From Nigrospora sphaerica (Eukaryota; Ascomycota; Sordariomycetes; Amphisphaeriales; Apiosporaceae), in the NCBI GenBank assembly GCA_018287875.1, contig JAGVVL010000018.1, positions 1,542,501-1,606,500 on the forward strand: a stretch of 64,000 bases of DNA, written 5' to 3'. The position numbers were made by a program, and so were the translations under genes. Positions 1 to 64,000 of the stretch are shown here, one piece after another. Every line of letters starts with the position of its first letter. Positions within the stretch are counted from its first letter, which is position 1. The notes below the pieces were generated by a model, which worked only from the letters and a program-made list of their open reading frames with translations, was not told the origin of the DNA and did no database searches.

Positions 1-814
1 CACGGACGACGCTGGCGCCGACCCTCTCTCACCGGACTGGCCTGGAGGAAGGCCTCGGGCCCTGCGCACGACGGCATCCCATGGCCATGGGAGCCACCGC
101 ACGGCCGCGACACCATTGCCCCACCTAGTTACGCCGTTTCAACCCAACGAATGGAGCATTTTGCTGCTTATATCACACACGACTTACTGGCTGTGGGTGC
201 CGGGGTCGGTGCGTTTCACGCCCAGCTCGACGGCGTTAATTACCATGCCAGCGACATGGGACGTCGTTGCCGGCAGGCAGGCATCGTCGTCGACCTGGAA
301 ATTGCCTGGTCGTGGGCGCCCCGCACGCATGCCACGCTCGACTATCAGCCGTCCCACGGGACAGCAGGGGCGCCAGCCAATGCCGCGCTGCCCTGGCCCG
401 GCGAAAGCCACCGGCCTGCATCACTTGGCCTGCGGGAGGAATGCCGGTGCATGTGCCCATCGTCTGCCACACACTCTCCGTGCTACCCAAATGCTTACAA
501 CGGTACTACTCAACATATGCCGAAACAGGACATCCATCTTTTGGTCCGTTTGGTGGATCGAGTTGTCCACCTGAGCTTCTCCATCTCCCACATAGGGGCG
601 ATTTTAGGGACGCCACGAACCATGGTGGTTCTGCCGCCCTGCCCTGCCACCCATTGTCGTGTACGTTTCACGAGCCCAGCCAGCCCAACCGCTTTGCATA
701 GTGGAAATAATTCCCATTAAGGATTGCATTCAGCAGCTGTCCCGCCCATTATCGCAGCTTCTGCCTCAGCCTTCCGCAATACAGCAGCGGCTCGACGCGC
801 CCACCATCTGACAC
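1..814. other. intergenic, no gene recognised
   Basis: The stretch downstream of the Rieske-AIF gene, reaching the window edge. Open frames of up to 189 codons exist on the plus strand (151-720), but they show no domain, signal peptide or splice pattern I recognise. The first ~100 bases could be the edge of a gene lying outside the window; nothing inside it decides this. Confidence 0.5.
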
Positions 815-2694
815 TTACTCGGGGGGACCCAAGCTCAGGATGTCCAGTCCTCCCTTCAACTCAGTCTTCGAGGGCATCTTACCCCGTCGCATAAGCTCCG
901 CCGCCTGAGACATGACCGGGTCCTGCAAGTCAAACGGTTAATAAGGCACTCCCGCCAGAAGAGACGTGTCGGCGGGTGGAGGAAACTTACGCGACCCATG
1001 CTCGCCATGGCCACAACCGTGTCGCCCTTGCAGTAGTAGATGACGAAATTGGCTTCGGCGGGGTTACCGTCCAATACGGTGTCGTCGAATCCAAGATGGG
1101 TGCTTCCGCAGTAGCGAAGCTGGGCCCCCAGCGCGGACCAGAAGATGGGCGTGAAGAACTCGGGCTTCAAGGCGGGGTTTACGATATGCTGGGCGACGAT
1201 GCGGCCGGATTGCTGGGCAACATTCCAGTGCTCAATACGCACATATTTGCCGTCTCCGCCGGGTCCATGGTAGGGGAATGAGGCGATGTCGCCGATGGCG
1301 TAAACATCCTTGAGACCAACCACGGAATAGGTCTCGTCCGTCTTCAGGGAGCCGTCGCCTTCCAGCTTGACAACCTTGTTCTCCCTCAGATAGTCGGTGG
1401 CGGGCGAAACGCCAACGCCCATAACCACGAGATCGGCCTCCAGCCTGGTGCCGTCCTTCAGCACAACAGCACCGACCTTGGATGGGTCGGAACCAGAGGG
1501 CTCGGCCTTGTCTACGCCGGCTCCCATGTAGAAGTTGATGCCTTTCTTCTCGAAGCTCGTCCGCAGGCCGGCACCGACGACCTCGCCCAGAACCCGCTCC
1601 AGGGGCACCTTCTCCATGCCGACCACGGTGACAGTGTTGCCGTCAGCAACGCAGTTGGCGAGCTCCATTCCGATGAAGCTGCTTCCAATAATGACAATCT
1701 TCTTGCCCTTGTCCCCGATGGCGTCTACAATGGCCTTGGCATGGTCGACACTGCGCAGGAGGAAGATGTTGTCCAGCACTTTAAAGCCTTGCACCGGGAG
1801 ATTGCGGGGAGTGCCTCCAGTCGCCAAAACCAGCTTGGAGTAGTTGAACTTGCCCCCCGCTTTGGTGGTCACCGTCTTCGCAGAGAAGTCAACGTCTGTC
1901 ACTTCTTCCTTCACCACATCCACCGACGCCGACTTGAACCAGTCGTCGTTTCTCCATTGAAGCTTCGATGCGTCCGTCATAAGCGCCTTGGAGAGCTTGG
2001 TACGGTCGATGGGAAGAAGGCCCTCGCTGGTAATCATAGTGACGTGGCCGCCATATCCCTTCTCGCGGAGTCCCTGGACCAGGCCCAGAGCGCCGGAGCC
2101 GCCGCCAATCACAACCACCTTGGCGTCCTGGGTCGCGCTCTGCCGCTTGAGTGTGGGCTGTCGTCGTCCCGACTTGATGCACGCCTCCTCTCCCTGAACG
2201 TAGACGGCTCCGTCCTTCTCGACAACCTTGAAAATCGGAATGGAGTCGAGTGCGGGGGCGTCCTCGACGTCGCCCGTCTTTCCGTTGAAGCACGCTGCCG
2301 GCCAGTTAGCAAGCTCGGACAGCTAGCGAGCCGCTCGAAGGCGCATAGCGGAAGGCTTACCTCCGTGCCACGGGCAAGTGATGCGTCCAGACTTGGTCAG
2401 GACACCCTTGACAAGAGGAGCACCATAGTGAGTGCATTTGGGGCCCATGGCCTGGATCTTGCCGGCAATGTTGGCAAGCAGCACCTTGCCGCCCTCGATG
2501 CCCTCGACCTCAACCTCCTGCTTCTCTCCGGGCTGGAGAGTCAGCGAGGTGACGTCCTTGAGCTTGAACTCGGACATGGCTCGTAGCTGTCGGCCGAAAG
2601 TGTGTTTCTGCGAGAAGGATGTGCCGAGATGAAACGGGGGTCGGAAGAGGGCGCGTGCGGATGTAGGCCGGAGAAGAAGGCGTACGGGATTCAT
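815..2694 (-). CDS. Rieske-domain AIF-like FAD/NAD(P)H oxidoreductase (AIFM3-type)
   Basis: Three exons, read 2694-2361, 2294-991 and 922-815, give 581 aa with introns of 66 and 68 nt. An N-terminal Rieske [2Fe-2S] domain carries CTHYGAPL (Cys87, His89) and, across the first splice, CPWHGACF (Cys107, His110). A pyridine-nucleotide-disulphide reductase fold follows: FAD-binding VVVIGGGSGALGL near residue 155, NAD-binding VIIGSSFIGME, and the second FAD motif YAIGDIASFP. The last exon ends DILSLGPPE, as in AIFM3-like proteins. The start at 2694 adds a basic, Ser/Arg-rich leader resembling a mitochondrial presequence; an internal ATG at 2577 would give a leaderless 542-aa form. By family it should pass electrons from NAD(P)H through FAD to the Rieske cluster; the physiological partner is unknown. 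It diverges from the DAO-family gene. Confidence 0.93.
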
Positions 2695-4318
2695 AAGGGA
2701 AGCGAGGTGGTGGAGGAGGATAGGCGGTCGATGGGGGGGGCTTCTCCTCACGCAGTTAGGTATCGTACGGTCGGCACTGTCAGCACGCACAAACGGGGAC
2801 CCCCGCGGCACGTCTTTGACGGCGGCCGAGGTTTCCCTCGACGCCTTCCACCGACAGCACCAGTAGAGACAACGCGGAAAGTGGGGGTGAATCTCGAGGC
2901 GGTCATCGGCAGGTTGTGTCATCCACGTCATGAGCGGTAATCCAGAGCTCCTCAGTGGCCCAGATGCTGAGAGCTCGGGCAGGGATCACTGGTTTGTACT
3001 ACTAGCACTGCTCCTGAGGGTTGTACCCCGCCAAACGCAGTAGGAGATCGGTACAGTGGGGTGCTCGGGCTGATCTGGGGTCCGCACTGGGATGCTATGG
3101 GATGCGATGGGAATTGACCCGCCTAGAGTCCACGGTCAGGGCTCTCTTTCCATCTTCTTTCGGTTCATTCCATCCCATCCCGTCTACGGGCCCGCACGTA
3201 GACGGCTGCCACATACAGCTGATGAGACTTTCGGGTTCGGGACGGGTGTCATGGACAAGAGACGTAGGAGCGAACGAGTGTGCCATGTTCCGCGGCTGTT
3301 CCCGAGCCGACTAACTGCCTGACTGCCTTGGGCCAGGTCGAGCTTCGCCGGAGACGTAGGTCGCCCGTCCGGCATTTACATGTACCGGAGTACGGACTAT
3401 TTTATTCCATACCCCCTTACTGGTGCACAACAGGCTCCTCTTTCCAGGGACCCCCTGATGAAGTCGGCCAGTTAGTTACCTACCTAGAGATCACCAGGCG
3501 ACAAGGGTGATTCCGTCCCGTCCCCCATCAGGCAAATGACTCTGAACTGCAAGGCTAAATGCGCACTCCCTTCTCGCCTTGGCTCGGATGTCGCCCCCAG
3601 CGCCGTCCGAGGACCCGGGCACCTACGCTGTAGGTAGACGCAGAGCTCCCAGGGGTCAAATGCCACCAGACTTTGGGGGGTCCATTGAGCGGGAGGCTAT
3701 TTGATTGGCGCGCGTTGGCTGTCAAGCGAAGCCAGGCACCGATTAGATTGGCCTCGCCGCCATCGTAGCTTCCATAGCAAACAGACGTCTCGCCAACCCA
3801 TTACCTCTTACATGAGTAGGTACATAAGGTGGGTGGGTACTTAATGTACCTAGATCCATCTTGAGATGATGGTACATGCTCGTCCACGATAAGGAAACAG
3901 CAAACCATGACCTACCTCACCAACAGACCCGTCCGGACTTCACTCCATTTCTATGGACCGTCAATGACCGCGCCCGACCCGATGGCATCAGGTCTGCGCG
4001 ATTCGACATCATGTAGAAGTGCCAAAAACTGCTTTAGACAGGGATAAGATAAGAAACGGACTGCTTGTTCGCTCGTTGGCCGTCAGCATCTGCACCATAA
4101 CTCCACATACCTCCGCATACGGATCGGAAGGCAGATAACGGTTTACTAACCCCGCGGACGCAGTTTTTGCACAATAATACTGTGCATGGACTTCTAGAAC
4201 AGCCTGATCATCTTCAATTAGTCTCGTACCCGATCCATCTTGATATCTCTACCGAGGGTTCCAGGAAAGCCGTGGCCCCAGCTTCGTTTCTGTGAATAGC
4301 CGACCCAAAGCTGCCGAC
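2695..4318. other. divergent promoter region, no gene recognised
   Basis: 1.6 kb between the divergently transcribed Rieske-AIF and DAO genes. It holds TACCTA/TAGGTAC motifs at 3475-3488, 3817-3823 and 3846-3852 but no convincing coding region or RNA gene. Confidence 0.5.
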
Positions 4319-5962
4319 ATGGTCCTTAGACCAGTAGTGGCTTCGCCGGCCGGGCCGGATGGCGTGACCGTGGGTCTCACAAACCCCGATACGACGGTCA
4401 CCGTCAATGTCGACGAATCTGCTGCCATTCCCCCCAAGGGCGAGCGATGGGGGTTCCCACGGGCCGGAGGCCAATCCCTGTCGTACTGGCTTCAGCAGGT
4501 GCGCTGTGACGAGCTGTTGGATCATCGGACGACGCCCGAACTCCCAGAGACGGCCGATACTGTTATTATAGGCAGCGGCGTGAGTATCTCGAAAACCCAA
4601 ACAAGACCTCTCGGGCTGGGAAGGGGCCATCTTTGCGAGCAAGAACTCATGCGTACGCCAGATCACCGGCACGCTCGTGGCCAAACAACACAAGGAAATC
4701 TGGCCGGAAAAGAGCGTCGTGGTCCTCGAGGCGCGAGACTTCTGTTCCGGCGCTACCGGCCGAAATGCCGGGCACTGTAAGCCCGACCAGTGGCGTGGCT
4801 TCGTCAAATACCAAAAGCTTTTCGGCACTGAGCAAGCAATGAAGGTAAGCGCAGCTGCAGGCAAAGGGGCCCTTTTAGTACAGTAGGGATTGACAGCATC
4901 GCTCCGCAGATTCTCCAGAACGAACAAGACACCTGGGAAGCCCTTGTTGCCTATGTTCGCGAGAACAAGGTGGATTGCGACCTGTGGGTCGGAGACACGC
5001 TGGACGTGCCGATGGATGAAGGGACAGCATCCTTGGCGAAGGACATCTTTGCCAGCTACAAGGCGGCCGGGGGCCGAGTGGATCACATCAAGGTCATCAC
5101 CGACCCCGACGAGGCGGCCAAGATGACGAGACTACGAGGGGCCCAAGCCTGCTATGCGTGGCCGGCGTCGACCGTGCAGCCCCGCAAGCTGGTGGCACAC
5201 ATGATGCGCAGCAACCTGGAGAAGGGGGTGAACCTGCAAACCTTCACGACGGTCCGCAACGTGTCGGCTGCTTCTGGCGAGACGAGCCGGTGGACGGTAC
5301 ACACGGACCGCGGCGCCATCTCGTGCGACAATGTGGTGCATGCCTCCAATGCCTACGCCCCGGCCTACGAGCCGTCCCTGCGCCCCCTCATCCGGCCCAA
5401 GCCGCACATGTGCAACAAGGTGCTGCCGCCCCTGGCCTTTTCGGGCTCGGGGGCGCTCCGAAACTCGTACGGCGTCCTGATGCCGGATGGGTCGCTCTTC
5501 AGCATCAACCCGCGCTCCGGCTCCGACGGCGTCGTCATGTTCGGCGGCTCCAACCCCGGCCAGAACAAGCTTGACGACTGGGTCCGCGACCACCCGGAGC
5601 ACTACGTCGACGACGGGCTGGCGAACGTGAAGATGGTCACGGACGAGGTCCGCCGCTTCGCCGATACCAGTTTCGAGGGCTGGAAGGAGTCGGCGGACCG
5701 CGACGGCATGGGGCCCGGCCAGGGGTTCGACTACAGCTGGTGTGGTATCATCGGCATGGCGGTCGACGGCGTGCCGGCCGTTGGCGAACTTCCGGGCAAG
5801 AAAGGCCAGTGGGTGTGCGCTGGCCACTGTGGCCATGGCATGGCGAGAATCTTCAAAGCGGCGCCGGGGCTGGTCAAACTGATGAATGGGCAGACTTGGG
5901 CGGAAACGGGGCTGCCGGAAGCGTTTCAGTTGACGCAAGAAAGACTGGCGAGACTAAAATAG
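4319..5962 (+). CDS. FAD-dependent oxidoreductase, DAO family
   Basis: Three exons, 4319-4579, 4662-4844 and 4910-5962, give 498 aa with introns of 82 and 65 nt. The first splice restores the dinucleotide fold VIIGSG-ITG (residues 82-90, GxGxxG), and exon 2 continues with VVVLEARDFCSGATGRNAGH, the hallmark of the glycine oxidase/D-amino-acid oxidase (DAO) superfamily. The C-terminus has the second FAD-contact stretch WCGIIGMAVDGVPAVGEL and GHCGHGMARI. There is no signal peptide, so it is probably cytosolic. Members of this fungal group oxidise amino acids or related amines; the sequence does not fix the substrate. An upstream in-frame GTG is ignored; the ATG at 4319 is the only plausible start. 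It is followed in tandem by the 179-aa gene, 209 bp downstream. Confidence 0.9.
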
Positions 5963-6089
5963 CCATGTCGGTTGGTTGGGGTCATTCACGCACCCGGCTC
6001 GTTGCTTACCGGAACCGGGTCATTGTTTGCACACACGGACCTTGGGGCCAACAACAACCAACCGGTACCGATACTGTACGTTGCACACC

Positions 6090-6095
6090 TATAAG
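6090..6095 (+). promoter_or_regulatory. TATA-type element of the 179-aa gene
   Basis: TATAAG lies 77 bp before the ATG at 6172, with a CA-rich leader (caacaacaacc) directly before the ATG. This is usual for a fungal core promoter and supports the single-exon gene as real. Confidence 0.45.
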
Positions 6096-6171
6096 AGTTG
6101 CACTCGGTCCAAAAGGCATCTCGGGAAATCTCTCTGAACATCTCTTTCCTCCCCGCAGCGCAACAACAACC

Positions 6172-6711
6172 ATGGGGGCAAAAAGCACGGACGAGCCTGC
6201 CGAGCAGCCCAAGGAGGTTTGGCGACTTCTCGGGAAGCTGTGCCCTCACTACCAACCTTACAAAGGACATGCCTATGTGCTACTCGCTCCACCCACAGGT
6301 CCAGAGGGGGGGTTTTCCTTCGACGACCCATTCGACGCCGTCGTCCACTTGCCGTACCGGCAATCCGAGCTGGAGTGCATGGGCCAATATCGCTGCTATG
6401 CCAAGGCTTCAGCGGGCTCGGAGGAGAAAGAATTCAAATCATCATCCCAATTTCACGTCGACAGCGGCTGGTACTTTCTCTTTCGGGACGTTCCACCGAT
6501 TTCAGGCAACGGTCGCCGCCAGATGGCCTTTTATCTCGATTATGAGGCAAAAGGTGATCAGACCTGTCGCCTAGTTTGGAGTTCCAAGACATTCAGCGGT
6601 CCTGCCAACGACTGGACTGGCGACGAGTATTTGAAGAAGGATTACAACGCAGCCAGAGCAGTGTTGAGCCGGGACCGTTTACGTGAACTGTTCCCAACGG
6701 TATGGGTGTAA
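6172..6711 (+). CDS. uncharacterised 179-aa protein, weak velvet-domain resemblance
   Basis: A single exon of 179 aa. The ATG at 6172 follows a TATAAG and has A at -3 (caacc-ATG-G). I do not recognise the protein with certainty. The order of motifs resembles a velvet-type immunoglobulin fold: a D-P-F-D-A-V-V-H-L strand (~residues 53-61), GQYRCYAKAS, then GWYFLFRDVPP and RRQMAFYLDYEA, and late SSKTFSG, compared with the family's DPPPVVQL, FFVFPDLS, yRLrF.L and AKkFPG. The canonical DNA-binding basic stretch of velvet factors is not evident, and the protein is shorter than VosA or VelB. No signal peptide or membrane segment is seen. It could equally be a lineage-specific protein. It is convergent with the coiled-coil gene. 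Confidence 0.7.
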   Translation: MGAKSTDEPAEQPKEVWRLLGKLCPHYQPYKGHAYVLLAPPTGPEGGFSFDDPFDAVVHLPYRQSELECMGQYRCYAKASAGSEEKEFKSSSQFHVDSGWYFLFRDVPPISGNGRRQMAFYLDYEAKGDQTCRLVWSSKTFSGPANDWTGDEYLKKDYNAARAVLSRDRLRELFPTVWV

Positions 6712-8794
6712 AAGAGGAACGGGGGGAAAGAAGAGCATGATGGGTCGGTTGGTCGAATGTGCATTCGGGCGCCCTCATTGTTGACCTGGCACCTCTTGTG
6801 GTCGAAACCTGAGAATCATGACAATAGAAGTCTCTCTCCCTCTGCTCCCATTTGTGCCTCCCAAGACAACGTGATGGTTAGGATATTGCCATGTGGCGAC
6901 GTATAGGTCTCGTTCCTTTCCTTGGAATATCACTGGACCCCAGATACCAGCCCCCCAGATCACGCGTCCCTCAACTGATACGCGCCGCCGGTTGCCATCT
7001 CAACGGCGCTTTAGACTCGGCAACCCAGGCGGTTGTGAACTGCTTCCGCCGCAGGGAACTTGTAACCGAACTCGAACTCACCAGCTGTTGGTTTTGGATT
7101 GTTGTTTCCCGCTACCGGGCTTCAATAGTCTCTCGTGTTGGCCCAGAGGTCCAAGTTGGGGCAGCCAACAAAGTGCCCACCTGAAGAAATCCATAGCATA
7201 ATTCAAGCGCAGGGTGTTTCCGGGGAAACCAAAAGCTACCATGGTCATCAGTTCTAGGCCTGGACACGTCACAACGCATTCTGTTCCTCACTTTCGCGGT
7301 TATTTGTGGCCACTATGCCGACTTGCAAGCAACCAGGGCGTTTTCCCTCATTAGTTCATAACACCCCGTAGGAGCACCAGGCAGGCCATGATAGCGCTTT
7401 ACTAAAGATGCTGGCATTACGCAAGTCGTTTGCGCTTTTCGCCATCCTTTAATTACCACGGGTCGACCGCCCCCTCGCAACCGGCCACGACCACCGTGGC
7501 GAGGAGAAATATTCTGTGAGGTGCTTCCTCCCATGCGTAGGCACGCCAGGTGCGAGGGGAGGAAGGGAGGCGCCATGCGCAGGTTCCGCGTGGGATTCGG
7601 AATTCCCACGATGTCGGCCCCACAAGGTCATCTCGGCGGAACCGGACCAAGTAGACACGGGGAAAGCGTCGGTACGCTCGCCGACGGCCGGAGCCAAGGA
7701 AGGCGCATTTCAGACAGGGCTCAGGGGTCACCGATTCCCGCCGAGAGCGCGCGTAGCCACGTGGCGGGGGTGGAAACCATCGCCCCTTTCTCCTCGCTCG
7801 CACGAACACCACCTGTGAGGGGGCGAGCGCGTACCGACGACAACGCGGCCCTCGCCGTCGGATCATCCAAGGACGCCTTCGAACCCCCCCCCAGCACGTG
7901 CGGAATTCTTCAGAACGACGAGTGGCGATACCAAGGCCCTGTGGTGTCACGCACGAGTGCGCATAAACGACGCCCACGGCGATCCGGGATGGAGGCGGGT
8001 ACGCGACAGGGGCAGGGAAAGACCCCTGTGGACCATCACCACACCTTATCTCTCCACCATCTCTTCTACCCCGGACCCGATCGAACTCCTTGCATGAACG
8101 CGGTGAACGGGCCCGGGGTTCTCATACGCAAGAAGGGGACGACCGCGCTCGCCGCACGCGCCCCGGCTTACCAATATAGGCAAATTCACGATGAACGACC
8201 CCTTCGGGCAGCCCAAAGGTAACATGGTGGCTCCGGTCGCTGGGGCCAGAACCAACAATGATGCACACGTACCTAGCCTAAGCAAGTACAGAGATGTTTT
8301 GGGACTAACGAAGTCACACACGTGTGTTCGGTACGTGGGCCTGGCGGCGGAAGACTGTATTAAGCTGGAGTATTATCCTCCCAACCACCGGAAGGCTACG
8401 AGCACGCTGACAAATGAAACCCGACAGACAGCTAGTCTAGCAATCACTGACGTGACGAAATCTCTCTCTCTCTCCCCCCCTTCTCTTCCTCCCGCTTTTC
8501 CTCTTTCTCAGCTCCTCTTTGTAGCCGATACGCTCCCCCGAATGCTTGCTTGTACAGCGCCCCTAGACTGCGGTGACAGGGCGGAACGAAAAGTGAATAC
8601 GCGGCGTGCGCGCCGTGCGGGTATCGACCACTGATTTCCCTCGCAACTCCCAAGATGACAGGCTCCCTAGAACACCTCCCAGATGCAGATAACAAAAGAA
8701 AAAGAACGGTGATGTACAGATATGGAAAAACGACCTTCGTGCCTGGGAAATACCAAGGCTTCCGGGTGATGTCGCAACGCCATAGCGACCGGTC
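6712..8794. other. intergenic between convergent genes
   Basis: 2.1 kb separating two convergent genes. Overlapping frames on both strands (for example 7521-8222 plus and 7453-7977 minus) are Arg/Pro/Gly-rich with no conserved motif. A pyrimidine tract, (CT)n then C-rich, runs at 8461-8493 and continues less purely to about 8518. No gene can be supported. Confidence 0.45.
8461..8493 (+). repeat. polypyrimidine (CT)n/C tract
   Basis: A run of 33 pyrimidines beginning with alternating TC and passing into C-rich sequence. Such tracts often lie in fungal promoters, but no plus-strand gene follows that I can support. Confidence 0.7.
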
Positions 8795-11224
8795 TTACTC
8801 GGCCAGGACCTCGCGCAGTGCGTCCTGGTCGACAACATCAGGCTTGACTTTGCTCGGCGTGCGCTTCTGGTGTGCGGCCCAGTATTCGTCGAACCCAGGA
8901 ATGGCGCCGGCTTGGTTGATGCCTGGGGCCCGGCCTGACGTTTTCGCTTCGCTTCTGTCCCGGGCTGGCTTCGTCGAAGTGACTGTCGAGGTCTCTGTCG
9001 ATGTCGCTACCGAGGGGACGCTCGTGTTGGTACCACCCCATGGCCGCCAGCCTTTCCATTTCGGTGCTTTCGAAGGCGGCTGCGAGGCTGCCAACAGTCC
9101 TGCTGCCGCACAGCCATTTCCCGGCAAGGAGCAGTAACTGTCGCGCAACAGCAAAGCGCCCCGCTTGCTCTCGTCGCGACACAGCATCGGACGCGCAACC
9201 ACGGCAGACACAGTACTGCTCGCCACAACCGACGTCGCGCTGCTCATGGGGCGTAGAATCAGCTGACTGGGCCGTGACTGTAGCGTGTGAATATCCAGAC
9301 CGCCAGCCAGCGACATGATGGACTCCTGTGACATGGCTCTCCGCAGTCGCCCGTGAGACGCCTGGCCGTGGACGGTTTCCTTCAGGTACAGCTCGATATC
9401 ACTCGGGCCGTGCTGCTGGTGCAGCCCAACACCCGCGAGCGCCTCCACGTCGTCGGTTTCCTCGAGAATGGTATGGGGCTGCGCGGCCGACGGCGAGTCC
9501 AACGAGAAGTTGGTGGGTATCTGGAAGCTCCGGCCCGAAACGTTCGAAGCATTCCTCCGGTGCGACCGCCAACACGGAGACAGGGGATCGATGCTGGTGA
9601 CTGGTGACCCGGGATACGAGTCTCCCACCGGCGGATCGAAAATCGAGGTACGGGGGTTTGAGATGGGCGAACTTGGAGCCGACGAGGGAGCGAAGTCCGA
9701 CGGTTGCTCCGACTGGACGGACCAGCAATTCGAGAGGAGAGAGTCCCTCTTCACGCGGCTGACGTGCGACGGACGCCACTGAGGAGGGGGTGTCGAAGAG
9801 CGGGAGGGCAGCGCGGGTGCGCCACAGGCACCCGGAGTCAGTCCCTGCCGCTTCTTCTTCTGCTTCTTCTCCTGCTTGACGGCCGTGACATGGTAATGAT
9901 GATGAACGTGAAGTTCTTGCGAGATGTTCGGGGCCGGGTTCTTCAGGGCATCCTGGGATTCCAGCTCGGCCCGTAGCGACGGAGCAAGGCCGATTTCCTC
10001 CTCGCCTTCGCCTAGCGGCTGATGGTACATGAGCTTCTCGCGCAAGGCCTGTATCTCGTCATTCGAGTTCATAAGCATTTCGCGGAGCTCCGAGATGGCG
10101 TGCTGGAGATGGGTGTTGTCCTGTAGAAGATCGCGCACGAAATGCGACACCGCCCCGCTCCCGTTTTTGGTGCCGTTGAGTGTCCTGGAGGCGGCGGCCC
10201 CCTTGAGGCGGCCGGCTGCCGTATTCAGTTCCCTTTCGACTTCGCGCTGCTTCTCCATGCGGCCCATCATCTCGGCATGGCGTTCCCGCTCCGTCCGGGC
10301 TTCTTGTTCCATCCGCTCCAGCTGTTCCTGCAAGTCGACAATGCCACGCTCGGCGCGCTTCCACCTCATCATGGCCGAACGGGCCTCTTCGCTGGTTTCG
10401 GCGAGGTTGCTCTGCAGTTCGGCCTGTTCTTGTTCCATCAGCGAGAGCTGGCGCTCCAACGACTGCACTCGCATCGTTTCGGTCTCGAGCCGGCGGATTG
10501 TCCGCTGCGAGGAGAGCAGGGTAGCCTCGAGAGACTTGATTTGTCCTTCAGAGTCGGTGACGGCGGCGTTGAGACATTCCAACTGGTCAAGAAGGCTCCG
10601 GTTTTCTTCAATGTAGCTGGCGTTCTTGGCCTCCAGCTCGCGGTTGTGCGTTTCCAGATGCTCGATCTTCTTGGTGAGCTCCAAGCGGTCGCGCTCGGCA
10701 TCAGCCATGTAAGCTTCATGTCGCGCGAGAAGGGCCTGTAGGCTGAATGTCAGAGACTCCGAGGGGCTCATTTTGGAGGCGTGCTTGGTGTTGCGACGGG
10801 GGGGACGGGAAGTTGGGGGATGCGACGACGGGCAAGCGCAGGACCGACGGCCGTGATAAGTGACATTCCTTCCTGCGCCATTCCGCGGACGGGATAACCA
10901 CAAAGGCGAGCAGCCGAGTCATTCGATGGGGGACGCGGGAAAGCGGCAGGATGACTTGATCACGATGACGCGCAAAGGGACGGGAGCTAGGTAAGGAAAA
11001 GAAAGCACGTAGCGCAGCATCACACAGGTGACTCCTGTTCAACATACCTGTCCGGCGCGGGCGGCCGCGTTTACATCCCTCTCCACGCTGTCCAGCACCG
11101 AGCAGTTGTGTTTCAGGAAAACACACTCCAGCGAGCCACAGCAACAGCGTATCGGCGCCATCTCTTGGCTCACCGACAGGTCCAGCCCGCGGGCGCTCTC
11201 GTCTGGTGATGCGTTGGCAGCCAT
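8795..11224 (-). CDS. coiled-coil protein with Cys-rich N-terminus, function unknown
   Basis: Two exons, 11224-11048 and 10735-8795, give 705 aa. Exon 1 encodes a short Cys-rich head (IRCCCGSLECVFLKHN) and ends ...ARAGQ. A 312-nt intron (GTATGT...TACAG) joins it in frame to ALLARHEAYMADAERDRLEL. I prefer this to the nearer ATG at 10771 because it removes an unrelated leader and continues the helix in phase; from memory, similar fungal proteins share this join. Residues ~60-330 are long heptad-rich coiled coil (ERQLSLMEQEQAELQSNLAE and others). An HHHYHV segment and a Ser/Pro-rich low-complexity region with basic patches follow. The end has IPGFDEYWAAHQKR, which looks conserved. There is no membrane segment or catalytic motif; a structural or scaffold role is only an inference. 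Confidence 0.82.
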
Positions 11225-12125
11225 GACACTTGTGGGGTGGCCGTGGCCCGCGTCACCATGCTGAGTTTGCGAATAGGCTCCCTAGAGAGGCAGAGACATG
11301 GACGTCGTTCGGCGGCAACGTGGGTGTCCGGTCCGACGTGCCGTGGTTCCTACGCGCGCGACGAGCGGCGGCAACCCAAGGTTCGGGCGAGCGGGTAGCA
11401 GGCAATGAGGAGCGGGGAGCGGATGGACAGGATGGGCTGGGAGGGTGGTCTGGGGGCGCGGGTGCGGGTGTGACGGAGGGATGGCGTCGTGATGTTGTCG
11501 GTCGTGCTGTGTAAGTGCAGTCGGGCGTGTCGTGCGCAGCGAGACGTGCGCGTGAGATGCAATGTACGACGAAGGTGCGTAAGGGGGAAGGGGGCGCACG
11601 AAGCCGAGAGAGAGGAGGGAGCGGATGTTGCAAAGGGACGACGGGGCGCCGGCTCGACGTGACAGATGTCAGCGAGACGTGAGGAGCAAAGTATCTTGTC
11701 GGCCTTCTGTCTCGACGGTGTCTGGATGCAACCTCACGGTACCCGTCGCCTCGCGTATCTGCTAATCTCGTCGCTGCTCGCTCTGCGCAGTGGGGGCCAA
11801 TATATTAATCTCGCGGATGGGATAGGGTGGGGTTGGGCGTGGCAGCGACGCGAATCTTCACAACGGCGACCGCAGGGCTGCGGCACGACATGGTCCTTGG
11901 GACATAAGTAGGCTATAGAAGCAAAAAGCAGAAGCAGAGGAAGAAGAAAGAGAAGAATGGACGCAGCGGCGGTGTACGGGGCAGGACGGGCTGCAGGAGG
12001 GTTTGCGCAGACGATGGAGACGCGGGTGTGGATGTGGTCGAACAGCACCGAAGGAACAAATAGGCGTATCCAGAGAAACGGCCGACGCTGGGCTACTGGG
12101 AAGCGCCCGCCGGCTGCCCGAGGGG

Positions 12126-12183
12126 ATCCCATCCCATCCCATCCCAACGGATCCCAGCCGTCTATCCCATCCATCCCTCCCAT
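12126..12183 (+). repeat. (ATCCC)n microsatellite, imperfect
   Basis: Four perfect ATCCC units at 12126-12145 are followed by degenerate copies. The same pentamer recurs in short runs near 3175 and 13198. Confidence 0.75.
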
Positions 12184-13268
12184 CGCATACCAACGCTTGC
12201 CAGCAATGCTTGCCAGCAACACACCGGCCGACTCGTGACCGCCTTGATGCCCTAGCCAGATGAGGGCCACTTGGCGTGCCGCGCTGCTGGTCGCTGGCCG
12301 CATAGCGTACCGCATTCCCACCCCTCCTATCCATCTCTTTTTGGTGGCCGGCAGTCCATTGATGTTGGCAACCAGATCCGGCCTACGGGCGGGTTCGTTG
12401 GCTGAACTGTTCCCCAGGGTGTCCATGCCACGCACCGGGTCCAGTCGAGGGCAACCTTTCGCCAGGCCCGCCCCAAGGGTGGATGTCATCCATCTGCACC
12501 CACTAGACTTTACTGTCTAGTACCGTACATAGGTACACACACGAGGTTACCCGCCAGTTCCTGCCCAGCGCTCCAGGGGCTCCATGGTGCCATTCATCCC
12601 ATGCATAGGACACATTCTTTCGGGCCCCCGTGCACCATGACGACAATACGGGCTCGTGCAGCACGTCACAGGCAGCCGATATTTGGATGGCCGAATATTG
12701 AACCGGCCAGCGCCACTTGGTGCTGCCAGCCCGCGAGCACGTTCTGGGCTGATCCAAACCATGGCTGAACGAAACAGTACCCCTGGACCCTAGCGGCAGT
12801 TCTGTAGCTCGTACCTGACGTGCTTTAAAGAGGCAACCTATTAGTACATCTAAGCAGCCGCGCCATCGATCGCCACCATATTTGGCGTCCGGCGCCATTG
12901 TTCTGCGGGGGGCGTTTCCTCCCTTGACACGGGTAGAAAAATGAAGGGAAAAAAAAAACCAAAACATCGGTGGGTGTCACCCTGGGCTGCCATCGCCGGC
13001 CTCCCAAACCCTCTCTAGTTATTCTCTGTCGGCGACCTGCCACTCTTGGTGGGTTCATGCGGGAAGGGTACCTGAATTAGCGCGTCTGTGTCTGGCCATG
13101 GTGGCCTTGCCCGGCTCTCGGACGCTAGTCGAATCCAATCAACATCAGCATAAGACATCCTCGCCTTGCCTGCTCATTTGCACTTTGTCATCATCCCGTC
13201 CCGTCCCATCCCATCCTGGGCCGCCTGCAGCCACGGAAAACTCAACCAGATCAGCCAAGGAACCAGCC

Positions 13269-13285
13269 AAAAAAAAAAAAAAAAA
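13269..13285 (+). repeat. poly(A) run
   Basis: Seventeen consecutive A residues in intergenic DNA. There is no adjoining retroelement sequence or target-site duplication, so it is a plain homopolymer. Confidence 0.85.
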
Positions 13286-13895
13286 CACCCTTCAAACCTG
13301 CCGCCCGTCGCATGGCCCCTCTCAGCCCCCTTCGGCCGAACAACCCCTTCCTTGGTCATGTCACCGCGTCGGTGATGTGCCCTCCAACGTATGTTTGTAT
13401 GCCGATATGAGAAGCTCAGCCCGAGACACCGTCTAATGCCAGCCCAGCCCAGGCAGCCAGGGTAACCCTCCCATGCCTTGCAGTGGGCTCCGGTCCCACC
13501 GACTATGCAGAGTCTTCTCGCCAGCCCGCCCAACCATCCATTATCACACCGGAGAAAGGTACTCGAGTAGCTTAAACCACCTGTCCCACCCCTGTTTTCC
13601 TCTGCCCCTCCTGCGATCCGTCGGGAGGGGGGCATTCAACCCCGCATAGGACATGAAGCCCGGCCCAGTCCTGCACCGTCTGAGTTTTTCCCCCGCTTGG
13701 CCTTTTCCTTTTCGCGGGCTTAGTCGATAATTCCTATCCCGGAGTCTCTCAAACTCCAGTCTTTTTTCTTTTCGGCCATGAAAAATATGGACTTCTGTTG
13801 ACACTTATCAATGTTAAGACTAGTAATACAACAAAGGCCAGAAAGTATAACATGAGAGGCTCCTAGTCCCATGTGGTATAGAAGCCACCTCCATC

Positions 13896-16800
13896 CTAAC
13901 ACACCTTAATGCTGAACGCCTCGCTCAGCGCCTTGTCAACATCGACGCTCGTCGACGCCTTCTCGCCATCCAGACCCAGGATCGTCACTTTCGACACCTT
14001 CACCTCAGGGTCGTAGTCGAACTGGCCCGCGGCTGTCAGCGTGCCGTTCTCGAAGGTGAATTCGACCAGCGTCGTGTGCGGCTGCTCAAGGCTGTGGCCG
14101 TCGTCGAGGTACAGCTCGCCACGAGCCGTGCCATTCTCGCCCAGCGGCACCAGGATCTCGAAGTCTTGCTTGCGCAGATCCGTCGTCGTCATGGCTGACT
14201 TGGTGCGAAGCGGCACAATGACGCCGCCCTTGAGGTACAGCGGCAGATCTGACCATTCCTGGTCCGTGTGCGGCACGTTCTCCTCCTGCCCCTGAACCTT
14301 CTCGTGCGTGTAGAAGTTGTAAAAGACGTCCTTCGGCAGGTAAACGTCAACACTCGTCGAGTTCTCTTCCGTGACGGGTGCTACAAGTAACCCAGGGCCG
14401 TAAAAATACTGCAGCTCCTGCGCCCACGTGTTCTTGTCCCCCGGGTACATGTAGAACATTGGGCTAGCCATGGGCGTGCCGTCGACGCTCTGGCGGTGCA
14501 TTGCGGTGTACATGTAATCCATCAGACGGTAGCGGATGCCAATGAATTTTCTCGCAACTGCCGCGACAGACTCCCAGCGGTAGAACTCTTGAGGAACTGC
14601 AAGATCATGTTAGTCAGCGGCTTGGCGGGCCCTGAACGGTCCGGGATTCGGTGCCTGAGGTTCACGCAGATAGCAGTTGGCTACGTACCCATCTCGAAAC
14701 CGTTATGGTTACGGTAGAAAGGGGCAAAGGCTCCCAATGCGGCCCAACGAGCACACAGCTGCTCAGTAGTGTTATCACTGAATCCGCAAACGTCGGCGCC
14801 CACCATGGGGATTTGGTAGATGGACGTGAACGCCAGTAGGCTGCGGATGGTAAGACGATAGTGGTCCCAGGTGGACAGGTTATCACCGAGCCAATGCCCT
14901 ACTTTCGTGCCTGCACCGGCAAATGTCGACCTGGTGATGATCATGGGTCTTTCCGTAGGCCTCCGAGCCACCATAGCTTCGCGAGAGGCAGTAGACATCA
15001 TCGAGCCGTAAAGATTATGGGTGTCGTACATTGCCAGGCCATTTTGGTGAATAAGGTCGGTCCTGACGGTCTGGTTGGAGAGCCCTCCCTTCTCCGAGTT
15101 CCAGCTGTCCTCGTAGGCAGCCTTGTTGTGGATAGCATACTTTGGGAACAGCAGGTCACGCCCAGGCAGTCCCATTTGTCTGCCGCCTTCGGCTTGGCGC
15201 TCAGAAAGCACTACATTGTCAAGGGTAGCCCAGGACGACCTGTCACGAACCGGCAGGGGGTCGCGGGAGGACAAAGCCTCCGGGGATTTTTCGCAGTTCG
15301 TTCCTTCTGGCTGGAACTCGCATGGCCAACCGGGGAGAGGCCGGGGGGGCGTTCTCACGGGCGGAGGTTCAGGGGGATACCCGATAGCGGTCTCGTCTGG
15401 ATTCTCGCATGGAAAGTAGCAGGGAAAGTTGGACGGCTCGTTCTAGAAGCGAGAAATCGTGTTAGTGGTATATTTGGGCAAGGTCAACACCGTGCACGAG
15501 GAATGGCAATGCATAACGTAGCGGGCATACGAACCATATCGATCCACAAGAAGTCGATACCAACGCCCGTCTCATCCGAAAAGAAAGTATTGAACTCGTT
15601 GTTCCAGTACTTCGTAATGTTGGCTGAGAACCAGTCGGGGAATGCCGTGGTGCCAGGCCAGACGACACCTTTCCACACGGATCCGTTAGCACGAAGCATG
15701 AAGATATCATCTTCGACGCCAGTGTTGAAGGCTCCTGGGAAGTCCTTCCAAGCCACGGCAGGGTCCACCATGACGGTGTACTTCTGGTTGTTGGCGTGCA
15801 AGTGATCGACAAACTGACGCATCTTGGCCAGAGGAAATCTGTCAGGGTCCAAGGAGAACACCTAGAGTCTGTCAGTCGAGATTCAGCGGAACCAAGTGGC
15901 GTGTTTTCCAAGCTTACTCGACGACGATACATGTAGTCGATATCTGTCCACATTGTCCTGGAAAAAGTATAAGCGCAAAATTTCCCCGAGTGTCACATTT
16001 CTCTTACTCGAGTGGAATCTCGGCTTTGCTGTAGTTGTAGACAACTTCTGCGATGTCGTACACATCTTGGTAGCCGTAACGGCATTGGTCTAGTACGCAT
16101 CAGCGACTGCCCAGAGCATGCGGTAAAGAAGAACTCACGGAATCCAAAGCCAGAATATGGCTGCATAGTAGGGAGCCCAACGACTTGAGCATACTGCCGG
16201 GAAACCTCAATCGGAGACGGCCCAGCGACGAAGTAGAAATCCAGAACCCCACCCAGGGTGTTGTACTCAAGGTACTGTCCCGATTCCTCAGTGCTGTTGA
16301 CCATGATATCCATGCCGTTTGAGTTACGGAAGAAAACCCCGTGAGAACCGGTAGGACGGTGCTCGAAGTAGACGGGATGGTTGCTGTAGAGGTTGCTGCC
16401 CTCTGGGACACCAAAAGAATCTCGGGACCAAATGGGGCGAATGTAATTGGTGGTGTTCAGTCTCAAGGGATCCGAGTGCTCTCCCAGACCGTACAGGTAA
16501 GGGTCCTCCGGGAGCTTGGTTCTGAGCCGCAAGTACTGCGACTCAAACACCAAGCTGGCAGCCGATGTATCAAAGAGGACCTCGCCAGACTTTGCCCGAG
16601 ACACGGTGAAAGCGAAGGGCTCCTCGGTATAGTTGAATCTCAGAGCGGAAGCGGAAGTCTCAACGCCAGCCGATTCCGGCCGGGAAAGGACCTCCTCGGG
16701 GATCTGGTAAACGTCGTTACCGGCATCTTGGATCTTGACGTGTAGACGAGTTTCTGGTCACTGGCTTAGCACTTGTTGAAGATAAACGACGGGGGTCCCA

Positions 16801-17036
16801 GGGCCCAGCTCACCCGTCTCGTAGGAGACCTCAAGGGTGAGGTCTGTCAAGTCGGTGCCGTAGACGTTGCATGCCTTCCCGGCAAGTGACAAGTCGGCCG
16901 TGAGCCCGGTGGCACTTGTCTGGACATTGGATGCTTTGTAGCCAGGGCAAGCGGCCAGCAGGTCGGCGGAGGGATGATCGCGTCCGAAGATGGCAGCGGC
17001 AGAGGCCGTCGCCGCCAGGAACAGAAAGTGCGCCAT
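13896..17036 (-). CDS. secreted GH31 alpha-glucosidase (maltase)
   Basis: Seven exons: 17036-16814, 16753-16139, 16089-16008, 15957-15918, 15861-15535, 15442-14689 and 14596-13896, giving 913 aa. A signal peptide ([15 protein letters not shown]) begins at the ATG just downstream of the TATA box. The upstream in-frame ATG at 17102 is only 6 nt from that TATA and is rejected. GH31 marks are all present: [13 protein letters not shown] (rejoined over introns 3), WIDM-NEPSNFP with nucleophile Asp428 (rejoined over intron 5), [18 protein letters not shown] with acid/base Asp616, and [15 protein letters not shown]. It hydrolyses terminal alpha-1,4-linked glucose from maltose, maltodextrins and starch outside the cell. 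Length is close to Aspergillus AgdA-type enzymes. Two CreA-type motifs upstream suggest glucose repression. Confidence 0.95.
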
Positions 17037-17107
17037 GTTGGAAACTTGCCGCGGCTGGCCTGACTCCGTCTCCTGGTTATAATGGCGAGAAGTGTCACTC
17101 ATGGCGT

Positions 17108-17115
17108 CTTATATA
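17108..17115 (-). promoter_or_regulatory. TATA box of the alpha-glucosidase gene
   Basis: TATATAAG on the minus strand, 72 bp upstream of the chosen ATG at 17036. This is the expected spacing for a fungal core promoter and argues against the ATG at 17102. Confidence 0.7.
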
Positions 17116-17170
17116 GACGGACTGGAAGGATCCCCCGCGCCATGCGTGTACAGCCTGCGAGCACTGCCAA

Positions 17171-17188
17171 CCCCGGAAAACTCCCCGC
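17171..17188 (-). promoter_or_regulatory. paired CreA/CRE1-type motifs
   Basis: Two SYGGRG-type sites read on the minus strand as CCGGGG (17171-17176) and GCGGGG (17183-17188), six bases apart and about 55 bp upstream of the TATA box. Closely paired sites are the arrangement at which the carbon-catabolite repressor CreA/CRE1 normally acts. The motif is short, so chance occurrence in GC-rich DNA cannot be excluded. Confidence 0.4.
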
Positions 17189-17799
17189 ATTCCCCAACCC
17201 GCTACGCTCAACTGCAGGGAGTGATCGAGCCAGTGCAGGGGGTGGATGTCGTGGTGCGGCCTACGTACTTTCGTCACAGTAGAGGTTCCCTACCTATTCG
17301 GCTCTGCCTCGGCGGGCACTGGAAGCCTCCGTCTGTCTTTGCCAGGGACTTGGGTTCGAATAAGTGCCTTCGATTGGCTGTGGATTAGCTAGCCTGGCCA
17401 TGGCCCCTTGTTCCGGTAATGGGCAATCGTCAGAGCAAGCAATGGAGAAGCGGAGTTGGAGCGGATCTGAGAATCGTGACGTGTAGGTACATGGATAGGT
17501 ACGACTACAGCAACTGACATGGATAGAAGTTGGACCTGGGGTCGAGTCCACCCACTCGACCCCGCAACTGGATGTCATCCCTGCGCCTTCCTTCTGCGGG
17601 AGAGGATGGACGATGGTGGAATCGCGGCTTCCATGGAAGCACGTGGCCCAATTGAACACCGGCGGGTTCAGATGGTAGGATATTTACTTTTTCGCGTGGG
17701 AAAGAAAAAGCACCAAACGATGTTGTTGAGAATGTGGTAGTTTGGACACTATCTGTTTTTGATCGCGATCTCGTTACCTGAAGTAGTGCCTACAGAAAT

Positions 17800-17819
17800 C
17801 CCCCCCCCCCCCCCCCCCC
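17800..17819 (+). repeat. poly(C) run
   Basis: Twenty consecutive C residues (the opposite strand is poly(G)), prone to quadruplex or slippage. The exact length may be unreliable in sequencing. Confidence 0.85.
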
Positions 17820-18553
17820 GCGTTAGGTTTTTGCTAAACCGCCGTATTCCCACAAAGTGCAGGCGCTACTGTCAACAAGCCGCTAACTAGCATCTACTTA
17901 AGGTAGATAAGTAGCTGTCAGGAAGAAAGGGCGGGAGGGACGGACTCACCGGACCCCTTGACTGCCATGCGCAGAGCAGATGTCAGTCACCAATTGAAAA
18001 ATACAACCGTCCATGGTAAGCACATCAACTCCGACATCCTGGCATGCCATATGCCCCATCGCCGCCTATGTCACTCACAAGGGTTCTATTCGGCCCGTGC
18101 CTGACCCCAACATGCCACCCAAGACGGTGGGCTCCTGCGCGGGGAAGAAGCCCATGTCTTCGGCTGCGAGTCGCGAACCGGATCGAGCTCTCTATTGCGC
18201 AGGTGTCGCCTTTCCTTGCAGCGACGGATTCCTGCAGCGGTGACGGAGTTTTTGCGCTGCCATTCGCAGAGCGCACCGATTGACGAACCGGGCAAGTCGG
18301 TGCTCCCCCGGGGGTCCAGGAACAGGCTTCGATCGCTGGGCCGACCAAGCATTGTGTCACAAAGACACGTCTGGCCATGATGCTCGAGGGAGGAAAGGAA
18401 TGCGCGACACGACAATCCAGCGAGATATTGAGCGGAGAGCCGCTGGAAACCCCGTCTTCTCCGCAAGACTTATACCGCGATGGCACGCCAGAGCACCAAC
18501 CACCTGGCGGATCAACTACACTACTTGTTTAGTCAGTGGAGAGTAGGCAGGTA

Positions 18554-18571
18554 CCTCCTTATGTAAGGAGG
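18554..18571 (+). repeat. short perfect inverted repeat
   Basis: The 8-nt arms CCTCCTTA and TAAGGAGG flank a 2-nt centre. It sits within a cluster of GTACCT/AGGTAC motifs downstream of the AA9 gene. It is too small to call a terminator with confidence. Confidence 0.5.
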
Positions 18572-18937
18572 AGGTACTTAGCTCCCTAAGTACTTTATGT
18601 AAGTAATTGAGCGCTTTGGAACCCGCTTCCTGTAAGTACACCAAGTATGTACATACACGCTTCCCCCGCTGGGCTGAGCTGACGGGGCCATCTTGCAACC
18701 CGACGATACCCAGTCGTCGAGCCGTCTTCTTGGGGACAATGGACACGCCCGAATCCAAGCGGGAACCGAATTATTCCCCCTCGGTCTAGACCAATCGCGG
18801 CGGCCCGCCGCTCTCCCTGTCCGCGCATTCCACCACAACCACAGCCTTTCCATCCCCTTGCTACCCTCTCCCGGCCTCCCCTCCATTTCCCGTCGAGAGG
18901 TCCATTTCCCGCACCGTCCAACGCACACTCAGGCCCT

Positions 18938-20060
18938 CTAGCAGGTAAACTTGGCGGGCCCATGAGTGTAGGCCTTGCCGTCATTGTCGGGCTGGCCGGA
19001 GGAACCGTAGATGTTGATCTGGACGGACGGGTCGTTGGCCTTGTAGGCGCCAGGGAAGCGGACGGTGCTGCTCGGCGACTTGTTCCCCCCGCCGCTGACG
19101 CGAATCTGGGCGCAGCTGGATAGCGTCAGGTCAGCCAGATGCCTCTCTCCGTGCGAGGTAGGAGTTTTCCGGGAGGGATGGGGGGGCTCTTACGAGGTGT
19201 AGAACTGGGCGCCGCCAGCTGAGTAGGCTGAGTGCAGCGCCAGCGTCTCAATGCGCAGCAGGTAGTCGCCGTTGGGGATGCAGCTCGGCAGGTTGAAGTT
19301 GACCCTGGTGTTTCTCCGTGGTCAGTTTCGTGTGTGGGAGGGGGCCTCGGTGAACGGGCAAGCCTCCCCCAACCCCTCGGAGGAGAAACGGGGCGTGCGT
19401 GAAGAAGAAGGAGGGAAGAGCAAAGACTCACCAGCCGTTGGCGGCAATCATACGGTCGACTCCCCACTTCCTCGACGAGTCAAGGGTGTCCTCCCATATC
19501 TTGAACCAGCTGGCGCCGGTGGCCGACGCCGACGCCGCGTTGTCGACCTTGGCGAGGTAGGCGGTGATGGGACCCTTGTGCGAGGCCGCGATGGGGTTGT
19601 CGGGGTCGTTGGCACCCTGCGAGCCGCCGATGAGGTGCTGGTACTGGCCCGCGATGGCGTCGCCGGCCTTGACGGCAATGACGGTGCCCGACGTCGAGCC
19701 GGCCGCCCCGCACGCTATGGACGACGACGACACGTCCTGGACAGGGTTGTTGTTCGACGGCGCCCGCAGGCCATTCAGGAGGCCCTAGAGTTGTGGGACG
19801 CCGTCAGCTATGCCGAGTCTTTTCTCGATCGGGGGGGGGGGTTCAAGTTTGGGCCATGTCGGGCTAAGGGGTACTGACCTGATCATTGCCGTTGACTTTA
19901 ATTCTCTAGATTCGCCGTCCAAGTCAGAAACGTCCCCTGCCCGAGTGCATTTCGAGGCCCTCGGTAGGCCATCTCGCAGGGGTATTTCTCTCACCTGCAT
20001 GATGGCGTGGGCATCGACCGAGAGGCCAAAGGCCGCGGCCGTGAGGAGGGACAACTTCAT
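18938..20060 (-). CDS. AA9 lytic polysaccharide monooxygenase
   Basis: Five exons: 20060-19995, 19905-19879 (only 27 nt), 19784-19432, 19304-19194 and 19115-18938, giving 244 aa. A 17-residue signal peptide ends ...LSVDA, leaving His18 as the N-terminal copper-brace histidine (HAIMQ). The microexon RIKVNGNDQ supplies the VNG-Q-G segment typical of AA9 and is missed if exons 1 and 3 are joined directly. The second copper ligand is His100 in ASHKGPI, and the axial Tyr lies in AQFYTSCAQI. WFKIWE and LRIETLALH are family signatures. It cleaves cellulose or related beta-glucans oxidatively after secretion and needs an electron donor. There is no CBM1. Substrate and regioselectivity cannot be read from sequence alone. 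Confidence 0.94.
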
Positions 20061-20991
20061 GGTGGACGAGGCAGGGGGGGAACAGAGAAGTCTCCGTATG
20101 GCTAGTTTGGGAACGACGTCGTGCTAGCTTGGGGTAGGGGACCAAAGGCTCGATGATGGACCGAAAGACAGACTCATCTGGTCTCAGTCGGTCACAGCGC
20201 CGTCTGGCGGACTACTTATATGCACCATCCAACCTGGCATCGAGTCCAGCGGCACACCGCATAGTGTCGCGGAGCCTGAGCGATACCATCCTATTGCCTC
20301 AAAGGGGAAGTTGCCGCCAGATGCCGCGCGCCCTCGCAGATGCCAAGCAACACGGTCCCGTGAACCCGCAATCTGGAAGCTACCTCGTCACTATGGACGG
20401 GAGAGTCGCCCTAGCCTCAGCCAGCGGCATCTTTTAATCTACATGGAGGGCTTGGGGGGCCACGGCGCCGGGGGTCCGCTGTCCGCAGGCCGGAACGGGC
20501 GATAGCGCGCCCTCGTTACCCCCTATCAAGCCGTCCGGGCCTGGTGGAGGGTGGGAACACGGCAGACACCACTTGATCGAGGACGTTCCGGCTGCTGAGC
20601 GCCCTCGGGCAAGTCCCCAATGGGGAGAGCCCAAGGAGCGCCGTCTCATGGTTCTAACGGAAACAAGGCTACGAGAGCCGCAGGACCGGCAGATCTTGCG
20701 ATAGTGACAGCGTCGTCGATTGCAGTGCCCAGACGCGAATGACTCGACTTGGCTACGGGGTGTTCGTGCCAGAGGGTGGTTCAGGTGTTACTATTTCCGG
20801 TGTGGCCATGGTAGTATAAACAGAACCGGTTTCACGAAAGGTCATTTTTCCCGGACAGCGGAGGCCAGCGCCCTAATGCCGAAAACGGAGAAACCCAAAG
20901 ACCCCCCGAAACAGGTGCAGGTGCGGGTGAAGACATCTAAACCGCCCCCCCCCTGCGCCAGGCAGACCACAGTCTTGCCTTCGCTCCCTGC
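20061..20991. other. intergenic, AA9 promoter region
   Basis: 0.9 kb between the AA9 start and the galactanase stop. Apart from the TATA-type element, I see no feature I can support. Confidence 0.5.
20215..20220 (-). promoter_or_regulatory. TATA-type element of the AA9 gene
   Basis: TATAAG on the minus strand, 154 bp upstream of the AA9 ATG at 20060. It is a plausible core promoter; the start of transcription is not otherwise visible. Confidence 0.4.
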
Positions 20992-22705
20992 TTAGTTATT
21001 GGGCACCGCCAGCCCGTCGAGGTCGGGGGCGTACGAGCCGTCGCCCATACCGCGGATCTCGATGGTGTTGGCGCTGCCCTGGTTGAGCTGGGCGTGCAGG
21101 ACGCTGGTGGCGGGCGTGTTGCCGTTGGTGGACGGCAGGAAGGCGAGCGTCTGCGGGGCGCCGCCGTTGACAACGACGCGGGCAAAGCGCTGCGCGCTAT
21201 CGCCGTTGGCGTATCGGATGCGGATCGTGCTGCGCGTGCTGGCCTGGCTAGCGATGCCGCGGAGCGTCACGGCGCCGCCGCTCGGCCCCCCAAGGTAGCC
21301 CACCGCCGTGCCGCCGCTGCAGCCTACAACACTCGCCGTCAGCACGCTCCCCGGGACGGGCCTCTTCCGCCTGTCTCCTTGGTCAAGCAGACGGTAACGG
21401 GTAGCAACAGGGGTACAGGGTGGGGGTTCAGTGGCAAAGGAGGTTTATAGAGACACTGAGGAGTTCTTACCGCTGCAAGTGACGCTGCGCGCGCCTCCTG
21501 CTAGGACACCCGCCTCGGCCTCTGGCGTCGTCTCACCGGGACCCGCAGCCCACGTGCCCTGCGCTACATTGGGCGTCCAGCCGACATGATTGCTCATCGT
21601 TACGGTCGTCCCTGAGATGGCCAGGGGCAGCCAGACATAGGTGCTTCGCATCAGGTTGCTGGGCACCCAGCGGTCGCCCGTGTAGATGGCCATGTTGCCG
21701 ACGGGGAGAATGAAGCTGGTCTGGCTCTGGAATGTCTTGGACCCGGCCGGTGCAAACGTCTTCCAGCTCGACCACGGGCCCGCAAGTGAGGTGGCGTAGC
21801 TGTAAACCTACGAGGCGGGTCGTCAGGTTTGAGTGCCAAGGCCGCGAGAGCGAAGGACCGATTTGCACACCACTGATGGGAGAAATAGAGACGTACGTTG
21901 TCATTGGCATCCCACCCGGTCAGGCGGCTGCCAAACATAAAGTAGTACCCATTCTTCTTGAGGATTGCTGGCGACTCGATGTTTTCATTCCACAGGAACA
22001 CACTTCGCGTGACGTCGAGGTAGTCGGCGCTGAGCGCATCGATCCGCAGACCGTTGGGTCTCTTTTGCCCCAGTTAGCACAGAAGCCCATCATTCTTTTC
22101 TGTCGGGGGCAACCCATGACATACATCCTCGGTGAGCAGGTAGGCCGCACCGTTGTCGTCCTTGAAGAGGCCGATGTCGCGGCTCTCGAAGCCCAAGGGC
22201 CGAAAGCTGCGGATGTAGCTGTATTTGCCGCAGACGGTGTCGCTGGTGGCCACGCCGACCTTGGCGTCGCCGTAATTACTGCTGTCGATGTGCAGGTACA
22301 TGACATACTTATTGGTGGCGGCGTTGAAGATGACCTTGGGCCGCTCGACGACGCGGTTCGGCCCGAGGTCGCCGCTGCTCGTCCGCGAGAGCAGGGCGCC
22401 GACAAAGGACCACTCGACGAGGTTGGTCGACGAGTAGCAGTTGATGTTCTGGAACGGGGAGCCATCCGTTTTGTCCTCGCCGATCATGTAGTACGTGGAG
22501 CCGACTTGCGTGATGCCGGCGCCGTGGGCCTGGATGTGCTTCCCCGTGTTGGTCTGCCGCGAAGGGTCAGTGAAGTGTGTTCATACGTGTGCACGCCCGC
22601 GCAACGGGGGCCTACAGCAGTCCATGTTGCGCCGGGCACGATTTGCAGAGTCGCCTGGGCGACACCGCCGGCAAGAGCCAGTAACGCGGCTCGGATGGGC
22701 CGCAT
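20992..22705 (-). CDS. secreted GH43 exo-beta-1,3-galactanase with CBM35-like domain
   Basis: Five exons: 22705-22616, 22553-22125, 22061-21897, 21807-21471 and 21323-20992, giving 450 aa. A signal peptide MRPIRAALLALAGGVAQA is followed by a five-bladed GH43 propeller of the exo-beta-1,3-galactanase subfamily: IQAHGAGI, NRVVERPKVIFN, LLTED-RPNGLRIDALSADYL (rejoined by splicing) and NENIESPAILK. The usual GH43 base Asp is replaced, as in the Phanerochaete enzyme Pc1,3Gal43A, where two Glu and a Gln act. Candidates here are Glu100, Glu199/202 and Gln255/257. The last ~125 residues (CSGGTAVGYLGG, STIRIRYANGDSAQRFARV, DLDGLAVP) match a CBM35-type galactan-binding module. It releases galactose, also bypassing side branches, from the beta-1,3-galactan core of arabinogalactan proteins. 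Confidence 0.92.
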
Positions 22706-23562
22706 CGCGTATACACGGCCCGGTGCTCAGATTGGTATACACTTCAGGGGTAACGCCAACGAGGGGGATCGATGGAAACGTGCTTGGCGAGGGCAGTAGC
22801 GCTCACTTCGAGACAATAACTAGGGACGAAGTTGCGGGGCACCTAAAAAACTATACGCGACCAAGAGAGATCCCGGCGTCGCTGCATCTTATAGGCCGAT
22901 CACCTTCCCATCTCGTCCCGACACGGCCCGGAGGATAGGGCCCCTGACTCCAGCCCTCCCGGGGCTGGGCCAATCATTCGTGGCCGTGGTACCCCGCGGT
23001 GGCATTCGGACGGCGGAAAAAAACAGTCCATTTCTGGCAGGGTGGCATTGGCTTTCCGTCAGCAGGTCGCAAAATAGCCGGTCGACCACGCGAGATGCCG
23101 CGGCCTTTGTGGAGTAGCCGCAGGGGTCACCATCATGCGAAGAAGGCAGCTCCGCCTGGACACCTTCCGAGTATTTTGGGCACCGCCATTCGGCAAGGTG
23201 TCGAACAAAAGGGAACCTCCGCAAAAGAACCGGCAGCCAGGAGGAGGTGCCGTTGTCAACCCATCCGCTTTAAAATGCTGCATTGTGCGACTGTTTCCGG
23301 GCGCCGAATAATACCGCCGTACCATCTTTCCGATATATATATGTGCGGTAGGAAGAGCGTGAGATTCATGTCGCATCCCGTCATTGCCATGCCCTGCCTC
23401 AAGACCTTGAAGTGAGAGGTAAAACACCCCGCTTGTATCCCCATGTCAGTGAGCCGGTCGGTCCAGTGAGCAAGCACATGGGGCCCCCGTTCCGTTTTCT
23501 CGGCCGCTTCTCCCAGAGACGGCTGTGCCTGCAGAAGGTCTCGTGCATCTTCTATCCGGGCA
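22706..23562. other. intergenic, galactanase promoter region
   Basis: 0.86 kb holding the galactanase promoter and the 3' flank of the caspase/zinc-finger gene, with an (AT)n stretch at 23333-23342. No coding region is supported. Confidence 0.5.
22888..22893 (-). promoter_or_regulatory. TATA-type element of the galactanase gene
   Basis: TATAAG on the minus strand about 180 bp upstream of the ATG at 22705. It is a plausible core promoter with moderate spacing. Confidence 0.35.
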
Positions 23563-26322
23563 TCACCCGTCGACTTCCATCGGGTCCGGCCCCGTGCCCG
23601 CAGCCACTACACTTTTCTCGTCGGCGTCTTTGCTGGCGCTGTCGGACAAATGACCACCGGCATTGACAGCACTGGGCTTTTCCTCAACACCGGACCCAGG
23701 GCCACTGGTAAGGCGGTATTCGCCATCCTCTTTGAGCTCAATGATGTTCTCCTCCAGCGCCCACTTAGCCAAGAGGCGATCGACGCCAAGCCTGGCAGCC
23801 TCGCTCTTTTCCATGTGCCTACCAACATGCTCGGTCCATTCGTCCCACGACGTCGGCCCCTCGAAAACGCTCGCGCAGTCGGGTTTCGGGCACGCTGACC
23901 GCTGTGGCGGCTGGCGCCGCGTCACCAGACACGTAGTCTGCATCTCCTTGACGTGCGTTTCCCAGTCTACCTGCAATTTGCTGTCACCCTTGGCAATGGC
24001 CTTTTTAATAGCGAAAGGAGCATGCATGCGCCGTAAGTGCTGTGTAAAAAGATCTTTCCGGTTAAACTCATTTCCCTTGCCTTCGACGGTGCTTTGTGGG
24101 CACGACGAACACCTATAGTACGTGAGGCAAAGATGCTGTGACGCTATGTGTCTTTTCCACTCGTTCTTGGACCCGAACGTACTAGGACAGCCGGCGAAAG
24201 AAAAAGCGCAGGGAAATGGCCGTGTGTGCGCTGCCGCAACGTGCTTCCGTAGTGACGAAGAGTCTTTGAATGGCGCATGGCTGCATAAGCTGCATCGCGT
24301 TTCTTGCTTCGGTGTCGATTTCTGCAAGGACCGACGTTGTTTGGGACGGGACGACGGCGTATGATTGTGTTGGCCTTCCTCGAGACCGCATTCGTGCGTT
24401 TCGTGGGAAGATGCCTCCTCGTGTTTCGCGTCGGGCGTAGGATTTGCCAAAGACGCGTGGGCGTGCGCGTGGGCGCGCGCGGCAGCCGCAACCTCGTCAT
24501 TCATGTGACGGACGTGGCTCAATGCTTTAAGCTGCTCTGCGGCTTCCTGCATCTCGGCCGAATCCTCGACGTCGTCAGCTTTTGTGGCGATAGCAGGGGT
24601 CGCGTGAGCAAAGACCGCCGACACGGAAGACTGCGGCAGGCCCATGGGATCTAATCTGCCCAGCCCTTCTGCCCGAGCCGGTGTCTCCGGGTGGGCTTGT
24701 ACGTGGCCCGGGTCTCTATGCTGGAGATCGTGGCGGTGTACCATGGGCGTGGTGGCGGCCAGCTCTCGCGCCTCGAGGAGTATGCGGCCGTCTTCCATGT
24801 CCTTGGCGGACGCCTTGGCGGGCGATGCTGGCCCGACAAGGCGTTTGTAAAGATGGGTCATGTTGTGGGAGTTGATGTAGCCGAGGAAGCAGCAGACTTT
24901 GTCATGCTGCACAACATTCCAAACGGATATGGGCATCGATATGAGTAGCATGGTGGGGGGGCCCAGGAACATGCCTTCGACGGCGATCTTGGGTGCTATC
25001 GCAGGGGCGCCGTGGAGCCACTGGTTAAAGGAGGACATGTCCGGGCTGGCTTCGCCCACAAACGTAGTGCAGACCAGGACGCGGGGCTCGTCAAAGGTCA
25101 AATCGGCCACGGCGTTGGGGTGTATGAGCTGATCCTGCCGCGGCCCCTTGCCCTGCTGTGCACCTCCGTCGGCCGTCGTGCGAGGCGACTGAAGCTGATT
25201 TGCCGGGCGGGCGGTAAGGGGGTACAGGGTGAGCCCCTGGCCTTGGCCCTTGCCGGAGCTCAGGGTCCGGATCACAGGCATCTGGTCCAGGAAGGCCGGG
25301 GTCCTGCCGGCGCCGTTGGTGCGGCCCGAGTCCTGCGCCAACTCATGTTGGCGGAGAACGGCAATCTCCTGGTACAGGCGTTCGGCGCCAAATGAGCGGC
25401 CGGAACTTAGGCGCAGGAAGGCGTCGGTGACATGGGCCGTGAAGGAGCGTCCACTGGCTTCCCGGGGATTACGATCGGGGCCACTGGCAGCAATGAGCTG
25501 CTTCCAGCTGCTGGCGCCGGCGCTGCTGCTGGCAGTGGTGCTGCTACTGGGGCCGCCGATGGCCGGCGCGTCCTTTACGAAGCAACTATCCAGCAAGAGG
25601 AGTATATCGGACTGCGCCTCGTCGAATAGACAACGGACGCCGTTCCACTTGAGTTTCGGGGCTCCTTCGCTTGCATCGCTAGGAGCTGTCAGAACACGGC
25701 TTGACGGCACAGGCTACGCACACGAGGCCTGTCGCTTGCTTACCTTGCCCAGAAAAGCTGGTTGTCAGCCCCGGCGAAGCCATACCCCGCGTAGTGTATT
25801 ATGAGCAGGTGGTCCGGCCCCGAGTTCTCTAGGAAGGCCGCCATGCGCACACCGAGCTTGATGCTCGCCCTGGGCACCGCAGGTATACTCCATTGCTCGG
25901 TGCGGTAGTGGTACTTCTCGCGCAGCGCCTGCTCCAGGGCCACGAGGTCTTTTTCGACCGCATCGTCGTCCTCCCACCGCAACAACAGCACCGTGACGTT
26001 CGAGTAGGGCGACGCCTGGGTTTGTCGGTATATAAGCATCGCCGCATCCTGCAGATGGCGGGCGAAGGACTCGAACTCGTGCCGTTCGGGGGGCGGCGGA
26101 GCGGGGGCTGCCTCCTGCGTCTGAACCTGGGCCGGAGCCTGGGCCGGCTGGGCCTGGTACGGCTGGGGCGGCGGCGCCTAGATGACACGATCCATTGAGC
26201 ATGGCCGCAGACGAGGCCCCGAGGCCATTGGGAGTACTCACGGACTCGTGGGCAAAGGCCGGCTGGGGCTGGGCTTCCACCTTGGGCGCCAGCCTTCGCT
26301 TCTTAGGTGCTGGACCATCCAT
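23563..26322 (-). CDS. caspase-like domain plus C2H2 zinc-finger fusion protein
   Basis: Three exons, 26322-26242, 26177-25744 and 25678-23563, give 876 aa. The head has a basic cluster PAPKKRRLAPK, a likely nuclear signal. A Pro/Gln/Ala-rich linker follows, then a caspase-fold segment: TVLLLRWEDDD strand, LLIIHYAGYGFAG with candidate catalytic His155, and, rejoined across intron 2, ILLLLDSCF with candidate Cys204. The middle holds low-complexity linkers and a globular stretch (RVLVCTTFVGE...HDKVCCFLGYIN). Four C2H2-type fingers follow at about 634-656, 662-687, 695-724 and 768-793. The tail is acidic and ends MEVDG. By family the front could be a metacaspase-like cysteine peptidase (P1 Arg/Lys) or a pseudo-enzyme, and the back a DNA/RNA or protein binder. 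I know no characterised protein of this layout. It lies between the galactanase and sugar-porter genes, on the same strand. Confidence 0.88.
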
Positions 26323-27624
26323 CGGGCGCGGGCGGGCGGACGACAGACAAGACGAGCGAGACGAGCGCGGCAATTGGAACTGGCTACGGGAGATACGGGA
26401 CGGGTCGATCGAGTCGTCGTCCCTCGAGGGCCTATAATGCTTCAGACGGCGAGAACATGCGTCAATTCGGGGGCTTCGCGCGATGATAGTGGTGGTGATG
26501 AGGGAGTGGTGGTGGGTGAGAGAAGAGGGCGGCGGGCATCAGCCTTACTGGAGAGGGCTGCGAACGAGGCTGTGATTGACCTTGGCCGAGGGGGTGGACT
26601 TGGGGACCCTGACTTTCGCTCTGCCTGATTGCAGAAAGCCAAGTCCTGTCGCTCCCCTACTCAGTACCCCGTACAATGTATGTATGCCCTTTTGGGGCCG
26701 CCTTCTGGTTCTCCAGTCTCGGACCAGCGCTCAGCGCGTGGCGCCGGCGGGCAATTGAGGGGAGTCTGCTCGGCAAATCAGATTTGCCGACGATCCCAGC
26801 GGAACCTCGACTTTGGGCTGGATGCAGGACCTCGTCTGATTGGCCGTATCGTGTTATCAGTGCCTACTAACCTCTTCTCGTGCCGCCTTGCTAGCGTACC
26901 GGCCGGGGCATCCAGCCATTCCAGCCAGCCAAATACCCAGCCAGCCAAATACACAACCAGCTCCCGTCACGACGGGCCATGCGGGCAAGAGCTGGAAACG
27001 CCCCCTTATTTAGACCTTGGACCGCCCTGGCGCGTCATACACGCAAGCGTTGCCGAAGTATGGAACAGGAACGCCCATCCAACCCATTCAGGCCATCTTT
27101 TGCTCAGTCACTCCCGTCTATGCTTCCTACGGGCTGGCTCGGTACTCTTCGAAGGGGGAGGCTGCCCCGACCGCGGCGCCACAGCCCTGGGCACGCCCCT
27201 ACGAGCCGGGACATGCCTGGCGTATTCGTCCCAGCAATCGGGCTTCGTTTCACACATTCAAATTGCCCAGCACTATTGGCAATTGGTCGCAAGTGACACA
27301 ACGTGTCTCCCATCGTCTTCGCTTCCGCAATTATTCGTACAGTTTGTCTCGTAATTCCAGGAGCTGAAAAAACACCGTATTAAATTCTACCACCTGTTAC
27401 ACGTGAACGCCTGTTGACAGCGCATTGGTATAGAGAATGATTGAATAGCAATGTGGGTATAGACGCAAACCCCCTGTTCCGGTTGGGAAGTCAAGGGAAC
27501 TCCGGCCTCCAGGGAGTGATAATTAGCAACTCTTCGTGAGACAAGCACGTTCCCGGCTTGTTTCCACGCCTGCGAGCCAGGCTTGACAACCTGCCAAAAT
27601 CCTCCTCCTACGTGAGCGCGGCAC
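26323..27624. other. intergenic, promoter of caspase/zinc-finger gene
   Basis: 1.3 kb; CCAGCC-rich short repeats near 26913-26960. No gene or RNA is recognised. Confidence 0.5.
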
Positions 27625-29343
27625 TTAACTCGACTCCTTGTGCTCCATGCCCAACTTCTCCTCCGAATCCTCGCGGCGTTCAACGCGCATCGCGTCGTTA
27701 CGGCTGTTGTGCGTCTTCCAGGCCGGCGTCCCAATGTATTTGATGGCGCCGGGCCTGGTGCCGTCGAACATTGCCTCCACCTCCTCGAGCGGCTTGTTGG
27801 CCGTCTCGGGGAACAAAAAGAACACGTGCCAAAACATGGCGAAGAGGAAGACGGCAAAAATGACGTACGTCTTCCAGGTCTGTTGCTCAAAGGTCGGGGG
27901 TACGAACCAAGCCAGCGCAAAGTTGAAAGCCCAGTTGCCAGAGGTGGCCAAAGCGACAGCCTTGCCGCGGACACGCAGAGGGTACAACTCCGGGGGGTAC
28001 GTCCAGGACACAGGGCCCCAGGTAGGGGCGTAAGAGGCCACGAAGAGGTAGGTGGAAGCAATAACAGCCTTGGCGGGGGCCCCCGAGATGGCCATGCTTT
28101 CGGCCGGCGTGTCGAACTCGTGGGGCCTTGCGGGGCGCGAATAGACGGCAAAGAGTCCAGCGTTGACGCACATCCACAGACACATGAAGAAAGCGCCGAC
28201 GAGCAAGGTCGGACGACGTCCCCAGCGGTCCATCCAGAGGAGAGCCGGAACGGTGAGGAGGACATTGATGATGAACTGAATGGCGCTGGGAAGCAGGACA
28301 TCCTCGCCAAGGCCAGCCATAGTGAACACGTATGTGATGTAGTACATCATCACATTCATGCCCGTCAGTTGACTCCAGATCTGCATGAACAGGCCGATGT
28401 GAGTTCGGTTGATCATGTCGGGCTTCAGGAGCTCCATGTACGTCACGTCGGCATTTTGGCGCTCGAAGTCCACAACCTCGCGGATTTCGGCCAGCTCCTT
28501 GGCCACCATGGCCGAGTTGGGGTCGCCACGGGCGTGGACCAGGGTGAGCACGTCTTTGGCCTCCTCCCATCGGTCCTTGCGAGCAAGCCAGCGAGGTGAC
28601 TCGGGCAGCATCAGCAGACCAAGGAACAGGAGGACAGCCGGAAGCATCTGGAGCCCCCAGGGGACTCGGAAGACACCGGAGCCTCGAATGAAGCTGCAGC
28701 CGTAGCAGATGAAAAACATGATCATAATGCCCCAGGTGATAGCCCACTGTTGCATTCCGACGAGGCGCCCGCGCTTGGAAGGAGGAGCGATCTCGGTGAT
28801 GTATACGGGCACCTGGGCGGAGCAGATACCGACGGAAAAGCCGTTGATGACACGGCCCACAATCAACATCGGGATGTTAATGGCGGCGCAACTGATAATT
28901 GAACCAACGATCCTGTGGAGGCCAGATGTGAGAAGGGCAGGCGCGCGTTTTGGGGCAGCTGAGAGCACTCTTACCAGATGACGGATCCGATCTGGATCGA
29001 AGTCTTGCGGCCAAGGTGATCCGACACAAAACCCGACACAAGAGCGCCGAGCCACGAGCCGCCGGGCATAGCGGCCGTAATGCCACCCTGGACCATCGAG
29101 TCAGGGCCCAGACATTCTCCGTTCTCGGGGTTGTTCCCCTGCTGGTTGAACTGGCATTTGTAGGCGCGGGTGGATATGATGGCGCTCATGGAGCTGATGT
29201 CGAAGCCGAAGAGCATACCACCTGGGGGAGAATTACAAGTCAGCATGCTGCCATAGCCAGTGTCGCGACGTGGGGTGCTCGAGGACAAACGTACCTATCA
29301 CCGCAATCGCGGCGATGAAATAAATATTGCCAATCTTATACAT
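27625..29343 (-). CDS. MFS sugar porter (hexose transporter)
   Basis: Three exons, 29343-29295 (49 nt), 29221-28975 and 28912-27625, give 527 aa with introns of 73 and 62 nt. The short first exon MYKIGNIYFIAAIAVIG joins GGMLFGFDISSMSAI, forming TM1 of the sugar-porter family. Signatures are GRKTSIQIG, PSKRGRLVGMQQW, LPESPRWLARK, QIWSQLTGMNVMMYY, DRWGRRPTLLVG, SWTYPPELYPLRVRGKAVAL and the terminal FPETANKPLEEVEAMF. Twelve transmembrane helices with a long central loop are expected, at the plasma membrane, as proton symporter or facilitator of hexoses. The exact sugar cannot be told. A seven-codon uORF overlaps the start. Its neighbours are secreted glycoside hydrolases, consistent with uptake of their products. 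Confidence 0.94.
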
Positions 29344-29359
29344 GGCGCCGGTGTCCCAT
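29336..29359 (-). promoter_or_regulatory. uORF overlapping the sugar-porter start codon
   Basis: An ATG at 29359 opens a seven-codon reading frame (MGHRRHV) in another frame that stops at 29336, just past the main ATG at 29343. Both ATGs have a C at -3, but the uORF has a stronger +4 G. If included in the leader it would reduce main-frame initiation or force leaky scanning. Confidence 0.45.
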
Positions 29360-32300
29360 GGGCAACGCTAGGAGGTGTAGGGACTGTCGGAGACAGGGCA
29401 GAGGTTGGGGCAAAAAGAGAGACAAGTTTATCAGGAGGGGGGCGGCGGACGAGCGAACACATTTATAGATCAGGGCCAGCAGAGAATCAAGAGGTGAATA
29501 GGATGACGAGGGCGGGATCGTCCAAGGAGCCGGGGTGCTTGTTGTCCAGGCCAGGAGGAGCAGAGCGTGTTGTCAAAGGTCAGGGATCCCGGGCCAGCTA
29601 CTTGCAGGGAGGCTTGCAGGAATCCGTACGGGCCTTGGGGCCACACGGTCTGTGATCCGCGGCGGACGCTTGCTTCGTAGGGAAACAACTAGCCGATGTG
29701 GAAGTCAATCTTCGGCCGGGCAGTAAGCATAACCTTGATGCCGGGGAAGTTTTGGGTCGTCTGGTTGGCCAGCCTCATAGGGGGGGGTGGATGGGAAGCC
29801 ACCCTGGATGCCTGTCAAATTGCTCACATGCTCTGCTGCTCTGCTGCCCTCTCTCTCGGGAAGCGCTGGAAGGAAGGGGGGGGATGAAGGAGGTGAAAGG
29901 AAGGGGGTTTAGCGAGGTAACAAACAGCCCGTTGCCGTGTCGAGCCATCAGCCTCTTTCTCTGTCCACTCGAGGGCTGTCGAGTACTGCGAGTCTCCCAA
30001 CCCGACACTTACGGATAGTCCCCGGAAGTACCTATTGCATGTATTACGTAGTACATGGCTAGATGCTGGAAGCACGCGGTACAATACCACTACCACTTTA
30101 TTTCCAGGCAGGCGGCAGGTAGGACGGACCCGTGCGCGGGGGGTACACAATGGAAGGCTTGCCCCGGCCCCGAAGCCATGGGATCCCGTATGTACTTCAT
30201 GGAGCGGATAGTGGAAGTAACTGATACTCACCGGTGGATGACTCCTGGGGGCAGGTGTTGAGGGAGCAGGTACGAGAACAGTACCTACTTACAACGAACG
30301 CCTGCTTATCCGACCTGAGCACACCGACCAGTCCTACAGGGGGGGCTGTCATCCATGAATGCCCGTTCAGACGCCATCGTCCCGGCCGTTGCGCTGTTAC
30401 GCTGCTTCTCGTGGGTATTGATCCATATGTACTTAGTAGAGAAGTCTCAGCTGCTTGGGACGAACCCCACCTGGTCGACCGGGCCCCGCAAGCATCCATT
30501 TCCACCAAATGGTTGCTTGAAAAGACAAAGTGTCGGGGCGTTTCTGGGGGGGGGGACAGAACCTGGCTGGCGCGAGCTGGTGCCCCGTGGAGTACCTGGT
30601 ACGCAGCCCACGTAGTAGGAGGGAAAAGAAGGGGGCCCATCAGAGCCGCATCGGCGAATGACGAGCTGAGCTGCCGCGCTGATCCCTTGGGCTCGTGGCA
30701 CCATGACTTGCCCATGTCGACCAACAACGTGCGTAGATTCGTCTGTAAGCATCAGACGGCCGGGCTAGGCTTCCTTCTCGTGCAACGGCGTGTTGCGCTT
30801 CTGCTTGTTCCTTCTTTTGCGACGAGCAAGCGGCACACCACGCCGGCCGGGTCGATAGGCGCATCCCTCGTGCGCAATCGGCCCATTCACCCCGGACAGA
30901 CTCCAGTAGCAATCCGGGGAAGGCCACCCAACACGCAAAGCCACCCTCCATCATCATCATCCGACTCCAATTTCCAGGCGTCTGGATCGCGAGGGGCAAA
31001 GGTCCCGGGGCTCCAACGCAGAGACGCCTTTGGGCCTATGTGCCGCCCCGATCGATACGACAGCGCGTCCCGGAGGAATCAAGGCCACGGACGAGGGCCG
31101 CTTTGGGTCGCTCCTCAAGATCAAGATGCAAGAGACAGTGATGTCATCGGGCCCCGTCATGTCAGTGGCGTCCGCGCCGCGCCGGCAAGGAACGAGGGGA
31201 AGGGGTGCGAGCCGGGACGGGAGCAAGCCAAGCAACCTGCGAAGGAACCTTGGTCGGCTTGGCTTCCCATGGCCAGGCTGCCAGGCTGGCGAGGGATGGA
31301 GCCCAGTCCTGGCAGCCCTCCCTGTCCGAGGTGGTCTCAAGGTCACGGAGCGGAGCAGGGTTGGGCAGGGGTTCATACCCCAGTTCTCCTCCCCCTCCAT
31401 TCGGGGACCCCACTGTCCAGGAGCCCAGCGTGCCCAGTCTTCTGCACTCCGCCAGCACGACGGGCCGAATAGCAACAAAACAATATAGATGCATCTCTCC
31501 CAAGTCGGAGAATGAAGGAGAGAGGGCTGGATGGGGCTGGCTAGAACTACCCGGCACCTCTCGCCTACAAAGTAGTTACAGGTAGGTACTTAGCTCAAGT
31601 ACTCTTAGCAGCTTCGTAAACATAGCGCTTGCGCTCCCTTTTGCTGTCACGATTTGGCGTGGCGCAGGTGGGTGCTCATCTCGGCTCTACACGGTTGGGA
31701 TGATTCCTACTCGTAAACGTTCGCTCGGATCCAATGGGGCAGTCGTCGTCGCAGGGTTCAACGCCGGCATGCAGCTTGACTGTGACATGAGACGTGACAT
31801 GAGACCGACTGACGATGGGGGCATCTGTCGGTGTGCGCGGTATGTGCCTCTTGACTAGACCTTGTGTCGGGTCGGAGACGCCCGCTGCTGGCACACCTGC
31901 GGAGGCCCGCCTGGTACTTTTCCGCGTCGCGTCGGTCATCGAGGCGGCCACCCGTCTGCCCCTGCCCGGTGAGGCTGAGGGGCGGGAATGGCAGAGAACA
32001 ACGCACGATGCACATGGCGACGACGTGCCATGCGGCCTGCCTTTCTGCCTTCCTTCAGGGCTACATAGGAGGCTGCAGCGCCAACAGCAGCGCGATACCT
32101 TACTACTACCCTCACAGTACTGTGTAAGGCATGTGCACGATGTGCCCCTGGCTGGTGGCCATTCATCATGCTACACAAGCCAACGACCCTGGCATTGGTG
32201 GCTGGCTACTGTACGAATGGAAATGTACCAGACTGGTTTTCTCCCGGGCAGCTGACCCCCCAAAAATGATCGTCGGCTTCCAGCCACGGAATAGCCTGAG

Positions 32301-33255
32301 CATAACCCGACGCCGTAGGGCCCAGAGTGGACGGCTTGTTCGTTCGTTCGTCTCCCTCGGACGGGAGCGTCTTGTGATGACTGATGCGTCCTTGTAGCAA
32401 TTACACCTACTACCAAGTACCTGCCCGTCCTCTCTCTCCCTTTGCGACGTGTTTGCCTCGCCTGTCTCGTGCCATGGTCGGGCGGGCGGGCGGGCGGCGG
32501 TGAGTTCCTCCCTGGCTCTCTCGAGCTCCCTGGGCCGAGGTGTCCTTGTGTCGAGCCGAACATTCGAGTCCGGGGTCTCCACACTCATACTCAACCTACG
32601 ATGTACTCCAGGAGAATCGTGATGAAAACTGGGACCATCTTGCGTCGGGTTCGGCGAGATTGTCGGCCCAATTGCTCACAGGCTCCAATTCCCCCGTGGG
32701 AAAGGGAAAAAAGAAGAAAAAAAACCGCTTTCCCCTAGTATGGAGAAACTTTTCGCCCACCCTGTAGGCGCGCCAATTGCTCGTCTTCCCCTCAACCCAC
32801 AGGCCTTCGAAACTGGAGTGTCCCCATCTCCGCGCTCGCGATGGCGGGGCCCGATGTCTCGGAAGCTATTCGTACATGTACAACCTACTATGGTAGGGTG
32901 AGGACCAAATTTTTTGCTGGCCCGGACGACGGGGCACGTTCCGACTCCTTATTACCTACCACAACCCAGTTCTCCACGACGGAACACGCGCGCAGTGGAT
33001 TGTACGATGTAATTTACGGTCGTCGGAGGATTCGCCGAATAAAGAAAGCACTTTTCCAATACGCCTGCCTTTTCCCCCCTAATGCATCCGGCCACGAGGC
33101 CGGTGTTGCTGCTATATACAATGGGCACCAACTTGGCTTGTCGAGAGGAGCACCTGTGTGCCTTTCGCCGTCGAGGCGCGTATATGTGTATATGTGCGTG
33201 TGTGCGGCACGTCGTAGCTGCACCGACACCGAAGTGAAGCTCGTCTCGACGCGCC
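29344..33255. other. long intergenic region, no supported gene
   Basis: The longest empty stretch, 3.9 kb, upstream of the sugar porter and downstream of the aspartyl protease. A 412-codon open frame (30234-31472, plus) is Arg/Pro/Ser-rich with no motif, and its antisense frames are also open, so it looks like a GC-rich chance frame. TAGGTAC/GTACCTA motifs occur at 30028, 30281 and 31583. A long non-coding transcript or a rapidly evolving gene cannot be excluded. Confidence 0.4.
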
Positions 33256-34890
33256 TTAGCAGACCGAACCCACCACGGTGAGCTGCAGAAGGCCAAGCAA
33301 CGCCATTAACCACCAAGACACGGCCCAGCCGGGCGCTGCCGAACTGTCGTCTCCCGCCCCCTGGTCGCCATCGTCGCCCCCACCGCTGGGGTTGCCTGCG
33401 CTGCCTGGGTCCGAGCCAGCGTCGGACTGGCTCCCCGTGTTGATGCCCGACGCCGAGGTGCCCGTCGCCGCGCGGGTGCAGGACCCCTCGATGCCGCGCA
33501 CGCCGCCGGCGGGGATGCTTTGCTCGTGGCGGCCGCAGTCGGCGTAGGGCGCCATGGCGATCTCCATGTTGGTCTGGTCGAAGACGACGTACGCGCTGCG
33601 GAGAAAGGTGTCGCCCAGAAGCGCGATGCTCCCGCTCGACTCGGGCGTGACTCCGAGGATGCACGTCTGCGCGTCCGCCTGGATGACGAGGTTGCCGTAC
33701 GGGATGCGCATCGTGACGTTGTCGAACCGGAAGTCGAACGTGTTGCGGCTGTCGGTCAGCTCGCACGGCACGATGATGTTGCCGTTGCTGTCGACGTCGC
33801 CCCCGGCGTCCTGGATCATGCCGCTCACCACCGTCTCCGGCAGCGTGCAGAGGCTTGACCCCGTGTCGAGCACAACCGCCGTCGCAGGGCTGTCGTACGT
33901 GTGCGACGATCCGCCCGCCGTCGAGCCCACCGAGTCGAGCCTGACCCAGTACCTGCACCCCATGCACGTGTCAGCGTTGCGCCGCTTCGTCGCCGCTGTG
34001 GCCGTCTTACCGCCAGAGCCCCTCGCCTCCCTGCGGTCCCAGAATCGGGATCATGCGCAGCGGGCCGACAAACTTGCCCGTGTCGACGCCGCCAAAGATG
34101 AGAACGCCCTCGTTTTGGCCGTCCTGCGGTCCCAGGGCCACTGAAAAGGCCCGCGATTCGGTAAGCTTCTGCAGCTGTAGCTCGTCGACAAAGCTGCTGT
34201 AGGACAGATCCCTCTGGGCCGAGACGTTGCCGAAGCTCAACCCCAGGATTCCCTCGTTCAGGTCCTCACTCGCCGTCGCCACGCCGAATTGAATATTTCG
34301 GAGGTCGATAGCTGATTCGGGCGGGTTAGAAGCCGCAACGCCCCATCAGGTCAGCGGGTACCTACTGCTATTGGGAAGCGCCACGTTGTCCCGGGCATAC
34401 TCGATCTGGGCAGTACCAATGCCGTACGGGATTGTCGTCCCCGTGTTCAGGTCCGTGTATGTCGACGACTGACTCGGTTCGTAGCGGCCGTCGGCCTCGC
34501 ACTCCTGCTGCTGGCTTTCGGTCTGTGCCGTGCTGCACTGGGGATTGACCCAGAGCTCGCTAGAGCCCGTGTCGACGGCAACTTTGACGGTCTGGCCCGG
34601 CGTCCCAATGGAGACTGAAACGGGCTTGTCAGCGGCGTGCGGCGGCACGAGCCGGCCGGCCTTTTGGGGGGAAGGGCCATCTTACGTTCGATCAGGTAAC
34701 TCAGCACCGAGATGTTGAACAGAGGGACGGTCACGTCCTCCGACTGCCGCCGGTCGAGGAGAGGGCGGCTCCGTTCGGCGCGGGCGATGGGCAAGGACAA
34801 GAACCTGCCGTCCTGGGCCCTCGGGGCTGTTGCGGCCAGTCCCGAAGTGGCCGCCATCGCCAACTGGGATAGTAGGCAGAGGTTTCGCAT
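33256..34890 (-). CDS. pepsin-like aspartyl protease, probable GPI-anchored (yapsin type)
   Basis: Four exons, 34890-34686, 34614-34366, 34311-34011 and 33952-33256, give 483 aa with introns of 71, 54 and 58 nt. It has a signal peptide (MRNLCLLSQLAMAATSGLA) and a short propeptide with a possible dibasic site at LLDRRQSED. The two catalytic motifs are AVDTGSSELWV (Asp83) and VVLDTGSSLCTLP (Asp281), in the two pepsin lobes. The C-terminus has a Gly/Asp/Ser/Asn-rich stalk and ends in a hydrophobic helix (SWWLMALLGLLQLTVVGS), which fits a GPI signal and cell-surface location. Yapsin-like proteases process wall and secreted proteins or degrade extracellular protein. It is the upstream end of the run of minus-strand genes. 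Confidence 0.93.
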
Positions 34891-36934
34891 ATTGGACGAC
34901 GTTCCGCCTCAGAGGCACCCGGGGCGAAATGTGGTCGGTCCGGCTCTCGTCCCTCTTCTTTCACGCTCAAGCAGATGCACGCACGCACGCACGCGCAGGG
35001 AAACACGGCAACAGGGAACGAAAGGGCCGTGGGCGGCGAGGGGATGAAGGGAACAAATTGATCAGCGACCACCAGCGGGGCCGGGGATGGGATGATATGC
35101 CTTCTGCAGAGGAGAAGCAGAGGCGGCAACACATGAATCGCCGGCACCAGGCGGGCAGCCTTTTCGCTTCGGGGCCCGGAGGTCGGCGGCAGCCCCGGCG
35201 GCCGCCCAACCGTCTCTGTCCGCTCGTCCTCCCTGTCGCCCCATGACGCCATGTGACAACCGCGCGTCAAGGTTCGAGACAGCCTCGTCCCCGCAAGTCA
35301 GGCAGAGCCGTGTTCAGCTCGACGGCGGCGGGTGCTGACAGCCGTGGTGCGTTTGCAGGGAGTCCGGCGGGCATCGGGAATACCTTAGTTGCCGGTTTTG
35401 CCTTGGACGAACGGCCCTTTCGGCCCCCCCCCCCCACGGCACCCTCTCAAGCTCTCCCTTCTCTAGCTCTCCTCGGCCTCCTCGCCTTCTCTACCTTCTC
35501 TGCCTCCTCTGCCTCCTCTACTCCAACGGCCCGAGTCTGAGCGTACGTCTGGGGAAGCACAGTCCGACGCCCCTGTCGTCGTGCTTATGTCCCCCACCCT
35601 CCCCTCACTTCCCCCCCTCGCCGTACTTTTGTGGCTGAGTGCGCGTCTGGGTGGGTACTACGCATGCGCGTGTGCGTGTGCGTATGCGTGTACTTGGTGC
35701 GACTGTCGTATCCAACGGCGCGTCCCTGCAAAGTCAATTGGATGCTGCGCACCATCGCCCGCTGAGACATGCAAGGACGCGCACCCCCCCTCCTAATAAG
35801 GACGTCAGGAGTTTGCCGACTGAATGGCAGCCGGCCTCTTTTCCTCCACCAGCCTTGCGCATCCCCAATCGGTCCGAGCCTGCCGGGCTATACACATCCG
35901 TCATCACGCGCCTATACCAGGCGACCCGAGTGACGACTTTGGTGTTCAGTCCGAAACGGCATCCGCCCTGTCCGGACCTCCTATACGGTGCTGCAGGTGG
36001 AAAACTGCCGAGCCCGTCTAAGCGTGCCGAGGCTTTCGAGACTTTTGTGTGCCCGTCATTTATTTTTTCCTGTTCCCGAAGCTTGCTAGCCGCCGACCGG
36101 TAAGCTCAGCCGACCGACCTGTCCATGAATGTGACTTCTAAAATTATTTACGCTACTGCCCCCTGTTAAGGCAGTTTCCTCCTTCTCCGTCCTTGCACAG
36201 CATTGCTCCATGTTGCCTTAAACCGATGTCTCGGGCGGCCTGTGCCGTCTTCGCCCCGCGATATCCATCACGACTGTGCTTTGTCGGCATTACACGTATC
36301 TCGTTCAATGACGTCACATTGGGACAAGGATGATATGGGTTTCCCAACCCCTGAGGCCTAACCGCACTTCCTACCGCAATCCCATGCCCTCTGCCGAACG
36401 ATCCTACCACGGTGGTAAGTACCCCGTGGGTTGTCACCGGCACAGAATAACAAGGCTGGGAGAGGTGGCATGAGGGGTAGCAGGATACGCCAGGAAGCAG
36501 GAGCGGCTGGGCACGCATGCAACCTCAAAAGACGAATGGGACCACCCCTCCCGGCCCTCGCTTAATAACGTCAGCTTCCCATACCAGCCCAGGTTGGTAA
36601 ACATGCCATATCACGATGGCATGCGGAGTGGATGCGGAGGGTAGGGTATATAACAGAGGCAACCGAGAGCAAGGTCCAGGTCGGTTCTCTTGCATACGAT
36701 TTTCCGGGACAGCTTCCGCGTGAATGGCCCCCACTGTGGACAATCAATCACCCCGTACCTACTGGAAGAGGGGTTGTGCATAACCCCGCGCATGTCTCAA
36801 CCCAGGGAGCACTGATCCTGATGTTTTCCGCCGCAACCGCCTAGTGCTATATGGTATCCTTTGTCTTCCATGTCACAAGAAACCAGCTTTGAGCTCGCTC
36901 TTCGTTGGCTTCTGGCATTGAAACCGTTACAGTT
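34891..36934. other. divergent promoter region of protease genes
   Basis: 2 kb between the aspartyl protease (minus) and the M3 peptidase (plus). It contains (CACG)n at 34977-34996, a 35-nt alternating purine/pyrimidine tract and a TATATAA at 36647-36653, 282 bp before the M3 ATG. No gene is supported. Confidence 0.5.
35659..35693 (+). repeat. alternating purine/pyrimidine (TG/CG) tract
   Basis: Thirty-five bases alternate strictly between pyrimidine and purine, mainly CG and TG steps. Such sequence is prone to left-handed Z-DNA under negative supercoiling. Confidence 0.75.
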
Positions 36935-39241
36935 ATGAATTTCCGCAACCCCCCTCAAGGATTACCCCGGCTCATAGCGACCGACCATGTCATACCTACT
37001 ATGCAACGGATCGTTGCGGAACTTCGGGCCGTCCGCGACGATGTGGTAACTCGGGTGCCGCCCGAAGCTGCGTGCTTCGAGAATGTGGTGCGGCCCTTAA
37101 TTGATGTCGAGAACCGGACAGACGGAGAAATGTCCATGATTGCTATGTTGCGCTATGCGTCGCCCGATCCTGATGCTCGTGCGGCATCTGACGAGGCCTG
37201 CAAGCTTTGGGCCGAGTGCGGCGCCGAGTTGACGACCAAAGCAGACCTGTACGAACTTCTCAAGCGGGTGCGAGTCGATGCCCGAGACCGCGAAGCGGAC
37301 AAATACGTGAACACTCTGTTGATCGACTTTGCGCGAGCCGGGCACGGCAGGCTCGGCCAAGCCGACATCGACCGTCATGTGAGCCTGGTTGGCAAGATCG
37401 ACGAGATGCGGCGTGAGTTCAACCGTAACGTCCGCGACGACCCGCAGTTTCTGTCCTTCTCACCAGAAGAGCTGATGGGCGTGCCCCGACAACATCTCGA
37501 ACGCTTCCGCGAGAATGCCGGGGACGATCCCGGCGGGCTCCTCCACGTCCGGCTACGGCGAGGGGATATGACGGCCGTGCTGGAATACGCCCAAGATCCC
37601 CGGACGCGGGAGAAGATATACATTGCGAACATGACCCAGCGCCAACGGAACATTGAGCTCTTCCGGGACATCATCGCCCGCCGCTGCGAGCACGCCAAGC
37701 TACTGGGGTACGAGAGCCACGCTGCTTTCCGGCTGGAGAAACGAGTGGCCAAGTCTCCCGACTGGGTATTTCGTCTGTTCGACACCCTGGAGGAAGCATG
37801 CTCGGAAAAGGGAAAGGATGAAATGGACGTATTGAGGAAGATGCGGGCTGAAGATAGGTCACGGAATACCGAGCCATTCTCGTCACACCCAGCCGACGAC
37901 TTTCCACCGTGGGATTACCACTACTATGCTCGCTTGCTCGCGGCCGAGAACTCGGTTGACCAGCTCGCAATCGCCGAATACTTTCCGCTCCGGCATGTAA
38001 TATCGGTCATGTTGAAGCTTTTCGCCGCTTGCTTGCAGTTGGAGTTTGTCGCCATGCCTCCTGATCAGACGCAGAGCTCACGGTGGCATGACGACGTCGA
38101 GGTGTGGAGTGTTTGGGACAAACGTGCAGGCCCCGGTAACGATGAATTCGTCGGCTATCTCTTCATGGACCTCCTCTCGAGGCCCAACAAATACCAGGGA
38201 TCCCAAAACGTGACTCTCCAGGCCGTGAGTGTATTCCCATCCAGAACCTTCACCTTTCTTGACCGGGGCCGATGAGGCTTGTGCCCAAACACAGGGATAC
38301 ACGGATGAGAACGGCAAAAGGGTCTATCCTGCTACTCTTCTGATGTGCAGCTTTCCGCGCCCGAGCGATCTGCCCTGCGCTTTACTACGACACGCCGAAC
38401 TTGTCTCGCTGTTTCACGAACTCGGTCACGGCATCCACGATCTAGTCTCGCGCACCTCATTCGTCAGATTCCACGGCCATCGCGCACCGGCGGATTTCGC
38501 TGAGGCGCCCAGCGTGATGCTTGAGAACTGGTGCTGGATGAGGGATGAGCTGAGGCGCATGAGTTGCCACTACAGCCGTCTAAGCCCCCAGTGCCAGGAT
38601 TTGTGGCAAGCCGAGCATCCTGGGCAAGCGGTTCCATCGGAAAAGATCCCTGACGACCTACTGGATTGCCTCGTCGCCAGCCGGGCATTGAACCGGGCTC
38701 TTTGGTTTCTTCGACAACTGTGAGAAGCCCTCTCCAATGTTCCGTCTTGTGTCATATCTGATCAGGCCCAGCGTGTACGCACGCTTTGATATGACTGTAC
38801 ACCACCTGGGAAGCTCCAAAGAGTGCGCGGCTCTCGACTTGCCCGCGCTCTACAGCGACCTCATGGCAAGACTAACATTCATGCATTATCCGGGTGCCGA
38901 ACGGAGCTCGCACGGGTACGCTGACTTCACCCATATAGTGTCTGGATATGATGCAGGGTATTACGCTTATTTGAGGTCAGTCGCCTTTCGATACTGTCTG
39001 CCATGGGCAGGGGGGAATTCAGCTTAACTGACGTCTTTCAATCAGTGCGCAAGTGTTCGCCGCAGACCTCTTTGAAACCCATTTTGCGTCGAATCCTCGC
39101 GACCCGGACGCCTGGGAGAGATACCGAAGAGGAGTTCTTGAGCCCGGAGGCAGCCGGGACGAGCTTCAGATGCTAGAGGATTTCCTGGGACATGCTCCGA
39201 GCCCCCGTGCGCTCCTTGGAAGTTTCGAGTCCGCATCATGA
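36935..39241 (+). CDS. M3-family zinc metallopeptidase (thimet oligopeptidase/MepB type)
   Basis: Four exons, 36935-38224, 38295-38719, 38772-38975 and 39046-39241, give 704 aa. The N-terminal helical half has DPQFLSFSPEEL, and a full M3 catalytic domain follows. The zinc motif is HELGHGIHD (His471, Glu472, His475) with third ligand Glu500 in DFAEAPSVMLENW; further signatures are RFDMTVH and GYDAGYYAYL. It should hydrolyse short oligopeptides in the cytosol or mitochondria. There is no clear presequence. The third exon has two acceptor sites six bases apart (see findings); I use the downstream one because it gives the usual four-residue spacing between RQL and FDM. It is convergent with the tRNA and PAN3 genes. 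Confidence 0.94.
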
Positions 39242-39937
39242 GCACGATACATAGGGGTCCTTCGAGCCTCTTGCACGATATACGGCCATAAGCCATGGGA
39301 AACGAAGCTGCCCAGGTATGCTGCACTTCAAACCAAAGGAAGCCTCGTGTAGCTGGTAAATCCACTACATAGCCCCTCAAGCGGCACGGGTTTGCGAAAG
39401 ACAATTCGGTCTGAGTACCTAAGCAATGTTCAAAACGGGCACGGCGATAGGCCATCTGGCCCTAGGCCCCCTCTCCCCCCAGCATCTTCATTACTTCATT
39501 TCGATTTATTTTGAACGACGGCGCAAATTCGAGTAGACGGTTTCAAGGCCACACGAGGCTGGCACCGCCGCTATTTTTCTAGAACCAACGTTATGACACG
39601 CCCCTTCGTTCCCGGCACCCATCTTTCGTATGCTACTACCTCTTTTGTCTCGTCGTAAGCAGCTAGAGCGCTACAAAAAAAAGGAGAAACCCCATCGCTC
39701 CCACCTTCGCCACAACCACCGCCCGTGGATAGTAAGTAGCCTTGGTTCCTAATACCGACCGAGTGAAGCTGAAGACACTCGACGAGCTGCCAGAGAGAGA
39801 ACTGTGTCCTAGTAGGACAGCAAGTATCCCGAGAACCCAGCCAACTCCACCCCTCGTCTCAGGAAACTACAAACAACCACCACCGCCAAAAGGATACTCT
39901 GCCCGGCTCAGTGAGTCGCCGCAGCAAAAGTAACACT
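39242..39937. other. 3' flank of M3 peptidase gene
   Basis: 0.7 kb with no coding or RNA feature that I can support. Confidence 0.5.
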
Positions 39938-40036
39938 TGATGAGAGTGGGATTCGAACCCACGCGGATTGCTCCACCAGGATGCAGGTGTTAAGGTGACC
40001 TTAACCTGACGCCATAACCAACTCGGCCATCTCACC
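39938..40036 (-). tRNA. tRNA-Leu(AAG), intron-containing
   Basis: A 99-nt gene with a 7-bp acceptor stem (GGTGAGA with TCTCATC, one G-U), class II D arm TGGCCGAG...GGC, T arm GTGGG-TTCGAAT-CCCAC and discriminator A. The anticodon loop reads TTAAGG, giving anticodon AAG, and is followed by an extra ~10 nt (about 39989-39998) containing CCTTAA. That can pair with the anticodon loop as in eukaryotic pre-tRNAs. The mature tRNA would be about 89 nt with a long variable arm. One anticodon-stem pair is mismatched in my folding, so the intron limits are approximate. It decodes CUU/CUC leucine codons. Confidence 0.88.
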
Positions 40037-40689
40037 GTGATTATCGTTGGTGTTAATTGTAAATACCTTCGGCCGACGATAACGACACGGCTGCGTTGAA
40101 TAAGTCTGGCTCACGAGCATGTTAGTTTGGTTGTGTTTCGTGGCGAGAACAACCCCCTAGCCAACCCGTATCGCGGATGGCGACGATTGTGGATGGTACC
40201 GCCTCTTATCCTGGGCAAAGCCGCTGACCCAACATCCATTCACATTGCCCACCGTGAACTGCAAGCATGTGTAGTGATGGAATTCGCTTTATCTAAAATC
40301 TGATATCGTCAAAAGCAGTGCCTCGTCAATCCTGGAAGGAATTCTTCGTATTCCAAGCCCAACACGGTCTTCTGCTTTCTTCGCTTCACTTGCCGTCCAG
40401 GTTCGCAGACCCTGGTGCTTCTCGCCTTCCATTGGGCGTCCCTGGTTCCCTCCTGACCCAGCTGGCGGCTTCGAGTACCCCTTATATCAGGCGACGGTCC
40501 CTGGCGCTTCCGTTGAAAAAGCAGTCCAAAGAACCCTGCAGAGCTGGGCGGCGGCAGACTATGCACCAGTGCCTGGGCTCCCCCCAAACTAGGTAGCCGT
40601 CCCTGAGAAATCGTCGGACCACACAATCCTCGACGTCGCCCAAAGCTAGTCGGTCCCTCCTGCTTTCCTCTGGGGCCGGGGGGCGCCCT
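40037..40689. other. 3' flank of PAN3 and tRNA leader
   Basis: 0.65 kb between the tRNA 5' end and the PAN3 stop. Plus-strand frames here have no recognised motif; no further feature is seen. Confidence 0.5.
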
Positions 40690-43600
40690 CTAGTAACCTC
40701 CGCGGCTGGGCGGTGGTTGTTGGCCCTTGTTAGTGTTGTTGCTCTGCCCGTATTTGAGCAAATCGCCGAAGGCGCTAGCCACTTGCTTTTTGAGCTCCTT
40801 GTATGTGACAAGCATACACGTCTGGTTGTCGCGGCTAGCCAAATAGATACGCTCGTCGGTGCCCGCGTCAAGTTTGTTCAGACACGACAACATGTGCGCT
40901 AGGTTCACCACCGGGTTACCGTTACTGTCGACCTGGTGGAACACATAGTCGCGGAATAGTTTAAGCTGGTATCTCTCGCCGTTCTCGGCCCAGCTGGGGT
41001 CGTTCTCAAATTCGGGCCGCTCGTTAATAGTGCCGAGCTTCATCAAGAGTCGCGCCACTCTGCCATTCTCCAGTTCTCTGAACAAGTGGGACGTCGTCTC
41101 ATCCTCTCTCTGCATGGCGTAGTCCATGGAGTCAAGAACGTGGTGCGCTATGCCGCTGGCCAGATCCACCGCAGTCTTCTGGGCCGCTTGGGTTTGGTTA
41201 TGAGGCTTGGTCAGCAGCCACACTACCCGCTCGCTGAGCTCCGGACTGTAGAGCCTTTTGAATTGCTCCATCGATGCCTGCAGGTTGGCAAGCGAAGGCG
41301 AGTTCGTGCCAATGCTGAGGATCACTCGCCCCACGTGGACGAAATCGTCTTGCTGGAGATCCAAGATGGGCCGCTTGGACTCATACTCCAGCACGTCGAC
41401 TATGGCGCAAGCGCTCAGCCTGATGCGGTTCTTGTCTGTCAAAATGACCTTGCTCAGCTCAATACACCGTGCTGCGAGGCCTTCGGCGTGGATGGCCTTC
41501 AAGGCATTGCAGAACTGGCAAATGTAGCTCCAGAGCACATTCTCCGCAACCGTTGTCGTTCGAGGAAACCGACTGTTCTGCGTCGTCGAAGGGAAGTGGT
41601 GTTCCGCCAGCGTCTTCGAAAGCGGGTGGTAGTTGTGTACGAAGATCAAGGACATGTCACTAAAGTCCCTAGACGTAAAACACTCAATGACCGAGACGAC
41701 ATTGGCGCAATTGATTCGCTTCCAGCGAGCAATCACCGTGACGGACTCCCGCGTGACGGACTGGACATTAGTGAGTCTGCGGAGGCAGTATGTGTTGCCT
41801 GTCTTTTTGGAGACGGCCTTGTAGGTCCAGCTCTTGCACTCCCTGATAGACCCGCCACTCGTCCTGACATCGAGTGGCACAAGTGTATGGTATTGGGCGA
41901 CAGTCGGTAAGTGCATGCTGGGCAGAACCTGTCTGGTCGCCTCCGATTTCTTCTGCATATCTTCGCGGATCTCGGTTGGGATGAAGAAGTCATGCGCTTG
42001 TCGTTGGTAACTGGCCATGTCGGACCTATGGGGCCCCACGGGCGCGTACTGATGATACTGCAGAGGCTGTGCCGGTGCTTGGTACGCTGCCTGGGCCGTG
42101 TAAAACGGCGCGCTCGCCCCCGCCATACTGTGCTCTTCGGCATAGGGGTTGAATTGCGAGGGGGCCAGGCTTTGTGTCATTGTCGACAAGTTAAAGGGAT
42201 CGGGATACCCAGTCGTCTCAGCCGAGCCTCCATTGGTGGCAGCCGGTGTACCCAGTTCGTAATTTTGGGATTGGGGGGTAAACTCCCTGATGGTGGCCGG
42301 GTTGAAAATAGAGCTCTCGGCTTCCTGAGCTAGCGCAGTCGAAGAAACTCGTGAGCTACGTCCCGTGATGGGGAAGACTGGGCGAGGGAAGATGAGCGTA
42401 CCATTGGGCGCGGCCTTCGGGGTAAAGGGAACAGCATTGGCTGCCTGTGACGAGAAGCTGGACTTCTTGCCGCCAGGCTGTAGTTGAGCCGGTGTAAACG
42501 AGGGAGAGTCAACATTCAATGATTTCTTGACGCTAGTGGCCTTGTTAGTAATATTTCCGAGGGGGTCATCCCCCAAAGTATACTCTTCCTCCGGCATGGT
42601 CTGGCGGGGCTGCTCTGGTGCGGGATTCTCTGCGGCTGGCTTAGACGACTCGGGCTGCACCGGCGGCTCTACCACGGGATCCTCTGTTGTGGGCTGGCTT
42701 GACTCCGGGGGCTCGACGTTCAACAGAAAGGCTGGTTCTCCTGTAACAGGCGGCGTACGGACTGTCTGCTCAGGCCTAGCAGGGTTGTCCTGCTGGCGGT
42801 TCGCATTGCCTATGCCAGTGGACCCCAAAGCTTGGAAATGAGTTGTAGCTGCTGGCTGACACCTTTTGGTCGGCAGGCCTGCGACGGCAGCGTAACTTGC
42901 TGTGAGACTTGAGGGGAAGGCTGGGACCAAGGCACTCATCGGAAGTGGCGAGAGCGGTTGTTGCCGGCCCGATAGTCGTGATCTATTTTGGTACCATGTA
43001 GGCCTGTAGCCCTTCTGCTGAATAGTATTGGCAGCTTGATGCAACGATGGGAAACGTTCATCGTCGCTTGGCGTTTCTACTGCGCCCGGTTGGGAACTGG
43101 CTGGCTCCTTCTCGCTCAGAGTCTGTTGAGGGCTATTGCCCTTGTCGCTCCGAGTTTGTAAAGGGACATCGTCCTCTTCGGCTGGAGTCTGTTCCGCGGT
43201 GCTGCCCGCCGCACTCTCCAGCAATGATGAGAGCTCATCGCCGTCGTCTGGCTTCTTTTCGCCTGGAGTTGGTTGGGCACTGTTGCCGGCTGCACCCTCG
43301 CGCGTCTCTTGCGCACCGGATCCCTCCTAAGACATGGCGGAAGTAATGGCGCTTCTGTAAAGTCACCGAGGCTCGAGCCGAGGATTTGGCGTTCAAGTAA
43401 TTTCCCAGTTCAGAATGATGGCGAGAGAACCCGAGTAGAGATGCCGACCATGCGTGGAGGAAGATATTGACTTGGGGGAGGGAGCACAAGCACGGGCGCC
43501 AGAGCACGGGTGGCAACTTACCTGTCTGTAGAACTGGACGTGCCTTTGTTCTGGTCATGATTAAAGGCGCAGCCCTGGTCTTCATATCGGCAGTGGCCAT

Positions 43601-43866
43601 AAATCATGATGTTTCGGCAGAGCGTGTCCTTGCTATCTGAAGGCGCGGCGAGCGTGGTCAGCAAAGGTGCCAGGCATTCAAGGCAGGAGGGCATGGGCAA
43701 TGGCGGGCAACCCATCGTTCGGAAAGGAGGGGGAACACGGCGGGAGGGCCGAGGAATCCCCACGGGAGGGCGGGCTGGTGATACAGATGCACTTACCACG
43801 CGTCTTTGGCCGTGGGGAGGCAATCTGTCTCCCGCGATCAGCGGGAGTGTAGCGGGAGGTCGCCAT
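40690..43866 (-). CDS. pan3: PAN3, regulatory subunit of the PAN2-PAN3 deadenylase
   Basis: Exons 43866-43797, 43636-43522 and, provisionally, 43279-40690 give about 924 aa. Exon 2 encodes the CCCH zinc finger TLCRNIMIYGHCRYEDQG plus CAFNH, which binds poly(A). The large exon carries a long disordered region, the PAM2-type motif KKSLNVDSPSFTPAQ (PABP binding), the pseudokinase (VTVIARWKRINCANVVSVIE; ALKAIHAEGLAARCIEL; no DFG) and the C-terminal coiled coil/knob ending FRDYVFHQVDSNGNPVVNLA and the region after it. PAN3 recruits PAN2 to poly(A) tails for first-phase deadenylation in the cytoplasm. About 230 residues between finger and PAM2 are extra compared with the PAN3 proteins I remember. 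The third exon's acceptor is uncertain: the best pyrimidine-backed sites break frame or reach a TAG at 43329-43327. Confidence 0.93.
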
Positions 43867-45954
43867 TTGTGGTTTCTATAGGGGCAGAAGCTGCTTCGAT
43901 CATGCTACTTGCGGGCGGCAGGCAAGGCAAGTTGGGGATGGGAGTGCTGGGCAGGCGCAGGGCAGAAAGGGATCGAGGTAGGCAGGCGATTTTATCTTGG
44001 CGCGGGCGGCGTCGGCGTCGGTGGCACTTCCACAACCAGAATATATCTAACCCCTGGAAGGCGCGCAGGTCAGCCGAGGGCAGTGGAGGGAATTGAGCCC
44101 AGGCAGGCAGAGAAGTCGCTAGGGAGGTCGATGCGATGGGAGCAGGCAGGCATGTGGAAGTTGGGGCGTCTAGAGGCGACGAGGCTGAAGTATTGAAGTA
44201 TCACGGCGATGCGCAAGGCAAGGTGGAGGAGGGGCTTGGGGTCACAGGGTGGGCAGTGTGAGACGGCGGCGACAACGCGGCCTGAATGCAGGCACAAGCT
44301 GGGTAGGTAAAGAGTGCACGCACTACTTACTCACCCACTTTCAACAGGCTCCCATTGTCTACCAAGTCGGGGCGACCCCTCACCCATGGAGGGATTATGG
44401 GTGATCGGGGGATGCAGGCGAAGTGTGCCGTCGACAGTGGTGGGAGTGGTGGTTGCGGAGAGGAGTCACGGATTGGGCACGGCGACGCGGCAGGTGAAGT
44501 TGACGATAAGATCTTAAAAGACGTGTGTACTTGGTGGGCTGAAGCACGGCCACACACGCACGCACGCACGCACGCAGCCTCTCTGTGTGTGTGTGTGTCG
44601 CTCTCTCTCCACCTGTCCTCCCGCTGTCTTTCCACCCACACACCCTCTAGCTCCCACTACCAGACCTGCACTACCGGACGACCGACCTGTTGCTGCTGCT
44701 ACCGGGCCCGGCAAGCAAGTCAAAGCCAAGGAAAGTTGGAGTACCACAGAGCAGCGACCAGCGACCAGCGGCTCGTCTGCCTCACAGCCCAGGGAGCGGC
44801 CGTGGCTCAAAGGTGGCTACATCATAGGTACATCTCGAAGTACCTCCCCTTCCCAGTCCATCAACTTCGGTATCCATCTACAGGAGCCCTCTTCTTCTCG
44901 GGAACACGGTGCTTGTCTGAATCCCTTTCGGCTGAAAACCGTGCTCGGGACCCTCAAGCATGTTTGCTGCCTGCCGTACAAGGTTCCAGACCTGTACTGT
45001 TCCCAGGTGCATCCGGCTGCCCAGCTGACAGTGAGAGGTCGTAACGACAGATGGTGTAGGAGGTGCCTATTTACAGAATAGCCTTGATCACATAACTTCT
45101 TTTCAAAGAGAAGTTACCTAAGCACCTGGTCAACATGAGCTCCGAGGTATCTATGTAGGCCTTCCTCACCTGCCAACTACAATTTCGGTCAGAAACACTC
45201 GCGGTCGGTGGCTCTCCTGCTCAGGCGCACCTGTTAGGTCTCTGAAAGCACCCATAGATTCATTGATGATTCGTGGAAGCTGCACGGCATTCTCCATCAA
45301 CGCTCACTAGCAATAGACTATAGTGGGTCTATGTCCTTGACATCCAGAGCTCCCACTGTCATATTTGTACATCGTACTCCAGCTTCATAGGGAGTAGTAG
45401 CATAACTGAACCCCTGTAGTCAAAGTGCTGTACCTACGGGGCAGATACGCCTGCATCCAATCCACACATTCGTGATGCACTTGCTTAGAAGTTGGGCTTC
45501 CCAGCAGTGTTAAGCCAGGTAATAAGACTTGAACCCTGGCTCCAATCACTCTGGCCAGTCATGGACTGGCTTCCAGTCTAATGACATGTAGTGAGGTGGT
45601 TCGTATATACCTATGGAAGTAGCCGCTCATCTTTCTAACCTGTACATTCGTACTTTCAGTGTGTATCGTACCTACTGTATAGCGGGCAGCCCCCATCCTG
45701 ACCCTTGGCCTCCAGCTTGCCCAGCGGGTACCTGGACAATGTACACTCGTCACTCCTGCCACATCCCACCAGAACCAGAAAGATCCACCAACATCACCTC
45801 CCAAACCTCCATCCATCCATTCGCCAGTCTGTTACCGATAGTCTTTAGAAAGCCATCACGAAGCCCCCGAAGGTCTGGTCTATTCGACGACAGCCAGAAA
45901 ACACATGGGGCCACTCGCCAATAGGTGACACCACGAGCCCGGGCACACGTCATC
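43867..45954. other. divergent promoter region of PAN3 and UBX genes
   Basis: 2.1 kb with a compound microsatellite at 44551-44598 and TAGGTAC-type motifs at 44825, 45430 and 45668. No gene is supported. Confidence 0.5.
44551..44598 (+). repeat. compound (CACG)n / (TG)n microsatellite
   Basis: A 26-nt alternating CA/CG stretch (44551-44576), a short CT-rich spacer, then alternating TG to about 44598. Confidence 0.75.
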
Positions 45955-47636
45955 ATGGCCGACGACACCGGCATTGATTTCGGCCAGCTGTCCCCGGATC
46001 AGCAGGCCGCCCTCGAGCAATACACGGCCGTTACCGCTCAGGATATCAAAGATGCCGTCCCCTTGCTGGAGCGGTCGCAATGGAACGTACAGGTATGTAT
46101 CGTCCCATCACCGCCACGCTCTCACGCGCGAGAGGGTTCGCCTGGGCACGCGAGTCCTGACCGAGACCACAGATTGCCATTTCCAAGTTCTTCGATGGCG
46201 AAGGCCCCGATCCCCTAGCCGAGGCCATGGCGGCCCAGAATGCCGTCCCGCCGCCGACCGCCGCTCGCCACGAGAACCTTCAGGAATCCCTTCTGGCCGC
46301 TGAGGGGTCGCCCTTCCGCCAGCCGCGGCGCAACCGTCCTGATCCCGCACCGCGGATCGTCCCGCCGCCCGAGTCCACCCATCGTCCGCCCTTTTTGCTA
46401 TCCATCCTGCTGGCACCCCTCCACTTCGGCTACCGCACAGTCGCCACCTTCTTCCGGACCTTCATGTACGTGCTGGCCTTCCTGCCGGCCCCCATTCGGC
46501 CACGCGCCATAACGACGAGCGTGACGAGTGGTTGGAAGGGCACCATGGGCCGACGCATGCTGTTGCCCCGGGATACGGCGTCACGCTTCAAGCGGGAGTT
46601 TGAGGAGGAATACGGCACCCCCGAGGCGCCCACCGGCCTCCCATTCGTCGAGCTGGGCTTTGCCCAGGCATTGGACGCGGCCAAGAAGGACCTGAAGTTT
46701 CTCTTGATCGTGCTTATGTCACCGGAACATGACGACACGGAATTCTTCACGCGGGAGACGCTCCTGGCCCCTTCCGTCAAGGAATTCCTCAGCGATCCCG
46801 CCAACAACGTTATCATTTGGGGCGGCAATGTCCTGGACTCGGAGGCTTACCAGGTGGCCACCGAGTACAATGCGACCAAGTTCCCTTTCTCTGCCGTCGT
46901 TTGTCTGACACCCAAGGAAGGCAGCACGCGCATGAGCATCGTGAAACGGCTGGTTGGTCCCGTATCCCCCACAACCTACCTCAGCGAAATCCAGAGCGCC
47001 ATCAACAAGTACAGCCCAGACCTGGCCGCAGCCAGAGCCGAGCGCAGTGCCAACGAGTTCAACCGGAATTTGCGTGCCGAAGTGGATGATGCCTATGAGC
47101 GCAGCTTGGCCCGCGATCGCGAACGCGCGAGACAGAAGCGCGAAGCTGAGGCTGCTGCGCGAGAAGCCGAGAAGCGGGCCGCGGAGGAAGCCGCCGCTGC
47201 CATTCGCAAGGCCGAATTGAGGGAACAGTGGCGGAAGTGGCGCGCCGGCACCATTGCGCCGGAACCCGAAGCCAGCGTTAAGGAGGCAGTTCGACTTGCT
47301 CTTAAGATGCCCGAGTCCACGGGCGGGGGTGCTCGGGTAGTGAGGAGGTTCGCGGCGAGCACGACAATAGAGGAGCTGTATGCTTTCGTTGAGTGCTACG
47401 ACATTCTGCAGGACTCCGGGTCTGAGCTGGACGAGCAGGTGGAAAAGCCGCGCGACGACGAGTATATACACGAATACAAGTTTCGCATCGCGAGCCCGAT
47501 GCCTCGCGTCGTGTACGAGCCGGAAAACACGGCGACCCTGGGCGAAAGGATCGGGAGGGGCGGCAATTTGATCGTCGAGGACATCCTTGAGCCCGAGGAG
47601 GTGGACGCCGACGAGCAGGAAGAGCAAGAGGCGTAG
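45955..47636 (+). CDS. UBA-UAS-UBX domain protein (FAF2/Ubx2-like)
   Basis: Two exons, 45955-46092 and 46173-47636, give 533 aa with an 80-nt intron inside the UBA-like domain (residues ~5-55, QYTAVTAQDIKDAVPLLERS, then IAISKFFDGEG). A hydrophobic hairpin at ~118-150 (PPFLLSILLAPLHFGYRTV, FFRTFMYVLAFLPAP) fits membrane insertion in ER and lipid droplets. A UAS thioredoxin-like domain (~185-320, FLLIVLMSPEHDD, NNVIIWGGNV) and a strongly charged coiled coil (~335-400) follow. Last comes a UBX domain (ARVVRRFAASTTIEELYAFV), which binds the Cdc48/p97 AAA ATPase. By family it recruits Cdc48 to ubiquitylated ER substrates (ERAD) and affects lipid-droplet metabolism. It is convergent with the SF3A1 gene. 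Confidence 0.94.
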
Positions 47637-48418
47637 AATAATGGAAATACCAGCGCCTGTCTAGACGCAGGCCTAAGAACCGAATATGACAACCATAGCG
47701 GATCACGTGTATCCTGGATGTATGCCGTATACCGAGAAGCAATTCATGTGCCATGAACCAAACTTGCCTCAATATCGTCTCCTTAGAGCCAACCCGGCGC
47801 CGCGGGTCCGCAATGTAGACTCGTGGGCCGGAGCGAAACGCCATGGACGCACACAATCACACGCACACGCACATGGCTATAGCCGGTGCGAGGCAAGAGA
47901 TCAAGGGACCACCAGCCAGCTAGTGGGTCACTAACCACCCGTCTCTATATGAAAGCTATCAAGTAGAAATGTTCATTAGAACGAATCACTCGTTTCCATG
48001 AATGCTGTACGCGAGGCGATGCGCCTAGCTAGGCCTGCGGTAAAAAAGAGGGTTTGCTCTGGGCAGGGCAATTTGATAGTAATGTGCCGATCTTGAGAAT
48101 GGAGCGCCGTCACATAATCAATAATATAAATAACACGGTCCTGATGACAAGGCGGACAGACAACGCTGTATTATGCATAAACACCATAAACAATGTGAAG
48201 CAGTAAGCCGGCGCCTTTACCTCTGTGGTTTCCCCTGCGCAGCATACGGGCACGATTGAAGCTGGTCCTTCCCCAAAAACGTGGTCCTTTGAAGAAGCTC
48301 GCCGTAGCTCCAACAATATGGTATTTGGATGTCTCCCTCAACAACGGACCGCCTCAAGTATGTTTTCGTGAGGAAAAGTTACCGAACCCTAAAACTCCTG
48401 ACCCTTTCATCAACGCCG
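47637..48418. other. intergenic between convergent genes
   Basis: 0.8 kb of 3' flanks of the UBX and SF3A1 genes. The middle part (about 48100-48200) is AT-rich; no gene is supported. Confidence 0.5.
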
Positions 48419-50047
48419 TTACTCCTTATTGGCGAATCGCTGGTGGATCCTTGCGATTTGTTCGTCGACGTTGACATTGGGGGTGTGGCTGGCAGGTACC
48501 TGACTTCGCCCTTCAGGGTTCCCATCATAGCTATTAAGCGCGGCACGTTTCCTTCTCGCCATTTCCTCCTCGGTGATCGGTTGACCCGTTACCCCGTCGA
48601 ACAAGTCGCTCCGCTGACTGGCAAAGCGTTTCAGGTTATTTGCCACGTCGGCAGTGGCCATGTTGGCACCCTGGTACCGGGATTCGGCCTTTGCCTTTTG
48701 CTCCTTCCACCGGGGATCCAGCAGCTCAATTCTCATGTGCTCTTCAAGTTCATTCATTGGGATGTGCTGCTTGCAGTTCGGACACAGCGCCATATGCGCC
48801 CCCTGCTTGTTGGCGGCACGTGCGGCAGCGCGAGGAACGTAGTTCTCCTTGATCTTCATAGGACCATTGATGCCCTTGGCGTCGGCCTGGGCTTGCTGCA
48901 TTCTGGCGCGCGCTTCTTCTCGTTCCCGGATTCTTCGACTGTCTTCATCTTCATGCATGGCATTGGCACCCGTAGGAACCATAGTTCCATACCCAGGCTG
49001 GGCTGGCGGTTGTTGCGGTTGATAGGCCGCTTGTACGCCGACCATGGGTTGCGGGCCGGAGTGCGCAGGGTGATGGGGAATGTTGTAGTTGGCCTGAGTC
49101 GCGTGGCCTGTGTAGCTGGCGCTGTCCTCTTCTGACGGGAAACCCTCCTCGATACGCAGGTTGGCATTGACCGACACCTTGGCCTTCTGTTCGAGTGAGG
49201 CATACTGCAGGTCGTTGAGGGAAGTCGGCGGCGGCAAGTTTGCCTGGTCATCTGCTTCAGTGAAAACGATGGTCTCCACGACGACAAAATCATGCCAGTC
49301 GATCTGTGCGTATGTAAGGCGCTCTTTCTCGGCATCCTCTTCCTTTTTGATCTTTTCGTCTTCCTGGTATGCAAGCCATTCCGCCCTTTGTTTGGCCCGT
49401 GTCAAAATGTGGAATTTGTTCTCGACGTTGTGCTCCAACTCTGCGATGCGCTCCTGCTGGAGCCGGCCCCCCTCGCCGTCGACGCCGGCGCCCCGGAGCA
49501 GTGTGGCATACTGGTCGGTGAGGTGTTGGAAGAAGCCATGCAGACTGTGATTGGGCCGCAAGAAATCCATCTGGGGATTGCCGACCTCACGCTGGACCAA
49601 CTTTTGCATGAACTGCCTGCCGTTTTTGGCAACGAATAGCGCAGTCAGCTTGACCACGTCCAGATCCAGCGAGGAGATGTTGGGCATGCGCGCGGAGAAA
49701 GTAAAGGGCGGGGGCTCCGGGGGCCCCTGGGGCTTCTTCTCCTCGGCCGGCGCAGCAGCCTCACCTGCACGGCCGGCACTGACGACATTACCGCGCCCCT
49801 CGCGGATTTCGCTAAGTCGCCATAGGTAGTAGGGGTTGTAGGCGTCGGACGGATCGAGAAAGCTGAATTTGGGGTTGCTTCTCTCCCTCTCGCGAATGCG
49901 CTCCTCGAAGGGCAGACCGTTTCTCGCGACAAAGCCGGCGGTTTTTTCGAGGATGGTTCTGAATTCTTTAGGGGGGAGGACAACGCCCTGGGGAGGCTTG
50001 ATGTCGTCAAGGGCAGCAGCTGAATCACCGTTAGTGGTCGCGGCCAT
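48419..50047 (-). CDS. prp21: SF3a complex subunit 1 (SF3A1/Prp21), U2 snRNP splicing factor
   Basis: A single exon, 542 aa. Two SURP modules are visible, at ~30-82 (TILEKTAGFVARNGLPFEER, NPKFSFLDPSDAYNPYY) and ~128-184 (DVVKLTALFVAKNGRQFMQK, NPQMDFLRPNHSLHGFF). A charged helical region, the conserved IDWHDFVVVETIVF block and a Cys-containing segment (ALCPNCKQHIPMNELEEHM) follow. As in yeasts and other fungi, the C-terminal ubiquitin-like domain of animal SF3A1 is absent, and the protein ends soon after ARIHQRFANKE. It assembles with SF3A2 and SF3A3 on U2 snRNP to stabilise branch-point recognition in the nucleus. It is divergent from PMT1. Confidence 0.95.
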   Translation of the reverse strand: MAATTNGDSAAALDDIKPPQGVVLPPKEFRTILEKTAGFVARNGLPFEERIRERERSNPKFSFLDPSDAYNPYYLWRLSEIREGRGNVVSAGRAGEAAAPAEEKKPQGPPEPPPFTFSARMPNISSLDLDVVKLTALFVAKNGRQFMQKLVQREVGNPQMDFLRPNHSLHGFFQHLTDQYATLLRGAGVDGEGGRLQQERIAELEHNVENKFHILTRAKQRAEWLAYQEDEKIKKEEDAEKERLTYAQIDWHDFVVVETIVFTEADDQANLPPPTSLNDLQYASLEQKAKVSVNANLRIEEGFPSEEDSASYTGHATQANYNIPHHPAHSGPQPMVGVQAAYQPQQPPAQPGYGTMVPTGANAMHEDEDSRRIREREEARARMQQAQADAKGINGPMKIKENYVPRAAARAANKQGAHMALCPNCKQHIPMNELEEHMRIELLDPRWKEQKAKAESRYQGANMATADVANNLKRFASQRSDLFDGVTGQPITEEEMARRKRAALNSYDGNPEGRSQVPASHTPNVNVDEQIARIHQRFANKE

Positions 50048-52047
50048 CTTGACGGTGCGTCGGTATCAAGACCCTGGTGATGGATGCGATGCACACAATC
50101 AGCTACCAAGTGTCGTCGCGTCCGGTGGGGCGGGTCGCGTCGAGACGGGCGGCCGAATTCTCAGCGTTGGGAGAGCGTGGAGCAGCCGGAAGCCTGGAAA
50201 GTGCCACGGGCCGCCAGCGAGCGTGTCTGTGTCGTGTGGCCCCGGGATGGTGGCCGTCAAGCGATGCAAATGGGGAGATGCAACGGGCGCGACGTCAATC
50301 CAACAGTATACCTACGATGCAGCTACTAGGCTGAGGTACTGATAGTGGCAGTTGTGTTGAAGCTCCCAGCGGTAAATTTTCCGGGTCCCATTGGGTCCGG
50401 CGGCAGGATTATCCGGGTGATCAATAAAGTTTAGTGGGAATGGGGATTAACGGGCAGGCATGGGCTGAAGGCAGGCCCATTGCACCAGACCAAAGACAGA
50501 TGCGCGTCGAGAGGCAAGTGGGGATGACAGGTGTTCGAGTGTCCGAATCGCCATTCGTATCTGACGCGCTCTCCCGTGTCTCCTCGTACTCGTTGCCCGC
50601 TTGTAATTTGGCGTGTCGCCCGAGGGGCCATCCTGGCCCGGTTGCCCGGTCGCGGGCAAATGAGCGCACACTTGGTCCCGAAGCCGTCACGGGAAAATGG
50701 GGGCGTCTCGTATCCAGGCGTGGAAGCGTGCACTCAATTATTCATGTCGCGCGTAGCCGTCTATGGGGGTTGGCGGTTGTGAGCGGAGCGTACTTTTATG
50801 GATAGGTACTTCGTAGGTAGGCTTCGAGAAGCAACTGGAGTCCATACCTCTTTACAAGGGATGCTTCGAAGCTTTGTCCACACCCTGAAGACACTGGCAC
50901 CTCTTGGACTGGGAGCCCGGATCCCTGCACAGACAGGTGGAATCTACATAGGTTTACTAGGTACTATGTAGGTTGGAAGGGAACACATGGACAATGGGCA
51001 GCAGGGAGACCTTGCGTACATCTCGTCGGTAATACGGAATATGCATCTCGGTGACAGACACCCTCACAACCCCCAAGTCTAGGTACATCAGGTAGTACCT
51101 ACACACAAGCAGTGATGGAAGGATGGACTCGCGGTTACCTTGTGTTACCCTGCCGTGTCCCTCCTTCCCTATTGGCCTAGGGATGCGCAGCCTATTTCCG
51201 CCCGACCACGTCCACCCCGTAGACACCTTGCAGGCCGGAAAATGTTTCAATCATCTTTGGCAAATTGTATTCTTAGACAACCCTCTTGGGTCTTGGCCTG
51301 CTGAGGCTGATGAGGGGTCTAATTCGGGCAGTGGGAGGGTCAAAACGAGCGAATCAGCCCGCCTAGATCAGACGCCAATCCCCGAACGGACCGCCCGAGA
51401 CGACGCGCTGGCGGGCGGCCCAGGAGACCCCTGTCGGGGCCATCGAGCTCTGTGTCTCTGCGCGTGTCCCTTGCTGCTGGGGGTTTCGTGTCCCAAACCC
51501 CGTGAAGTCGGATGGGATGAGGCCACTGTAGCATTAAGCATAAGTACAGCTCGACTGCGGACGCGGGCGCGCTAAGGCGGGCCTGTCAAGAAACTTATCG
51601 TGAGCGCAGCTGCACGGCACCCCTTTCCCATCTGATCTCCCGTCCCTCGTCCAAATACCCATTGCTCGGGACCCTTCAAGATTGCCCTCCAGGGGATTTT
51701 TTACTCGTGAGGTTTTCCGTATAATGAGCAATCCTTTTTATTCCTGACGTTCCTTCACTCTCCTTTCCTCTTGTCCTTTACGTCCCCTGCTCACGGCCCC
51801 GGCTGCACAAGGCACGACCACCAACGTGCTACGTTGTACCAGAGCTCCTGCTCGGGGACCCGCAGTAGCAGCAGTACTTACTTCAGTAGTTGCACGCACG
51901 GCAGACCTGTAGCCTCCCAAAAGAAGCCACGCACACCTCTTCGATCTCCCGCCCTGCGACCTGCGATTTTCGCAGCCTTTTCCCAAGGTTCTCCTTCGTC
52001 ACGACCCTCGCGACGCCCTATCGAGTCCTTGCGACAAGTTTCCAACC
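50048..52047. other. divergent promoter region of SF3A1 and PMT1 genes
   Basis: 2 kb with TAGGTAC/GTACCTA motifs clustered at 50803, 50958, 51080 and 51094. No gene or RNA is recognised. Confidence 0.5.
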
Positions 52048-55000
52048 ATGGCGAAAGCCACCGCGGCGAAGCCCAAGGGCGACTCGCCTCCCAATGCGAA
52101 GCCCACGGCTAAGAAGCATGACGACTATACCTCGGACGGTGTTGAGGATAACGATGTGTTCCTGCTGCCCGTCTCCGACTACAATGTCATGGCTGTCCTG
52201 ACCATACTCGGCGCCATTGTGCGCCTTTTCCGCATCTACCAGCCCACCAGTGTCGTCTTCGACGAGGTGCAGTAAGTCGAGTCCCTCTCTGGCGCCGCCA
52301 ACTACGGACCTGGCTGCGGACAGCGTCGCTAACCCGGTTCCTCTCTCCCAGCTTTGGCGGTTTCGCTTCCAAATACATCAAGGGCCGCTTCTTCATGGAC
52401 GTCCACCCGCCGCTGGCCAAGATGCTCATTGCCCTCTGCGGCTGGCTTGCCGGTTTCAACGGGGACTTTGACTTCAAGGACATTGGCAAGGACTACCTGG
52501 AGCCGGGTGTTCCTTACGTGGCCATGCGCATGTTCCCGGCCATCTGCGGCATCCTGCTGGTGCCGACTATGTTCTTGACGCTGAAGACGATGGGCTGCCG
52601 TACCGCCACTGCTGCCCTGGGTGCTTCCTTCATCATTTTCGAGAACGGCCTGCTGACCCAGGCCCGCCTGATCCTCCTCGACTCGCCTCTCGTCATTGCC
52701 ACAGCTTTCACCGGCCTGGCCTTCATGTCCTTCACGAACCAGCATGAGCAGGGCCCCTCCAAGGCCTTTTCCGCTGCCTGGTGGTTCTGGCTGGTCATGA
52801 CGGGTCTTGGTCTCGGTGTAACCGTGAGCATCAAGTGGGTTGGCCTCTTCACCATTGCCTGGGTTGGGGCTTTGACTCTGGTCCAACTCTGGGTGCTGCT
52901 TGGCGACACCAAGACCGTCACCATGCGCATCCTCGCCAAGCACTTCATGGCTCGCGTCTTCTGCCTCATCATCATTCCCGTGACCTTCTACATGGCCATG
53001 TTCGCCATCCACTTTGTGTGCCTGTCGAACCCCGGCGACGGTGACGGTTTCATGAGTTCCGAGTTCCAAGCAACCCTGAACAACAAGGGTATGCAGGATG
53101 TTCCCGTAGACGTCGCTTTCGGCAGCCGTCTGACACTTCGCCACGTCAACACCCAGGGTGGCTACCTGCATTCCCACCCCCTCATGTACCCCGGAGGCAG
53201 TCAGCAGCAGCAGATCACCCTGTACCCCCACAAGGACGAAAACAACATCTGGCTCGTTGAGAACCAGACACAGCCTCTTGACAGCAAGGGTGAGCCCATC
53301 AACGGAACCGCTGCCTGGGACAACCTACCCGAGATCCAGTATGTCAAGGATGGCGATGTCATCCGCCTCTACCACCTTCCCACTCACCGACGCCTCCACT
53401 CGCACGATGTCCGTCCCCCGGTTTCCGAGGCTGAGTGGCAGAACGAGGTTTCTGCCTACGGATACGAGGGCTTCCCTGGTGATGCCAACGATCTGTTCAA
53501 AGTGGAGATTGTGAAGAAGCAGTCCACGGGTGCCCTTGCCAAGGAGAGAGTCCGGACGATTCAGACCAAGTTCCGCCTAGTTCACATCATGACCGGGTGC
53601 GTTCTCTTCTCCCACAAGGTCAAGCTCCCCGACTGGGCATCCGAGCAGCAAGAGGTCACGTGCGCGAAGGGCGGTACTCTCCCCAACAGCGTTTGGTATG
53701 TTGAGTACAACGAGCACCCCCAGCTGGGCGCCGATGCCGAGAAGGTCAACTACGTGCACCCCGGTTTCTTGGGCAAGTTCTGGGAGCTCCAGAAAGTCAT
53801 GTGGAAGACCAACGCTGGTCTGGTCGAATCGCACGCCTGGGACTCTCGCCCCCCTTCGTGGCCCGTCCTGAGCCGTGGTATCAACTTTTGGGGCAAGAAC
53901 AACCGCCAGATCTACCTGATTGGCAACCCCTTCATTTGGTACTCGTCGACTCTGGCCGTTCTCGTTTACGTGCTCTTCAAGGGCATTGCCCTTCTCCGCT
54001 GGCAGCGTAGCTGCAATGATTATGCCAACACTACCTTCAAGAGGTTCGATTACGAGATTGGCTCTTCGGTTCTTGGCTGGGCTCTTCACTACTTCCCTTT
54101 CTACCTCATGCAGCGCCAGCTGTTCCTGCACCACTACTTCCCCGCCCTGTACTTTGCCATCATGGCTTTCTGCCAGATCTACGACTTTGCCACGGCCCGG
54201 TTCGCGATTCCCGGTATCCGCGCCAACCCCGTTGTCAACAAGGCGGGTGTGATTGCTTTGTTGGCCGTGTCGGGTGTCGTCTTCGCCCTTCTGTCCCCTC
54301 TGGCCTACGGCAACGCCTGGACTAAGAGCGAATGCAACCGCGTCAAGGTGTTTTCGACCTGGGACTGGGACTGCAACACTTTCCTTGACAGCGTGAGTGT
54401 CCCTATCCTTGGCATGCCTGCCAGAGCGAGAGGCTGAACGATATGGTGCACCCACACGGGGTTCCAAACGAGTCTCAAGCCTTGGCAAAGCAATTGACGA
54501 TGGATGACTAACCAGGAAAATCTGTAGTACGAGGAGTACAACAAGGAGGTCTGGGTTGCTCCCACCAACGCCGCGCAAACGTCGCAGCCTGCTGGAGATG
54601 CCAAGGCAGCACCCCCACCGCCGGTCCAGAACCAGCAGCCGATTCAGCAACAGCAGCAGCCTCAGGAGCCCCCAAACGGGGGCGCGGGCGGCGCGGGAAT
54701 CTCAGGGGCGCCAAAGTTCGAGCCCCAGGGACAGAAGGTCGTCGCCCGCGAGGAGAAGATCGAGTACAGGGATCAAGATGGAAATTTGCTGAACGAAGAG
54801 CAGGTGAAGGCGCTCGAAGGGAAGGTCGAATTCAAAACCAGATACGAGACGCGGACGCGCGTCGTAGACGACGCGGGCAATGAGGTCCCTGTGCCTGCCG
54901 AGGAGCTGGCGGGCCACGGCGTGGCGCCGCCGCACCCCGACGTCGAGGGTGCCGAGAGAAGCACCAAGCAGGTGCAGCGGGACGAGCCCATCCGTGGCCA

Positions 55001-55100
55001 TGAAGAGGCCGTCAAGAGCAAGGACGGAGAGAAGGAGGCAGCAAAGGAGAAGCCCAAGCCCGGTAGCGAGGGCAATGAGGCTACCGCCAACGCACAGTAA
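52048..55100 (+). CDS. pmt1: protein O-mannosyltransferase, PMT1 subfamily
   Basis: Three exons, 52048-52271, 52352-54392 and 54528-55100, give 945 aa with introns of 80 and 135 nt. The first splice creates the catalytic-loop motif FDEVHFGGFASKYIKGRFF with the essential Asp72-Glu73. Multiple membrane spans (VMAVLTILGAIVRLF; LGLGVTVSIKWVGLF) and PPLAKMLIAL follow. A lumenal loop has MIR repeats (GSRLTLRHVNTQGGYLHSHP; RLVHIMTGCVLFSH), and the C-terminal membrane block includes LHYFPFYLMQRQLFLHHYF. It transfers mannose from dolichyl-phosphate mannose to Ser/Thr of secretory proteins in the ER, usually as a heterodimer with PMT2. The last exon adds a long polar, Gln/Pro/Glu/Lys-rich cytosolic tail (~190 aa). 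Confidence 0.95.
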
Positions 55101-58100
55101 GCTCCGACTTGGGATGTGTATGGGCAAGATGAGTGGGGCGTCGGGCGTCGGACGTCCGCGTGTATCAACATGAATCCGGTATGCCAGCCGAACGCAACGG
55201 GCGTTTTGGGAGGGGATAAAAATATGGAGGATGGAGGGGTAGCATTATCGACTGGCTATGTGTCGGGTGACCTGGAGGGCATGGTGGCCCATGGATGACG
55301 CATCAACCGTGGCTATCCAGTCATTTCTTTCCTAACTCGATTTACAAATCCCACTTTCTCGACGATGCAACCCAACTGCCAGATATGTGATTATGGTACC
55401 AGCTCCGAACGGCCGCTTCTGACGCAGTCCAGTCCAGCTCAGGGCAGAGCCAGGGTATTCTTAGCTCTACAAGCAGGCAATCTCGGCTAGGCGGTGCTCG
55501 GTTTTGGAAACTCGGCATGCTCTTTTTTGGGCTGATGCGGACGGGAACGAGAGTGAGCCTTGTGTTCTTTCGAGGCCCCATGATGTGATCTGGCACGGAA
55601 TTATGAATGAACCAGGCTTGCTCACTGAAACCCGGCTGGCGGCGATGGTGTGGCCGGGTCAGGGGTGAGGATCCATGCGAAAAAACGACTTTCGGACCGT
55701 ATCGTGTATCATACCAAGTCTCGTCTGAGATGGTAGTCGCCACATGAGGTACTTGAATATACCAGTTCCTCGACCTGCCTACATTCCTTCACATTGGGGC
55801 CTTGGATACTACTTTGTAACTGAGGGGGCCGGGTCGACTTCTCTTCGCTCAAGAATTCTTGGTCAAAAAGTTCGTCTGAGTTTGGTAGTCTGAGTAGTCA
55901 GTTCCTCTGGCACACCAGGCCATAGAACCCAGCGCTCGGCTGGACGCCCGGGCTCGTTGTGAATCCAACATCGACTCGATTCCGCAATCACTTGTGCTTT
56001 ACCCCGAACGAAGTTGAAAAAGGAGCCGGTTCGCCTTGGCTTGGGATAGGAGACTCGGAAAGATGCGCGTTTTCCCATGGCGGTGCTCCTCCAAACTTAT
56101 CCGCCGGGGCGGCTCTGCAATGGTGAATCACACCACCTCATGGGTATCAAGATCCGGATCGACTTGGAAAAGGCTTGTCCCAGCCTGGCACGGCCTTTTT
56201 TCCCCACCGAGGCTGCCACAAAATTTCGATCGAAGAGGTACTTGAGCGATGTGTCACAAAACCTCGTTGTACCGACCGAGGTCAAGGGGAACGCACGGGA
56301 TCCCTGGCCTGAAAAGTACCTGTTTGCACCTCGTATCTGACCTCTCGGACGGGCAACAACATCGCTGTTGATCCTTGCAGGCCCGGCCGGCCCAGACGCA
56401 GTCCACGAGTTCGCGAGCCTCCTACCGACGATACAACAACGGCTCTTCCTTACTCCAAAGATCCCCGTCCACACCATTACACGAGCCTCGCTCGTTTCAT
56501 TCGTTGCGCCTGCTCCAAAAGATGCACGCCGTGGCCTGCAGCCGGGCGAGAGGGCCGATAACGCGGCGGCTGGCATGGACACAATAGCTTATCTACCCCT
56601 CACTTGTTCAGAGCCGCGTCGAGAAGGTCGGGGTAAGCCGTCGGCCAAGCCCACGCCTGTTGCTTCGCGTCCCTTCTCTGCAGGAAAAGGGCTATAAGAA
56701 GAGACTGACGTCCTTCGCGGGGGACCCCATTGGAGTCGAGCCGTGTCCCTGGATGCTGCTTGACCTCTTTCGACACCGACGCCTGCCGCCGCGTGGCACA
56801 CCGCCGCTCCTGTCGCACTTCCCGGAGCCGCCTTTCACCCTTCCGACCTCCCATCAGTGGCGGCTCACCCATGGCACAGTGGCATCGTGACGGCACGACA
56901 CGCGGGGTACGGTGAGGTCCAGGCCATTTCGGCGGCGGCGGCAACGCGCTGGTGCTCGCCAGCATTCAAGGGGGGGAGGCCGTACGGTCGGGTTGGGACG
57001 CGTGGGGGCCATGGGTAGCTAGAGGTAGGTCAGCGACAGCCTTGCATGCCCACGGGACTTCTGCTTACGTGCTCCGTCTCCCTCCAGCTCGGGGGGGCGA
57101 TCGGCAAGTCCTCGTTGTAGGCATCGGTCGTCCTGTGTTGGAAATTCCCGAGAGAAAACGAAGAATGGCGGGCAGAAGACACTCAAGAGGGGATGCGGTC
57201 CAGCTTGTTTGTCGGTCTATGGAAAGCCCCTCCGTCATCGGGCAAAGCGAAAGCACCGTCATGTCGCGGCATCGCCCAGGCCCTCACGTGGGCAAAACCC
57301 TGTACGGACCTTGGGCGGCTCAGCCTCGGGCTGGCGGCCGCTACATGGTGCCTGGCTCATGCAGCCCCAGCCCAGCCCGGTCCAACACATCCAGCACCCG
57401 ACTTCGATCAAAGCTGCGATGTGTAATTAACCCTATCCCCTTCTCCGCCTATGGCAGCACGGCTCCGACCCCCAGTCAGCCTACACCTGGGTCTGTCTAG
57501 TTCTAGTCCACTTTGCCTCGGTGAGGGGGTTTCGAGGCCAGGACGACCGGCGGTGCGGCACCGGAACCTGCACCGCCGTCGAGTCACAAGCCGAGCAGCG
57601 TGACGCCTCGCCGACTTCGACGACGCCCTCCCGAGATCCGCCATGGCTGGGTGTAGCACCTGTGGTTCGAGGCGAGGACACGGACACGGACACTTGCTCT
57701 TCGGGTCACGCCTCAAGGGCCCCCGGCCAATCGAGGCTGGAGTACTGCCCGTCCCGCCCAAGCCAAGGCACACCACACCGGCGTCTGGCAAATTGCGTCC
57801 CGGCCGCCGAACAGTCACAAGCCGAGGGACATGCTCGCTCTTCCTCTCTACTACAGGGGAGGCGATGCGGGGCCACGGAGGGCAAGACTCTCATCGTCTC
57901 GACACCGAGGGCTCACACTGCGGCTGCCGCCACCATGATACCTGGTACGCGGCGGCCACTCCCGACGATTCGCTTTGCCCACCCTTCCGCTCTATAGAAA
58001 GGGCTAGAAGTCGAATTTCCGTCTCCGGCTAGGCGCCTTCCCACCCTTGTTTCGGTGGCATGGATTCCGCTTCACACATTTGCGTGGCCGTGGCAGGCAA

Positions 58101-58413
58101 ACCACTGCCCCTGATTAGCGTGGACGCCCCGTCGAGGATACAAATCGCCTTGGGCATCGACACTGCGCCTCTGAGCCCTTTGGTATGCTTTGTGTCGTTG
58201 GGCTGTGGTGATGGCGGGTTCCACTTCAAGGCGAACAGTCCCACGAGGTGATGAAAGGCGTCCGGTCCTAGCCCCTGGATTGAGGATGCCACGGCGTATA
58301 TAACCGGCCTGGAGCCTCGAGCATTTGTTTGGTGCTGCCACCATTCACCAGAATACTCCCGCATCCGCACACACGCACCGTCTTGCATCCCGGCCTCTTT
58401 GAAAACCATCATC
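55101..58413. other. long intergenic region, no supported gene
   Basis: 3.3 kb between PMT1 and the zinc-ribbon gene. Several Arg/Pro/Ser-rich frames (for example 56952-57500 and 57521-57997) show no domains. The last ~120 bp hold the TATA box of the downstream gene. Confidence 0.45.
58296..58303 (+). promoter_or_regulatory. TATA box of the zinc-ribbon gene
   Basis: GTATATAA lies 111 bp upstream of the ATG at 58414, followed by a pyrimidine- and CA-rich leader. It supports transcription of the small gene. Confidence 0.6.
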
Positions 58414-58698
58414 ATGCCGAGCCACCACGACAACCAGGGGTCGAGCAAAAGCGAGATTTATGTTGGCGGCTCGTCCAAGAAGAAGGCCCGCGGGCCGGAT
58501 CCCAACAACCTCCGGTGGATCTGCGTAAGCTAGGCCGCGTCTATACGGTGGAGCGTTGTCTGACGACCGTGACCACAGCCGAGTTGTAACTTTGCGAACA
58601 ACTCTTGGGCATTTGATCTCTCTTGCCCGAGCTGCTTCCGTCAGCGTCCCGAACGCCCCGAGACCTACTATCCCAGCAGCAGTAGTCGAAGGGGGTAA
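58414..58698 (+). CDS. small zinc-ribbon protein (76 aa), unannotated type
   Basis: Two exons, 58414-58524 and 58579-58698, with a 54-nt intron (GTAAGC...CACAG) and both phases at 0. Without splicing the frame ends after 39 codons, which hides the gene. The product begins MPSHHDNQGSSKSE, has a basic KKKARGPDP stretch and then a four-cysteine module: RWICPSCNFANN (CxxC), a 12-residue loop, then CPSCFRQR (CxxC). It ends in a Tyr/Ser/Arg tail. The W-x-C-x2-C...N...C-x2-C pattern resembles RanBP2-type or zinc-ribbon fingers that bind RNA or ubiquitin. The long 5' leader with TATA box, perfect splice borders and the motif spanning the junction make it a credible gene. Function is unknown. Confidence 0.75.
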
Positions 58699-60584
58699 TC
58701 AACCCAACCCCGGCGAAGGCTGCGAACCTGATCCGACACAGCCTCGACTTGCCTAGGCGCCTTCGCCAATACACAACGCCTCCGAAAAGTGCACCGTGGC
58801 TGGGCAGCAGCCGATCCGAAAACGAGCGGGGTCCTTTGGCAACGAGAAAAACGAGTCAATAGATGGCTAGACGGAATTCTGGCGTGCGGGATCGGGCACA
58901 GGTGGAGATGGTTCTGGCGCGGAGGCGGCGGTGCCTTGGGAGGGTCTGGAGCAACAGGACGGACAGGCCGGGCCAGGCCACCTTCAGTTACCAAAAAGAC
59001 ACGAGGCGCTCGGCCGTTTTCTTTATAGCCATAGATAGACACTGGCTTCGGGGCCAATTCACTCCAGCATCTTACCGACTCTCGATCCCGCCCCGTTGCC
59101 CGGCCATTGTGCCTGAGAGATCTGTCTTGATCTACGCCCGTATGCCGGCTGAGGATGCGGAACTTGGCAGCCGACGGGGAGGGGCGACGCTGCGATCTGG
59201 GACTGTGAGGGCTGGCACGGCACTTGAATAGCATCTTTGGGCGGCCAAGGGGAGGGGGAGGCCGCCGACGACGAAAGGGGTAGTGACATGTAGGCCAGGC
59301 CATGCCAAGGGGCAATCCTCGTCGCCTGGCCCACGAAGGCTCACGGCCCCGAGCAAGGCTGGCGAGGGCCGTCGGCCGTTTTGCGGCCCCTCGAGCAGCC
59401 CACGGCTGGCGGGCGAAAAGAGGAGGGGTTCTCGGCGGCCGTGGTATGGCTGACGGCATGCCAGGGGCCCAGCTAGTCTGCCTCTGGGGAGCGCTGTTCC
59501 TTTCCCGCGTGGGCGCGCACCCCCCCAAGCAAGGCAACCGGCGAACGAGGCTGCCTTGCCTGAGCTACTGCGCAGGCGGCGGGCAGCAGCCACGAAATGT
59601 CTCGGCGTTCAAAGTCGAAAAAAAAAACACAAGCTAGCCGGCAAGCCCGATTGACGTATACAGGACTCTCAATAAGTAGAAATAGGCGGCGGGCGTATGT
59701 GGCCGTGGCACAGCCTCTTCGCGGGTTTTCGTCTCGTGCCTCGCCGAGGCTACAACTGGCCGCCCGCACAGGCTGCAGCGACGGCCGCGGGTGTTTTTTC
59801 CATTTCGAAAATGGCCAGGCCGCAGGAGGCCGGCGAGAGGCCCTTCCCCCCCGACAACAACGCCGCCCGGTGATGTAAAGTCGCTGAAGACTCGAGGTTC
59901 CAAGCCCATGGAGGGAAGATCGAGGGAAGATCGAGGGGAGAGAAGCGGGGCAGGAAAAGGCTGTAAGTTGAACCTGCTCCCCACTACACGGTCACCGGCC
60001 ACGTTGGAACGCATCGGACGGACGGACTCTCCCTCCCTCCCGGGCCGGATCTGTGAACCCCATCGTCGCTGTCCAGGGGCCACCCTGGATAGGTAACCCT
60101 GGTGAGATCTGTGTACTGTGTATGCCGACTGGGGGGGGAGACTAGGCCAGGCTGGGCTGCGAACTGCCCCGGATTTACTCACGAACCCGCGCGAAATAAC
60201 CGCCCACACCCATTTGGTCCGCGGTATCCAGCCAAGCAACAGTTGAACGACTTCCCCGCCTCGTCTCTGAGACTCTATCGCGTCCAGTGGATGGTTCATC
60301 CTTCCCCAAGCTCCAGGCCGAGTACACATCGACCCAACCAAGTGGAAGTTGCCAGTTGTACCGAGTACCCGACTCGGAGGTACTTTATTTGCCGATCTGC
60401 TGTTCATCCCTTCCCGCCGTCGCCGCCTAGTTCCATCACCGGCCGTGCCCTTCCGCTTGGAATTGACCGGCGTTCGAAGGACCTTTCCGCTCCCGGCTAA
60501 CAAGCTTGCACACACCCGCGTCGACCGCGCCGGGATCCCACGTCTTCCGCGTCCCCCGGCGGAGCAAAGAAGACGACCCTCACC
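58699..60584. other. intergenic upstream of the phosphatase gene
   Basis: 1.9 kb; long frames on the minus strand (58668-59537 and 59634-61079) are Arg/Pro/Gly-rich without motifs, and the latter runs antisense through the phosphatase exon. No feature is supported. Confidence 0.45.
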
Positions 60585-61695
60585 ATGTCCACAACACCGG
60601 CCACAGCGGCGCCCGCCGACGAGGAGCTTCCGCCGCCCTTCCACCGCGTCCCGGGGCTGCCTAACTTCCGGGACCTCGGGGGCGTGGCGTGGCCCATCGC
60701 CGGGCGGGCGGGCGGGCAGACGGTGCGGGCGGGCGTCGTGTTCCGGTCGTCGGAGCCGTCGCGCGTGACGGACGCGGGCGTCGAGCGGCTGCAGGCCCTC
60801 GGCATCCGCAAGGTCTACGACTTGCGGTCGCAGCGCGAGATCGAGCGCGACGCCGCCGCCGGCCACGACCGCCGCGTCCGCGAGTGGCCCGGCGCCGAGC
60901 GCATCTTCGCCCCCGTCTTCCTCGACGACGATTATTCGCCTGAGGCGATTGCCGTCCGATACCAGCAGTACGGCGACGAATCCAAGGTGAGTTGCCCCCC
61001 CCCGGGGGGCCGGGGCCTCTTCCGGAGCCCCCGTCCCCCTTCGTGTCACCCACGTCGCGCGTGACCCCGCTGCCAGCACCGAAACCCGGCCGGCGTCCCG
61101 GCCAGCGCTGACCGATACTCTCCGCCCCGCAGCAAGGATTCCGCGAGGCGTACAAGTCGATCCTGCTCGCCGCGTCGAGTGGGGACCGGCCCTACCAGGT
61201 GATCTTGGCGCACCTCGCGTCGCCGTCGCCGCCGGCGCCCATCCTCGTGCACTGCACCGCCGGCAAGGACCGCACCGGCGTCATCTGCGCCGTCATCCTG
61301 TCGCTGTGTGGCGTCGACGACGCCACCGTGGCCAAGGAGTATGCCCTCACCGACACGGGCCTGCGGTCCCGCCACCCCGAGTTCCTCGCCCACCTGAGCA
61401 AAGTCCCCGCGCTGAAGGGCAACCCCGACGCCGCCTGGCGTATGATTAGTGCCCGGTACGTCGTCGCCGCCACCTCCTCCGCCTTGGCCACCACCGACGA
61501 CTGGCCGAGTATGTTCTCATAGCCGTACGCTGACTTGGAAACTTTAGCGAACAAAACATCCTCACCCATCTGGCATGGATCCGGGAGACGTACGGCTCTG
61601 TCGAGCAATGTGTCATCAATTTGGGCCTGCTGACCGCTGAAGGCGTCGAACAACTGCGACGCAACCTGGTGGTGGACACGGCAACACGGCGGTAG
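60585..61695 (+). CDS. protein tyrosine/serine phosphatase, Y_phosphatase3 type
   Basis: Three exons, 60585-60986, 61133-61455 and 61548-61695, give 290 aa with introns of 146 and 92 nt. The N-terminus has PGLPNFRDLGG and VVFRSSEPSR, the opening motif of this family. The P-loop is LVHCTAGKDRTGV with nucleophile Cys175 and Arg181 (CX5R). The end exon (QNILTHLAWIRETYGSVEQC) is helical. The lipid-phosphatase-like CTAGKDR loop, with Lys after Gly, is shared with bacterial and fungal enzymes that can use phosphoinositides as well as phosphotyrosine. It is likely cytosolic. It is convergent with the mS45 gene, only 273 bp apart. Confidence 0.92.
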
Positions 61696-61968
61696 TCGCA
61701 TATGATTTGGAATGGTTGGGCTTTGATTCAATATAGCCGATATAGGCTGTGGCGTTGCCCTAACGGTACGGCGGAGGGGCAAGACGGCGGCCCCCCCGGC
61801 GCAAGAGACGGTCATATACAGTATGGCCTCGGGGTCGTCTCTCCGCATGCCACGGGGCGGCCGTTCCCCGCCAGCCACTGGTCGCAGCTCTTTCACGCTC
61901 TCCAGTACAACTTGTACATATCCATAGACGTATCATACAATGCGTAACAATCGCCGCGAGTGAACTAA

Positions 61969-63226
61969 TCATGGCGCACTCGTCGGGATCTTGGCCAGGC
62001 CCTTCTTCCGGTCGTAGTGCGGCATGCCGTACTTCCAGCCTACGGCGTTCGGGGACCTGCCGTCGCGACCAACCGTTTCCGAGTTGTAATTTTGGAAGCG
62101 GAACTCGAAGCGCGGCGTGTTGACCTTGGTACTGGCCTCCTCCTCGGCCATAGCTCTCCGCATCACCTTCTCGGCAGCGATGCGCTCCGAGTTCTGAGCG
62201 GCCTCAATGAATCGGGCTTTGGCCTCTACCAGTGATTTCCCGTTATTAAGGTCTTTCTCCATCTCGATCAGCTCGGGAATGGGGACGCGCTTGTCCGCCG
62301 ACAGCATTTTAGCATGGAAGGCCTTGGCGGCGTCCTCACGCGTGAACTGGCGCGCCTCTGAGGTGGGCCAGAAGAGCTGTTTCTGGGTGGCGGGGTGGTT
62401 GTACAGCTCATTAACATCCTCCAAGGGCGAGTTCTCGACTCCCGGCCTGAAATGCTTGACGGGCAGCATGGACAGGATGGCCTTCGAATACGGGGTCGCG
62501 AGTTTCTTGCCCTAGACAGCGGTGGCGGAAGGTTAGCATCACCGCTTTGTCACCACGTTCCCGGGAGGCAAGACGGATGGATCCCAGCCAAGTGAATGGC
62601 GGTAGGTAGGTCAGAGAGGCTCGCAACAAATTTGTAACCATGTAGATGTCTTCAAGACTAATCGAATTTTGGTATGTTGACATCATCATATGAAGGAAGG
62701 GCAGACGCCGTCGAGCAGCGGGTGGTCAGGGGCAAGTGGGAGGCGGGCATACCTTGGCGATCCAGTCCTTCTCGACCTCCTTGAGTCGTACCACGGCCGC
62801 TACTCTGGTGATGTCGATGCCCAACTCAGCCGAGACGGCCTTGATGGACTCACCGTCGCGCATCACCTTGCGCCATACCAGTTCTCGGCCGCGGTCGTCC
62901 AGGACAGGCGTCGTTCGGAACAACGGGTTGACGGGGAAGGGGTACCGGCCTTGCTGATGAGGAATCCTGCCCAGGGCGACGTACTTGGGGCCGGTATCGC
63001 GATGCCTGCGATATATACTACCGCCTTTGTTGGACCACTCCAGAAACTTCCGGCGCTGCAGCGTATTGCGCTCCAGGCTCGGCGTCGTGGAAAAGCCGGC
63101 GCGGCCCAGGGCCAGTTGTGCCGCGGGCGCGGCGACGGCCCTGGAGGCGCCGGCGGCGGTGCTGGCCTGTTGTACCAGCGCCGAGGCCGTGGCGGCGGCC
63201 GACGAGGTCGTTAACCGCGACGGCAT
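61969..63226 (-). CDS. mrps35: mitochondrial small-subunit ribosomal protein mS45 (MRPS35/Bot1-like)
   Basis: Two exons, 63226-62753 and 62511-61969, give 338 aa with a 241-nt intron. The N-terminus (MPSRLTTSSAAATASALVQQ and on, with GFSTTPSL) is a typical mitochondrial presequence and cleavage context. The core matches the Bot1p/MRPS35 family (eukaryotic mitochondrial regulator protein): FPVNPLFRTTPVLDDRGREL, VSAELGIDITRVAAVVRLKE and, rejoined by splicing, WIAK-GKKLATPYSKAILSML. The tail (FRFQNYNSETVGRDGR) is also typical of fungal members. It is a structural component of the mitoribosomal small subunit. Confidence 0.9.
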
Positions 63227-64000
63227 GGCAGCAGTAGCGGGTGCCCAGGCCAATTACCAGTTGATCTGGACCCGAGAGGAAAAAGGGAGAATCTTCTTTT
63301 CTGCGTCGCTCAATGGGGTCACATAAGTAGGGCCCGCCTGGGCTGTTGGGCACATGAAAATTGCTTCGAGTTTGGCGGCGGCGGATCAATGTTCTTGCCT
63401 GTCGAGCTGTGTGGGCTGTGGGACGATCTGCCCGCGCCTACATAAGTGGTAGATAAGATTTACGACTACTACCTTAGTACTAGCTAACCCTGACTGCCGG
63501 TGCTTCTGCACTTGACAGCTGCTGCCATGAGCAGCCACCCTTGGTGGGTACGAGCGCCGTTCCGTCTCCGTACGGACGGTTTCTTATTCCCGCACACCCA
63601 TTCCACCCAAAAGGGCCGCCAGGATACGTTCCATCTATGGAGTAGGGCTCTACGGGATACCTCGTACGCTTTGTGTTCCCCCAGAGTCGATCGATCCCCT
63701 GCAGGAAAACTTGGCGGAGGCTACTCCGTGGGAAAGAGTGGCAGAGATGTATACCTCCGCCTTCGTGCAAGACATCGCCAATGGATCGATATTCACATGG
63801 TTGCATCTACGTGGGTGCCCCATCCCCCCCAGTTGCCAGGTAGTTACTTCATTTGAAGACCATTCCCCTGCGTACCGACATACTACCACCTGCTCTTGGG
63901 AACGCGTGTAGTTCAGGGGGTGTCTCCTTATCCAGGAGGCCGGTGGGGTCTTGTAGAATCATTCTTCGTTCAGTCCCGTTGGTGGCGCAGAGAGGTGCGT
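63227..64000. other. intergenic, promoter of mS45 gene to window edge
   Basis: 0.77 kb upstream of the mS45 gene. Short open frames have no motif, and no part of a next gene can be recognised before the edge. Confidence 0.5.

What the first reader, a model, noticed from the sequence alone, without database searches (positions are those of the whole stretch)
23563..26322. Caspase-like domain fused to four C2H2 zinc fingers
After joining three exons, one protein carries an N-terminal nuclear-signal-like cluster, a caspase-fold segment with His155 (HYAGYG) and Cys204 (LLLLDSCF) at metacaspase-like spacing, and four C2H2-type fingers near the C-terminus. The residues and frames are seen directly; that His/Cys in such strands form a caspase dyad is established for clan CD peptidases. 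I infer a cysteine-protease-type switch coupled to nucleic-acid or chromatin binding, possibly in stress or self-recognition signalling. I know of no characterised protein of this layout.
Basis: partly seen in the sequence, partly recalled or inferred. Interest (0 to 1): 0.75.

Follow-up and report, generated by a model that had tools for sequence, protein, structure and literature searches.

The report
Fungal caspase-fold protein with zinc fingers
This is a conserved, probably nuclear fungal protein that joins a caspase-shaped domain, whose protease site is broken here and in many relatives, to four strictly conserved zinc fingers, and it has sister genes that join the same domain to other DNA-binding-type parts.

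Summary
The gene is real: three exons on the minus strand, 876 residues, four C2H2 fingers whose 16 zinc ligands are near-invariant. The fold of residues ~84-325 is caspase-like, shown on an orthologue model, not on the window protein itself. His155 aligns with the non-catalytic first His of the metacaspase motif HYSGHG; the catalytic position is residue 159, a tyrosine here. In the window protein plus the 120 listed homologues (of 407 found), both catalytic residues survive in 43 of 121. Position 159 changes at least 22 times on a quick tree, while the fingers hardly change. Best reading: a nuclear zinc-finger regulator whose caspase-fold module binds rather than cuts in this species; one 20-row clade that includes Fusarium keeps both residues and may still cut. 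The same genome holds sister genes: one fuses the module, with His and Cys kept, to a homeodomain and a rhodanese-like part, an architecture matching the published MoHOX4/PAH7 developmental factors; another fuses a dead copy to a zinc-knuckle-like motif. Term searches in five papers on fungal homeobox genes found no mention of caspase. Activity, DNA binding and biological role are untested.

The parts
26242..26322 (-). exon 1 (residues 1-27), basic KKRR-like N-terminus at 26284-26310
26178..26241 (-). intron 1, 64 nt, GTGAGT..CTAG
25744..26177 (-). exon 2 (residues 28-171 and two bases of 172)
25679..25743 (-). intron 2, 65 nt, GTAAGC..CTAG; same place as in sister genes
23563..25678 (-). exon 3 (rest of residue 172 to 876, and stop)
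25219..26009 (-). caspase-fold domain, residues about 84-325 (interrupted by intron 2)
   Evidence: orthologue model and fold searches
25794..25796 (-). His155, not at the catalytic position
25782..25784 (-). Tyr159, at the position of the catalytic His
25582..25584 (-). Cys204, at the position of the catalytic Cys
24829..25089 (-). second conserved domain, residues about 369-455, shared with the homeobox sister class
   Evidence: model confidence low
24505..24573 (-). strongly conserved helix, residues 541-563
24226..24294 (-). C2H2 finger 1, residues 634-656
24133..24210 (-). C2H2 finger 2, residues 662-687
24022..24111 (-). C2H2 finger 3, residues 695-724
23815..23892 (-). C2H2 finger 4, residues 768-793

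Best explanation
The gene encodes a conserved, probably nuclear regulator of ascomycete fungi. Its four C2H2 fingers most likely bind nucleic acid. Its caspase-fold module and the second domain behind it most likely act as a protein- or peptide-binding platform, as the inactive caspase-like domain of Raptor does. Shown: gene model, caspase fold (on an orthologue), loss of the catalytic His in this species, repeated change of His and/or Cys among orthologues, near-invariant fingers. Inferred: nuclear location, nucleic-acid binding, lack of protease activity here, and the binding role of the module. In one clade that includes Fusarium both residues are kept and the module could still cut.
Against: 43 of 121 keep both residues, and all 20 rows of one clade that includes Fusarium do, so catalysis is not lost everywhere. 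Shuffled labels give a mean of 40 changes at position 159 (35-48) against 22 observed, and 25 against 6 at position 204, so both follow ancestry rather than drifting freely. Window Cys204 is retained. No Pfam model reached its cut-off for the window protein, C2H2 models included. The model is of an orthologue 55 percent identical, not of the window protein.
Confidence: 0.6

Rival explanations
1. An active caspase-like protease tethered to chromatin in all species, using Cys204 with another base (His155 in the window).
For: Cys kept in 92 of the 120 sequences with a residue at 204; both canonical residues kept in 43 of 121, including all 20 rows of one clade. The homeobox sister class keeps His in 78 of 82 and Cys in 116 of 116 rows that cover the position.
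Against: His155 aligns with the non-catalytic His. Of 28 sequences with His155, 24 lack the Cys (Gly 21, Val 3; counted by eye from the listing), so the two do not travel together. 28 of 120 lack the Cys outright.
Confidence: 0.12
2. Lineages differ in kind: the ancestral protein was a working protease, still works where His and Cys are kept, and has become a pseudoprotease in Xylariales and others.
For: Both residues fixed in one 20-row clade, position 159 mixed in Colletotrichum and Verticillium, pair mostly broken in the Xylariales-type half of the tree. The homeobox module keeps the pair and groups with the C2H2 module at 95/93 support.
Against: Close Colletotrichum rows differ at position 159, which looks like a tolerated change. 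The tree carries long-branch warnings and its bootstrap had not settled. Change counts cannot tell gain from loss.
Confidence: 0.22
3. An ordinary C2H2 transcription factor in which the caspase-fold region is a relic without a role.
For: Fingers are the most conserved large part. A paralogue matching only the finger part, at 50 percent identity, exists in the same genome.
Against: The caspase region is kept in orthologues that cover most or all of the protein at 55 to 75 percent identity, and the second domain (0.86) is far better kept than the linkers (0.53-0.58). A relic would break up.
Confidence: 0.06

Closest known systems
MoHOX4 / PAH7 class homeobox proteins (homeodomain plus rhodanese)
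   Same: A sister gene in the same genome (L017) and its orthologues carry the same caspase-fold module and second domain, with a neighbouring intron position. Their homeodomain-plus-rhodanese make-up matches the published class (PMC5666362, PMC6596325, passages).
   Different: DNA-binding part is a homeodomain, a rhodanese domain follows, and the His/Cys pair is kept. Identity with MoHOX4/PAH7 rests on architecture; I did not compare those sequences.
Raptor (catalytically inactive caspase-like domain)
   Same: Inactive caspase-like domain with a binding function; weak Pfam Raptor_N match on the window protein, E 0.042.
   Different: Match below cut-off; no HEAT or WD40 family listed; zinc fingers instead.
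YS pseudo-orthocaspases and TbMC4
   Same: Catalytic His replaced by Tyr in a kept p20 fold (PMC6426788, passages).
   Different: Prokaryotic or trypanosome proteins; the Cys is replaced by Ser there and kept here; C2H2 fingers are not part of them in the passages seen.
Type I metacaspase AtMC1 with LSD1-like zinc finger
   Same: Zinc finger and caspase fold in one chain (PMC4357240, passage).
   Different: LSD1-like finger is N-terminal; here four C-terminal C2H2 fingers and a broken pair. That AtMC1 is an active enzyme is recalled.
Colletotrichum entry named 'Putative peptidase C14, caspase domain, Zinc finger C2H2-type, transcription factor Grauzone' (P0059)
   Same: An orthologue at 62 percent identity; a source already names both domains.
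   Different: Only a database name; no study of it found in the searches named.

Membership tests
Clan CD cysteine peptidases, family C14 | caspase/haemoglobinase fold | tested here: met
Clan CD cysteine peptidases, family C14 | catalytic His (last His of the YSGHG-type motif) | tested here: not met
   Tyr159 in the window protein
Clan CD cysteine peptidases, family C14 | catalytic Cys | tested here: met
   Cys204 in LLLLDSCF
Clan CD cysteine peptidases, family C14 | Pfam Peptidase_C14 over its cut-off | tested here: not met
   Not listed for the window protein; best of ten orthologues 18.3 bits against 21.4
Clan CD cysteine peptidases, family C14 | peptidase activity | not testable with these tools
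   needs an assay
Metacaspase | YSGHG and DSCHSG motifs | tested here: not met
   YAGYG and LDSCFVKD in the window protein; the own-genome metacaspase L001 has YSGHG and DSCHSG
C2H2 zinc-finger protein | paired Cys and His ligands of repeated fingers | tested here: met
   four fingers, 16 ligands kept in 120 or 121 of 121
C2H2 zinc-finger protein | Pfam C2H2 model over its cut-off | tested here: not met
   zf-C2H2_4 15.8 bits against 27; zf-C2H2 8.4 against 25.2
C2H2 zinc-finger protein | nucleic-acid binding | not testable with these tools
   needs a binding assay
Raptor | Raptor_N over its cut-off, with HEAT and WD40 repeats | tested here: not met
   14.1 bits against 27; no repeat family listed
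MoHOX4/PAH7 class | homeodomain and rhodanese domain | tested here: not met
   neither listed for the window protein; in seven paralogue-class proteins rhodanese is over cut-off in 7 and homeodomain in 5

The most novel reading that the evidence does not exclude
Ascomycete fungi possess a set of developmental transcription regulators built on one caspase-fold module. The homeobox member (MoHOX4/PAH7-like) is a working nuclear caspase-like protease, and the C2H2 and zinc-knuckle members are its pseudoprotease partners that bind it or its substrates, as c-FLIP does with caspase-8, so that proteolysis is aimed at chosen promoters.
Probability: 0.12. Interest if true: 0.85.

Novelty: new variant of a known kind. 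Interest (0 to 1): 0.6.

Why it matters
As I recall the field, caspase-like proteins of fungi are discussed mainly as metacaspases and cell-death enzymes. Here a conserved caspase-fold module sits in proteins built like transcription regulators, one of them in a homeobox class with published deletion phenotypes. If confirmed, this links the caspase fold to fungal gene regulation and gives a natural series (pair kept, eroding, lost) for studying how a protease becomes a binding domain.

Tried and rejected
Rejected: His155 as catalytic (see rivals). Rejected: two separate genes, because homologues run through the junctions (0 of 120 with inserts at the second, 111 of 120 without at the first). 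Tried without result: phmmer of a piece from about residue 57 to 213 against PDB sequences gave only chance matches; profile A1 against PDB sequences gave one zinc-finger chain, E 0.0059. My regular expression for the zinc-knuckle motif in the L020 class matched 0 of 93 because it demanded a Lys; the alignment in the same call shows the three Cys columns kept in 92, 92 and 88 of 94 rows. A link of the second domain to TRADD-N (RRM-like fold, PMC8195603, passages) was considered: the strand and helix order in the model could fit, but block confidence is 50-68 and no comparison was run, so I make no claim. A search for six orthologue locus tags gave six unrelated papers. A review of fungal cell death (PMC12881547, passages) and a Sclerotinia transcriptome paper (PMC5372324, passages) showed nothing on this gene. 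Spread of the fusion beyond the listed fungi was not settled, because only the best 120 of 407 hits are listed. Rfam at gathering threshold found one tRNA in the window and nothing in this gene.

Limits: all orthologue counts use the 120 listed hits, which lean to Xylariales-type sequences nearest the window. Several rows are gene fragments. The metacaspase alignment that places the catalytic His is weak (10.3 bits, against only four target sequences; the homeobox-class profile scored 0.1 bits there but also put its His on the second His). The tree is a quick one (LG+G4, SH-aLRT only). The tree used random samples: 18 of 113 C2H2-class rows, 15 of 80 homeobox-class rows and 15 zinc-knuckle-class rows, plus the three queries, L018, L019 and L001. 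Class names of fungi are from my knowledge of the genera, not looked up. Papers were seen as passages or search listings only.

Full report
GENE AND PROTEIN. A scan of splice combinations on the minus strand of 23563-26322 gives one model with good consensus sites among 32 open ones: exons 26322-26242, 26177-25744 and 25678-23563, introns of 64 and 65 nt, 876 residues. Homologous proteins cross both junctions: 0 of 120 has inserted residues at the second, 111 of 120 have none at the first; rows lacking the region count as no insert.

CONSERVATION. A search found 407 proteins with E up to 0.001; the best 120 are listed and all counts below use these. Those with organism names are Sordariomycetes and Leotiomycetes to my knowledge. 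Most cover 85 to 100 percent of the query at 55 to 75 percent identity. The nearest, P0001 (92 percent, unnamed), covers 80 percent and has no residues at 150-165. Sources mostly call them hypothetical or C2H2-type proteins; one Colletotrichum entry is named 'Putative peptidase C14, caspase domain, Zinc finger C2H2-type, transcription factor Grauzone'. So the layout is known to annotation, but I found no study of it in the listings of my literature searches.

THE WRONG HISTIDINE. A profile of 114 caspase-domain sequences of this family aligns, weakly (10.3 bits), to the same genome's metacaspase L001 so that LHYSGHG falls on the family's (Y/H)YAG(H/Y)G. In metacaspases the catalytic His is the one preceded by Tyr, Ser and Gly (PMC3881575, passages). 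That position is residue 159, Tyr in the window. His155 falls on the first His. Position 155 is Tyr in 89, His in 28, Phe in 2 and gap in 2 of 121. Counting by eye in the listing, only 4 of the 28 His155 sequences keep the Cys.

EROSION OF THE PAIR. Position 159: His 57, Tyr 55, Phe 3, one each of Cys, Val and Asn, gap 3. Position 204: Cys 92, Gly 21, Tyr 4, Val 3, gap 1. Both canonical in 43 of 121. On a quick maximum-likelihood tree built without these stretches, position 159 changes at least 22 times and position 204 at least 6. Shuffled labels give means of 40 and 25, so ancestry shapes the pattern; yet 22 is the third highest of 50 columns of residues 60-329 with a similarly mixed make-up. 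One clade of 20 rows, with Fusarium, Purpureocillium, Neonectria and Cordyceps names, keeps both residues in all 20. Tyr in place of the catalytic His is known in pseudo-orthocaspases and TbMC4 (PMC6426788, passages).

WHAT IS UNDER STRICT CONSTRAINT. Mean share of the commonest residue: helix 541-563 0.95, fingers (630-795) 0.93, helix 59-80 0.92, tail 796-830 0.87, second domain (369-455) 0.86, N-terminus 0.72, caspase domain 0.69, linkers 0.53-0.58. All 16 zinc ligands are kept in 120 or 121 of 121. The N-terminus has a KKRR-like cluster in 107 of 121. A second model (P0080, 84 sequences of both classes) gives the second domain a beta-alpha-beta-beta-alpha-beta order at low confidence, block means 50-68.

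SISTER GENES IN THE SAME GENOME. A search of the window's own genome leads to further members. L017 (C1): caspase fold with YYGGHA and LDCC, then the same second domain, then a homeodomain end (Pfam 14.4 bits, below cut-off, exon cut) and a rhodanese-like stretch recognised by eye. Of seven orthologues scanned, rhodanese is over cut-off in 7 and homeodomain in 5. In the 121 rows of this class His is kept in 78 of 82 and Cys in 116 of 116 rows with a residue. L020 (C33): a C-x2-C-x6-C-x3-H motif, its ligand columns kept in 92, 92, 88 and 88 of 94 rows, and a dead caspase fold: Cys position Ala 56, Ser 30, Cys 4, Thr 1, gap 3; His position Tyr 35, His 28, others. L018 (C5) and L019 (C18) show His and Cys motifs by eye. 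L016 (C1) matches only the finger part. Intron 2 lies within one base of the L017 intron and has the same phase as in L020 (my reading). In a domain tree the C2H2 and homeobox modules group together at 95/93, with long-branch warnings.

LINK TO KNOWN GENES. The homeodomain-plus-rhodanese class is published as MoHOX4 / pah7 / NCU00100 (PMC5666362, passage). Deletion gives smaller conidia in Magnaporthe (PMC2779367, passages) and altered perithecium distribution in Podospora (PMC3360767, passages). Term searches in the main text of PMC8406175, PMC6596325, PMC5666362, PMC3360767 and PMC2779367 found no 'caspase'. That L017 belongs to this class rests on architecture.

MECHANISM. Most likely the protein enters the nucleus, binds nucleic acid with its fingers, and uses the caspase-fold and second domain to hold a partner. 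Raptor is the precedent for a catalytically inactive caspase-like domain with a substrate-binding function (PMC6325617, passages). In lineages with both residues, cutting remains possible. None of these steps has been tested.

Noticed in passing
L017:2276-5260 (G000 C1): Homeodomain-plus-rhodanese-like gene carries a caspase-like domain with His and Cys kept in nearly all rows that cover them.
   Followed up: partly
L020:470-2798 (G000 C33): Zinc-knuckle-like C-x2-C-x6-C-x3-H motif fused to a caspase fold whose Cys is Ala or Ser in 86 of 91 rows.
   Followed up: partly
L019:1694-3760 (G000 C18): Caspase-like domain with YYGGHG and LLDCCYAG followed by a stretch that looks protein-kinase-like to my eye; Pfam listed nothing for that frame.
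   Followed up: no
L016:7201-9105 and L016:1886-2611 (G000 C1): Paralogue with only the finger part (50 percent identity over it) and a second finger gene about 6 kb away.
   Followed up: no
L016:4145-5090: Long run of a short GQGRA-type repeat in open frames on both strands, a simple-sequence array.
   Followed up: no
window:39938-40036: tRNA gene on the minus strand.
   Followed up: no
window:40690-43326, 48419-50065, 52152-54437, 36893-38275: Large open frames that look to me like PAN3, SF3a subunit 1, a protein O-mannosyltransferase and an M3-type peptidase; recognised by eye, not searched.
   Followed up: no
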